A stretch of DNA of 64,000 bases, taken from Owenia fusiformis (taxonomy: Eukaryota; Annelida; Polychaeta; Sabellida; Oweniidae). The DNA is taken from the NCBI GenBank assembly GCA_903813345.2, contig CAIIXF020000007.1:34936538-35000537 (forward strand), given 5' to 3'. A program made the translations under genes and the position numbers. Of this stretch, positions 1 through 64,000 are shown one piece after another. How positions within the stretch are numbered: position 1 is the stretch's first letter; every line of letters begins with the position of its first letter. The notes under the pieces were generated by a model. That model saw only the letters and a list, made by a program, of their open reading frames with translations. It was not told where the DNA came from and did not search any database.

Positions 1-69
1 ATTCAAGGTACAATTATTCGAGGCGCAAGAAAAAATTAATATTAAACATGTATGCCACAACTTTCTATT

Positions 70-1094
70 TCTAGGTTTATTCTCTAATAGATCAGATAAA
101 CGTTTCAAAACTACCGTATACATATACGGTAAAACCTGCGTTTTTAGATTTAATACTTTTTGTCATATCAATGCAAGGAAAGGCAGGGAATCGAATGAAA
201 TGCTACGAAAGACGGTAAATCACATTTGTACGTGGCGTTTAGGGCTTGAGTTAGCGTCAATCAGTGACGCAAATAGGTAATTATTTTAATCAAAACGTAG
301 CATTATAATAATACGTACTTAAAAACATGTTCTTTCCTCGCGATTCCTCTCATTTAGTACAAAATGATGAATGTGCTCTTTATTACGCGCATGCGCAAAC
401 CGCCAACTAAGCATTTTCTAACGAAGCTACCTGTTACACTGGCCAAAAAAGCTTCGTTGGGACCTAACCTTCGTTGAATTTTATAATCAATTGCTTCGTT
501 ATCAACTAAGCTTTTCTAACGAAGGCGGAGGTGTTACACTGGCCAAAAATTGCTTCGTTACGTAGCTTTCTTGTCAAATTGCTTCGTAACGAAGCATTTC
601 AACTGGCCTGTGTAACAGGGGTCAGTGTTACACCTCCGCCTTCGTTAGAAAAGCTTAGTTGATAACGAAGCAATTGAGTAGAAAATTCAACGAAGGTTAG
701 GTCCCAACGAAGCTTTTTTGGCCTGTGTAACAGGTAGCTTCGTTAGAAAATGCTTAGTTGGCGGTTTGCGCATGCGCGTAATAAAGAGCACATTCATCAT
801 TTTGTACTAAATGAGAGGAATCGCGAGGAAAGAACATGTTTTTAAGTACGTATTATTATAATGCTACGTTTTGATTAAAATAATTACCTATTTGCGTCAC
901 TGATTGACGCTAACTCAAGCCCTAAACGCCACGTACAAATGTGATTTACCGTCTTTCGTGGCATTTCATTCGATTCCCTGCCTTTCCTCGCATTGATATG
1001 ACAAAAATTATTAAATCTAAAACACGCAGGTTTTACCGTAAATGTATATTTGAAACGTTTATCTGATCTATAAGGGAATAAACCTAGAATATTT
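70..1094. repeat. 1-kb imperfect palindrome (foldback element)
   Basis: Bases 70-581 are repeated in reverse complement at 583-1094, with the symmetry centre near 582. Examples are TTCTTTCCTCGCGATTCCTC near 330 against its complement near 820-833, and the CCTAGG/AATAAACC-type ends near 75 and 1090. Both arms contain GCTTCGTT-rich sub-repeats that are themselves inverted. I see no clean terminal repeat plus target duplication and no coding capacity. A 40-bp stretch of the arm (102-140) recurs in direct orientation at 1334-1380. It is probably a non-autonomous foldback transposon. Confidence 0.8.
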
Positions 1095-2116
1095 AAATGT
1101 CCCTCTTTCCGGGAAAACTCCGTCTCATGTGTGGAAGGGTAAACTTTTGAAATTACATAAGATATGCTTAGTGAATAGAAATTGATTGATTCGAAAACGT
1201 CTCTCTTCAGAAATCGTATTCAACTGATTATCGCCCCATTGCAATACTTGTACTAGTCGTTCTATTATTTCATTCGTCGACGATTTTAAAATGTAATTGA
1301 ATTTAAACTTCATGTTTAAATATATTGAATTAATTACGTTTCAAAACTTCCGTATACAAATACAGTAATACCTGCGGACAAGGGACGGTGGCCAAAATTG
1401 TTTCTTGTCGACAGATATTTGCCACAGAGAGGCTGCATGTTTTAGGCCAGCCCCAAACACTATTGATGTGTCGTAAGACGATGCGTACAACTGATATTTA
1501 AGTTTCTTCCATTTTGCGCCATTTTCGAATTCAACGGACGGCTGATGGATTAACATACTAATTTATGTCAAACTCACTCAAATATGCATGGAATATTGGC
1601 GAGACGGGTAATATTCATATTAAAATGAATTGATCATGAAATAGTAGTTAAACCACCAGCCGAACACCGAGATATTTTAGTAATGGCTACACTATTTGAA
1701 ATATAACTGAGAAGTCCATTTGGAAATTGAACGTTTTTATACGATATTACAGACTAGTCCTCTGCATAAACCCCAAATCCAATTCCTCCTAGTAATTAAC
1801 ATAGGCCTATTTTTATTCCATATGTTTTCCAAAGGAAATGATAGAAAATGAAAACAATACTTGTAATCGTATTGACAGCTGCAATATATAAAAATCGAAA
1901 TGATGGGAAAAAATGTATGGACATGTGTACGGAATGATCACATTCATCTGGTTTTATTTTCCAGAGAATTTTGAACTAGTCTTTTTCTGTGCTGAATTGT
2001 TAAAATAAACATTAAAAATTAGATTTTTGAGTTTGATCAATGGTTTATATCAAAAGAATAAAAATATTAATTATAATAAGTGGGTGGGGCAGATGAGTAC
2101 TGCACACGCGCAACGA
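1095..2116. other. Non-coding stretch
   Basis: No supported gene. It contains the short direct repeat of the palindrome arm at 1334-1380 and AT-rich sequence. The short open frames show no recognisable motif or splice context. Confidence 0.5.
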
Positions 2117-2250
2117 ACCATTTTAAGTGCAGTGTAACACCAAATTATTGCTTCGTTAGGGTTGGATAAAGCCAGTGTGGACACAATTTTTTCGCTAACC
2201 TTCGTTACAAAAATGCTTCGTTAGACTCAACCCAGCAGTGTAACAGGTAC
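2117..2250. repeat. Short relative of the GCTTCGTT-rich element
   Basis: This segment repeats the GCTTCGTTAG, AACCTTCGTT and GTGTAACAGG words of the 70-1094 palindrome in a compact block, flanked by GTGTAACACC on the left and GTGTAACAGG on the right. It looks like a small derivative of the same family. Confidence 0.5.
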
Positions 2251-2368
2251 CATTAAAGATAGAGAGTGTGTGTTGAAAATTTCCCACTCGACACAACGTG
2301 ATATAAAAGAGCATCACTTTCCCTTTAAATTCATCATCGATGACTATAAAGAAAAAAGGTTGTCTTAC

Positions 2369-2396
2369 CAATATAATAACAAGACGATCTTGCCAT
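2369..2396 (-). CDS. First coding exon of an off-window mucin-like paralogue
   Basis: On the minus strand an ATG at 2396 opens nine codons reading MARSSCYYI plus one base, followed by a GTAAGA donor. The first coding exon of the SEA mucin gene at 22818-22845 has the same length and phase and reads MARPSFYHI, with the same donor. The flanking DNA is also similar for about 700 bp upstream (2397-3070 against 22846-23480). The rest of this gene would lie to the left of the window. It is probably a tandem paralogue; a dead partial duplication of only the promoter and first exon is the alternative. Confidence 0.5.
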
Positions 2397-3070
2397 GTTG
2401 TGGTATTCTGTGTTTTCTTAATATCTGAAATTCCATATTTTACAATTTATACAACTACATTACAACAATTGGTGATCAAATTCATTTGATGTACTCAATT
2501 AGGCAGCAACATATTGCAGATGATTAATAAGGTCACACAATACCTTGTGAGTGAGTACGCTTTCTGAATTGTATTGTTGGCTTGCAATTACTCTTAATGA
2601 TTATAGTCCATCTCTATCGCATATAAATTGTCCATGAATATGTGTTAATATGCTTATGCATACACTGGATTTTTAGTTTTGTTACTCCAATCAATGCTTA
2701 TTGAAATTCTTAGAGATAACCCACATGATAAGGGGAGCGTCGGTAAAACTTTGAATTTAAATGGTCTATACATAATACCCATTGTCTCTGATCAACGAAA
2801 TATGATATAGGTTTGATTACAACTTCCTTTTGATAACGTAAACGTATTTCAAAGAACTTGACTTTTTAGATTCTGAACATTGAAGGCAAAGGTTATCTTA
2901 GTAACGTAGACTCGTGATATCTCAAGATATTGTTGATTTAAAAAAACAGAATACTCTTGGAACACTTTACAAACGTATACGATGAGGTTAAAAAATATAT
3001 ACTGTATATGTTACTTTTGCACGCCAAAGAAATGAAAGTTCATTAACTCATCAACTTCACTGATTAAACC
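2397..3070 (-). promoter_or_regulatory. Upstream region shared with the mucin gene
   Basis: Several blocks match the region upstream of the mucin first exon at 22846-23480 in the same order, for example TTGATAACGTAAAC and AGGCAAAGGTT. Divergence between blocks is considerable. The persistence of blocks next to a conserved first exon suggests a duplicated promoter. No individual factor site is claimed. Confidence 0.4.
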
Positions 3071-4520
3071 GGAGGTACCCATAATATGATAGCGTATAGA
3101 GCGTGTTAACATTAATATTGATGCATTTATTGAAATCGCCAAGCACGACATAACACTCGAAAAATTTAATCAACACTCTTCAAACAAATCTTTGTTAAAG
3201 ACATTTGCCAATTCTAACAAAAATAAAGTTCTTCGAGGTAGGCCTAGAGATAGTTAATCGGTATTGCTGGTCGAGTAAACAAAAACTAAATCAGAATATG
3301 TGAAAGTTGTCAGTTTGTTTTTCGTTACTTCTGTGCTCATTTTATATCAAAGATAGAAAGTGCATCTCAGGATTGTATATCATAAATATTCAAAAGTGAC
3401 AAGGGGAACGGACTTTAAACATAATTTAAACAGTCATGAAGAAAACGCAAACTTGCTATCCAAAACCATATTCTCACGTGAAAAGAAACAATTTGTAACA
3501 CCCCCTCCCCCGGCATCCAAATACCATTAATTGTCAAAATCCAAGACAACAATACAACAACGAGACATTTCATTCATACAGAATTCACTACAATTCATGT
3601 TGAAGAATAGATCTAAATTGATAACATATACTCATAACATCAAAACTAGTTATAACATGCAAGATAAGTGTGATAACCTACTTGGTGCTACATGTTTTTT
3701 TTTAATATTAGATACAGGAACTGGAACCTTAGCTTGCACTTGTGATCGGTGCGAGTACGCGTTTGATTGTTGATTTGCTCCATATAGCGGGAGGGTTCCG
3801 TTTCCATAGTTTAGTTTTTCATGAAAGCACCAAATTTGGCATGCATGCTCAGAATTGTTGTCTTAACAAAACCTGGATAGAACTTTTTTTCGGGATGGCG
3901 GCCATTTTGAATTTTTGCGTCATTGTTTTATTTATCATCCGCACAAAATATGGGTAACATGATCTAACATCCAATATTATGATCATGTAGGCATAAAAAC
4001 TAATCATATAGGGAAGAACTATTATAGCTAAAACTAAAAAACTAAGATATTTGTGTTTTTCAATGACTTAAAGCCTCATTAATTACGAAAAACGGTAAAT
4101 TCTGTTTTAAAGCAAGATTTGATTCCTTAACAACTAATCAAGATCTTTATTTGAAGTTTGGCTATTGAATTTGTGACTCTTGACGAAAGGACATTCGGGA
4201 TTATGTAAAAATAAAACTGCTAAATATATGTTCTGGTCCTCGTAAATCATATTATGCCATTTCCAAGGATCTCGTTTTTAATACATGAGTACCCTTAATT
4301 TTACGAAGTCTCGCATAATCATATTTTAACATCAATACAACTTTCTACATGTTTAGGTAGTGTAATGAAGACCGTCAAATATATATTATACTCTACTAGT
4401 ACTTCATAGATAAACTTCATAGATATACTTATCTAGTTCCTTGCACTCTCTACTTCAAAGACATAATTCAGATAACACGAGTCCCTTTTTGAAACATGTG
4501 TACATTACTACATTGTGGCT
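3071..4520. other. Intergenic, no supported gene
   Basis: AT-rich sequence with short open frames (for example 3531-3773 and 3742-3957) that have no domain, signal peptide or splice context. I see nothing functional here. Confidence 0.5.
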
Positions 4521-5231
4521 TTACACCGTTTTTTTGCATGAGCATTTAACGAGTTCCTGGCAAGCCTTTGATGCAACTTCTGTTGTCAGCCAGAGAGGGG
4601 TACATTTACCTCCATTGAGACTCCAACCCCAGTCAGATGGAGATGGTATGTCCAGCATAGGGGTAGTAAGGTTGCCCCAGATAAGGCCTGCTTGGAGTCC
4701 AGCTCTCAATGTATGCCGTGTTAAAGCATCTAGGGTAGGAGGGATTTTGCCAATGTGTGTCACTGATTTCCTTTTGAATATATTTTTTCTTGCTATGTTA
4801 ATAGAAGTGTCATTGCTAGTACGTATTGTCATACATTAGGATTGTGAAGCGTTGGGTAATCTGCATATCCTCTTTAGAGACTTCAGTTGGGGCCTAGGAT
4901 AGTTTCACAAATGTAGCAGTATAGCCTCCAGAAGTAAATTTTATTCGTTCCACACACTGGATTTTGATTTTAAATAGAATGCCAAGGTGGTGTCACAACC
5001 TTTAATGGCATGGAAGAGTGGAAGTGCCAGGGATTTCTGTGGCACTATATGGAGTTGGCAATATCATGAGCTGCAATGTAGATTCTCCTTTTCCATAAGC
5101 AGCCCATATGTGAACATCTAACTCTGATGCACATCTTACAGCCAGGACAACAACATCAGTAACTAGAACTTTGGAAATTCCTTGTTTGGCACAATTAGCT
5201 GCATGTTTAAATATTTGACTGTGTGCTTCCT

Positions 5232-8200
5232 CACGCCCGGTGAAAATGGGACGGAGGGGGGGGGGAGCAGGCAATTTCCGCTAGAAAATTCAACAAATCT
5301 GGTAAAATTATTTTTTCAAGACCGAGTTTACGAATGAATTGCAAATTGAATAAGCGCACGGTATGATAAAATATGTTAGGTATTCTAGGATTATTTTTCA
5401 ACCGATACTCTTTTAAGATATAAGATCTATTAAAAAAGGCGCAACGCAACCAACGTGCAAAAGTCAAAGTTTTTGCTATAAATCAAGCAACAAAAAAAAT
5501 CGAAAATAATTAAAATGGGACGGAGGGGGGGGGGGACGGAGGGGGGGGGGGGGGGGTAATAATTATATAAAGTGAAACAACTTCACACGAATTCTTGTAT
5601 TTGAAAAATGAACTCATTAACTTAGTAAGAAACTGGATGATATACCCCTGGAGACTGAAAAATGGGGATATTTGGAGTAAAAGGACTTAAAGTCGCGAAA
5701 CATCTCTAATCATGTCTTATATACATATTGCTCCCCCCCCCTCCGTCCCCTCCCCCCCTCCGTCCCAAATTCATTATTTTCGATTATTTTTTATTTCACA
5801 TATGGAAACTTATTTTATAAATTCAGCAATGACATTAATTTAGTTATGATAACATCACTTACAAGTATTTATTACAGGTCGTCCAGACCATTGTTGCTTG
5901 ATTCATAGCAAAAACGTTGATTTGTGCCTGTTGATGGCCTTGCGCCTTTTTTAATAGATCTCATACCTTAGATGCGTATCGTTTCAGAAAAAATCCCAGA
6001 AAACCTAACCACGGGGGATAAGCAAAACGAGGGCGAAGCCACGGACTGCGACTCGCGTAATTCAAAACGAGGTTACAACGCATTATAGCTGAACAATGGC
6101 GGTAAGTCCAAACTTAATTTGGAAGGCATGTTAGGAATTGGTGTAGATTATTGGTTTGGATATTCTACAGAATAGCTAGTATGTTCCAGTCGGTGATCAA
6201 CATATTCATACTCCACCTGCAATGGCATTCTTGGTGCTCGGCTATCCAATAGTTTAGCATGAACACAAATGAATTCGAAATCTGCCACAAAAAATGTAAT
6301 TTTGTCAATATTTGTCCCTAATATACCGATTTAAACAAAGGAATCAGAAATGACATCGAATTGATATAATTATTCATGTTCTGTTGTTACAATTACATCT
6401 TCGTGTGATATTTGGTAAGCGGAAAACGTACAATTACATAGAACATTGGAATTTATAATAGTCGCAGTCCATCCATCTGCCCAACGCAGTCCGCGACTCA
6501 GTGTTGCTTTATATCTGAAGCTGAACGCAATCACAGCCAAAGGTAGATAGCACAATGTGTGTACAGGTGTGGCCGAAATGGAGCAACTTTGGACAAAATT
6601 GAATATAAAGGGCTATTTTAATAGACCTACATCGTGTCTCAATCCATTCTGCAAATATATACAAGCTGTCAAATACAGCTGAAATCATGAATTTATGGTA
6701 GCTAGCAATATTGATGGACTGTTGGAAAGATCATCCAAAATTACATTAACTCACCAACTCTCCAATTATTTGATATTTTCCTGATATCTTAAATACTAGT
6801 TAATGTACCCTTCCCCAACAGCTTTTATTGCATCATCAAAAAGTTAATTGTTTCGCATTTCTACTTCTTATAAAAAGTCTCACCACTATCCAATTATCTA
6901 TATATTTAACCCTATCCACAAATTGGTTTGTAATAAACATATTACGTTGTCATCTTGCGCTCGACTGTTCTCTCAAATACGCTATTGAATTGCCATATTT
7001 CTAGGTCTTAAACGATACAATATAGCAATTTGGGACATTGATTCAGGTAAAAAATATATGTTAATCAACGTAACTTTGAATGATAATCTGGATGCTGACT
7101 TTCTTTTCCTGAAACAATAATAGCGTAGGAATATAGTTTACACTATTTTATTTATTTCGTGTTCGCGGTTGGACTGCGTTGCTTAGAATATCAATGGAGG
7201 CTGTGTTGCGTTGTTGAAATAGCTTTGTTTACTGGACTGCGTCCACTATGAATGCGCAGTTTGAATCTAATTTTCTCCTCATGAACACATTCTATTATCA
7301 AATCAGTTTCACGAATTATACTCGGAGCCTCAACTAACCTTTAGATATCAGAAACGTGTTAAAACTCCTTTCAAATGTATATACACGTCGCACGAAACTG
7401 GGGACAATTAGAGTAACATTATGGCGTCAAAATACCAAAACAATACAATGGGCAGTATAGGGCGCAATCAGCATTATAACGTCAAAAACGACAAGCGTTA
7501 CATTTGTCAAGTTTAGTCAACATAAAAATAAGATGCTTTATTCTTATTCAATCCTGGTAAAATTAACAGAGTAACAAGATCTCGAGGACAATATTTCTAA
7601 AATGTTTTTGATTTTTGAAAAACGGTCAGGAAGTCCATTCGGGGCGTTAGTAAAAATTGATGTGTATGGGATTTGTGGTAAAAAATCGATGCGTTACATT
7701 TTTTCAAGTCTCTAAAAGCAACTCTTATTCTCTTATTATTTGAAAAATAAAGAAATCGGTTATTGTTTTGTAAATTTCGCCATGACAATATTGTGCAGTT
7801 AAATTTTTTTTGAAATCAGACCTAAATTAGAAGGTTAAATAAAGGTAAACTTATTGCTTGTCTCCTTCGCCTTCAAAACCTTACACAATTTTGAAAATCT
7901 TAAAAGCGTTCATATAAGACGATTTGAACTGTAGCCGCTAGGCAATTGTGACGTCATAAAAGCACATGGTTCAATGAATAAAATGTGAAATTTTAGTAAA
8001 ATTCTGATCAGTATTACAAAAGTTATACCGATTTCAACGAACCGTGCAAGCGTGAAATGTTACGTCTTACAGCGTATTTGACGATGTCGGAGTACATTTA
8101 ACTTCAAAATTATGGTAGATCCTATCACACTTTCCATGGAAAAATAATTTCAGTGAAATGCGAATAAAAAATACTTCAAAATGATATATAATGCCCATAG

Positions 8201-8735
8201 TTAGCTTTTTAAATAAGGCAGATATTAACGCTTAAAGCTGAGATTACCCTGTATTTCCCGAATTGTCCCCAGGTCCGTGCACGTCATAATAGTAAATTAA
8301 AAAATATGCACATATTTAACAGGTAAAATCAGAACTTTGCTACTGTTTTAGCTTGATCTGGACAACTGCTTATTTTCTTATCTACAGACCAACAGTAGAT
8401 ACAGAGTAATATTTTGGTCACCGATTAGACACTACGATAGCATTTAAAATACCTGGATTTCTCTATTTTGTCGGAAGAAGCAGAAGGCACTGACGGATGT
8501 CCCTCCATTTTGGCGCTGGGCTGCGGTGTAAAGTTACGCGAGTCGCAGTCCGTGGCTTCGCCCTCGTTTTGCTTATCCCCCGTGCTAACATATTCTACCA
8601 TACCGTGCGCCTATCCATTTAGCAATTCAATAGTAAACTTGTTCTTGAAAAAATAAATCTTCCGGATTTGTTGAATTTCCTAGCAGAAATTGCCTGCTCC
8701 CCCCCTCCGTCCCATATTCACGATCACCGGGCGTG
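5232..8735. mobile_element. CAC-ended foldback element, 5-bp TSD TTCCT (outer)
   Basis: The ends are inverted repeats beginning CACGCCCGGTGA, followed by GGGACGGAGGGGGG and a longer arm of about 150 bp. A perfect 5-bp target duplication TTCCT lies at 5227-5231 and 8736-8740. Without the nested element at 6010-8584 it is about 930 bp and nearly palindromic: the arm 5232-5580 mirrors 5730-6009 plus 8590-8735, with poly-G/C blocks near 5520-5560 and 5732-5765. It has no coding capacity and inserted into the dead transposon ORF on the minus strand. A solo end of the same family is at 20879-20943. Confidence 0.8.
6010..8584. mobile_element. CAC-ended DNA transposon, 5-bp TSD CTAAC (nested)
   Basis: Terminal inverted repeats of about 51 bp begin CACGGGGGATAAGC and run to ACTCGCGTAA. 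The target duplication CTAAC is at 6005-6009 and 8585-8589. Removing the element and one duplication restores the arm of the host palindrome (compare its partner near 5370-5395). The interior is 2.5 kb without a convincing ORF. A shorter relative with the same termini lies at 42663-44042, sharing the terminal ~650 bp on the left and blocks on the right. CAC termini plus 5-bp duplications are the combination known for Transib and RAG-like transposons; family membership is inferred, not shown. Confidence 0.85.
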
Positions 8736-9830
8736 TTCCTCATGATTACAGGGAGTTATATTGCTCTCCACATCAAGGAGAGAGTTGTATAATACATTGT
8801 CTCCATTGTTTCCATGGAGCTCTTTTGTCCTTTTATTTAGGGTGTGATGATCTCAGACTTTGTAGATCGTCTCAGCTTGCCATGGCAGGTAGGCTTTGTT
8901 GATTGGGAGAAAAACTCTCCAAAGTTAGCATTTTTGTGTTAACATACAATGTAAAGACAATATAATTCTCATTTTTCAGAGAATCGAGGTCCTGTTTTGC
9001 TTTTGTCTTAGGTTTGGGTTCTGGTCGACTGAACAGTGGGCGTTTATTTCGAGTAATTTTATGTTGGAGAGGTGTTTTCTATCCACAAGACGATCTTGAA
9101 TAAATGAATCACATCATTGGTCTTTTCCAAGCTGTTGTATTGTAGTTATGGTCTCAATCACCTCTTTCCCCATCATTATCTTAGTATCAAGGGAGAATAG
9201 CCCATCAGAAATTTCAAGAAATGGGTTCCACCATTTCATCAATAGTGGCAGTGAGAGCTTATACATCTTTCATGAATTTTGTGTTGCCTATGTCTGATCA
9301 TGGTGTCGTCAGTTGGTGTCATCTTTAAGATCAACTCCATCAAATTCCTCTAAGATAGGGTTATGTCTGGTCCTACAACCATCCACTTACGCAGGGCATT
9401 TAGATCATCAAGGAGCCAACTGCCAACCATCTCCCTATATGATACTATTATTTTGTTCATAAGCTCGGTCAATTGGTATTCCTGAGAAGGCTCGTTTGGT
9501 CTTTTTACCACAAAAATGACCAGTCATAAATCACCAGGAGCATTGGTTTTCAGTAACACCATGTCTTGTACGTGAAATTGTATCCACCTTGCGTAATTTG
9601 TTTGATCAAGGACAAAAAACCAGGGCATACGTTTGGAGAGAGATTCAACATACAAGGGAAAGTTGCCCTCTCCTAGTGATCGGATGAATGTGAAGAGTAG
9701 CAACTGTTCAGACTGAGAGACATTTGAGACCTCTATGACATTGACCCCTTTCCAGAATTTGTCATAAACTTTCTAAAGCTTTGCTTTCCTGAAAATGTAA
9801 AGTTTTGAGCCCTTATTTGACAGACCCCTC

Positions 9831-10592
9831 CCAGACTACCATAGTTTATTCTTTTTATACCTCCGGATCCAGATAGTGGCATTACTAATTACGAATTATA
9901 TTGTGCAATATACACTTACATATAAAGGATGGCTAAAATTGTTATATTTTATACATTTCTTTTCATCTAATATTGAATATTCGACAGCTGACAAGCAAAA
10001 GTAATTTTTTTGAATTGCAAAAATTTTGACTGAAAACTATGTAATTATGATTATAACTTACAATATATTTAATTTTTGAACAGTGTTATTATGGAATGTA
10101 TAAAACAGCTAAATATGAATATTTACATGGCATCTATTATAAGCCCTCTATTGTAAATAATGAAAGTTTACGATGTTAATTAGCGATGTCCTAGATCACC
10201 ATTGTGTCTTTGATAACATCATAGATATGTACAGCATATAGTATACTCTCCTTTTATCACAATTTGCAACTTATATAATTATATTGTTATATATAATGCG
10301 TATATATCCCCCGGACTTCACTGCTACTACTCGCGAGATAAGCACATAATACTATATATAGTACAGCAGATGTCCTTAGGGTCTAGAAGTTAAATTGTTG
10401 ATGGAGCTCTTGGACACCAAGTTCTCAATATATATAAAGATTATCATCTTCCATTCCAACTGTTCACCCACTAGTTCAACCAAATATGATTCGTCATAAA
10501 ATGTCAACTCTATGTTTATTTGGTGTTTCAAATGCTGCCCTTTCCTATTTAACATAGTATTTTAATAAATCGCATTTTAAGTTTCAACTTTG
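9831..10592. other. Intergenic, AT-rich
   Basis: No supported gene, repeat or RNA. It lies downstream of the mucin gene's poly(A) signal. Confidence 0.5.
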
Positions 10593-10598
10593 TTTATT
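10593..10598 (-). terminator. Poly(A) signal of the SEA mucin gene
   Basis: AATAAA on the minus strand, about 125 bases downstream of the mucin stop codon at 10723-10725. Confidence 0.5.
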
Positions 10599-10722
10599 TT
10601 GACTATCCAATGTATGCTGCGTCGTCTTCCGAAATAAAATTCCATCTTAATCCATCATCTCCTAGACAATGCTGATCAATGTTATTGTGCAAGTAGTGCC
10701 ATATTCCCATTACTTTTCAGGT

Positions 10723-13700
10723 TTACAGTCTTCCAACAGATGAAGTGAACGTTGGCCTCTTAATAGAATACTGCAAAAATTATATAAAAACAATACGTTT
10801 TTGGATTCAACGTCATCAACATACATTGAAAAGAAGTTAACTAAGTAAACACTGCTTTGAAGAAAGTGGACATATTAATGTGTTGCTCCCTGGGGCCTTT
10901 CCTTACGAATATATTAATAAAAACAGCCAATCAGCCAATAGAAGGAGCAACAATATTACATCTAAACGTCCACGTTCAGGTTCTCCCAAATATTCTGTTA
11001 TTTTCTAAAAGTATAACAATGTGTTTAAACTCACATCCTTATTTGTGTCGATACCATCAAGACGTGGGAAGAAGTCGCTTTGTCCGTCTTCTCTGCTATC
11101 TTTGGTATATTCATTATTGGAGTAAGCCCTGTTGTCATAGCCCCTCGAGATCTATTAAGTGAATAGCAAAAAGAATGAATAATACAGAAAATCCAAATAA
11201 CAAAACAAATGTCCGTAGATGTGAATATTTTGAATCTTGGAAAAGACGTTGCAAATATGTGTACATATAATAGGTAAAGAGATTTGACTATTTAGTCTCA
11301 AGTGGTCTTCGAGTAATAAGAAAGCGATTTGCATTACTAATAATTAGTAGTATTATTACTCTATAAGGGATACAAGAGTGCTTCTACAACTTTCTTCTAA
11401 AAGTTTTGGGTGATGAGGTTTTTGTTTTATAAATGAACTCTCTGTCGTATGATCGTCTGGTGTCATGCAAACTGAATTGTCCTCCTTTTCACATGATTGT
11501 ACGTTGGCATAAAAGTTAAATCAACCGCTCTTTCATATTCAGCAAACTACAAACTCATCATAATCGTTTGCTAAATATGAGTTAGTCTCACCTCTCTCTC
11601 ATATGGGCGTCTGTTGTCGTACAAGTTCCGTTCAGCCCGTTCCCGTTCATAGAGCCTTCTGTCTGGATCGTCATCTCTCTTGTTGGGAGATTTGTAGTCA
11701 TCGTAAAATGACCTATCTGGCTTAGCTTCCTCACGCCCATAATTGTCTGCTGGGTATCTGGCAACTCCAATATCTCGATCGTCTCGCATCGTCCTTCTAT
11801 CTCCTTCTCTGGCAAGATCAAACCGTGCTTCTTCTTCAGGAGAAAGAGGCCTGACTGGTTGGTCTCCCTGTTTCAGCCAACTTTCTGTGCGTTTTGGTGG
11901 CATCCTGTCTGGGTCAGAGACAATCCTTCTCTCGAGGTTACTTTCATCTTGTTGACTGGAAAATACCGGCCACACTTTGGGATCGTTCGATCGTGTTGGG
12001 CCTTGATTGCGAGGATCATCCCTGTAGCGTTCATCTCGATTGCGTTCATCCATGTAGCGTTCATCTCGATTGCGTTCGTCCCTGTAGCGTTCATCTCGGT
12101 TGCGCTCGTCCTTGTAGCGTTCATCTTTATAGCGATCATCTCGTCTAAGTTCTTCAGAAAATCTATCAGGCAATTAATCGTTACATTGAGTTTGACGGAC
12201 TTTTATTCAAAACACATTGGCGGTGAAGAAATAATTCGGAATGGAAATTTAAGACCAAACGCCAAAAATTGACAAAAAAGCAGACACAATCAAATCACTT
12301 GCACGTTTCCATTTTGGCGTGGTGATATTATACTATTTGAAGTACGTACCCATTTGGTCCTTCTCTTATTTGAGGATCTGACATTTCTCGTTTAGGAGGT
12401 TCAGACAACGGGTGACCCTCCATTCTAAAAAGACAATATAAACCTCATGAAATATTCAATGCATCGTTACAGTTTAAACGTTTTATCTATGTTTAAAAGC
12501 GAGTCACGACGTCATGATTTACGAAATCGCCATTCTCACCCTTGGTATACGCAGCTAACGAAAATTTACTGGTACGGGTCAAAAGCTGGACCGGTACGGG
12601 TTAACGGTTTTATTTGAATTTAAAATAGCCATAACTTGCTCAATATTGACTTCCTCGTGTCTAATTTGAAATATATGATGCCTCCCGATGCTTTTACGAG
12701 GGGTGATCAATAAGTAATGGACGCTTTTTTACACAGATACTTTTTATAGACCAATCCCCTTGATTTTCCTACCAGTGATACATCATTCAATTATCTATCA
12801 ATTCTGAAGATTTGAAGACAAGATATATAATACACATTGATATATCCTTATTTCCGTGAAGGAGGTACAGGTACCCCGGGACCGACATTTACGTCACATA
12901 TTCAGTTTTTAGCCAGTTTGGTAAATTTCAGTTAGATTGGAACTTTTTATTTGCAACAAGTGTTGTGTTGTTTGAATTTTTTTGCTGACTGGTAACACAT
13001 AAACAGAAAGTATTGTGATGTCATAGTGTTGTATGGAAGGGGTTTGCAGGTCAATTTGAGAAAGCATTGTGGAAGAAAGGGGTGGTGAGAGAAGGGAACA
13101 CCCTACTCCATATGGACAATGCACCTGCCCACAGATCTCAAAATGTTCAGAAAACAATATCCCTGGACCTCAAAATTGAGCCCTTGGCCAATGCACCATA
13201 TTGTCCAGATCTGCTCACATGTGACTTGTTTATTTCTATACTACTTATTTCTATAGAGAAAGGACGCAGGTTTATTGACATTGATGAATTAAACAATGAT
13301 AAAACAATCTATTTAGATGGCCCTGTTGAATGAATGTGGCATGAATACCACATAGAGATGATAAAATATTCCAAATTAACTCTGGCAAAACAAAATGGGG
13401 TAATTCATGACCATAATGGTTTGTTTTGTTCAGCCTGTATTTAACTGCATTGCATGTTAAACAAGCTAAAATAGTTTCAGAATATGTGACGTAAATGTCG
13501 GTCCTGGGGTACCTGTACCTCCTTCACAGAAATAAGGATATATCAACATGTATTATATATTTTGTCTTCAAATCTTCAGAGTTGATAGATAATTGAATGA
13601 TGTATCACTGGTAAGAAAATCAAAGGGATTGGTCTATAAAAAGCATCTGGGTAAAAAAGCGTCCATTACTTATTGATCACCCCTCGTAAGTACCCCAATT

Positions 13701-16700
13701 TTTTACAGATTTTTAAACGGACCAAAACTCTCTAAATGCGCATTTATGATCTTTTCTCTCGATAACGACTGTCTCATTTTCATGATAACTTTTATTTAGT
13801 ACTTCTAACATATAAGATCTATTTTTCCCCATCAAGGTATGATGTAAATGACATGCTATTTACATATTGTGAGTTTCATCACAATGCCAAACTTTGTGAC
13901 AAAGAATTTCATCCTGCTTGCAGCGAGAAGACGGACGATGAAATTCTTTGTCACAAAGTTTGGCATTTTTTTATAAAATCAAACGCGCGTCATTGAAACT
14001 CATCATATATTTCAAATTAGACACGAGGAAGTCAATATTGAGCAAGTTATGGCTGTTTTAAATTCAAATAAAACCGTTAACCCGTACCGGTCCAGCTTTT
14101 GACCCGTACCGGTCAATTTTCGTTAGCTGCGTATACCAAGGGTGATTCTCAAACACTAGCCCAATTTACACTACGCGCAGCATTCCAAGATGTTTGGGCT
14201 AAAACGTTTTAGAAAAATTAACATTATATTACCATTTTCAAGACGTCATGGGAATAAGATCGAGTTTACACCTGTTTTCCCAAAACGTCTTAGAGATATG
14301 TAGGTATACATGTAAAATGAAAAAAGCAGTTCAGTCAATATAGCTATTCCTTTACTGCTTCTATACTTTGTACAAGGGATGAGAAAAAATAAAGGACCAT
14401 GCGACATGTGTAAATGGAAAGTTTCAAATGTTTCGTTCGGCGCAACGCAAAAAAACATTTTAGCTAAGCGCTCTTAGCCGAGAGCTCTTGGGTAAATCAG
14501 GATTTACATTACATTTGTAAAACGTTTTAACGCTAAAACGTTTTAGCTAAGACGTCTGAGCGCGCTAGTGTAAATCCAACAACTATGAAGAACTCATCAA
14601 CACCAACAAGTACAAATACCAGAAAAGGGCAGTCGTGTATGAGGGTTGAGCATTTCTTCCCAAATATGAAATTTAAACTTTTATATATTTCAGTACTTGA
14701 TGCTTGGCTTCAGTTTCGAGTCATCAACTTTGTCGATATCATACAATTCAGCAGGTATAGTTTTTGGCACAGGGGGAGACCTTTTCTTAGCAGTGCACAC
14801 AATCAGAATGATGATTAATATCAACACAGCTCCACCTAAACTTCCACCAACGATGGCAACTATTTGGACGTATGACTTGCATTCACCACCTTGCAGGTAG
14901 AAACCATCATTGCACCTAAACAATATAGCATTAGTGAAGTCATTGGACAGGTAAGAACCTGATTTGTGACTTGGGAAGTATGATAGCATTGTCTGTTTTG
15001 GCTTGAAGAAAGTAAAGTTATAATAAAGGTGTACAGAAAACTTTTTAGAAAAAACATCGGTATGGTGGAGTAAGGATAAATTGGAAATAAGCAATTATGC
15101 AGAGACTTTTTGGTTTAGGTATATGAGGGCTGGCAAACCAGTCCACTGCAGGCTTGCATGTATTTTCAGGTAAGAGCATTCTTTCAAAACTAATATCTTA
15201 CTTGCAAACTGGTATTGCAGTTGTTAAATTGCCATCCAAAGAGCATTTTCCATTTTCACAGTCACCTTGCCGCCATTTGCCATAAGGAGTTTGTGCACAC
15301 AAGCTGAAGCAAGCAAGGTCCCCATTATGTTCATAGCATCTGTGTCCATAGTCACATCGGACGAAGTTTCCTCGGTTGTTACACATACTGACTACAATGA
15401 TTACTGTATATTTAAGGATTGAAGCCCTGGACTCAGTGCATTGTGTGCTGAATCATTCAATCATTCAATCATTCAAGTCGTTTTTCCAATTAATCTTTGC
15501 ATGACCGAGCAATGGAATGAAGCAGTCACAATACAAATGGGGTTTCGGCTTAAATCATTTTCACAAATCGCAAAATATTTTCTACAAAATCACTAATAGA
15601 ACATTCTTCAATGAAACTTTTTGCAAGGGTCATGTTGGCAAAGCATCAATTTCAATCTATAGTCACCTTGACAACCATACAAAAATGCGTCATTGGTTAA
15701 AACGGAATGCGGTTACGTGAAATAGCGTGTTTTGATTGGCTGGAATGAGACACACCTTGCATACACTGTAGCTATGTGTGAATTAAAAATAGCCCATCTC
15801 ATTAATACTTATTTCTATATATTTTATATATTCGTGATACCATATGATATCCAGTGATACCAAATGAAGTTCAGAGAAAGAATTTGATTTTGTATTTTTT
15901 TCAATCGTTAACTATAAGATCAACAAGCCTACCTTTGTTAGTGTAGAAGAGTGTAAGAAGGATCTGGTGCTTTACAGTTCACCAATATTAACTCCAAAGT
16001 CGAAGAAAAAGTAATTTGGGAAGTTGTTGGTTTTCATTTCAATGATTTCAATTATGCCTACATTCAAACCGAAAGCCCATTTTATTGTAGGCAATTTAAG
16101 CCATTGCATTTATTTACCATTGCTGATTTGCTTTAATGTTGTCTCTTGAAGATACATCGAGTCAATCGTGAGATCATTCGGCGTTCCAGTGATGCTAGTC
16201 TTAAATGTCTTATTTCCCATTGATTGAATGGTTTCAGCAAGACGATCTCTGAAGCCTCGGGTAGCATTTGGTTTGCTGAGTTCAGACAATGCGTCATATA
16301 CCAGATCAAATACAGCTATTACACTACCATTCCTAAATGGAAATAATGTAACGTACAACAACTGAATGATGCTGAGTGAATGAGAGGTGAGGTCTGAAAA
16401 TACATTTCATCATGGGTTTATTTCTAATGTTACCATTACAGCTACAACAATGTTTCTTCTTCTAGTTTTGCTTCAAAATTACCTGAAGTTTGTAATGTCA
16501 CATCGACGAAGACTGCCTGTGCTATTCAAACCTCCATTTCCGTGCTAAAAAACAAATTGGATGTACAATGCATAACCAGTATTGGCCTGTTGGATAATTC
16601 AGAAGGTGATGTCAACATATATAAAGGTTATGGACTGGGAGGTTTTGGATATGGGGTTTATCCAGAGGGAGATATGCATATCTACCCGAGGGACCGTAGG

Positions 16701-19700
16701 GACCGAAGGTAGATGTGTATATCTCACGAGGGATGAACCCAATATCCAAACCGACCGTACATAACTGCTTTATCCTATACCAAGTAGAGTTTTTTAATTT
16801 TCTTTCGATTTTTTTCAATTTTTTTTGAATTTTTCACATTTTTCTAATTTTTTCAATTTTTCTATTTTTTCAAATTTTTATTTTTTTGATTTTTTCATAT
16901 TTTTTCAAAAATTGAAAAAAAAAAATTTTCGAAGCGGGAAGATATGCCCTGGAGCGGGAGATATGGCGGGAGATATGGAGGTTCGGGATATGGAAACCTC
17001 AAAATCAGGATACGGGATATATCTTACCAACTTATCTCCCTAAAACTCTACTTGGCATAGGATAATTGGCCATATCGAGATAATTATGTAATGGATTAAT
17101 CTTTATATTATAATATAATTTGCAAATTAGTTAAATTCTTTTTACACAGTCTGTAAAACTGACGTGTCTATACAGTAAAGCCTGTTTTATTTGAACGCCA
17201 TTGGGATCGGCTTAAAATGTTCACATTTCAAGGATTTTGCAATCGGGATCTTTATTGCATTCTAAAAATAAAAATCGTATACATTTATGTCATATTAGAA
17301 AGACATATTATTTTCTCCAAGGTTAGAATATAATAGTACAATAATCAATGAAAGATTTTTGAGTAATTTTGATGAGACAAGCCACGATGATACCATGAGC
17401 ACATGCTTTAAGGATCCGCGTTGTTTGAACCTACCACCGAGCTCACTTATACATCAAGACCCGTTACACAGTCATGATACCGCCGAGCAAGCTCATTGTA
17501 TCATCGGGTCTGCTTTACCCCCATGCATTCGGTATTTTATGAAAAGTGTTCCTATTAGGAGGTGTTCACACTACAATATATCTTTAACATAGGAATCAAT
17601 GGAAGGAAAAAATAGACCGAACGTGTTCAGAATGGTAGATGTTCGAATTAGCCAAGTGTTTGAATATACAGCTTTTCTTGTATCATGCGTGTCCAAAGTA
17701 AGAATTTCTGATTGATCTAAAAATCACTCATTGGAATATTGCAATAAAACTACAAAAGTGTAACAATTGCAACAGAAATGCAGGCTATAGCATTATTGTT
17801 TTACCATCCAAAATATTATTACCAAAAATAAATCAAATCAATTATATTCTCATATTCTCATGTTTTCCCAAATAAATATGTACGAATCAGTTTATATAAC
17901 TTACATTTGTATCCAGGAGAAACGTCTTCACTTCTTCAGCTAATGTTTTGAACATTTCCGAAGTTGTATTAAGGAGTTCTCGATAAAAAGTTACCTCTCT
18001 CATTTTAATCGTCAACGCTGACATTTTTATTTCACTACCAGGCTCTATAAAAAAAGCAGAGTATCCACTAACATATTGAAACATCACAATTTGACGACTT
18101 GTGAATATTTCACTTGACCAAATATGCTCAAATAAAATATTTAGATGAGGACACAATTTTCTTCAAAGCATTTTAAATAGCGAGGACGAATCATTCACAC
18201 TGTGTGTCCCGGTGTGAAAGAAATTGTGGTCCCCCAGGGATTATGACCCCCCTTCTTAACGGCCCTCAACGGCCCTTTAATAAATTATCAAACACATTAA
18301 ATTGTTAACTTGAATATTTTGTTAAGAATATGTTGTTAAGTTTGCTTTTTCTATTAAAAAAATGATCATGTGGATTATGTGATGTCACGAGCTTACATGC
18401 TTCAGAAAAATAAAATTCATACAGATAAAAAGTTAAGTTTGTAACATCCTTTGCTCAGATTAAAGATGATCCAAAACAAATATATTGCAAAAATATCAAC
18501 AAAATTACACCCTGTGTTACCCTTTGCATTCGTTCGACTTCACTTCTTAAAAGAGAGCTCCGTCTTCACTCTTTCAAACTAAAATAAACGTGTGAACTCA
18601 CCGCGCCAATCAGTGCTCGTCGGCCAAATTTGACCGACGTTCTATATATGGTCATTCCTTCTGACGTCATCGTTAAGTCCGGAATTGACCAATGACAATT
18701 CAGAATTTATTTTAGCCAAAACACAAACTGTCACCGGCACCCGTCGTGGGGGCGGGGCTACTAAACTGTAATATGGTTTCTACTAGGCAGAGTGTAGTTT
18801 AACTAGACTCTGCACGCAGGGTAACCCTGTGTATAAATAATGATCAGAACTAAATCAACTTTCCTTAGGATATTTGCATTGAGAAAACAGGTCAGCGCAT
18901 TAAATATATCAACTAATAGAATTGTATAACATACATCAGTGGTACCTGTATTGTTTGATGGTGTGTCTATGTATGTATTACACGCAAATAACACTTCAAG
19001 GAAAACATTAATATGCATATTAAATAAACGAACCTACGTCTTTTATAACCAAAATCAACAGTTGACAAAGACTAAATAAAAACCTAAAAAAAATCACAAG
19101 TATTTATGTATTGTTGTATTGGAAATCACGATTTACACATTGTTGTAAATAAACGAACCTACGTCTTTTATAACCAAATCAACAGTTGACAAAGACTAAA
19201 TAAAAACCTTAAAAAAATCACAAGTATTTATGTATTGTTGTATTGGAAATCACGATTTACACATTTCTGATACTTTCAAAAGTAGTATCATTCAGCAATA
19301 ACGCAGATGCGAGTAGGTATATAGTTACCAGTTTCACCACCAGGTGGCTCGTTCGGGTCAGATAGCATGGCGGATATAGTAGAAAGCTCCCTCTAACTTA
19401 AATGACATCCGTTAGTAGTTCTATCAATTTTCAAGAACCCTTATGTATCTAATTGTTATGCAAATTAAAATATGGCCAATAAAAGGAAATATTATCTGTC
19501 AAATACAAGAAAATATATATCACTTTTTGTACGGTGATTTTGTAACATGACTAGAAGTCACATACATTTTCAAAAAAATGAATTTTCAAAGTTGGTTCAA
19601 TATTTGAATTCATATTTCTATATGCACTTTTACATGTTGATTTCAAATATGACATCACTTATACTGAATTTTGAATATTTTAATGACGTAAATCAAGATT

Positions 19701-22700
19701 AATCGCGTCTAGTCTATTAATCGTAATAAACGTGCTTAATCAATCCAGGATTAATATATAAGTACTCGAAGCGCTGAAAATTATTGGTAATTCTGCGTAC
19801 ATTTACATTTAGAATCGATTCTTTTGACCAATCAAATCGAGGCTTTCTGTGTCGTGTTTTCACCTGCGGTATATGGCATATTCCGCATTTGGGTATTCCA
19901 TAATCCGCAGGCGAGTATGACATATTCCGCAGTGAGTATCGGGTATTCACTGAAAGCAATGTATCGCATATTCACTGCAGTATATGCCATACTCAAATGC
20001 GGAATATGCCATATACCACACGTGAGTATATGGCATATTCGACCGTATCACAAATACCGCACAACCATTAACATGCATGTATGCCGTATTCCGCGTAACA
20101 CCGGGTACCTTGATTGTTTCAATGGCAATTCCTCGTATATGTTATAATTTTGCTAAACGTAAACATCTAGTTGTATGTAATTGCATTGTTTCAAACGTAC
20201 TAAGTATAGGACATCTACTTGGTGGAGGTGGTGCTGTCGTGGTTACGGGTGCTGCTTCCGTGGTTGCTATTACGGCTGTTTGATTCGAGGCTGCTGTTGA
20301 TGCTGTTGCTTCCGTGGTTGCTATTTCGGCTGTTTGATTAGAAGCTGCTGGTTTTGTGGTTGTCATATCGGCTGTTTGATTCGAGGCTACTCTTTCTGTG
20401 GTTGTTATATCGGCTGTTTGATTCGAGGCTGCTTTTTCTGTGGTTGTTATATCGGCTGTTAGATTCGAGGCTGCTGTTTCTGTGGTTGTTAAATCGGCTG
20501 TTTGATTCGAGGCTGCTGTTTCTGTGGTTGTTAAATCGGCTGTTTGATTCGAGGCTGCTGTTTCTGTGGTTGTTATATCGGCTGTAAGATTCGAGGCTGC
20601 TGTTTCTGTGGTTGTTAAATCGGCTGTTTGATTCGAGCTAGCTGAAGTCATCACAGCAAGGAAGCATAGCAATGGTACTAAAATAGATCCAAAGCAAAAC
20701 AGAAAGGTAATCGGGCAATTTTTGCATTATATAGTTCACGACATGAAATATCTAGGACATCTAATAAAGGACCTGGTAGCACACTATAGCACAGAGATAT
20801 TTGACCTGGGTTTCGTCTGTCCCACACAATTAGAGACTGGATGATTGGATCTTTTAAGAGTTTATCATTCCCAACTGTCTGTTGAATTTTCTACCAGAAA
20901 TCGGCTACTCCCCCCTCTGTTCATTTTCCGATAACAGGGCGTGAGATCTGAACTAATTAGCTAGATACTTGGATATCTAGTGCATCTAATCTAATCTAGT
21001 ATATGGATACGAGATTACATTACAAGCGCATAATATGAGTATAATATGATTTTATCCAGACATCTTGAAATATGGTTTTATAGACTAAGATCTGGCCTTT
21101 TACTAAAATCGCACCTTCATGCTCACTATCTTACAGAAATTAATTATCCCCTGTCGTTGTGGCCGATTATAGAAATTCAAACAACCATATTATTTATATC
21201 ATATCTAATATTTTCACTCATACATTAAATTGCCGCTCATGGCAATTTGCTAATTGTAATAGTATAGTTTCCATATAGCTTTTGAAATCTCGCTAAATCT
21301 CGTTTTTCTGGAGATTTTAAGAGACTTGCATATTAGACCTCTAATGTATGTATGTATGTATATCTTTATTGCCCTTTATGAAAAGGAGATACATGTATAC
21401 AGTGTACAATGAAAATAATGCTGATATAACATTAATGTTAAATGAACATAGAATAAAAATATATACAATATATAAAACACACTTTATACGACTACGTTAG
21501 ATGAGTGCTAACCATTTTCCCCAAGGTCGATGTAAGCATCTCATCTAATGAACCACAGACGATATAAGATGCTACCGCTACCTCATCGTCCAATTACAAC
21601 CCTCAATGAGATCATTTATGCAGAGATCATAATTGAAAAAGTAAAAAAGGTTAGGTTAAGAAAGGTTAAGTATGCACATACAATTTTAATACACTTATCT
21701 CATTAGTTGAGTGCAAACCATCTTCCCCAAGGTCGATGTAAGCATCTCATCCACTGAACCACAGACGATATAAGATGCTACCGCTACCTCATCGTCCAAT
21801 TACAACCCTTAATGAGATCATTTTGTGCAGAGATCATAATTAAAAAGTAAAAAAGGTTAAGTATGTACATACATTTTATACATTATATAATACACTTATC
21901 TCATTAGTTGAGTGCAAACCATCTTCCCCAAGGTCGATGTAAGCATCTCATCCAATGAACCACAGACGATATAAGATGCTACCGCTACCTCATCGTCTAA
22001 TTACAACCATTTGAGAGATCATTTGTTCAGAGATCACAATTGACAGTAGATATAGATTAAGTATGTACATATGGTTTATACCTTATGTATATAAAATATA
22101 TAGATAGATATAAAATACTTGACGCATTAGTCAACAGATTTTAACCCATGGTTTGCATTAAAACGCATCCGAAATCATATAAGTCAGTTATGAGTTGCAT
22201 TGCAAGCACGAAGCACGGAGGTGGTATTGCTCTTGCACAATAAGTGAAACCCCTCTCAAAAAAATGACTTACATTACCTTCTTTTAAATGGCATATTTGA
22301 ATTCAGTGAAATGTTTTCTCCTATAATAGCTTTGATTTACACAGTTATGTAATTTGAATAATTTTCTATAACAATTTAAAAAAACTTGGGCCAAATGTCC
22401 ATAGATGCAACTAAAATTCTTTAAATCCGTGGATTATTTGTATGTCAATCAACATTTGCATGTTTAATCACAACATGTACATAAACAGGGTCATCATGTG
22501 GTATATCATTCAAGTTTTATACAGATTCAACAAACATACTTTGATAAATCATGAAATTAAGCCACTTTTCCAAGATTTTAGCATGTAAATGAATGGAGCT
22601 CTAGCCCAAGTTAAAAGCTGAATAAAAGATGGCAGCACGAGATTTCATTGATTTTTCTCCTATTTAGAAACTATCCTATTGATTGCAATTGTCTATATTA

Positions 22701-22845
22701 TAAAGAAATTGATAATCTGAAAAACACTTGGAAATAAACAATGACCCGTTACATAAAATAGAATATTTCCCTTAAATAATCTATCAGTCAGGACTAAAAA
22801 GAAAATGTGGGTCTTACCAATATGATAAAACGATGGTCTTGCCAT
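10723..22845 (-). CDS. SEA-domain single-pass mucin-like membrane protein
   Basis: Eleven minus-strand exons close in phase: 22845-22818, 20677-20219, 18044-17905, 16544-16483, 16332-16118, 15391-15202, 14915-14697, 12424-12350, 12162-11592, 11151-11035, 10770-10723 (about 707 residues). Exons 1 and 2 join into a signal peptide (MARPSFYHIVPLLCFLAVM). Residues 25-160 are Thr/Ala-rich with nine repeats of about 14 residues, each carrying an N-x-T sequon. A SEA domain follows (about 163-290) with the self-cleavage-type GSVIA motif near residue 232, then an EGF-like Cys-rich region (about 302-376), one membrane helix (about 380-404) and a 300-residue cytoplasmic tail. The tail has R-x-DER repeats and ends SSVGRL. 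The layout matches transmembrane mucins, suggesting an apical surface glycoprotein whose extracellular part stays attached after SEA cleavage. No orthologue is named. A truncated form would arise if exon 2 were not spliced at 20218. Confidence 0.82.
11592..12162 (-). CDS. Mucin tail exon with charged DER repeats
   Basis: This 190-codon exon encodes most of the cytoplasmic tail. Its first 50 residues are a run of five-residue units of the form R-(Y/N)-(K/R/M)-D-E, followed by acidic/basic sequence with several Ser/Thr-Pro sites. It is flanked by a minus-strand acceptor (CTGATAG) and a GTGAGA donor. Overlapping open frames on both strands (11743-12272) are shadows of the repeat. Such charged tails often act in cytoskeletal or kinase binding; the role here is unknown. 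Confidence 0.75.
12697..13686 (+). mobile_element. Tc1/mariner-like element with ~208-bp inverted repeats
   Basis: The termini read CGAGGGGTGATCAATAAGTA in inverted orientation with TA duplicated on both sides (12695-12696, 13687-13688). The terminal repeats span 12697-12904 and 13479-13686. The TA target and the transposase remnant inside place it in Tc1/mariner. It is nested in the CAC-ended element 12537-14144. Confidence 0.85.
13067..13333 (+). pseudogene. Mariner-like transposase, C-terminal remnant
   Basis: An 88-codon frame contains LLHMDNAPAHRSQNVQ and YCPDL, matching the conserved HxDNAPAH and PYSPDLxPxD block around the second catalytic Asp of mariner transposases. The N-terminal DNA-binding part and the first catalytic Asp are missing, so it cannot encode an active enzyme. 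Confidence 0.8.
14164..14574. mobile_element. Small MITE-like inverted-repeat element
   Basis: The ends carry inverted ATTTACACTA(G)CGCG sequence (near 14166 and 14555-14574). The interior holds several copies of the palindrome AAAACGTTTTAG. No coding capacity. It lies in a mucin intron. Confidence 0.5.
15419..15790. repeat. Dispersed repeat, copy 1
   Basis: Shares AAGCCCTGG(A/C)CTCAGTGCA, ATGAAACTTTTTGCAA, GTCATGTTGGCAAAGCATCA and CTTGACAACCATA, in order, with 29213-30150. A short (ATTC)n-type run lies at 15450-15475. The copy overlaps the intron next to the Cys-rich exon of the mucin gene. Confidence 0.6.
16628..17064. repeat. Two adjacent inverted repeats in a mucin intron
   Basis: 16628-16762 is a palindrome (GGTTTTGGATATGGGGTTTA against its partner near 16735-16760, with GATATGCATATCT-type core). 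16771-17064 is a second foldback, ending in CCTATACCAAGTAGAGTTTT and its complement, with a T-rich then A-rich interior. Related palindromic words occur near 38490-38550 and 45590-45690. Confidence 0.55.
18517..18835. mobile_element. MITE-like element with TACCCT ends
   Basis: Left end TTACCCTTTGCATTCG and right end GCACGCAGGGTAA are imperfect inverted repeats. An internally deleted relative at 31191-31267 keeps only the two terminal blocks, joined directly, which supports mobility as a unit. Confidence 0.5.
19021..19268. repeat. 125-bp tandem duplication
   Basis: The unit beginning TAAATAAACGAACCTACG occurs at 19021 and again at 19146 with very few differences. Near-identity suggests a recent duplication in the mucin intron. 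Confidence 0.9.
19857..20095. repeat. Palindromic TGCGGAATATGCCAT cluster
   Basis: Multiple direct and inverted copies of a word close to TGCGGAATATGCCAT are interleaved over about 240 bp, next to the mucin repeat exon. No coding role is seen. Confidence 0.55.
20219..20677 (-). repeat. Coding 42-bp repeats of the mucin domain
   Basis: Exon 2 of the mucin gene contains about nine tandem 42-bp units encoding S-N-(Q/L)-T-A-(D/E)-x-T-T-T-E-x-A-A. Seven are intact, and the last two are diverged or lengthened. Each unit keeps the N-glycosylation sequon and a Thr cluster suited to O-glycosylation. Near-identity of neighbouring units implies recent expansion, so allele length is likely variable. Confidence 0.85.
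20879..20943. mobile_element. Solo end of the CACGCCC family
   Basis: Reads as the right end of the element at 5232-8735 (GTTGAATTTTCTACCAGAAA ... ACAGGGCGTG). I did not find the matching left end. Confidence 0.5.
21224..22660. repeat. Dispersed repeat interrupted by a tandem block
   Basis: 21224-21345 and 22268-22660 match the two halves of the uninterrupted copy at 46150-46570 (for example CTCGTTTTTC, GAGACCTCTAATGT, CTTCTTTTAAATGG). The intervening ~920 bp holds the 205-bp tandem repeats. Confidence 0.6.
21505..22080. repeat. Three tandem ~205-bp units
   Basis: Units start at 21505, 21711 and 21912 with GTGC(T/A)AACCAT and share CCCCAAGGTCGATGTAAGCA. The preceding TCTTTATTGCCCTTTATGAA resembles the 3' end of a non-LTR retroelement, so the block may derive from retroelement tails. 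Confidence 0.85.
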
Positions 22846-23480
22846 GATGTAATATTCTGCTTAAGCTGGATTTCTGAAATTAAACAATATACAATAAATA
22901 CAAGTACAACAATTCGTGATAAAAAAATCAAAATCAAACCAATCATATTTGAAGTAATTCGAAGCTTGCTTTCTAGATTGTGTACCTGACTAAATTGGAT
23001 TCCCTTGCTTATGACTTTAGTACATCTCTATTCCATATGCACAAGTCCTCCGTTATATGCGTACGCTTATGTATAAACTGATTTATATTTTTGTTATTCC
23101 AACCACTAAACTTTGCAATTCTTAGAAATAAATCATATAATTACGTTTACGCCCAGTAAAACATAAGTTTGATACTTAAACTTTACTCTTACTATCTCTT
23201 ACTAACGAGATATGACGAAGTGAGTAAACATGATTAATTCTTGATTGCATTGCAATGACTTAACTTGATAACGTAAACATTTCAAAGGACTTGCTTTTTT
23301 AGATAGCGAACATTGGTGGCAAAGGTTGTCTTGGTAATGTATGTAAAATCGTGATAACTTCAGTACATAGTTTTAAATTACTAACTGATATTTGGTATAA
23401 ACTGGATCTTTTACTGATTGCAATTTCCACAGCGCTTTGTCACGCCAATGAAGTAAAAGTCATTCATCACTAATTTCCAT
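22846..23480 (-). promoter_or_regulatory. Upstream region of the SEA mucin gene
   Basis: Immediately upstream of the mucin first exon and similar in blocks to 2397-3070 upstream of the paralogous first exon. The blocks TTGATAACGTAAAC and GGCAAAGGTTGTCTT are the clearest shared words. The exact start site is not determined. Confidence 0.4.
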
Positions 23481-24240
23481 CAATTAAATTCACTACCACA
23501 CCCCCTGCATAAGTTTGGCAATTGCAACCTGAACTCTAGTCTTGCATTATGACCCTAAACCCCCTACCTAATATTCGCGAGATGTGTTGGAGAAGTAGAT
23601 AGGGGGAGGGGTCCACAGCCTTGAAGCAAGACTACCTGAGGTCTCGGCCATTGGATCAGTGGTAAAGTCGTCACTCGTCACTTGTATGGTCAGAGCACAC
23701 TTGAAGTTACAAACATCTCTCCCGCCACAACGCCGAACGCCAATTAAATGTAGGTACGTTTATGTTCACGTGGGGAAATACTTGACAAGTATAATAAAGC
23801 ATTTTAGGGTAGGCGTAGATATGTATACCTGATTAAATTTTACACCAGTATGTAGCCAAACAAGCAAATGGATGTCAAAGTCACCAGATTATTCTAATGC
23901 ACTTGACCCAGTTAAATACGTACTGTTGTCTGTTTTTAACATACATTTGGAACAGACGCGTCGCTAGCTTACTCCCCCAATTTGAATTTTTTATCGAATA
24001 CACAGGGAGATATGCTGAGTACTACAATAGTGCTCATCTAATTTTAGCCCTCATTCAGTAAATATTAGTACTAAATGAGCTTTTATGACATGAGTACTGA
24101 TTTGTTGCATGTATTAGTCCCGGTATTAGTACTTCATGAGTACTCATATGAAGCGTGCTCATCAGCGCGCTTTTGCTAGAGTGCTAATTTTGTACTAATT
24201 GAGTGATCGGCATATTTCCCTGAGCACATTTCACAGATTA
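23481..24240. repeat. Intergenic, with GAGTACT/AGTACTC repeat cluster
   Basis: From about 24020 to 24215 the sequence repeats GAGTACTCAT, AGTACTAAATGAG and GTGCTAAT words. The same vocabulary recurs at 58120-58325 in the lectin gene's last intron. The rest of the stretch has no supported gene. Confidence 0.5.
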
Positions 24241-25042
24241 CCCTACTATCACACCAAACTAGTTCTCACTACGTTCTCGAAAACGGGCTTCAACTGTGTA
24301 CGAACGGACGTACTAAGAACCGTTTGGAATCTATTTACAAACTTCATCGAACGTACTCGAACGGGTAGGTCCTCTAGAACTTAGACAATGCTCAATTGTA
24401 CTCGGGGTCGTCACGTTCTACAATTAGAACGAGTGACAACGTACTAACGACGAGCTGGACGTACTACGAACGGAACCGTCGTACTTCAATCTTACTAGGG
24501 ACGTTTTAACAACGAGTTGAACTGTCTGAGGACATGTTGAGAACGAGGTAGAACTAATTACAAACGGGTTTAAACTGATTAAGAACGTATTTAACACTGC
24601 TTAAGAACGAGTTAGCAAAAATATAGCTATCACACCAAACAAGTTGCCACTGCGTTCTTCAAAACTGGTTTGAAACTGTGTGCGAATGGAATGAACGTAG
24701 CTGCAACTTTCTAAGGTCTATTTACGAACTTAATGAACGTTCTCAGACGGGAATGTGATTTTAGAATTTTGAATCGATTCAAAGTTCGATGGCGACCATG
24801 CCGTTCTGTAATCAGGTCATGTTGACCTTCTAGACTAAGGGACGCGTTCTACGACGTTGCACACCGACGTGGTGCGACCTGAACGAACTGCGAACGAGAT
24901 GGACGTATTGAAGACTGTTTAAGGACGAAGAAGCTAATTATTTCAGACATATTTCCCGACCACAGCCAGATTGAGCCCGTTTTACGACGTTTTCGTAGGA
25001 CTGGCAAGAACGGGTAAGAACTAGTTTGGTGTGATAGGGGGG
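24241..25042. mobile_element. MITE copy 1 (CCCTACTATCACACC family)
   Basis: The ends are inverted repeats CCCTACTATCACACCAAACT and AGTTTGGTGTGATAGGGGGG, flanked by TTA on both sides. The 802-bp interior is rich in GAACG/CGTTC words and non-coding. The 3-bp TWA duplication fits PIF/Harbinger-derived MITEs. The same family is at 29300-29879 and 35168-35768. Confidence 0.85.
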
Positions 25043-27211
25043 TTATGTACATGATCAAGATTTGACACAGCCTTTACTTTTTCTCCAATGAAAGGTGTTT
25101 ATAACCCAGTGACATCAAACTGACACAGTCTTTTCATGACCATTCAAAATACAAATAACCATTAACCCCGCCACCTTTCATTTTCTTCAGGAAATACGCA
25201 CACTAAGAAATGTAATTGAGTTCGAAAATATCAATAAACAAACTCTCGCTAGCTCTGAAAGTTTCACCTCCAAAGCTTCCCTAGTAACTAAAGTGGTGAG
25301 AAGGTTGACACAGAGAACAATGGCTAATTAACAATCAGGGATTATAATCAGGCATTTTGTCCTCGGGAGGTGAGTATCATTTTGTGTTACATCAAGAACA
25401 ATAATCCAGTCTGTTATTTTTTGAAAGATATAATCACATCATCTCGATAGCCAAGTACATTCCACTTATGATATCACTTAAAGGTACTACATATGCTACA
25501 TACAAGATAACAGCTATAGTATTTATTTAAGAATTAGGATAGGTTTTGGAAACACACACGAAGTGCAAAGCAAAATACTGTATTATCTATATTCTAGTTA
25601 GCTACCATAAAGCCCAAGTACTTGTCCTTATTGATATCATTTGACTCACTGTGTGATTAGGATAACGAATTGAACTGTTTTGGTGATGATAAAATGGACT
25701 CAAACGAAGCCTGCTTTGTCTTTTATTGGATTTTAAATTAAAATAATGCAATGTGATAATTACTTAATCATGAACACACGAAATGATGTGTCTTCATTTA
25801 TGATTGATAACGTAATTGTGATCCACATAAGTCTGAATCAAAGAATCATATCTTACATATATTCAAAAAATGATTCTTTATCTCTCTCTTGAAGTTTACA
25901 TATCAAACCAATGCAAGGCTGAGTATACAGTAGCCCGATGGGTCTATACTAAGTATGTAGAGAATTGTCAGGAATTGTAAAACTTTTAAACTATACTAAC
26001 TAGTGTAGAATACGGTAATAACTTAACTTATGTAGGGTCAAGCCACTCAAAGCCCGTTAGTAGACTATTCAAATAAATCGAATGTACGTCTATTGAAATG
26101 GCTTATTGAATCAATACAATTGAAGACTTTCACTGCTTTGGATTTGTTTATTCTATTTAGTATTTATCAACCCATAGTCTTGTAATCCTATATTATTCAA
26201 ACATTTCGTACATAATCCTTCAAATGCTGACCAATATCGAACACATTGATGTTACAACATTATTTCCTTTCACAGAAATCGAATAAATTCCTGGTGTTTT
26301 TTCCCGAATATATTTCAAAGTTATACATTAATTAACCAAGTGTTTTGTCTGAAATACAGGTTGTTTAATAAGTAAATAGTATTTTTATTGTGCAATACAC
26401 AGTAGTAGCATTATACATTTCAATAACCATCCTGACTTTTGCTAAGAAATGTTTTATATTTGGTATTGTAATGGTTGTCATGGTAACTTGAATTAGAGTT
26501 CCATAGATCGATTCATCACAAATTATTGAATAAATGCAATCATTCTTTTTACAGGACATCTGGTCGGTATATTCCTCCAACCATTGACCATTAAAGTAAT
26601 TTTTATGATTTTTTACTTGTATGTGAAACAATTCACAAACACAGCAACAACTGACAAAAACCAAGGTGAAAACTGTGAATGCAGAGCAAGTAAATTACTT
26701 ATGACATGAGATATCAGAAAAAGAGTGACAATTTCATTCATAATTTGTTGAGTTAACATTTGCTCCGTGGAACCCGATTTCAAATTCATTGTTAAACTAG
26801 TATCTTTAAGATGGTTAGTGAAATGTATTATGCTACTCATCCTGTGTAAATCTGGCATGTTGATATTGCAATGAGCAAAATTAGCTCTACTTTTTGAACT
26901 ACCTGTAGATTTATCGATAGACATTTTCTTTGAATTATTTATCAACTACAGTAAACAGTGCCAAAGCATCGCATGATTCAAGTGTTTATCGTAATCTATT
27001 TTTCCTGATTTCAGATATTTCCGGAACTGTACATGGAAAACACAAGTGCTTAAAGGCCACAGATATCACAGCAATGAGTAGCCGAGAATTTGTGCCAATT
27101 TCATTTCCTGGATGGAGTCAAAGTTTAACCAGAGCGATTTAAAGGTCCGATGACTACAAAATTACCGTAACACTCACCTTCCCTTCCCTAATAAGAAAAC
27201 CTAGTCTAAAT
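25043..27211. other. Intergenic; one weak membrane-protein ORF
   Basis: Mostly AT-rich sequence without a supported gene. On the minus strand 26945-26613 encodes 110 residues with one hydrophobic segment near the C-terminus and no recognised family; an overlapping frame at 26664-26365 is also open. Without splice or homology support I do not call a gene. Confidence 0.35.
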
Positions 27212-28369
27212 ATGTATTCTACGTCACTAAGTGTTAAAGACATTGCACACAGGGTGCGTGGTTCAACTGCTAATAATTGGTTCACTGACCACACAGCCGA
27301 AGACAATAATGCTGAATATGTTGGTCCTCCCTCACCGAGATGTGGTAGCCCCGAAGGAAAACGGAACGCTTACCTTAGAGGGCACAGAGATAACATTCAG
27401 ACCATCCTAAATGATGGTCCTGGTACGTATCTTGGTCATAAACGATCGTATACAGACCCAAGCCCGATTCCAAGAGTAAAACCAGAAGCTGTAGAGATCT
27501 ATGAATCTCACCAAGGCAGAAAGCTGGCAACAATGATGACCGAATATGGTATGTTGCCATTGAGTGGAAGGCCAGTGGCAAGAATCAAACCAGAGGCACA
27601 AGATCTGTCATATGATCACAAAGGTGGAAGAATGGCGAATCTCCTCAATAACTATGGGAACAATCCTCGCTCGGCAAGACCGGAACCTCGTATTAAAGCG
27701 GAAGCCGAGTCGTCTGCAGAATTAGACAAAGGGAAGCGTATGGACACACTGATACATAGCTATGCTACGATGGGAGTATCAGCACGTGTACCAAGGGTTA
27801 AACCAGAAGCTGAATGTTCAGCTGACCTTGATAGAGGTAAACGAATGGATAAACTTTTACACAAATATCAAAAACAGGAAGAATTTACACCTAGACCCGT
27901 TCCAAGGGTTAAACGCGAAGCGGAGGATAGTGCTGAACTAGATAAAGGTAAAAGAATGGATGGTCTAATTCATAAATACAACAAATTACCACAATCAGCG
28001 AGACCAGTTCCAAGAGTTAAACCGGAGGCAAATGACGTCGCTGAAGCACATAAGGGAAAGAAAACTGAAAAACTACTCCATGAGTACGGCGAATTGGGTC
28101 TCTCAGTTAGGCCAGCACCAAGGGTAAAACCCGAGGCAGAAAGCACTGCTGAAAGAGGACGGGGGATAGTACAGCACCTCTTCCACAAGTACCACCAGTT
28201 GCCTACATCCCCCCGTCCTCAATCTAGAACTAAAGGCGGAGAGTGTAAGACTACTGCCAATAGAGCAAGAGGGTCAATTGATAAACTATGGAAGGAACAG
28301 GGTAGAAGGACGTGTGTCCCTGTACCTGGTGTTCAGTACAAAAAACACGAACGATTGCGGACCTGTTAA
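27212..28369 (+). CDS. Intronless gene for a 36-residue-repeat protein
   Basis: A 385-residue frame without introns. After an N-terminal region of about 85 residues there are about eight tandem repeats of 36 residues, close to P-V-P-R-V-K-P-E-A-E-x-x-A-E-x-x-K-G-K-R-M-D-K-L-L-H-K-Y-x-x-L-P-x-S-A-R. The first and last units are diverged. Charge is strongly basic; there is no signal peptide or membrane segment. I do not recognise the family. The regular basic repeats with a predicted short helix (GKRMDKLLHKY) suggest a scaffold or filament-binding protein, possibly microtubule- or cilium-associated, but this is inference. The start follows an upstream in-frame stop, and a poly(A) signal lies 135 bases downstream. 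Confidence 0.8.
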   Translation: MYSTSLSVKDIAHRVRGSTANNWFTDHTAEDNNAEYVGPPSPRCGSPEGKRNAYLRGHRDNIQTILNDGPGTYLGHKRSYTDPSPIPRVKPEAVEIYESHQGRKLATMMTEYGMLPLSGRPVARIKPEAQDLSYDHKGGRMANLLNNYGNNPRSARPEPRIKAEAESSAELDKGKRMDTLIHSYATMGVSARVPRVKPEAECSADLDRGKRMDKLLHKYQKQEEFTPRPVPRVKREAEDSAELDKGKRMDGLIHKYNKLPQSARPVPRVKPEANDVAEAHKGKKTEKLLHEYGELGLSVRPAPRVKPEAESTAERGRGIVQHLFHKYHQLPTSPRPQSRTKGGECKTTANRARGSIDKLWKEQGRRTCVPVPGVQYKKHERLRTC

Positions 28370-28503
28370 ATTTTTTTTAATTTTGTATTTTTTCAATCTT
28401 CGGGAGTTGGGTGTTTTTTTTCATGGGTGGAATCAATCGAAGCTGGTGACACTTTTTTGACATTCTTCGCATGCTAGACTACACGTGTCTTGTATAGTTT
28501 TCA

Positions 28504-28509
28504 AATAAA
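28504..28509 (+). terminator. Poly(A) signal after the repeat-protein gene
   Basis: AATAAA, 135 bases after the stop codon. Confidence 0.5.
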
Positions 28510-28544
28510 CTAGCTATTTAAAGTGTTTCCGACGTCATATATTA

Positions 28545-28624
28545 AAAATACACATTTAAAATAGTAGGTAAAAAATACACATTTAAAATAGTAGGTAAAA
28601 AAGTACACATTTAACATAGTAGGT
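28545..28624. repeat. Three tandem ~27-bp units
   Basis: TACACATTTAAAATAGTAGG occurs three times with a spacing of 27-28 bp and minor changes. Confidence 0.85.
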
Positions 28625-29212
28625 CATTAAATTGCAATCAACCTGGCAATCGGTAGCCGATAGTTGCATTCGCGAATCTAGCACCAAGTGTCTTTCAATA
28701 GAAGCAGATTTAGCGGCAAAAAGTCGTTGCAAGAACGTACGAGGAACCTGTTATTCGACATTTTCAAGAAGGAGGTTGATTTGTATCCAAATATTTTACG
28801 GGTATGTTAATAGTAACATCCGGTTACTAAAAGCTAGTGACGAGCAAATATATACGTATTGAGCAGTTTCAGTAATCGAGGGAGAATTTCCTTACTTCAG
28901 AAACCAGGACGTTATCTGTTGCATTTCATAACGTCTTGGTTGCGTTGTGTTAACGCCCTTTAATTTTTATACCACCTTCGTATATCACAATTTTTTACGT
29001 TAGCATTACATACAGTATTTGTATTTTTATGTAGAAAGCAAATATAACATTGCTAAATTACGCCAGAAACTAACATTTTGTTGTTCGAAACTTATGGTGA
29101 CAAAATCATAAATGTTCATTTTGATTCTTTTCTGTTAGCGACGCATAAACTGAGTTGTTCAACCAATCATCTAAGACATAGAATGACGTAATTCACAGGC
29201 GTTAGTGATGGA

Positions 29213-30150
29213 TTTAAGCCCTGGCCTCAGTGCAATGTGGAATGACCATTCCCTGAAGGTGTTTCTTTCCACGAGATGCGAATTCCACAATGCATATAAC
29301 CCTACTATCACACCAAACTAGTTCTCACTACGTTCTCGAAAACGGGCTTAAACTGTGCACGAACGGATTTGACGTACTTAGAACCCACTAAGAACCGTTT
29401 GGGATCTGTTTACAAACTTCATGAAACTACTAGAACGAGTAGGTCCTCCAGCACTTAGAGCATGCTCAAAATTTTCTGGTGATCGTCAGAACGTTGCCAA
29501 ATCGGTTTTAAACTGTGTGCGAACTGAATGAACGTAGCTACAACGTTCTACGGTCTGTTTACGAACTTCATGGACTTTTCCGGACGGGGTATGTGATTTA
29601 GAATTTTGAATCAATTCAAAATTCGATGGCGACCATACCGTTCTGTAATCAGGTCATGATGACCTTCTAGACTAAGGGACGGTTTATACTACGTTGCACA
29701 CCGACGTGGGGCGACCTGAACGAACTGCGAATGAGATGGACGTATTGGAGACTGTTTATGAACGAAGTAGCTAATTATTTTAGACATATATCCCGACCGC
29801 AGCCAGATTGAGCCCGTTTTACGACATTTTCCTAGGACTGGCAAGAACGGGTAAGAACTAGTTTGGTGTGATAGGGGGGTTAGCCTTTGGCTTAAATTCT
29901 TTTCACACGTTGCAAATTATTCTCTACCATGTCTCCTAAAATATAGGAAATCACTAAAAGAACATGTTTTCAATGAAACTTTTTGCAAAGGTCATGTTGG
30001 CAAAGCATCAATTCAATTTGTTGAGTCAAGTTGTCAACTTGACAACCATATTTAAAAGTGGCCTTGGATGCGATGATTGGAGTTTAAATGCACTGCAGTT
30101 ATATGAAATACCGTATTCGGGATCGGACACACCTTGCCTAGCTATATGTG
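29213..30150. repeat. Dispersed repeat, copy 2, with a MITE inside
   Basis: Matches 15419-15790 on both sides of the MITE at 29300-29879, so the MITE landed inside an older repeat. No gene is supported. Confidence 0.6.
29300..29879. mobile_element. MITE copy 2 (CCCTACTATCACACC family)
   Basis: Same terminal inverted repeats as copy 1; 580 bp, internally deleted relative to it. Flanks are TAA on the left and TTA on the right, so the target duplication is imperfect. Confidence 0.8.
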
Positions 30151-30449
30151 AATAAAGTTCATCTTTATCATGTTTACTTAAAGACAGGGTCGTGATTCGA
30201 AACGCTTACATTTAAATGCTTAAATGCTGAAAGTGTGTTTTGATGCATAGTGTTGTGAATTCTTTAGGTTAACCGTTAACATTATATTCATAATATATAT
30301 GTAAGTATACAACGATTACATATTTAGACTATGGCCTGTACATGTATAAGCAATGTGTATGAAAATAAGTGATATACAGTCATATTAGTGATATACAGTT
30401 GCTAGTATAATCGGTTTGCAGATCTTCACTTTGCAGTGTGTCTTCCAAG

Positions 30450-33400
30450 ATGTTGAAAAGGATCGTTGCAGTTGTAGTTTTTGGAATATTAGCACAGAGA
30501 ATATTTCTCCTTGTGTAAGTATATGTTTTCGTGTTTCGTCTTCTTTTCTAGTTGTTTCATTTAAATTCTGCTCAAGGATGACACCACTATTCGATATGCA
30601 AAAATGTCCGAATGACTGGTAATTTAGGTGTTCAAGATTCCCCATAAAACCATAGCTTAAAATTATATGATAGCTCGGGTTAGTCCCGGGGTTAGTAAGT
30701 ATTCAAAAATGTATGTTATATTGAAGATTAAATTGTATACTTTATGTACAAGGGTCGTTAAGACATAACGATTGTGTAGAATACTTAACACTGAAGTAAT
30801 AAAGGAGCAAATGCTATATTTATAAATTCTGCAACTGAGCCAAAATAATTTGTATAAATGGCTCAGGCTATCTGCAACGCAAGTTATATGAAATGAGTAA
30901 GGACACACATGTATTATTGACCCTAAAAGTGCCCTGTATTCAAAGGTTTTCTGAAAGGACCCGAAAATACCAAATTGGAGAAAGTCTCGATGTTATAAAA
31001 GTTCCTATACTGTCCTTGGGGCACCTGTACGTTGTATAGGTGCACCAAGGCATAGATTGTTAACATTAATTGTCTAAGTATCAATCATTATCCAGATTGG
31101 ACGATCTTGCAATGAAATATTCATACATCAAAAAGAAACTCCATGTGTTGCTTTTAAAATCCCAAAACACAATGGCATACCGCAAAACCTCTACCCTTTG
31201 CATTCGTTTGACTTCACTTCTTAAAAGAGAGCTTCGTGTAGTTTAACTAGACTGTGCACGCAGGGTACAAAACTTCTCATTTGATAAACAAATGTTCCTG
31301 TATTTTGCAGTGCCTGCTCGTGAATTCTGATCACAGGAAATGTCTAGCAAAGATATAATGATATAAATGTTCCATTCTTTGTCGATACCTGTTGTTGCCC
31401 TCGGTATATTCATCCTCCGAACACAGGCCTCTAGAACTCACACCCTAATCTTCTAGAAGAAGTAGGTACGAGTTCTGGAGGCCTGAGTTCGGAGGATGCG
31501 GTATATTGAAATTGTTGATGTGTCTTGATTGTGATTTTTCATTATATTGCTTAAAGGAGGTTGCTAGGATTCCACACAACCCTGTACAACCATAGACCAG
31601 GGCCATGTCGAGTTGTTCCGGGAATAGGTAAAATAACTTTGTTGCATACTATAGTAATAATTTTGTATTTGGTAGTTTATCTCACGTTGAATTTGATCAC
31701 TTGTTGCACTGATCTGATCTGATGGATTTGGAGACTTTCATTAAACCAATGGTCTCGGCCTATATTTGCCGTAGACACGCCGTCGTTTTTTCCACATTCG
31801 CATTCTTGACTTATGAACCCCAAAACGAGGGAAAACCCCAGAGCTCAAAATTGATCTCAGTGACATATGTTGTTTACCACCTTCGTTTGTCACAACATTT
31901 CCACCATCTAGTTTCTGAATACCACACGTCGGTGTGATGGTAAATACGCGTTAATGTCATGAAGTTAAAATTTCTTAATCAATTGTTGTAACTATATAGA
32001 TACAATGAGTTCAAAGAAAAAAATAGTTCCCAACATTACCCATCTTTCTGTTAATGATCCTCTGGTTAAATGTTAATATTATTTGTGACGTTTACATGGT
32101 CGTTAAAGACCTAAATGTATGTCAAACAATAGCAATTTTACTTATGATTATGTAACGTGGTCATTGGTGTCACATGCAGACAATAAACTTACCATTGAAT
32201 CATATTTACAGGAGAAGGGTCGGAAGATATGCAACAATTGTCAGATGGCCTTACCATAATTTCAGGAGTAAGTTTGGAGTTTTTCTAAATCTATAATATT
32301 CTTGACGTTTATTTGAATACAGCCTCCAATATTGGCATTCATGCAGACACTTATTGGATTATTCAGTTTGGAGTTAGTTTGGTGCCCAAACTACTGGTTG
32401 ACAAGAAACAAGAACAAATATGTCGCTTTTGCAATACTACTGACTCAGTCATTCAATACAGTTGGTGTTATATTGAAAATTGATAAATCATTATTAAGTT
32501 GCTGCCTTTTTTGTTCCAATATCATCTGCTTGTGTTTATTTTTTAGGGCATGAAACGATTTGACAACCCTTCAGCTGTAGCTGAGGCGAATGGAAATCTT
32601 TACTTATTTGACTTCAACGTCCCAGATGCAAACGTTGAAAAGTTGAAGATTAAAGGAGATATATTTAATAAGAAAACATTTAACCCACATGGCTTAAGCC
32701 TATTTGAAGATCCCAAGTCAGGTATGGTTATGTACATATACATGCACAATCACGTCGGAGTATTGTCTCATGGGAATATTCTTTTGGTACTAGCATCTGG
32801 CTGTGCCCGATTGCATGTCGATTACGCTAAATTATTACACAATATGAATGCAATTGGAATCCAAGTAATTAATTTGTATGATTATTTCAATTTATCCTGA
32901 AGGAGAAAGCACTCTCAATTTTAAAGCAAAGTGATTCTCTCCTATATATTCCCATTATATGACGGATGAGTGTGCATTTTCTTATTTGTAGGGGAGGTTT
33001 ATGTGTTTGTCGTGAACCATCCTCCAGAAGGTGACCAGATAGAGAAATTCACTTTTGACAGAAATTCGAAGACATTAACCCACCTACAGTCGATAAAACA
33101 CGACACCTTCACTGTGTAAGTGATTATGGTTCATATAACCGATTTGCGCATCACTGTTGTAGATACTTAAATCATTGATGTTTTAATATGTAAACGTAGA
33201 TCTGAAGTGCAATTGAAAGCTAAAAATAATCCAGGGCCAATTCTGTTTGAAGTCTAAACTGTTGGATTGAACAATATGGCTTTCCCAAGATACAAAACTT
33301 TTGTCTATCAGTAGAAAAATAGGCCTGTTTGAAACAAATAATAACTGCCCCAGACTGCTATGACATAGGACCCTCCGATACCGACCGACATGACTTGTAA

Positions 33401-36035
33401 TGAGAATATATAATGCAGGGGCGGATCCAGGAACCAACAAGGGGGGGGGGGCATATTTGAAAAAGAAATTCCGTAAAAATGTTGGGCCCCTAAAACCAAA
33501 AAGTGGGCCGAAATTGTAATGTAATGTACAGATTGGGAAGAATGGGAAGGGCTGAACATAATGAAATCAAAATAATACTATTTTTCATAATATATCCATT
33601 AGAATCAATGACGTGGTGGCAGTAGATAGAGATAGATTCTATTACACGATTTACAATGGCTATCGTAATCCCTGGTTGCGTAAATTAGAGCGCTATATCC
33701 ACCTCAGATGGGGCTATGTCGGTTTCTATGATGGCAACGGCATCAAGAAGATGACTAGAGGTTATCATTCACCCAATGGTATCAATATAAGTCCAGACGG
33801 AAGGTGATGGCCGCATTATAAACACTCCTGCATCTTTATTCTTTCCATTCAAGTGAATGGGTGGGCTTGACACTAGAGGCTAGGGATCGTCATATATTGC
33901 AAACCATCCTTTAGGTTAAGTTGGGTTTCCTTCTTTCAGTTTGAATGATATAGTTGCATTAGATGGCACTCGTTTTTATGTAACACGCTATGACTATTTC
34001 CGTCACCCAGCTTTGCGTGCCCTTTCTGTGCTATTTGGTTTAAAATGGGGCTCAGTTATATACATTGACACAAAGAAGAACTCCTTTGCGACAGTGGCAA
34101 CTGGGATGTTGACGCCAAATGGTATAAATGCTTCCCCTGATAAGAAGTAAGTCGATAAGGCACATTTAGCAATTAGTTTTGCATGATATGTAGCAGACCC
34201 GATGCTTATCAAAGCTTTTAATTCCGATTCCGATTACATTATTTTGAATTAAATGTCTCCAGAAATCTATTATATGTAAAATTTATTTACCTCTTAAGTA
34301 AAAGAGAGTTACATGAACATAAAATGAAATTTAAGTAAGATTATTAAAACACTGTCAATGTGTCGTAAATAACAATAAGAAGTAGATTGATTAATTTCAT
34401 TGATTGATACATTACATTTATTCTAGTTAATTAATGAAATGGCCACTAATGAATTACCTCTAAATCTTGACTTCTACTATTATATCCCTGATACCTTCAA
34501 AATTAAACTTTCAGATACATATATGTGGCTAATATAGGAGATAGGAATATTGTAGTATTCAAAAGAGACGAGTCTGATAATTCGTTAACAGAAGCAAGGG
34601 TGAGTTTTAACTAATCGCGGAAGATGTTTATAGAAATGTTTATTTCAAAAGGTACGAGGAGTGAGGTTGGAATTCAGGAGAGACATGGTGGTAGAATGAT
34701 GGTGTAAAATTAAATTGATCATTAGCTAAAAATTAATGGTTCCACAAATGCACATTGAACGTTGTAGCACGCCAAATTCATTCCAAATTCCTTCTTTGAA
34801 AAACTTAAAGATTATAAGATCTTCTTCCAAGAACTAAAGACATACTTTCATATGGTTTGTTTCCAGACTTTAGATTTGTATGCAATGACAGACAATATTG
34901 ATGTTGATCCCCTAAGCGGCGATCTCTGGCTTGGTGTGCAGGCTGTTGGACATCTAAGTGCCGCATATCTTGCGGACCATGATCACAAAATTCCGGATCT
35001 CAAAGCCCCATCTAGGGTAAGTGAATGAATGAAGTATAGGCTATCATGGATGTTCTACTGTTAGAACGTCGAGTTTCTATACAAGCTAACAGAGCTATGT
35101 TTGGTAAGTCGAGTGATTTTCATACCTCAACCAGTTCTTTAATTTTATGATAGATACACGAATGTAACCCTACTATCACACCAAACTAGTTCTCACTACG
35201 TTCTCGAAAACGGGCTTCAACTGTGTACGAACGGACTGGACGTAATTAAAACCGTTTGGGGTCTATTTACAAACTTCATCGAACGTACTTGAACGGGTAG
35301 GTCCTCTAGAACTTAGAACATGCTCAAAATGCTCTCGTGCTCGTCACGTTCTACAGTTAGAACGAGTGACAACGTACTAACGACGAGCTGGACCTACTAC
35401 GAACGGAACCGTCGTACTTCAATCCTACTAGAGAATGAACGTAGCTGCAACTTTCTAAGGACTATTTACGAACTTCATGAACGTTCTCAGACGGGAAGGT
35501 GATTTTAGAATTTTGAAATAATTCAAAATTCGATGGCGACCATACCGTTCTGTAATCAGGTCATAATGACCTTCTAGACTAAGGGACGCGTTATACGACG
35601 TTGCATACCGATGTGGTGCGACCTGAACGAACTGCGAATGAGACTGTTTATGAACGAAGTAGCTAATTATTTTAGACATATTTCCCGACCGTAGCCAGAT
35701 TGAGCCCGTTTTCGTAGGACTGGCAAGAACGGGTAAGAACTAGTTTGGTGTGATGGGGGGGGGGGGGGTAAACACTGTACATGTGGAGGGATCCCTTTAC
35801 ACGACCACATTGTATTGTACATACATGTCTAACTACAATTGATAACATCTCATTTTAATATGTTTAGGTGCTGTATGTTAAAATGTCCAAAGCAGCTGAG
35901 CCACAAGAAGTTCGGGATGTCTTCGTAGACGACACAATGATTTTTGCCTCGAGTGTAGCTACAAGATACAAAGACGCCATGTTGGTTGGAAGCGTCTACC
36001 ATAACATGGTGTATTGTCAGCTTAAATCATTTTAA
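30450..36035 (+). CDS. PON-like: Paraoxonase/arylesterase-like protein with a duplicated exon
   Basis: Exons: 30450-30514, 31557-31627, 32212-32267, 32547-32721, 32992-33115, then 33603-33803 or 33940-34146, then 34515-34599, 34867-35016, 35868-36035. All phases close, giving 364 or 366 residues against 355 in human PON1. The N-terminal MLKRIVAVVVFGILA is a retained signal anchor. Conserved PON features: Cys39 and Cys359 (the family's disulfide pair), GSED (calcium Glu/Asp at 50-51), NPHG His112, VNHP His132, L/I-N-D near 166, PNGIN near 222 and DNIDVDP (calcium Asp/Asn). The fold should be a six-bladed propeller with two calcium ions, hydrolysing lactones or aryl esters. The final residues YCQLKSF match the family's YCEL end. 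Substrate is unknown. Intron 8 holds a MITE. Confidence 0.92.
31191..31267. mobile_element. 77-bp derivative of the TACCCT element
   Basis: Keeps only the left end (TACCCTTTGCATTCG through AAAAGAGAGCT) and the right end (GTGTAGTTTAACTAGACT through GCAGGGTA) of 18517-18835. It lies in intron 1 of the paraoxonase gene. Confidence 0.6.
31413..31500. repeat. Short inverted repeat in PON intron 1
   Basis: CCTCCGAACACAGGCCTCTA pairs with its near complement ending GAGTTCGGAGG around a central TCTAGAAGA loop. Confidence 0.6.
33416..33560. mobile_element. Fragment with GGGGCGGATCCAGGA motif
   Basis: GCAGGGGCGGATCCAGGAAC followed by a poly-G run is a motif typical of DNA-transposon ends in many animal genomes. 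No second end was found. It lies in PON intron 5, before the first alternative exon. Confidence 0.4.
33603..33803 (+). CDS. Alternative PON exon 6a
   Basis: A 201-nt exon with acceptor CCATTAG and donor GTGATG, encoding 67 residues from INDVVAVD to SPDGR. It supplies the calcium-ligand Asn positions and the substrate-pocket loop. It is about 40 percent identical to exon 6b and uses the same phases. Confidence 0.85.
33940..34146 (+). CDS. Alternative PON exon 6b
   Basis: A 207-nt exon with acceptor TTCTTTCAG and donor GTAAGT, encoding 69 residues from LNDIVALD to SPDKK. It lies 136 nt after exon 6a. Both exons fit the same 5' and 3' neighbours, so either can be used alone. Including both would keep the frame but duplicate a propeller segment. 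Confidence 0.85.
35168..35768. mobile_element. MITE copy 3 in the last PON intron
   Basis: Same terminal repeats as the copy at 24241, flanked by TAA on both sides (35165-35167, 35769-35771). It ends in a run of 14 G. Confidence 0.85.
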
Positions 36036-36238
36036 AATCTTCACGATCAAAATTGAGCCTCGTTAATATTTCATGTCGCCTCGAATGTATTTTTTGTTTT
36101 TCAACAATAGCGATGTACAGTACCGTTTTTACAGAGCTGCCCGGCACTGTTTCATAAACAGTGCTGTTTGAGATTGACAGTGTTACCATTTTACTGTAGT
36201 TTGACATAAATTATTGGGCTATTCAATAATTAATTCTC

Positions 36239-36244
36239 AAATAA
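36239..36244 (+). terminator. Poly(A) signal of the PON-like gene
   Basis: AATAAA about 200 bases after the stop codon; a further AATAAA occurs near 36563. Confidence 0.45.
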
Positions 36245-36737
36245 ACAGTGCTTGATAAAAGTTTACATTATCAACAGGATAGTAACTGGATTAAGCATGT
36301 TAATGGCATGAATGAGGCAATGCTTTGAGCACTACGATGTCTATCTGGATTTATGGCATCAGTATTGTGTTTTTGTCTCTCATATTTTAAGTAGCAGTCT
36401 TTGAACATTCATGATAAGTTAATTACACTACTTGGTAATAAGGTTTTTATAGAATGGGGGCATGACATTTTTTATATGTTTTGGCAAATATGTCAAGATA
36501 TTTTTAGAAACACGTTTTAGCCATGTTGTAGTATTTAATGTGAACATTTTATATACTGCTTAAATAAAATAGACATGTAGATTTTAAATACTGACTCACC
36601 TAACAATAGGGTACCGCTGTAAAAAAGCGTATGTAAAAATGAATAAATAAAAAAATATTATGCAATTTTTTATTCTCTCGGGATGAATATCAATTTGAAA
36701 ATAACCAATATGTGTTCACTGTGTCATCGAGTTCTGT

Positions 36738-37144
36738 CTATTTCATAAACGTGTCATTTAGGAACGGCTGTCCTATTCCACCACCAACACCTCCTACTCC
36801 TCCACCTCCCTCGCAAGAGCAATGCCCGGCGCATTCTGTTAAGTTTCTTTCACTGTCTGTACCTATGCACGTTTTTCCCTTTTTATAAGAGCAATATTTA
36901 CAACATACAGCGTTGTTGAAACATCTGCAGGTGTCACATCCATCTGATATCCAAGGTAATGACTCGCAAAGGGGTACGCAAGAGCAATCTCCGGGGCATT
37001 CTTCTACCACTCTCTTATAGCTTGTACCAATGCAAGGTCTTCCCTTTCTATATGAGCAATATTTACAACATGTTTGGTTGTCAAAACACCTACAGGCGTC
37101 ACATTTGTCGGGTATCCATGGTAATGACTCGCAAAGGGGTGTGC
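36738..37144 (-). CDS. Cys-rich exon C with two modules
   Basis: Encodes two modules in tandem, both with CESLPWI, CRCF and CCKYCSY, separated by VEECPGDCSC. A Gly-rich tail (GGGGVGGVGGGIG) precedes the stop. The two modules are far more alike than either is to A or B, pointing to a recent internal duplication. Confidence 0.75.
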
Positions 37145-40100
37145 CTACAAAATGATTGTTTTAACATTAGAAACTCACGATTGTTCCTCACAAATAACGA
37201 GCATCACAGTCACTCAAATTGTTTTTCAATGATTATCAAATAGTAATATTAAGTATATAATTGTGGTAGAATGTTCAAGAGCATAGACTATATATTACAT
37301 TGTTCCATTTCTGTTTTCGCTTCTTCACTTATGCACGGTATGCTTGGACTTCTATATGTGCAATTCTTTGAACAGCCAAAAAGTTCAAAACATCTGCATG
37401 ATTCACATTGCTGTTCTATCCGAGGCAACATGTCACAGTATTGTGTTTTTATTGGGTCTGTAAAATATTAAATACTCATTCTATAGCGATATCATAGACA
37501 TCAAGCCTCTCTCCTTTGGTCTTCGTTGAACGAAGAGAAATCCACGTGTAATATATTTTACGAGTAAAACATCGAGATCAGTGCTTAAAATTCCTTTTTA
37601 AACATGGCAAGACAGTTTATAAAACAAACTACATTTCAACTGCAGACAGGAGTGTCAATTTGACATCCATCCAATTTCCAGATGCCAGTTCAGAATGTGA
37701 ATATTCTCGCTCTGAATGATCTTATACAGGGCGTATCAAAAAAAAACGCAACAAGTAGTTATCTTGTAAAATCACAAAACTAGTGATGACTACATCAATT
37801 TCATTTAATGTATCATAAAGCCACATCTCTCCTGTTTCCGATGATATGTCTATCATTCACATGTGATAATGGTTGGGTGAGAAATCCTTCCGTTTACACA
37901 GTGGGTCAATATTGGCTCTTGGCCAAGTTTAAGATATTGCAAAAATTAGTGCAAGGGCTAAGTGCCAATGGAAGTTCCTCTGAATTGAATTGTTGTGACT
38001 TTTTCTTTTGGAGCTATCTCAGGAGCATCTGTGCTCACAATTCCTCCACTAGATATTGCAAAACCTCGAGAAAGAATTGCCCATGGGCTGCTTTTCTCTG
38101 CTTTAACCCACAGATGACTCAGGGCTGAACCACGCATGACGTGGACAGATGAGCGCATCTTTATGCAAGGAAGTGGTGGCAATTTGGAGAGATTGAAACG
38201 TCGAGGCATTTTTTCTTCAGATGTAATCTTACAAGGCCAACCATGAAAACTATGTTCGGTAAGTCCAGGATAATTTCCCAGAAATTAACTTTAAAGATAT
38301 GCCCCAACTTGAAAAAATACATATCCTGCTCGATGGTTGCGACAGGATGAGCAAAGCAAAAAACAGAATTGGTAAAACTATTCGCGTCTCACCTGGAGAC
38401 CATAAGTAATCAAAGATGGAATACTTTATCCCATTTTTGGACGTGTTACAGGTTCAAAAAGCAGGTTTGTAAAAACTTATATGTTTATCAGCGGGTAGAT
38501 AGAGCTTTATGTCCCGCTCCTAGCGGCAGATATAGTATATCTGCCCGCTACATGTACGTCATAATTGCTGTTCGCATATATTGGTTCATTTTTGTAATAA
38601 TAACTGTACACGACAATGGAGAAAAACGCAGACAATCGCTATTTGTTTAATTGATGGTTTAAAGAAGGAAAGAAGCATCCTGTTGATAATCAAAGATTCG
38701 AGAAAATAAATGTGGATGGATATCTGAAAGAACATGAAAAACCCAGCCACAGCCAAAAAACAAATCTTTGATCTATTTATTATATCATTTATATGATGAA
38801 TATAAACCACAGAATACAGGATATATTCTGCTCGAGAAATTTTATTCTGTATTGGAACGAGACGAAGACGATTGCAATTGCTAATACAGAATATTGAGAG
38901 CAGAATAAATACATGTATATATCCTGTATTGCACTTCAAATCATTGCTACTGAGATTGTTCCCTCCGAACCGATATATTGCTCCGGCGGAGATGATCAAC
39001 GGGGACGATTTCAGTAGCAATACAGATTGGTACAGCACAAGAACTAACCAATCAGAGGCCTTCATTTAACACATCCCATTCTCTTATACGTCGTAACACC
39101 GGAAGCTTACGAAGTATACCCAATATTTTCGGCGGGAGATTTGTAAGTACTCATTTATTTCGACGTTTTGACAGAATATGGTCCTTTTTTTTCGTGGAAA
39201 CATTGACCATACCATGCAGATATACCTCTAGTATCACTACGCCTCAACATTTTGTCTGAACACGATCTAAAACTTTTCAAACCTTCTAGAAAGCAAGACA
39301 ATCTTTGGGAAAAAATGATAATTTTTCACCTAAACAATCATACTTTCTACAATTTTAGCCCTATCATCTTGGAATATTGATAATAATAACAATACAATTT
39401 ATATATATTATCCAGACACTCCAGTTTCCCAAATAATTGAAAGAATTCCGAGATATTAATTTTTCTTTGTAAATATACGACGTTAAGGAAGTTACGACGT
39501 TCACCCATCCTTTAAGATCGGTCCTTCATTGCTTTCATAGCAGCTCATGTAATGCAATGAATTACTCTTGGGCCAAGGATGTGTTCATCATGAAATTGTT
39601 ACTTCTCCCCAAAGTCAATCGGGTTACCAACCCCCAAAGCCTAACCACGTCGGAAAAGAAAGTATTCTCAGTGAGCATATGCATCAAATACGTCTATTGA
39701 GTTGAAGTCTATTGAGTTGAAGTCGCCACGTTCATTCTTTCAAAAGACAACCGTTTAAGGAAACACGTAAGTGAATCCGGGGGTACCATAAACTTCTTAA
39801 ATCGCCTATGCCAAACATGTCTCTCTTGCTTTGCCTGATTGCCTGATTTAAGTAGGTTGTGAAAATGAGGATAGACTAAAGCAGCAGATTTATGCACACA
39901 TCATTCTATCATACATCCATAAACATCAATTTATGCAACTTTTGTAAAAACAAAGAAACACTATACTTACATGTATTTCGTCAAATTTTTGCGGAGGCAA
40001 ATTTACTTTTTGCTTAGTCTATGCCAAATTCACTTAAACGTTGCTAAATCTGCTTAAATGCTGCTAAATTTCCTTAGATGTTGCCAAATTTGCTTGAATT

Positions 40101-43100
40101 TTGCAAAGCTTGCTTAAATTTTGCCAAATGAGGAGGGAAAGTATCGCAACAGATTTCAAACAGTCATATGTTGAATTTTGGCTATTTTGTGTTTCCAAAA
40201 TGTAGCCATTTGTGTTCTATTGTTTAAACGCATTCTTCATAATCAATGCACTCATGTGATCTCCATCCAGTTTATAGTAATATATTATTATTGTCACGCC
40301 TAACCATCGACAACGTACAGTGACGAAATATACGATTGTACACTTAAGCTGTACGTTGTAATGTTTGAAGCAAAAATTGTGATGTAGGTTTTAAAAATAT
40401 TATCTAAAGAATATGAAGAAGAATTTAATTTTTTATTTCACGTGCATGCTCTTGGCAAGACTTTTAACTTTCTAATTACGTTAATAGATTCTCGAGCAGT
40501 AGTCGAATTTTTTTAGGCAATTCCACCCACATAATTGGCAGTTTGGAAAATGTTCATATGGACATGGGTGGAATTACCTTGAAAACACTCGTGCTCTGTT
40601 AGAGAATCTGTTAACGTAATTAAAAAGTTTAAAGGCTTGCCAGGAGCATGCACATGAAATTAAACATGAACAACTTCATCATATTCCCTAGATAAATCAT
40701 TTAAAACCTACATCAAAATTATTTGATGCAAACAGTTTAAGTGTACACCCGTATATTTTGTCCCTGTATGTTGTCGATGGTTAGGCGTGATTGTGAATGG
40801 TCTTTATACTTGCTATTTTTTCTTATTATTACAGCATGAAAAAGTAGGAACATTTTTAGTAAGAGTTTTTTCTGGCGTTCAGAATTTTAAAGTACTTCAG
40901 GGTGTTTGACTGAGTGGTCCACAACTTGTACAAAAGGCTGTGGTGTGTATTTGTATGTCTATGTATGGGCGCAGTTAAAATAACACAGGGCTCCTTTGAG
41001 GAGGGGTTTCTGGCTCTTCAAATCTTCCAGGCTAATTACGTTAATTACGATCGTATATATTCGGGATATACCCAAGAGGTATTGCTCACCTTCATTGGGG
41101 GTAAACAAAATACGATACAATACAATACAATACAATTTAGTGGATCACGGGCATTGCATCACCGAGCTTTCACCAAAATTCTATTTGGGGAGAAGTAAAG
41201 CCTCTCAACTTTATTATTTTTTTCTTTTTGCTCCGAGGGACAATTTTAGCCTCCATGGCCTGGAAACCCTAATACTGGCCCAACTAAAAGAAATAAATTT
41301 ATATTACCATAATCTCGAAAATACGTTTAATGTTAAATCAACCTAAATCTTATTAAATACGTGTATAAGTGAGGTAAGATCAAGACAATATAAAGAAACA
41401 ATGTCATGGTAAACGCCGTAAATCTCCTTAACGACGATATCTTCAAGGAAAAATTGATTTGTCGAAATTCTTTCATTGGTTTTGGAAACTGAAGTGTCTG
41501 GATGATGTATAAAAATTGCACTGACTGTTAATCTAATCAATATTTCAAGATGATAGGGTTAGAATCATAGAAACTATAATCATTTTTGTGAAAAATGATC
41601 ATTTCTTTGAAAAATTTAATTGTCGTGTTTTCTAGAAGGTTTGAGAAGTTCTAGACCGTGTTTAGACGAAATGTTGAGACGCAGTGATACAAGAGGTATA
41701 TCTGCATGGTATGGTCAATGTTTCTACGGAAGGGAAAGAACCATATTCTGTCAAAACGTCGAAATAAATGAGTACTTACAATTCTCCCGCCGAAAATATT
41801 GGGTATACGTCGTAAGCTTCCGGTGTTACTACGTATAAGAGAATGGGGTGTGATTTAACAGATCATACGATAAAACTATAAACAATAATTACATCCTCCT
41901 CCTCCTCCTCCTCCTCCTCCTCCTCCTCCTCCTCCTCCTCCTATTGGTTTCTGTTCTCGCGAAAGTAAACGAGATATCGCCCTTCTCTTTCTGTTCATCT
42001 CAGAACTACGGCTTCTACTAGATATTCTATCTGGCAATCGGAAAACAATCGGATCGGGAATAAATGGGTCGGGAATAATTCCAGTACAAGAGCATAGATC
42101 ATCATCGCATTTCATAATATCTGTTTTTTGTCTTCCATCTATACATAGTATTTTGGCTCTCCCATATGTGCACTTTTGTTGACATTTGCTACCGATACAA
42201 TTGCACGTTCCGCAATATCCCTTGATCCAAGATAACGTATCACAGTCAGGTGTACTATATCTGGTAGTGCCTGTAAAATATATTTTACTATTGAACCATT
42301 ATTATTTTAAACACGACCAATATGATATACAATGGACTAGGACTTCTCTGTAAATTGACTACTTAGAGATTTATAACAATGTTTAATGAGCAAGACACAC
42401 AGTGATAAATATCGCACGTTGAAGACCAAAATGGTCACAATGTAATTAACCACACATGCCAAATAACTAAATCAGATCTTGGTACTAGTCTAGCTTGTCA
42501 TACATGGGTAAAAATTAAAGTAGAACAGATTAGCAGTTTTCCTGGAATTTGTACAAATATTGATAGTCTTGAAGTATGAAAACTTAAATATTATCGTTTA
42601 TGACCTAGTTTGATAATGTTGACCTTCGACCTTGAAAATTTTGTAATTATGCTGAACTAAATCACGGGGGATAAGCAAAACGAGGGCGAAGCCACGGACT
42701 GCGACTCGCGTAATTCAAAACGAGGTTACAACGCATTATAGCTGAACAATGGCGGTAAGTCCAAACTTAATTCGGAAGGCATGTTAGGATTTGGGGTAGA
42801 TTATTGGTTTGGATATTCTACACAATAGCTAGTATGTTCCAGTCGGTGATCAACATATTCATACTCCACCTGCAATGGCATTCTTGGTGCTCGGCTGTCC
42901 AATAGTTTAGCATGAACACAAATGAATTCGAAATCTGCCACAAAAATGTAATTTTGTCAATATTTGTCCCTAATATACCGATTTAAACAAAGGAATCAGA
43001 AATGACATCGAATTAATATAATTATTCATGTTCTGTTGTTACAATTACATCTTCGTGTGATATTTGGTAAGCGGAAAACGTACAATTACATAGAAAATTG

Positions 43101-45227
43101 GAATTTATAATAGTCGCAGTCCATCCATCTGCCCAACGCAGTCCGCGACTCAGTGTTGCTTTATATCTGAAGCTGAACGCAATCACAGCCAAAGGTAGAT
43201 AGCACAATGTGTGTACAGGTGTGGCCGAAAAAGAGCAACTTTGGACAAAATTGCATATAAAGGGCTATTTTAATAGACCTACATCGTGTCTCAATCCATT
43301 CTGCAAATATATACAAGCTGTCAAATACAGCTGAAATCATGAATTTTCCTAGGTCTATTTTTTATTTTAATCTTTTTCCTTGGTGCATTTTTAACATTGA
43401 ATGGGGTTGATGGGTTTGTTGTTCTGATTGGTGAGATGAAGGTTGATCTATTTGCAGTATTTGGTGAAGTGAATTCTGGATGACTTGATGGTACTGTAGA
43501 CGATGATTTATTGTGTGATTTCCTTCTCTTTGATACGTATAGTGATAATCTGGATGCTGACTTTCTTTTCCTGAAACAATAATAGCGTAGGAATATAGTT
43601 TACACTTATCTTATTTATTTCGTGTTCGCGGCTGGACTGCGTTGCTTAGAATATCAATGGAGGCCGTGTTGCGTTGTTGAAATAGCTTTGTTTACTGGAC
43701 TGCGTCCACTATGAATGCGCAGTTTGAATCTAATTTTCTCCTCATGAACACATTCTATTATCAAATCATTTTCACGAATTATACTCGGAGCCTCAACTAA
43801 CCTTTAGATATCAGAAACGTGTTAAAACTCCTTTCAAATGTACAGACCAACAGTAGATACAGAGTAATATTTTGGTCACCGATTAGACACTACGATAGCA
43901 TTTAAAATACCTGGATTTCTCTATTTTGCCGGAAGAAGCAGAAGGCACTGCCGGATGTCCCTCCATTTTGGCGCTGGGCTGCGGTGTAAAGTTACGCGAG
44001 TCGCAGTCCGTGGCTTTGCCCTCGTTTTGCTTATCCTCCGTGTAAATAAGTATACAAAATATCAATTAAAAAAATCAACTTTTTGACATGTCGCGAGTGT
44101 CACTGTAGGTAAACCAAAAGTCAAATTTCAAAACTAAAGTCAAATTTTAGCTCGAACTTTAAGATGATTTTTCGAAAAATGGTCAATTTGTGAAGAAAGT
44201 TGAAAATTTCAAAATGGCCGATTTATTAAAGAATTCAAATAGCTGCCATAGCGAGCATACCCAAAGCCTAATCAGATTTTCGTCAGTCTGTTGTTAGATC
44301 TGTAAAAATTTCAAATTGAAAGAAAAAATCTTTTCCTCGAATTTTGATAACAAGATACGAAAAATGTAAAATGGCCAGCAAAGAATTTATCGAGCATGTC
44401 ACAAACCTAATCAGATTTAGTCTGTTTTTACATCTGTACAAGCTTCAAAATGAACAGGTAAGCCGTTCTCCAGGAATTTTAATGACAAGATTTGATGTGT
44501 GTGGCGCCCGCTCTCGAACATTTGTCGCCGGAAAACCATACTAGGGTTTTCCAAAACTTCTTAAAACTTTTGCTCTCATATTATCAATTTTTCGTCCTTT
44601 GGCCTAATATTTCACATTGATGAGCTTTGAACATTAGTTGATCACTTTGTAAAGTTTGAAGGAATTACACTTCATTGGTTTATTTTTCATGAACGTTGCA
44701 AAAGTATGAGTTTTGCCGCACCGGGGCACTAAGGAGGCTAAAATCAAAGCAATATCATCCAAAATTTTGAATTTAGGGCCACATCCTATTCATGCAATAT
44801 CTTAAATATTATATTAAAAGATAATTACTAAGGTGAATTGCTATGAGCAGATTTTAGATTTCATTGGTGTATACTGCACATTGTCCCATTCACAATTTCA
44901 AAATATTGGCCCTTCCAAGTAATGCACTTTGATGCCTTCTTACTCAGTCCGGGCTATTTTTCCAACGTGAATCGTTGATTCCAAATATGACATCAGTTTG
45001 ACTGAATTTTGAATTTTTAATGACGTAAATCAAGATTATTTCTACTCGCATCTAGTCTAGTATATGAATGATTTAAATAATTAAATATAAAAATAACGAC
45101 CTATTGGAAACAGCTCACCTAAATCATCTTCGTATTTTCTAGCGTACACCATTTCATCTCGGGCGAATGTCTGGTGAGTCAGGAAAGTGAGTACTAGTAG
45201 TAGCATCCTGTTGAGACAGCTCGGCAT
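36738..45227 (-). CDS. Secreted Cys-rich protein locus, one signal exon and three module exons
   Basis: Exon 1 (45227-45119) encodes a signal peptide (MLLLVLTFLTHQTFA) and ends in phase 1 at GTGAGC. Three downstream exons all begin in phase 1 after good acceptors: A (42270-41876), B (37457-37299, or to a stop at 37288), C (37144-36738). Each holds one Cys-rich module of about 55 residues (C has two), patterned C-x5-8-W/R-I-x3-C-x2-C-x-C-x5-C-x3-C-x-Y-x6-C-I. A and C end in stops; B can splice in phase to C, forming a Cys codon at the join. So exon 1 may pair with A (166 residues) or with B and C. Separate genes for B and C are possible, but I found no second signal exon. Function is unknown; extracellular disulfide-rich peptides such as inhibitors or defence peptides are an inference only. 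Confidence 0.6.
37299..37457 (-). CDS. Cys-rich exon B
   Basis: Encodes one module (YCDMLPRIEQQCESCRCF, then CTYRSPSIPCI). Acceptor TTTTACAG; possible donor GTAATA after GAACAAT. Splicing to exon C keeps frame and completes a Cys codon. If unspliced it stops four codons later. Confidence 0.65.
37721..38110 (+). pseudogene. Decayed mariner-type transposase fragment
   Basis: CCDFFFWSYLRS near 37985-38030 matches the transposase C-terminal block around the last catalytic Asp (CDFFLWGYLK type). Upstream, ACAGGGCGTATCAAAAAAA resembles a Tc1/mariner terminus. The rest is broken by stops. Confidence 0.6.
38380..38560. repeat. Dispersed repeat shared with 45520-45700
   Basis: TATCCCAT...TTGGACGTGTT, GCAGGTTTGTAAAAA and TTTATCAGC occur in the same order at 45520-45590. 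In this copy a palindrome around GGCAGATATAGTATATCTGCC follows. Confidence 0.55.
40295..40789. mobile_element. CAC-ended foldback element, 5-bp TSD ATTGT
   Basis: Ends CACGCCTAACCATCGACAAC and its complement; almost the whole 495 bp is an imperfect palindrome (loop near 40530-40560). The target duplication ATTGT is at 40290-40294 and 40790-40794. Confidence 0.85.
41110..41137. repeat. Short (ACAAT)n microsatellite
   Basis: A few perfect copies of the same pentamer that builds the long arrays at 51980-53660 and 54975-57060. Confidence 0.7.
41876..42270 (-). CDS. Cys-rich exon A with dibasic site and poly-Gly tail
   Basis: Begins in phase 1 after TTTTACAG. One Cys module (CDTLSWIKGYCGTCNC, CTYGRAKILCI, CDDDLCSC) is followed by a Pro-Asp repeat (IIPDPFIPDPIVF) and a basic stretch MNRKRRAISR that resembles a furin-type site. 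The end is about 16 Gly encoded by a (TCC)n microsatellite, then CNYCL and a stop. The stop lies 24 bases from the end of the transposon 39070-41852. Confidence 0.75.
41893..41941. repeat. (TCC)n microsatellite in coding sequence
   Basis: About 16 perfect TCC units, read as a poly-Gly tract on the minus strand. Confidence 0.9.
42663..44042. mobile_element. CAC-ended DNA transposon copy 2, 5-bp TSD TAAAT
   Basis: Same CACGGGGGATAAGC termini as 6010-8584, one mismatch in the right end. The duplication TAAAT is at 42658-42662 and 44043-44047. At 1,380 bp it is shorter, but it carries a segment absent from the other copy (43345-43550). On the minus strand that segment follows a GTTTCAG acceptor and is open in two frames, so it may be an exon relic of the autonomous element. 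Confidence 0.85.
44048..45118. other. Intron of the Cys-rich locus
   Basis: AT-rich, no further supported feature between the element end and exon 1. Confidence 0.5.
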
Positions 45228-48223
45228 TGTTCTAAGTGTGATTTGTGATTGACGATACTTACGTTGTAAGCGCAGGTTTTGTATTTCTTTACTGTTTGCT
45301 CTTGGCAATTGCTTTGGATACACGCGTATTACATTGTAATTTATCCTCAGAAAAAAATAGAGGAAAGTTCGTCTTCACTGTTTTATTATGTTTTATTACG
45401 TGTTTAAATTTACATTAAAACTCATTCTTTATCCATCGTATGAGCTGAATTATGATACCGAGTGCCTTCCAATTGCGTCATCAACTTCAATTCAGACATT
45501 CTGAGAATGTAGTATCGAAATTTATCCCATACTTGGACGTGTTTCAGATATACAAGCAGGTTTGTAAAAAATTATATTTTTATCAGCAGGAAGATATAAG
45601 GGTTATGTTATTGAAGGTTTTGGAGATGGGTTGTATCCTGAGGGAAATATATATATTTTATCGAGGACCCTCCGGAAATATTATATTGTCCCTCAGAATC
45701 CCTCTCAGTAAATAACCTCTATGTGTTATAGAATAATAAAATGTTAGAAGACAAATTCTATAATACATGTTTATACATTCAAGTATATGCCTTTAGCAAT
45801 GCCACTTCACAAAGTATATGAATTAAATTAATTATTTGAATAAAAAATAAAAAGTTTCATTTAAGGAACGGTTCCTAAAAAATCGTTGGAGATATGTAAC
45901 AACATTGATTTACTGAATATTCAGTGTTTGTGTACAGACTTACATATTAAGCTAGAACAACTATTCTTACGCGTTACTGCAAGATATTGGATAAGATAAC
46001 GCCATCATTTCTTTACAATCCATGAATCACAACTACTGTTTGTTGATTATTCTTAAATCCTATATTTACTATTTCATTATGCTTTACAAATGTATTTTGA
46101 ATAAAGTTTGCTTCAATGAAATTGACAATTGAATCATCCGTTCATCAACTTGGGCAATGTAAATAGTTCAGTTTCTATATAACTTTTAAAATCACAATAT
46201 ATCTCGTTTTTCGTGAGACTTTAAGAGATTTGCATATGAGACCTCTAATGTCTACTTTGCCTTCTTTTAAATGGAATGTTTGAATTCAGTGAACTGTTTT
46301 CTACAAGAACAACTTTGATGAAGCAGTTAATTTTGATGATGAATCACTATGAGTATCTTAAAAGGGTCTTCACATGATATATCAATCACGTTTTAAACGG
46401 ATTCAACCAACACTTTTTGATAAATCATGAAATAAAGTCACTTTTCGATTCAACCTACACTTCTTGATAAATGATAAATCATGAAATAAAGTCACTTTCG
46501 AAGATCTTAATATGGAAGTCAATGGGAGTCTGGCCCAAGACAAAATCTGAATAAAAGATGGCAGCATTGCTTTTCAGCTATTTTATTTAGAAACTTTTTA
46601 ATTGAACACGATCTGCATATCGTGTATAGAACAGAAGTTATGGCGCATTTGGTACATTTCGAAAAATAAAGTGTCCATTTCCAGATATGATTATTTGCTG
46701 CATTTTGGAGTATGAATCGTTCTACCCCTTGTGTCCGGAAAGTAATTTACTAATTAAATGCTCTGGGGGAAACAAAAATCTCCAGAGAATTTCAAGAAAA
46801 TCTAAACATTAACTTTATATTATCAGTAAATAGTACTCAACATTGAACCCAAGTTAAATCGCCTTTGAAAAAGACATATTTGGTATTACTACATTCACAA
46901 TTTAATATGTAACACTAATCATGATTGGCCAATGCAATAGATTATTTTGACTACATTTTCTGTTAAAATTGTTTAGAATACACATGGACGTATATCGTTG
47001 ATATACGTCCATGGAATACAAAAGTTAAAGTTCCTGATTTTTGCACTATATTGTGATCTAATGCGCGTACTGATAACCTGCGGAAATTGTTACAAAAAAC
47101 TCTGGTCAGATTCGAACAAAAATTACGAGTGATGTCAAACTTTTTGCAGGCCTTAGTATTTTCTGGAAAGATGATTTGTATCAATACTGGTAGATGATGC
47201 AAATTGTCATTGGTTACAAATTTATTTGGATATGGCGTACTCGAGCATGTACCTGGTTGTGATCACTTTAAAATGACTCACTGTCATTAAGCAGAAAAAC
47301 TGTACCAGACAAACGAGGCACCTCCTTCGTAGGCAATTATTATAGAAGCCATCACATCATCACATATGAACTGGGTGGGGAACTGTCCCTCAGTAAAAAT
47401 ATTTTAGACGTTCTTTGGACTAACAATTAAAAATATGTGACATGCAGTCTAATTATAATCTTCTTGACGTTTTGCCGCGTCTGTTTACAGTCTTGTCAGT
47501 TTTTGGTACACACATTTTAGGCCACACCCTCGTCGTCACAAATTCTTTTAATTAGTACCGAGGGTGAGACCCGGGGGTAAGACATTCATGTACCTTGTTT
47601 TAGTTTTCCTGGATTAATGGTCAATATAATTTAAAACCATTACGTGTCATTAAATACCAAGTTTAACGAGTATTGATTGATCAGTATTCTGAAAAACCTA
47701 GTCATTTAAAACAGTAATTCAGCTTTGTAGAAATGTAAGAATATCTAATTAATTATTTGTGATTTTGTTCAATAGATCCACTTATACTGAATTCTCATAA
47801 AGATTAATTCCATTGGACGTTTTTCCGAAGTGCTTACTTTCAGGATTCAACCTCCTGATCATACAATGAACACAATGCCCTCATCGTCAATTGCAAGAAC
47901 GAACCTTTTTTAATTATTCCTTACAGTTGCATCGATATACCAATCAATTTCAATTTGCTTAGCGAATAAAACATATTTTGCAAACACAATATGTAAGGCG
48001 AACGCTATAATACTCTACATGAAGTTTAAAATGCACGTTTTTGGAATTGTGATTACAATTTTTTCGAGTTTGAGAATTCTGAATATATAGGCCTACATAT
48101 GGAGGCTATAACAGAGAAAACATCGAATTAAATTTTTCATTGACGGAATTTTTATTGTTTTACTCGCTGATACTGCAAAAATCGAAACTAAATTCATAAT
48201 CAATTAAAAAGATCTTCCTGGAT
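45228..48223. other. Intergenic region with dispersed repeats
   Basis: 45520-45715 repeats the family at 38380-38560. 46150-46570 is the uninterrupted copy of the repeat split at 21224-22660. I see no gene; short ORFs such as 46963-47202 lack support. Confidence 0.5.
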
Positions 48224-51200
48224 ATGGGTTCAGAAATCATGAAATTTCCATTCAAATCCTTTAGCTTGACGATAGGGACGTTAATGCTGGCTCATCTAGC
48301 AATGTGTACATCTGTAGCTGGTTGTCAATGGAATGTTGTAAGTCCCAATAAACCACGGGACAATGTCTCTGTATTGAAAACTGAATCCGCTGCGAATACG
48401 GACGATTGCGCCATGATGTGTGTTTTGACCGATGGATGCCTGCATTTTCAATACAACAAGATAAGTGAAGAATGCCAGTTACTGAGAAGTGAATGGCTGG
48501 AGCCAGGGGTTGATTCATACCCCTCGTCGAACGATTGGACATTATGGGAATTGCAGTGGGGCTGCGGGATGTCAGAGGGTAAGTATATTATGAGAAAAAA
48601 TTTGGGGCTGCGGGATGTCAGTGGGTAATATATAACTACATTATGGGAATTGAAGTGGGGCTGCGGGATGTCAGTGGGTAAGTACATTATGGGAATTAAA
48701 GTGGTGCTGCGGGGTGTCAGTGGGTAAGTACATTATGGGAATTAAAGTGGGGCTGCGGGATGTCAGTGGGTAAGTTCATTATGGGAATTAAAGTGGGAAC
48801 GCGGGATGTCAGTGTGTAAGTACATTATGGGAATTAAAGTGGTGCTGCGGGATGTCAGTGGGTAAGTACATTATGGGAATTAAAGTGGGAACGCGGGATG
48901 TCAGTGGGGGAAGTACATTATGGGAATTAAAGTGGGGCTGCGGGATGTCTGTGGGTAAGTACATTATGGGAATTGAAGTGGGGCCGCGGGATGTCAGTGC
49001 ATGGGTAAGTACATTATGGGAATTAAAGTGGGAACGCGGGATGTCAGTGTGTAAGTACATTATGGGCATTAAAGTGGGAACGCGGGATGTCAGTGTGTAA
49101 GTACATTATGGGAATTAAAGTGGTGCTGCGGGATGTCAGTGGGTAAGTACATTATGGGAATTAAAGTGGGAACGCGGGATGTCAGTGGGGGAAGTGCATT
49201 ATGGGAATTAAAGTGGGGCTGCGGGATGTCTGTGGGTAAGTACATTATGGGAATTGAAGTGGGGCCGCGGGATGTCAGTGCATGGGTAAGTACATTATGG
49301 GAATTAAAGTGGGACTGCGGGATGTCAGTGAGTAAGTACATTATGGGAATTAAAGTGGGGCTCCCGGATGTCATTGTGTAAGTACATTATGGGAATTAAA
49401 GTGGGGCTCCGGGATGTCAGTGAGTAAGTAAGTACAATACGGGAATTAAAGTGGGGCTGCGGGATATCAGTGGGGGAAGTACATTATTGGAATTAAAATG
49501 GGGCTGCGGGATGTCAGTGAGTAAGTAAGTACAATACGGGAATTAAAGTGGGAACGCGGGATGTCAGTGGGGGAAGTACATAGTGGGAATTAAAGTGGGG
49601 CTGCGGGATGTCAGTGGGGGAAGTACATTATGGGAATTAAAGTGGGGCTGCGGGATATCAGTGGGGGAAGTACATTATGGGAATTAAAGTGGTGCTGCGG
49701 GATGTCAGTTTGGGAAGTACATTATGGGAATTAAAATGGGGCTGCGGGATATCAGTGGGGAAGTACATTATGGGAATTAAAGTTGGGCTGCGGGATATCA
49801 GTGGGGGAAGTACATTATGGGAATTAAAATGGGGCTGCGGGATATCAGTGGGGGAAGTACATTATGGGAATTAAAGTGGGGCTGCGGGATATCAGTGGGG
49901 GAAGTACATTATGGGAATTAAAATGGGGCTGCGGGATATCAGTGGGGGAAGTACATTATGGGAATTAAAGTGGGGCTGCGGGATATCAGTGAGTAAGTAC
50001 ATCATGGGAATTAAAGTGGGGCTGCGGGATGTCAGTGAGTAAGTACATCATGGGAATTAAAGTGGGGCTGCGGGATGTCAGTGGGTAAGTACATTATGGG
50101 AATTAAAGTGGAGCTAGTAGGTACATTATGGGAATTAAAGTGGGGCTAGTAGGTACATTATGGGAATTAAAGTGGGGCCGCGGGATGTCAGTGCATGGGT
50201 AAGTACATTATGGGAATTAATCGCTTGTCTCATGGCTGACTACGTCCATTGATCTCAACTAACCCTTTTAAATTCCCCAGCGTTTGCACCATGCCTTTCC
50301 GTTTAACAAGCTTCGTATACCAAGGTATATTCATATTGTTCTAGCTTCCTGCCCAAAGACAGCGCCTTGTCCGTCAGGGTTTGTGTTTTCGAACTGTGGA
50401 TCCTGTTACTGGTTCGAAACAGACTCCCAGCTTGATTACGAGACTGCGAGTCAGAACTGCAGGGACAAATATGGCTCAAGTCTTCTGTCTCTAGAGACCA
50501 AGAAAGAGTTACGTGCAATGGAAGAATATTTGATATCACAAGGTAAGGCTGTATCTATATGACTGTATTTGCACATGACACTGGTGAAAGAGCCGAGCCG
50601 CTGCATAAAATATTGCTTTGTCAATCTTCGGACGTATCATCATTCCAGTAGTTCAATGATTCAACTGCAATTATTTTTGAATATTAAATTTAACGTTGTC
50701 TTTCAAGATGTGCTCCAATTATTTGTAGGGCTTCAAAATTTGGGTGATTTTCTGACCAGTGGTAAAAGTACGGAAAGCGAAAGGGGATATACCGCAGAAT
50801 TTAAAATTCAATGGAGTTTTAACATGGGAGTGATATCACACACCGCGGCCCAGTCAGATATATTTCTGCGCACTTTATCACACTACTATACCTAACACCT
50901 AGAAATGCATAAGATACTTTGTTTGTCTAATTGAATTGTTTAATATATTTTTGAAAGTGCCTTACTAGCATCTAATTTTCAACCGATAAACCATTCATAA
51001 GGAACAGACAAATAAAAACAAATACATAATCATTACTAATAAGCCAAATGGGTTGCTCATGAACACCAAATGCAAGGTATAGTAGTGTGTTTATTTATTT
51101 AATTCACTTTGCACAACGCGCCCCCTGTAATTCATTCAGTGCGCAATTAAAAATTGTTTATGAGTGATATCGCACACCGCGGCCCAGTAAGATCGATTTC

Positions 51201-54200
51201 TGCGCACTTGATTTATTAACACACTCAAAATATCGCGCTGAAGCTTGTATATGCTGGCGCGATGTAAATATAGTTTTCTGTTAATTAATGCCCAACAAGA
51301 AAGGGTAGCACAACGAATTCAACTTTTTTCGAAAGACTGCAGGCTTGACCTGCGAAATTGTGATTTTGGATCACAGTGATGCCTCTAGAGAGGATATCTA
51401 TGAGAATTACAGATTATAGTACGCAGAATTATAAAGTCAAACTGACCTCAAAATGGTAGTAGGCCTATACAGTGTACACTGCCATCTTTCAATAAAGTGT
51501 GTACTACAGACCTTCGTATACAAAATACCAGAATGATTGATGTAATACCTGTATACCATTTCTTCTGGGAGAAGGAAAGTTCCTATATGTATTCCATGGC
51601 CGTAGCCAGGGGGCCTCACCCCCTCCCCCTTGCCAAATATTCGTTCAAAATCATGCAGTTTTTCACCATTCTTAGCACTTTTCGCATGATTTTTTTGCCA
51701 TAACTGTCAAAAAGCTCCCCCTCTTGGCAAAATCTCCCCCTTGGTAAAACCACTCCCCCAGGTTAATCCAGGATACGGGTCTGTATTCTTAGACGAGATT
51801 GTTCAAGAACATAAGGTAGACATAAGTGCCACCTGTTAAAAGCTAGGAGATCTTTTAAGTCAAGTTATTAAGTCATCAATCAGCAGACTGGTAATTGTAT
51901 CCCCCACCCACTTCAAACTCCATACACTAACATACTATTACAATTTTATCTGTGTTTATTTGACTGTAGAAGGTGTACATTCATAGCATTGAATTGCATT
52001 TCATTGCATTGTATTGTATTGTATAGCACATCATTATATTGTATTGTACTGCATTTTATTGTATTGCACTGCATTGTATTGTATTGCACTGCCTTGTATT
52101 CTATTGCATTGTATTGTACTGCATTGCACTGTATTATATTATATTGCACTGCATTGTACTTTATTGCACTGCATTGTATTGTACTGCAGTGTACTACATA
52201 GTATTGCGCTGCATTGTATTGTATTGCACTGCATTATAATGTATTGCACTGTACCACATTGTGTTGCACTGCATTGTATTACACTGCATTGTTTTGAATT
52301 GCACTGCAATATATTGCACTGCACCATATTGTATTGCATTGCATTGAATTGCAGTGCACTGCATTGTATTATATTGCACTGTATTGTATTGCACAGTATT
52401 GTATTGCATTGTCTTGAATTACACTGCATTTTATTACACTGCATTGTATTTTATTGTTGCACTGCATTGTATTGTACTGCAGTGTACTGTATTCTATTAC
52501 ACAGCATTGTTTTGTATTGCACTGTATTGTATTGCATTGTATTGAATTGCACTGTATTGTATTTTATTGCACTGCATTGCACTACATTGTATTGCACTGT
52601 ATTGAACTGCGATGTATTGTATTGCACTGTATTGTATTGCACTGCACTGAACTGCGATGTATTGTATTGCACTGTATTGTATTGCACTGCACTGTATTGA
52701 ACTGCGATGTATTGTATTGCACTGCATTGTATTGCACTGTACCACATTGTATTGCACTGCATTGTATTGAAACGAACTACATTGTAAATGTATTGTATTT
52801 TATTGCACTGCATTGCAATGCATTGTATTGCACTGTATTGAACTGCGATGTATTGTATTGCACTGCATTGTATTGCACTGTACCACATTGTGTTGCACTG
52901 TATTGTATTACACTGCATTGTTTTGTATTGCACAGCAATATATTGCACTGCACCATCATATTGTATTGCACTGCATTGCAATGCACTGCATTGTATTATA
53001 TTGCACTGTATTGTATTGCACAGGATTGTGTTGCATTGTCTTGAATTACACTGCATTTTATTACACTGCATTGTATTTTATTGCAGTGTAATGTATTGTA
53101 TTGCACAGCATTGTATTGTATTGCACTGTGTTGTAGTGCATTGTATTGAATTGCACTGTATTGTATTTTATTGCACTGCATTGCACTACATTGTATTGCA
53201 CTGTATTGAACTGCGATGTATTGTATTGCACTGCATTGTATTGCACTGTACCACATTGTATTGCACTGCATTGTATTGAAATGAACTACATTGTATTGCA
53301 CTGCACGGCATTGTTTTGCATTGTATTGCATTGCACTGCATTGTATTGCATTATATTGCACTGTATTGTATTGCATCGTATTGCACTGTATTTTATTGTA
53401 TTATATTGCACTACATTGTATTGTATCATATTGCACTGCATTTTTTGCATCATATTAAACTGCTTTGTATTGCATCATATTACACTACATTGTATTGCAT
53501 CATATTGTACTGCATTGTATTGCATCATATTGCTATGCATTGTATTGCATCATATTGCTCCGCATTGTATTACATCATATTGCACCACATTGTATTGCAT
53601 CATATTGCACTTCATTGTAAAACATCATATTGCACTGCATTGTATTGCATCATATTCCGTATTTACCATTTCGTTACAGTTTTATTACATAAAATGTTAT
53701 TTATAAGATTGTAATTTTCAAACATTGAAAATATTTTATACAATATCAATTAAAAGATATGAAATGGCCCAAAATAATATATTTTCAATGGAACCCTTTG
53801 CAAGGGTCACTTCAACATAACGCCACGTGTAATCTGTATGCATACGCCCTCTTTTAATGAACATTATCTTTGAAACCATATTAGAATCGAATCTGATAAA
53901 AGTGCGAATGTCCTGGATGTGCTGCGCGCTAGAATCGGGAAATCTCAAAGTTCTCCTCGTTAGAGCCATCAATATTATCCAAAATTGTCATTTCGCTGGT
54001 TCACTCCGCAGTCTTTCGAAAAAAATCAAATTCGTGGTGCCACGAATTTTTATTCGTTATTTATTCACAGATAATCATTTTTTCATCGCGCATTGAATGC
54101 CGGAATTTCTGCGCACTTTATTTTAATTAACTTTGCACAACGCGGCCCCTGTAATTCATTCAGTGCGCGATGAAATCTATCTGACTGGGCCACGGTGTGT

Positions 54201-57200
54201 GATATCACTCCCATGTTAAAACTCCATTCGATTTTGAATTATGCGCATGTCCCCTATCGCTTTCCGTATAAAAGTGACCCAACTACATTGGACTCCATGA
54301 ACTGGGTGTACAACATCGGGGACTACCCAAATAATAACACACTATCGTTTAGAGGTAAAGTACGGAAAGCTATAGGGGACATGCGCATAATTCAAAATCG
54401 AATGGAGTTTTAACATGGGAGTGATATCACACACCGCGGCCCAGTCAGATAGATTTCATCGCGCACTGAATGAATTACAGGGGCCGCGTTGTGCAAAGTT
54501 AATTAAAATAAAGTGCGCAAAAATTCCGGCATTCAGTGCGCGATGAAAAAATAATTATCTGTAAATAAATAACGAATAAAAATTCGTGGCACCACGAATT
54601 TGATTTTTTCGAAAGACTGCGGAGTGAACCAGCGAAATTACAATTTTGGATAATATTGATGGCTCTAACGAGGAGAACTTTGAAATTTCCCGATTCTACC
54701 GCGCAGCACATCCAGGACCATGATGCGCACTTTTATCAGATTCGATTCTAATATGGTTTCAAAGATAATGTTCATTAAAAGAGGGCGTATGCATACAGAT
54801 TACACATGGCGTTATGTTGAAGTGACCCTTGCAAAGGGTTCCATTGAAAATATATTATTTTGGGCCATTTCATATCTTTTAATTGATATTGTATAAAATA
54901 TTTTCAATGTTTGAAAATTATAATCTTATAAATAACATTTTATGTAATAAAACTGTAACGAAATGGTAAATACGGAATATGATGCAATACAATGCAGTGC
55001 AATATGATGTTATACAATGCAGTGCAATATGATGCAATACAATGTGGTGCAATATGATGTAATACAATGCGGTGCAATATGATGCAATACAATGCAGAGC
55101 AATATGATGCAATACAATGCAGTGCAATATGATGCAATACAATGTAGTGTAATATGATGTAATACAAAGCAGTGTTATATGATGCAAAAAATGCAGTGCA
55201 ATATGATACAATACAATGTAGTGTAATATAATACAATAAAATGCAGTGCAATACGATGCAATACAATACAGTGCAATATAATGCAATACAATGCAGTGCA
55301 ATGCAATACAGTGCAAAACAATGCCGTGCAGTGCAATACAATGTAGTTCATTTCAATACAATGCAGTGCAATACAATGTGGTACAGTGCAATACAATGCA
55401 GTGCAATACATCGCAGTTCAATACAGTGCAATACAATGTAGTGCAATGCAGTGCAATAAAATACAATACAGTGCAATTCAATACAATGCAGTACAACACA
55501 GTGCAATACAATACAATGCTGTGCAATACAATACATTACACTGCAATAAAATACAATGCAGTGTAATAAAATGCAGTGTAAATCAAGACAATGCAATACA
55601 ATACTGTGCAATACAAAGCAATGCAGTGTAATACAATACAGTGCAACACAATATGATACAGTGCAATACAATGCAGTGCAATACAATACATCGCAGTTCA
55701 ATATAGTGCAATACAATGTAGTGCAATGCAGTGCAATAAAATACAATACAGTTACAATGTAGTTCATTTCAATACAATGCAGTGCAATACAATGTGGTAC
55801 AGTGCAATACAATGCAGTGCAATACAATACATCACAATTCAATATAGTGCAATACAATGTAGTGCAATACAGTGCAATAAAATACAATACAGTGCAATTC
55901 AATACAATGCAATACAACACAGTGCAATACAATACAATGCTGTGCAATACAATACATTACACTGCAATAAAATACAATGCAGTGTAATAAAATGCAGTGT
56001 AAATCAAGACAATGCAATACAATACTGTGCAATACAAAGCAATGCAGTGTAATACAATACAGTGCAACACAATGTGGTACAGTGCAATACAATGCAGTGC
56101 AATACAATACATCGCAGTTCAATACAGTGCAATACAATGTAGTGCAATGCAGTGCAATAAAATACAATACAGTTACAATGTAATTCATTTCAATACAATG
56201 CAGTGCAATACAATGTGGTACAGTGCAATACAATGCAGTGCAATACAATACATCACAGTTCAATACAGTGCAATACAATGTAGTGCAATGCAGTGCAATA
56301 AAATACAATACAGTTACAATGTAGTTCATTTCAATACAATGCAGTGCAATACAATGTGGTACAGTGCAATACAATGCAGTGCAATGCAATACATCGCAGT
56401 TCAATACAGTGCAGTGCAATACAATACAGTGCAATACAATACATCGCAGTTCAGTGCAGTGCAATACAATACAGTGCAATACAATACATCGCAGTTCAAT
56501 AAAGTGCAATACAATGTAGTGCAAAGCAGTGCAATAAAATACAATACAGTGCAATTCAATACAATGCAATACAATACAGTGCAATACAAAACAATGCTGT
56601 GCAATAGAATACAGTACACTGCAGTACAATACAATGCAGTGCAATAAAATACAATGCAGTGTAATAAAATGCAGTGTAATTCAAGACAATGTAATACAAT
56701 ACTGTGCAATACAATACAGTGCAATATAATACAATGCAGTGCACTGCAATGCAATGCAATACAATATGGTGCAGTGCAATATATTGCAGTGCAATTCAAA
56801 ACAATGCAGTGTAATACAATGCAGTGCAACACAATGTGGTACAGTGCAATACATTATAATGCAGTGCAATACAATACAATGCAGCGCAATACAATGTAGT
56901 ACACTGCAGTATGCAGTGCAATACAGTACAATATAATGCAATAGAATACAATGCAGTGCAATACAATACAATGCAGTGCAATACTATAAAATGCAGTACA
57001 ATACAATACAATGATGTGCTATACAATACAATACAATGCAATGAAATGCAATTCAATGCTATGAATGTACACCTTCTACAGTCAAATAAACACAGATAAA
57101 ATTGTAATAGTATGTTAGTGTATGGAGTTTGAAGTGGGTGGGGGATACAATTACCAGTCTGCTGATTGATGACTTAATAACTTGAACAATCTCGTCTAAG

Positions 57201-58503
57201 AATACAGACCCGTATCCTGGATTAACCTGGGGGAGTGGTTTTACCAAGGAGCTTTTTGACAGTTATGACAAAAAAATCATGCGAAAAGTGCTAAGAATGG
57301 TGAAAAACTGCATGATTTTGAACGAATATTTGGCAAGGGGGAGGGGGGTGAGGCCCCCTGGCTACGGCCATGGAATACATATAGGAACTTTCCTTCTCCC
57401 AGAAGAAATGGTATACAGGTATTACATCAATCATTCTGGTATTTTGTATACGAAGGTCTGTAGTTACTTTATTGAAAGATGGCAGTGTACACTGTGTACT
57501 ACCATTTTGAGGTCAGTTTGACTTTATAATTCTGCGCACTATAATCTGTAATTCTCATAGATATCCTCTCTAGAAGCATCACTGTGATCCAAAATTACAA
57601 TTTCGCAGGTCAAGTCTGCAGTCTTTCGAAAAAAGTTGAATTCGTTGTGCTACCCTTTCTTGTTGGGCATTTATTAACAGAAAACTATAATTACATCGCG
57701 CCAGCATATACAAGCTTCAGCGCGATATTTTGAGTATGTTAATAAATAAAGTGCGCAGAAATCGATCTTACTGGGCCGCGGTGTGCGATATCACTCATAA
57801 ACAATTTTTAATTGCGCACTGAATGAATTACAGGGGCGCGTTGTGCAAAGTGAATTAAATAAATAAAGTGCGCAGAAATATATCTGACTGGGCCGCGGTG
57901 TGTGATATCACTCCCATGTTAAAACTCCATTGAATTTTAAATTCTGCGGTATATCCCCTTTCGCTTTCCGTAGTAAAGTACTATACACGAGGCGAATCTT
58001 GATATTAAAATAATACAAAAAGTTACAGTTTTTAAATTATGGTAAATTAATAATCACACACATTCCATAACACATAATAATGGTCAATGGATCCAAAATT
58101 ATCATATACTAAAACGGCGTTTTAGCGCTAATTGAGTACTCATTTCAATAAATATCAGTACTATATGAGCACTAATGACATGGTTAGGTGCATGTTTTAG
58201 TACTAAATGAGTACACATATCATGAGTGATGAAATAGTGCTAATTTTATTGATTTTTCATTACTCAATGAGCACTCATGAGCACTCATACATATGCCGCC
58301 GAGTACTCAGTTAGTATACTAATGTTCGTCTGAGAATATCTACCATTTGGACATTTTCAGGTTGGACAACGGATTACGTGTCTTATGAAACTAATCAAGG
58401 TTCGTGTTTAAAACTTATCTTTGAGGAAGGGGAAATGGACCTCAAAATGTTTTTAACACCATGGGAACTACAAGAATTTTCAATTTGTGAACTGAAACTT
58501 TGA
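48224..58503 (+). CDS. Secreted PAN/C-type lectin gene, exon 3 disrupted
   Basis: Exons: 48224-48578, 50345-50542, 50729-50768 plus 54275-54354 (one exon split by a transposon), 58361-58503. With the insertion removed all phases close and the product is 271 residues. Exon 1 encodes a signal peptide (internal Met at 48239 is an alternative start) and a PAN/apple-like module (CAMMCVLTDGCLHFQYN). Exons 2-4 encode a C-type lectin domain: CPSGFVFSNCGSCYWF, then YETASQNCRDKYGSSLLS, NWVYNIGD, SCLKLIF and FSICEL. The EPN/QPD and WND calcium-sugar motifs are absent, so sugar binding by the usual mode is doubtful. As assembled, translation runs into element 1 and stops at 50895, losing the C-terminal half of the lectin domain. 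Probably a pseudogene allele or a polymorphic insertion. Confidence 0.8.
48560..50215 (+). repeat. 46-bp minisatellite made from an exon-intron junction
   Basis: About 35 tandem units, close to GTAAGTACATTATGGGAATT plus AAAGTGGGGCTGCGGGATGT plus CAGTGG. The template is visible in the gene itself: the last 40 bases of exon 1 and its donor (ATTATGGGAATTGCAGTGGG ... GGGTAAGTA). Many early units keep a consensus GTAAGT donor; later units often read GGGGAAGT instead. Larger sub-blocks (for example 48840-49110 and 49120-49370) are duplicated as higher-order repeats. Confidence 0.95.
50769..54268 (+). mobile_element. 3.5-kb TACGGAAAGC element inside lectin exon 3
   Basis: Terminal inverted repeats of about 110 bp start TACGGAAAGCGA and include GGAGTTTTAACATGGGAGTG and CACACCGCGGCCCAGT. 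The target duplication TAAAAG is at 50763-50768 and 54269-54274. The interior holds a pentamer array (51980-53660) and sequence near 51590 with GCCGTAGCCAGGGGG. No transposase was seen, so it is non-autonomous. Confidence 0.85.
51980..53660 (+). repeat. Degenerate 5-bp satellite array (TATTG/CACTG)
   Basis: About 1.7 kb built from five-base words such as TATTG, CATTG, CACTG and TACTG. Because the units rarely form stop codons, long open frames occur on both strands; they are artefacts. Confidence 0.95.
54361..57972 (-). mobile_element. Second, inverted copy of the TACGGAAAGC element at the exon 3 donor
   Basis: Reverse-oriented relative of 50769-54268 with the same termini. The target duplication GTAAAG at 54355-54360 and 57973-57978 is the splice donor hexamer itself. 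The left copy still follows AGAG, so the donor is preserved and the element sits entirely in the intron. With element 1 it forms a palindrome of about 7.2 kb with a 92-base spacer. Confidence 0.85.
54975..57060 (-). repeat. Pentamer array of the inverted element
   Basis: Same five-base satellite in the opposite orientation (CAATA, CAGTG words), about 2.1 kb, longer than the array in element 1. Within it a block of roughly 320-350 bp recurs (for example from GTTACAATGTAGTTCATTTC near 55750, 56170 and 56310). Confidence 0.9.
57979..58360. repeat. Last lectin intron with GAGTACT repeat cluster
   Basis: 58120-58325 repeats GAGTACTCAT, AGTACTAAATGAG and GAGCACTCAT words as at 24020-24215. The intron ends with the acceptor TTTTCAG. 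Confidence 0.5.
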
Positions 58504-59839
58504 ATCCCTTGCTTTTATTATCTAATGTTACGCGTCAGTGATGGGAATTGGAGAATTTTGACGAAACAAATTTGATCTGTCAAATACTCTACCCTTGGAG
58601 CAACTTAAGCTAGTGAGTCAATTTGCTCCCATCACCAGGGCAGGAACAAATAGCATGCAATATTGTCAAAAATGGATATTCAAGGCTGAACATCTTTTGA
58701 GTTGGTTTGTAACTTTATGGATCAAAATGGTCAGTGACAAATGGAGCGCCTTAAGTCTATTTTTATAGACACGAGGACGAACGTTTATATAATTGTATAT
58801 ATAATATATTTTTATTGATTATTGATGTGAGAATTTCCAGTCATTGTTTGTTAATAATATACTTGAAGCCATGTGTAGTTTTCATGTTCTGTACTTGTAT
58901 TATTACCCATGTCGTCACAATGTGAAACAAGAATTTCTATCCATTTAAAGATAATGCCATGGGTAGTGTGTGTTTCAAGTGCAAAATCTATCTGCTCACT
59001 AGTGAACGTGAGGGGGAGGAGAGCTAAGGCTCAGTGTAAACCAGTCCCCACCCCCATGGGCTCCAAAAGATTGAGTCCCGCACAATTGCTGGACCTAAAA
59101 ACTGCTCTTCCCCACATAGATTGGGCAATTTAGATACCAAACAGGCAATATTGGGCATGTTTTGTTTGGCTTTATTGTTTTTCAAAAGTTTGACTTTTGA
59201 TAAATTTCCGCGCAAGCACGGACACTTTTAGATTCCCTACCCTCTTGATTATCGGGATTACCCCTTGTGTTTCGTTAAACATGCCCTTGACATTATTAGG
59301 GAGTTGGTTTAACATGCAAAAAATGTTTGCCTCCCCCTACCAAAAGCTGGCTAGGGACATATTGTACATAAATGACCTTTCCATATATCATTGCACAATG
59401 GTCTCCTGATTTCTTATTTTTGGGGTTCTACTGACGCAATAAAACAGTGAAATGGGCAAAGACAAAGGTAAACGAGCATCATTAATTGTTCGATCACAGA
59501 CAGTCACAAGTAACAGTTCTCCACTCCCGTCAACAGGATCTGATATAGGTGGCACTATGGTCAACTCCTGTATATGCCCTTTCGGTAATATCACGTGAAC
59601 AAATACGTAAGTTGTTGAGCAAAGTAAGCTTCGTAGTTGCTGTGAATGTTGGGTGATACCATGAGGCCAATTTAACAATCAAAAAGTAAGATAGAATCAA
59701 TATGGAGTTCTATTGCAGCTCATTCCTCCACAACTAAAACACATTTACATTTATCATTCATAACGCTAACCACATAATGGGCTAAATTCAGGTGAATTCG
59801 AAGCCAGTGCTGATTTTGTAAGGTCAGTACTATCCGATT
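58504..59839. other. Intergenic between lectin and patatin genes
   Basis: The only notable frame is on the minus strand at 59678-59388. It encodes a composition that looks protein-like (GHIQELTIVPPISDPVDGSG, then VTVCDRTINDA) and follows a possible TTCACAG acceptor. I do not recognise it; it may be a transposon relic or an unlinked exon. Confidence 0.4.
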
Positions 59840-62800
59840 TCATACAACTAGGGGTAATTTCATGTTAGTCCTCTCGTTTTCATCTTTTATTTGATCATAG
59901 GTTGAGTGAATGTGATTTTCTATGAACGTCAACTCTGTTGTTATGTCGTCATTATCTTTCTCTAATGTTGTCGTGGAGTTTCCTAGCAGTTTTCTACTTG
60001 ATTCCAGATTATTTGTGTCAATATATTGTCGCAGAAACGATATCGTTGATCGACGTCCTTGCTGAAAGACAAAGTTCACTTTGTATGTACATTATTTCAT
60101 CTTCATCGGTTTGAGATATAGTCCATATACTCGTTCCCCAAAATGTGAAATATCAGATGTGTTGGACTTGTTAGGCTTGGTTTACACTGATCAATAAGTT
60201 TTAACTGTTCTTTGACGAATTGCACTAGTTTTTGGAAGAAATGCACGCATGACAATTTACTAGTTATTTGACAGTTTATTCAGTGGAAGAAATTCTGAAT
60301 TAAACGTTGAGTCCATGGGTCATGTTTAGTTAAGACAAAAAACAAACAATGATAAAATCTTTTGGAGATCACTAATCTTGGGAACCAGTTTTGCTAAGTT
60401 CGCGATGCTGTTAGCCGTTGCGCATGGATTTTCAAATGTTAACTGCGTTGTCCATGCATGTGATTAATTACCTCCACCAAGAAGTCTTTGTCTTCATCCT
60501 CCATATCAAAATCTGTAGTCCCTATGTAACCAGTGTTGATCCCAACTGTTCTTGCTGCATCAGAAGTCTAGAATACAAAGCGTACACATGACGCACATAA
60601 GAATTACATGTATATAATCTAAACGCAAAGACAGAATGAGAGATCTGGGAATCAGCCAACTTATTATTTCATAAGAAACCGAGCACGCATTTTCGGAAGA
60701 TCTTTTGGAGAAGTTGCATAACAAATAAATAATGGCAGATTTTGATAATGGGTAAGTATATACGTTTACCTTTATGTGTATACGTGTCAGATTCACAGAT
60801 AGAGACTGTTGTATAATGTTAATGTAATCCTTTAATCCGGAAATGTTTTGTCTTTTGACCCCTGTAAACCTTTGTTGAATGTCCACTCCCTTAGTATTAA
60901 AATAATTCACCAACTCAGTGAAGGAAATCTATAAAAATAAGAGAAGAAATAAATATCAGAAATAATCAAAAGTTATCTGTGCTACTCTTTGCATAAGCTA
61001 CATTTTCAGATCTTACATGTATATCCAAAAAGAGACTATATTTTATTTAATATAACGAGAAAACTAGGGATAATATTTTACCTGCCCACTGTTATCCTTG
61101 TCTAGTATGTTGAAAATGTCGTCAATTGAGCTGTTTCCGAACATTGTTTTGTAATGCTCTTTCTTCTTTTCAGTTACCTAGAAAGCAAGTATGAAACATC
61201 GATTGCCTGACAATTGTTGTGACATGCATGTGTGCGCGAAACATTAATGTATAATACAGGGTGGTCAAAAATGAAAACCCTGCATTTTCCTTTTATTTTT
61301 GTCATTAAATATAAAAAAATTACTCGCTGATATTTCACACATTTGTACAACATTTTATTTCCCACCATTTCACCCTATTTCATGACCATCAGACTGATAG
61401 TCACACTTTTACTGCACTTTGAATAAAATGCTTAGGTTTGGCCATCATCAGGCAAAACAGAACAGTTGTCAATGACCCGAATTCATTCCTCAGCAGGTAT
61501 GGCCTGAATGACACGGATGCTCTCACTTTTGAAGTTTGCATTTGTCCTGAGGTCATTCTCATATACTAGGGTTCATTTTTTGACCACACTTTAATGTATA
61601 ACATATCTAATAGAGCTTCACTTTAATATATTATCATAGGTGCGCATATTTTACTTACCTTTTCAAGAACTGATTTTAGTTCTTCTTTGTTTGTCATGCT
61701 GTCTAAGTTTATATCTTCATCTGCTAACGTCTACATGCAAAAAAACATAAGATGATTGTAACATTATGATTATTATTCACATGTATTGATGTAAGCACTT
61801 TTGTAGTTGCATCCGGATTCTATTTCTTTTTAATGCATATCTGTTTTGCCATGTGTGAAAAGCATTTAATTGCAGGACACGAAGAATTCACTCGTCCATT
61901 TTTTGACGATGAAAGAAATGATTTCATAAGATGGACTCTATTGGATATTTATATTTAAAGTTGATTAACGTTTTGAGATTGACGTTGGATATATATTTCA
62001 GAAATTGAATCACCTTTGACTAAACCTTGATTAACTAAGATTATTTCTATATTAATATCAATGAGGAAATATGTTACTTACATCGAGGAAAGCGTCCACT
62101 GCATCGTACATAGCAGAGTGTTTTTCTGCTTCTATTGCCTCTGCCCGTTTATCCTCCATTCGTTGTCTATAACATTGAAATACAAGATATAGTACTATAA
62201 CAAAGGACATTTCGATTGATGTGCCTCACTTGAAACAAGAATGCAATTTTTGAAGAAAAAGAACCGATGATGCAGAATACAAACGGATGGTTTTGATAGA
62301 TTGGAAGAAATCGTTTTATTTCAACTTAATTCACAATACCTTGCAAGCTTTGTATTTGGAATCCTATCTTGTGGGTCAACATCAGCTCTATCATCAAGAT
62401 CCGGGCGTATCACTTCCACATCTTTGTCTGCATACTATAAACGTACATATGATTAGAAATAGTTGCTTCGAATTGCGGGTAAATAATAATTATTTCAATT
62501 CAAAGAAGGTTAGATATATAGGTGCAGAGACAAACATATGCGCATATAGTAGTGTCGTGGCTATCCACAGTGTTATAGTATTATTTAGCTTACCAAAAGA
62601 AACCCAAGTGTTTTGTCGTTCCTGGAGCCAAATCGCTCTGTCTTGTCAAAAAGATTGCCCAGCTTTTCTAATGGATGGAGTCGTTTCAAGAAGGAATCGC
62701 TAGGAGCCATGGAAAGCCACCAACCTGTTTCAAAAAATTGTAAACGTTCACTTAAAAGAGTGCTTACACGTTAACCGAATGCAGTACACTATCTAAGTCT

Positions 62801-63976
62801 TTGATAGAAATGGTAAAGAATGGTTTTAAATTTTCAGGCAGACTGGAGTCTCGTATCATATCAACTACATTAACTGTGGCAACTGTTAAACCAGTGTATT
62901 CCTCCAGGCACGCACTTATGTAATACCTTGATGAATCAAGATTTATCGAAGTACTATAACTGTCTTGATAAATAAAAAAATCAACACCAAATGAAAGCAT
63001 AAGTAGAGATCTATCCATGTAATATAATTTGTTTACTTTAATTAGTTAGTGGCATTGCATTCTAAGAATTTTCAAGCATGGTGGTGAAGGACTGAAGGGA
63101 TATAAAAATTCATGCTATATATTATATCCCATTAACTAGCTGGTAGTCATATCTGTAACTGTGAATAAGACTTACCGTCAAATGCATGTATTGCATAATT
63201 CGAGAGCAGACCGCCATCTATGAAATAATCCGGATTCCTACTTCCTTTAGGCACCCATTTCACTGGTTTAAACAGACCTATAGAAAATAGCAAAAGTGAG
63301 ATAAAGAAAGATTACGTGCAGCGTTATGTGGACATATATTTCGACTATTAGTATTACCGGTTTTTGTTACTTTTGAATGTGATATAACTAAGGTACCAAA
63401 TAAAATGCCCCTCAAACTACTCCTCAGATGGACATAATATTCTCATTTACAAAATGTCGACAGAATGAAGCGAAAGTAGGTCAAACCGAGATATTTTCAG
63501 CGTTCTTCACTCTGATGAAAAGATTTGAGCGTTAATTTCGAAAAATGTTGCAACTGGAAAAACTATTCTACAAATAAAGAATCGGCGTGTAAATTCTCAA
63601 TGCTATTTTTAATAACTAATTAAGAAATCATACTGATTATACAAACATCCTAGACATGCAAATCTGAAATGACATTTTCAAAGCTGTTCCAAATATGTTT
63701 CTTGCTTCCTCACAACAATATTGGCTGACTTATTCATCGAACCAATACAGTATACAAATGGCAAATTACATACGGTAAGTAAATCATCATGAGTAAACAA
63801 TGCTATTTCGATTTATTGATTTAGATTAACTTTTGCAAACCTGGAATTGACATGGACATTCTCACTGCTATCCTGACAGGCATGTTCGGGGTGGTCTTAA
63901 CGTGACAGTATTCGGTGGACATGTGGTTGAGATTGGTCACCACGACGCATAGCTCTTTATCAAATCTATCGTACAG
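59840..63976 (-). CDS. Patatin-like phospholipase with internal EF-hand, 3' part
   Basis: Ten minus-strand exons close in phase: 63976-63841, 63277-63176, 62724-62594, 62434-62340, 62166-62082, 61730-61659, 61177-61082, 60928-60770, 60567-60472, 60061-59840 (397 residues). The 5' end, with the nucleophile Ser motif, lies beyond the window. Visible patatin landmarks are VRMSMSIPG, then FIDGGLLSNYA with the catalytic-dyad Asp (DGG), then DGWWLSM and TLGFLL. A canonical EF-hand loop follows (DKDNSGQISFTE) with all calcium positions filled and an exon junction inside the loop. After it come RTVGINTGYIGTTDFDME and ISFLRQY, which look like the end of the patatin domain, so the EF-hand region sits inside the lipase. 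Expected activity is calcium-responsive lipid acyl hydrolysis. Family assignment is firm; calcium control is inferred. Confidence 0.88.
61256..61592. mobile_element. Small Tc1/mariner-like remnant in a patatin intron
   Basis: Inverted ends CAGGGTGGTCAAAAATGAAA and TTCATTTTTTGACCACACT. TTAATGTATAA stands just outside on both sides, an 11-base direct repeat of unclear meaning. The interior is non-coding with a transposase-like trace on the minus strand. Confidence 0.55.
62764..63018 (-). other. Unexplained 84-codon intronic ORF
   Basis: Lies between patatin exons 2 and 3 of this window, whose direct junction (FDG/WWLSM) is the conserved one. No family recognised. It could be a retained exon, another gene, or chance. 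Confidence 0.3.
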
Positions 63977-64000
63977 CTGAAATATACAAAAAGAATATTG

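Follow-up and report, generated by a model that had tools for sequence, protein, structure and literature searches.

The window analysed here, a stretch of 64,000 nucleotides from the annelid Owenia fusiformis, carries a lectin-like gene whose third exon is interrupted by one transposon and bordered, exactly at its splice donor, by an inverted second copy (Table 1). Removing both elements in silico, with one copy of each target duplication (TSD), leaves an exon 3 of 120 nt, as the preliminary description had proposed. Exons 2, 3 and 4 then translate as a single open frame up to the stop codon. Judged by the frame and the duplications rather than by RNA, this removal would repair exon 3. With element 1 in place the frame halts after 41 element-coded residues, so the first insertion truncates, as had also been claimed. 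The assembled allele should yield a predicted truncated product or, because exon 3 is 120 nt long and its phases are equal, skip 40 codons in frame.

Table 1. Features of the lectin-like gene and of the two elements (window positions).
Feature	Position	Strand	Remarks
Exon 2, lectin-like gene	50342..50542	+	ends in phase 1; donor GTAAGG
Exon 3, first 40 nt	50729..50768	+	TTTGTAG acceptor upstream; final 6 nt are TSD copy 1
TSD TAAAAG, left copy	50763..50768	+	exact match to right copy
Element 1	50769..54268	+	A end left, B end right; 3500 bp; IS3EU-like, non-autonomous, satellite core
MITE of another family, 211 bp, inside element 1	50879..51089	.	5-bp duplication TTTAT
Satellite core of element 1	51983..53650 (approximate limits)	+	ATTGCACTGC-like repeats
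TSD TAAAAG, right copy	54269..54274	+	exact match to left copy
Exon 3, last 80 nt	54275..54354	+	between elements 1 and 2
GTAAAG, splice donor hexamer and left TSD copy of element 2	54355..54360	+	exact match to right copy
Element 2	54361..57972	-	inverted twin, B end left, A end right; 3612 bp
GTAAAG, right TSD copy of element 2	57973..57978	+	exact match to left copy
Exon 4	58361..58505	+	acceptor ATTTTCAG; ends ...SICELKL stop

The exon was initially described as a C-type lectin exon. The exon and its open frame are confirmed, but the lectin label is weak. A Pfam search of the protein returns 0 families at E≤0.1. The best solved-structure match in phmmer, LY75, reaches E 0.0021 for the whole sequence and just 1.4 for the best single domain (residues 10-54), and CLEC9A matches weakly (E 0.17). 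Paralogues in the genome are also weak. The best other match has E 0.011, the genome search yields no close intact paralogue of exon 3 (other matches E≥0.011), and tblastn with two weak paralogues gives nothing useful. In phmmer, weak paralogue alignments run across the exon join.

The split of the exon by a 3.5-kb element with TSD TAAAAG agrees base for base with the preliminary description, and the donor hexamer GTAAAG is indeed the TSD of an inverted second copy. Element 2 sits on the exon 3 donor and GTAAAGTAC stays intact: the left GTAAAG copy serves as the hexamer, and the second insertion preserves the donor as stated earlier. Both elements have the termini TACGGAAAGC...GCTTTCCGTA (50769/54268 and 54361/57972). 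The two hits of one family, said to lie within 86 bases, have separate exact TSDs. In the intact exon their target sites begin at a distance of 86 nt, and 92 nt now lie between the elements. A composite transposon would have a TSD at its outer ends only. Here each element has its own, and the pair has not moved as a unit. At the place of the MITE in element 1, the other full A ends compared have no such gap.

The available part of the IS3EU definition, which concerns fungal families, names TAYGG..CCRTA ends, a TIR >30 bp and a 6-bp TSD (PMC12730594). All four termini in the window read TACGG..CCGTA, and element 1 has a 108-bp inverted repeat, 88% identical. By its ends and its mostly 6-bp duplications the family appears to fit IS3EU. 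A genome-wide pattern count gives 124 B-type and 112 A-type ends, and a tip pattern outside these types gives 2 places. Copies measure about 3 kb, and 124 of them make up <0.1% of the genome. Our locus table contains 100 B and 100 A listed ends plus one end read in L001. These form 92 loci: 46 simple, 26 other multi-end and 20 single-end. All simple copies were read at both ends. Reads also cover 25 of the 26 multi-end loci (all but C122) and 18 of the 20 single-end loci (all but C8:38824248 and C8:38855228).

Among the ends listed, the TSDs of the simple copies are exactly 6 bp long in 35/46 cases, exactly 7 bp in 8/46 and neither in 3/46. In these 35 cases of exactly 6 bp, A or T fills 119/140 cells at TSD positions 2-5, compared with 68% A/T in the flanks. 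Such a motif preference is too weak to be the whole cause of clustering. By eye, no transposase or autonomous copy was recognised among the long or single-end copies whose frames were read. We rejected a 13.6-kb copy (C12:5014715-5028309, TSD CGACCCG) as the autonomous partner: it contains about 10 kb of other DNA, and no transposase was recognised by eye in its frames.

Copies of the family repeatedly lie beside or inside one another. There are at least five side-by-side pairs with separate TSDs, 13-534 bp apart: the window pair (92 bp), L003 (127), L004 (59), L006 (13) and L013 (534). At least 13 nested copies have both ends and an exact TSD (L006, L007, L008, L009, L010, L011, L012, L014, L015, L019, L020, L115, L130). 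For 124 copies, the Poisson expectation is 0.018 adjacent pairs and 0.046 nested copies. When the window pair is left out, the remaining four adjacent pairs still have P 5e-9. Both counts were made by hand from the junction tables. The tandem dimer L007 counts as one event among the 13, and nested cases with one end assigned lie outside them (for example L005, L016, L017, L018, L128, L132, L133, L144). Of the 13 nested sites, 12 are no farther than about 460 bp from a tip (distance to the host tip or on a reference copy); outside the satellite, the tip bias is modest (12/12, P 0.0017 in a simple model).

At larger distances the pattern fades. The spacing analysis covers 88 of the 89 loci on the 12 large contigs (two single-end entries belong to one and the same element). 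Beyond 12 kb the spacing of loci is nearly random; 10 fall at 12-300 kb where 4.9 are expected, with none of the three bins significant singly, and this class includes at least one segmental duplication (C12:5215059/5292349).

Some arrangements are more complex. In L011 and L115 the host site is the same, and the nested copies differ by 1.3% plus 456 bp of gaps; together they could be one compound that moved. The tandem dimers L005, L007 and L016, each with one TSD in common, need unequal exchange or a similar process, not plain insertion. The B-B units L021 and L129 have long inverted arms and outer TSDs. Overall, the family probably inserts beside and inside its own copies, near resident ends. 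In a literature search that reaches few subscription journals, no title or abstract opening describes self-association in IS3EU.

Are the two elements in the window sisters? They lie in opposite orientation; their aligned bases agree at 97.8%, and 17 gaps add up to 846 bp. Their divergence (1.67%) is close to the median of all pairs among 25 copies (1.72%). This set holds 25 of 29 rows (L020n, L021bb, L022bb and L121 were dropped); L017, which stays in the set, may combine ends from two copies, and omitting it alters no pair count. The twins have 0 minority variants in common over the 1374 bases compared, element 1 has 14 private variants and element 2 has 5, and the two differ in their B-tip base and satellite length. 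They are different copies, not sisters. The earlier suggestion of "a target preference or a linked event" thus survives in part: a weak sequence preference exists, but with no shared minority variant and differing B tips, one copy begetting the other is unsupported.

The same question can be asked of the window, C5, L003, L004 and L013 pairs, the first L006 member being outside the set. Their mean star-tree residual is not low (resampling P 0.29), and none of the five has a variant unique to the pair, the arms of C5 included. C5a/C5b have 3 minority variants in common and L013a/L013b 1, none confined to those two copies. As the family is star-like, this comparison has little power against an early local hop.

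The C5 unit has the same geometry as the window pair: A-B, 67 bp, B-A. An exact TSD, ATAAAT, is present at its outer ends only, and the other pairings have no exact 6- or 7-bp match. The 67-bp spacer is 100% identical to element-free DNA 11.3 Mb away (C5:31545172-31545238), and the 1301 bp read there contain no element. Because the TSD is outer-only and the spacer recurs element-free, facing pairs can become composite transposons: they can move as one unit with host DNA. The lectin exon, within the same A-B/B-A geometry, would lie in such a cassette.

Several other processes could place two copies side by side. Other DNA transposons are known to transpose locally, and the first copy, or the one on its sister chromatid, may have given rise to a second that reinserted nearby, so that pairs, nested or adjacent, reflect short-range transposition of one lineage. 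The short distances, the mild excess at 12-300 kb and the minority variants common to the C5 and L013 arms all favour such hops. They are nevertheless unlikely given the star-tree residual, the lack of pair-unique variants in all five pairs and, in the window, the different B-tip base and 846 bp of gaps. Alternatively, scattered insertions may persist chiefly in harmless DNA, which older copies offer, while open regions supply the rest. Nested insertions in transposons are generally common, according to the accessible text of PMC3903597. Yet copies that occupy so little of the genome hold at least 13 complete nested copies, and the side-by-side hits lie outside family sequence; the one in the window struck a coding exon. 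Even a 20-fold higher expectation leaves P 4e-5 and 2e-11, which makes survival bias with hot spots improbable.

The palindrome itself might be an inverted duplication made by template switching, or an assembly artefact. Long, near-perfect arms, with one 340-nt stretch at 98%, are a classic cause of both. However, each element has its own exact TSD, the arms differ by 2.2% with 17 gaps and private variants on both, and the exon sequence between them retains the gene's orientation and frame. Since the twins also lack shared minority variants and differ in B-tip base and satellite length, either origin is very unlikely for the window pair. We see just as slight a chance that element 1 is an introner, spliced out of an intact gene. 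At the left TSD the sequence G|GTAAAAG looks like a donor, and AG closes the right TSD, but splicing between these two sites would drop 7 exon nt and break the frame. The sole GT for an intron consisting of the element and one TSD (50768) pairs with AA instead of AG. Read from the sequence, the element 1 junctions contain no GT/AG pair that restores the exon.

We therefore favour, with a probability of roughly 0.65, successive hits on exon 3 and its donor by two distinct copies of a non-autonomous IS3EU-type transposon that was recently active and whose resident ends draw insertions. Transposase bound at the ends of a resident copy would capture incoming transposition complexes, and insertions would hence land no more than about 0.5 kb from the resident tip, outside or inside the resident copy. 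We infer this tethering, as no transposase or autonomous copy was found. Element 1 probably arrived first and then attracted element 2, because it has 14 private variants and its own MITE compared with 5 private variants in element 2. The resulting A-B/B-A pair, with 92 bp of exon and donor between its members, may be poised to become a composite transposon.

A more general scheme is tentative, and we rate it at somewhat below even odds. In a reversal of target immunity, resident ends may attract new copies to within about half a kilobase. Facing pairs would recur and, with equivalent ends (A-A or B-B) working together, act as composites that pick up and disperse short host sequences, including exons. 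The lectin exon with its donor would be the step before mobilisation and C5 the step after. Certain bacterial transposons keep away from sites close to themselves. One of them is phage Mu (PMC7350765, in part). If our scheme is true, composite transposons and exon transport could arise naturally in a eukaryotic family drawn to its own ends, and both stages, the facing pair and the composite, would be visible within one assembly. Long assembly palindromes can be real and built of two independent copies, and clustering of copies need not imply duplication.

How does this family compare with known systems? With IS3EU as described in the available text (PMC12730594) it has in common its ends, a TIR over 30 bp and 6-bp duplications; it differs by some 7-bp TSDs (8/46), a large satellite core, strong self-association and the lack of a transposase seen. 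The maize Ac macrotransposons likewise consist of neighbouring copies that behave as a single unit with host DNA on board, and this unit can excise or re-insert. The maize cases in the accessible part of the source arose through reversed-ends transposition and re-replication (PMC9910405), whereas the palindrome described here joins two different copies, A-B and B-A, around a 67-bp passenger. SaTar MULE arrays in guayule and rice also place copies side by side without interruption, but those in the part of the report available are unrelated elements at microsatellites and uniformly non-nested (PMC5907723). Ours are one family, adjacent and nested, close to their own tips. The B-B units L021 and L129, with their long inverted arms and outer TSDs, resemble Foldback-like elements and Galileo, which has long repetitive TIRs (PMC3573991, in part). 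In contrast, the usual copy here is an asymmetric A-B element with a 108-bp inverted repeat, and palindromic units are few. P-element self-insertions, too, put a transposon inside its own copy, but the accessible text of that study describes three of them in a laboratory construct (PMC4744444), whereas the self-insertions of the present family are natural and genome-wide.

The two transposon copies around exon 3 of the lectin-like gene share a start (TACGGAAAGC) and a finish (GCTTTCCGTA). Their ends can be told apart: in each copy type A (TACGGAAAGCGAAAGGGGATATACCGCAG) lies outermost and type B (TACGGAAAGCKATAGGGGACATGCGC) faces inward. A and B ends form a common inverted repeat of 108 bp with 88% identity, and the centre is a satellite of ATTGCACTGC-like repeats. 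Element 1, which splits the exon, also contains a MITE from another family (termini CACACTACTATACC and GGTATAGTAGTGTG) that element 2 lacks.

Features of the window, composite and palindromic units and adjacent pairs of the family (C, contig; L, clustered family locus)
Feature	Position	Length or gap	Arrangement	Duplication
Window on the assembly	G000:C7:34936538-35000537
Exon 2	50342-50542
Exon 3, rejoined	50729-50768 + 54275-54354	120 nt
Exon 4	58361-58505		frame reaches stop
Element 1	50769-54268			TAAAAG
MITE	50879-51089	211 bp	inside element 1	TTTAT
Element 2	54361-57972		inverted vs element 1	GTAAAG
C5 composite	C5:20193580-20200284	67 bp apart	two copies, A-B/B-A as in window
L021	C1:48221463-48224137	600-bp arms	palindromic B-B unit	ATGTAAT (outer)
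L129	C8:29890549-29894759	600-bp arms	palindromic B-B unit	GTTTTC (outer)
Adjacent pair, window		92 bp	inverted, B-B
Adjacent pair, L003		127 bp	inverted, A-A
Adjacent pair, L004		59 bp	direct
Adjacent pair, L006		13 bp	direct
Adjacent pair, L013		534 bp	inverted, B-B

The preliminary description read the locus as two insertions, the first truncating the domain and the second sparing the splice donor. Our analysis agrees. Each element has its own duplication, and exon 3, once rejoined, would fit its neighbours: exons 2, 3 and 4 translate as a single open frame up to the stop. With element 1 retained, the frame enters the element and stops after 41 residues. The donor is kept as before through GTAAAGTAC, because element 2 begins with TAC, the same as the original flank. 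Exon 3 is in phase 1 at both borders; hence the frame would survive skipping of the exon. The C-type lectin label is weaker than proposed. The product resembles such a domain, but no Pfam profile matches at E<=0.1, and a match to LY75 (E 0.0021 for the whole sequence) falls to 1.4 for the best single domain. No close paralogue was found in this genome. A minisatellite with a 47-bp unit, repeated about 24 times, lies immediately upstream of the lectin-like exons (49003-50115). Elsewhere in the window, an open frame of 385 aa (27212-28369) contains repeated PRVKPEAE-like units; its only Pfam hit, PF10791, is below threshold.

A linked event had also been suggested; if this means that one twin derives from the other, the comparison lends it no support. 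Over 1374 compared bases the twins have no minority variant in common, the base at B-tip position 11 differs, and 17 gaps separate them (846 bp in total, the MITE accounting for part). Their divergence in non-satellite parts is 1.67%, with a pairwise median of 1.72% over 25 copies. In a joint test of five close pairs (window, C5, L003, L004 and L013), relatedness within pairs did not exceed what is expected from a star tree (P 0.29 by resampling). None of the five has a variant unique to the pair; wider minority variants are common to both members in the C5 (three) and L013 (one) pairs. The window twins are not sister copies, and the palindrome is unlikely to be an assembly artefact. Larger private divergence (14 variants against five) and the additional MITE suggest that element 1 is the older.

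Genome-wide, end patterns with up to three mismatches find 124 B and 112 A ends. Loci were derived from 100 listed ends of each type, so that their numbers are minimum values; junctions were sorted into classes by hand from junction tables. Copies of A-B structure standing alone number at least 46 and average 2951 bp in length (range 1945-4203 bp); the exact duplication measures 6 bp in 35 of the 46 and 7 bp in eight, and three have neither. The proposed target preference is present but weak: duplication positions 2-5 are A/T in 119 of 140 cases, compared to 68% in the flanks.

The family is strongly associated with itself. Junctions of clustered loci reveal at least five side-by-side pairs with a duplication per member and non-family DNA in between, and at least 13 copies, each retaining both ends and flanked by an exact duplication, are nested in another family copy. 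Random placement of 124 copies predicts 0.018 pairs lying within 600 bp of each other and 0.046 copies nested in another; even without the window pair, the other four adjacent pairs give P 5e-9. Among those listed, 12 of 13 nested sites are no more than about 460 bp away from a tip, that of L006 only about 10 bp inside it; the exception, L009, is in satellite. This bias has P 1e-5 when the whole copy is the target and 0.0017 for non-satellite DNA only. One copy in L005 (at 5880) and one in L015 (at 359) have inserted, in opposite orientation, at an identical position of two separate host copies, 182 bp away from the A tip, which marks a hot spot within the element. L005, L007 and L016 contain head-to-tail units with one duplication between them (GTTTTAG, CTGGTG and ATAAAC, respectively), as unequal exchange would leave.

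Beyond 12 kb the loci are near random (88 loci, 12 large contigs). Ten locus pairs lie 12-300 kb apart where 4.9 are expected, with no significant single bin. One of them (C12:5215059 and 5292349) has left flanks alike at 144 of 149 bases; two copies within one 12-kb locus (C11:11139504 and 11148332) agree at 132 of 132. Both are segmental duplications carrying copies. The family thus attracts its own kind chiefly over short distances, a pattern that suggests capture of incoming copies at the ends of a resident copy more than it does hot domains or the usual local hopping. As a whole, we give a probability of about 0.65 to two different copies having inserted in turn, resident ends drawing newcomers.

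Facing pairs can apparently move together. Neither C5 copy has its own exact duplication; the sole match is ATAAAT at both outer ends. The C5 spacer occurs, identical, at one other genomic place (C5:31545172), with no element in the 1301 bp examined there, and its borders are those expected from two insertions. The arms diverge by 1.24%, differ by 1.16 kb in length and have no unique common variant. On the simplest reading, two copies would have inserted at 31.5 Mb, the whole pair would have moved by its outer A ends, and the pair would have been lost from, or been absent at, the source on the assembled haplotype. Alternatively, the spacer may have been captured through faulty gap repair. Because L021 and L129 have B arms at either end and a satellite switching strand midway, like ends may also be able to work together. 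The window pair, its duplications being separate, would be an earlier stage, with exon and donor in a putative cassette that has not moved.

By-eye reading of frames in long or single-end copies and the C12 copy recognised no transposase; membership of the IS3EU superfamily thus rests on termini and duplication. A gag-like frame lies beside one end of L123 and a reverse-transcriptase-like frame inside the L115 copy (labels by eye). The ends and the 6-bp duplication match a description of fungal IS3EU families: '6 bp TSDs', 'TIRs longer than 30 bps' and 'TAYGG..CCRTA' (PMC12730594). Titles and abstract openings, from a range leaving out most subscription journals, contain no report of self-association in IS3EU. 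Nesting and macrotransposons are already known; to these the family adds an unusually strong, short-ranged self-attraction and a visible path toward the transport of host DNA.
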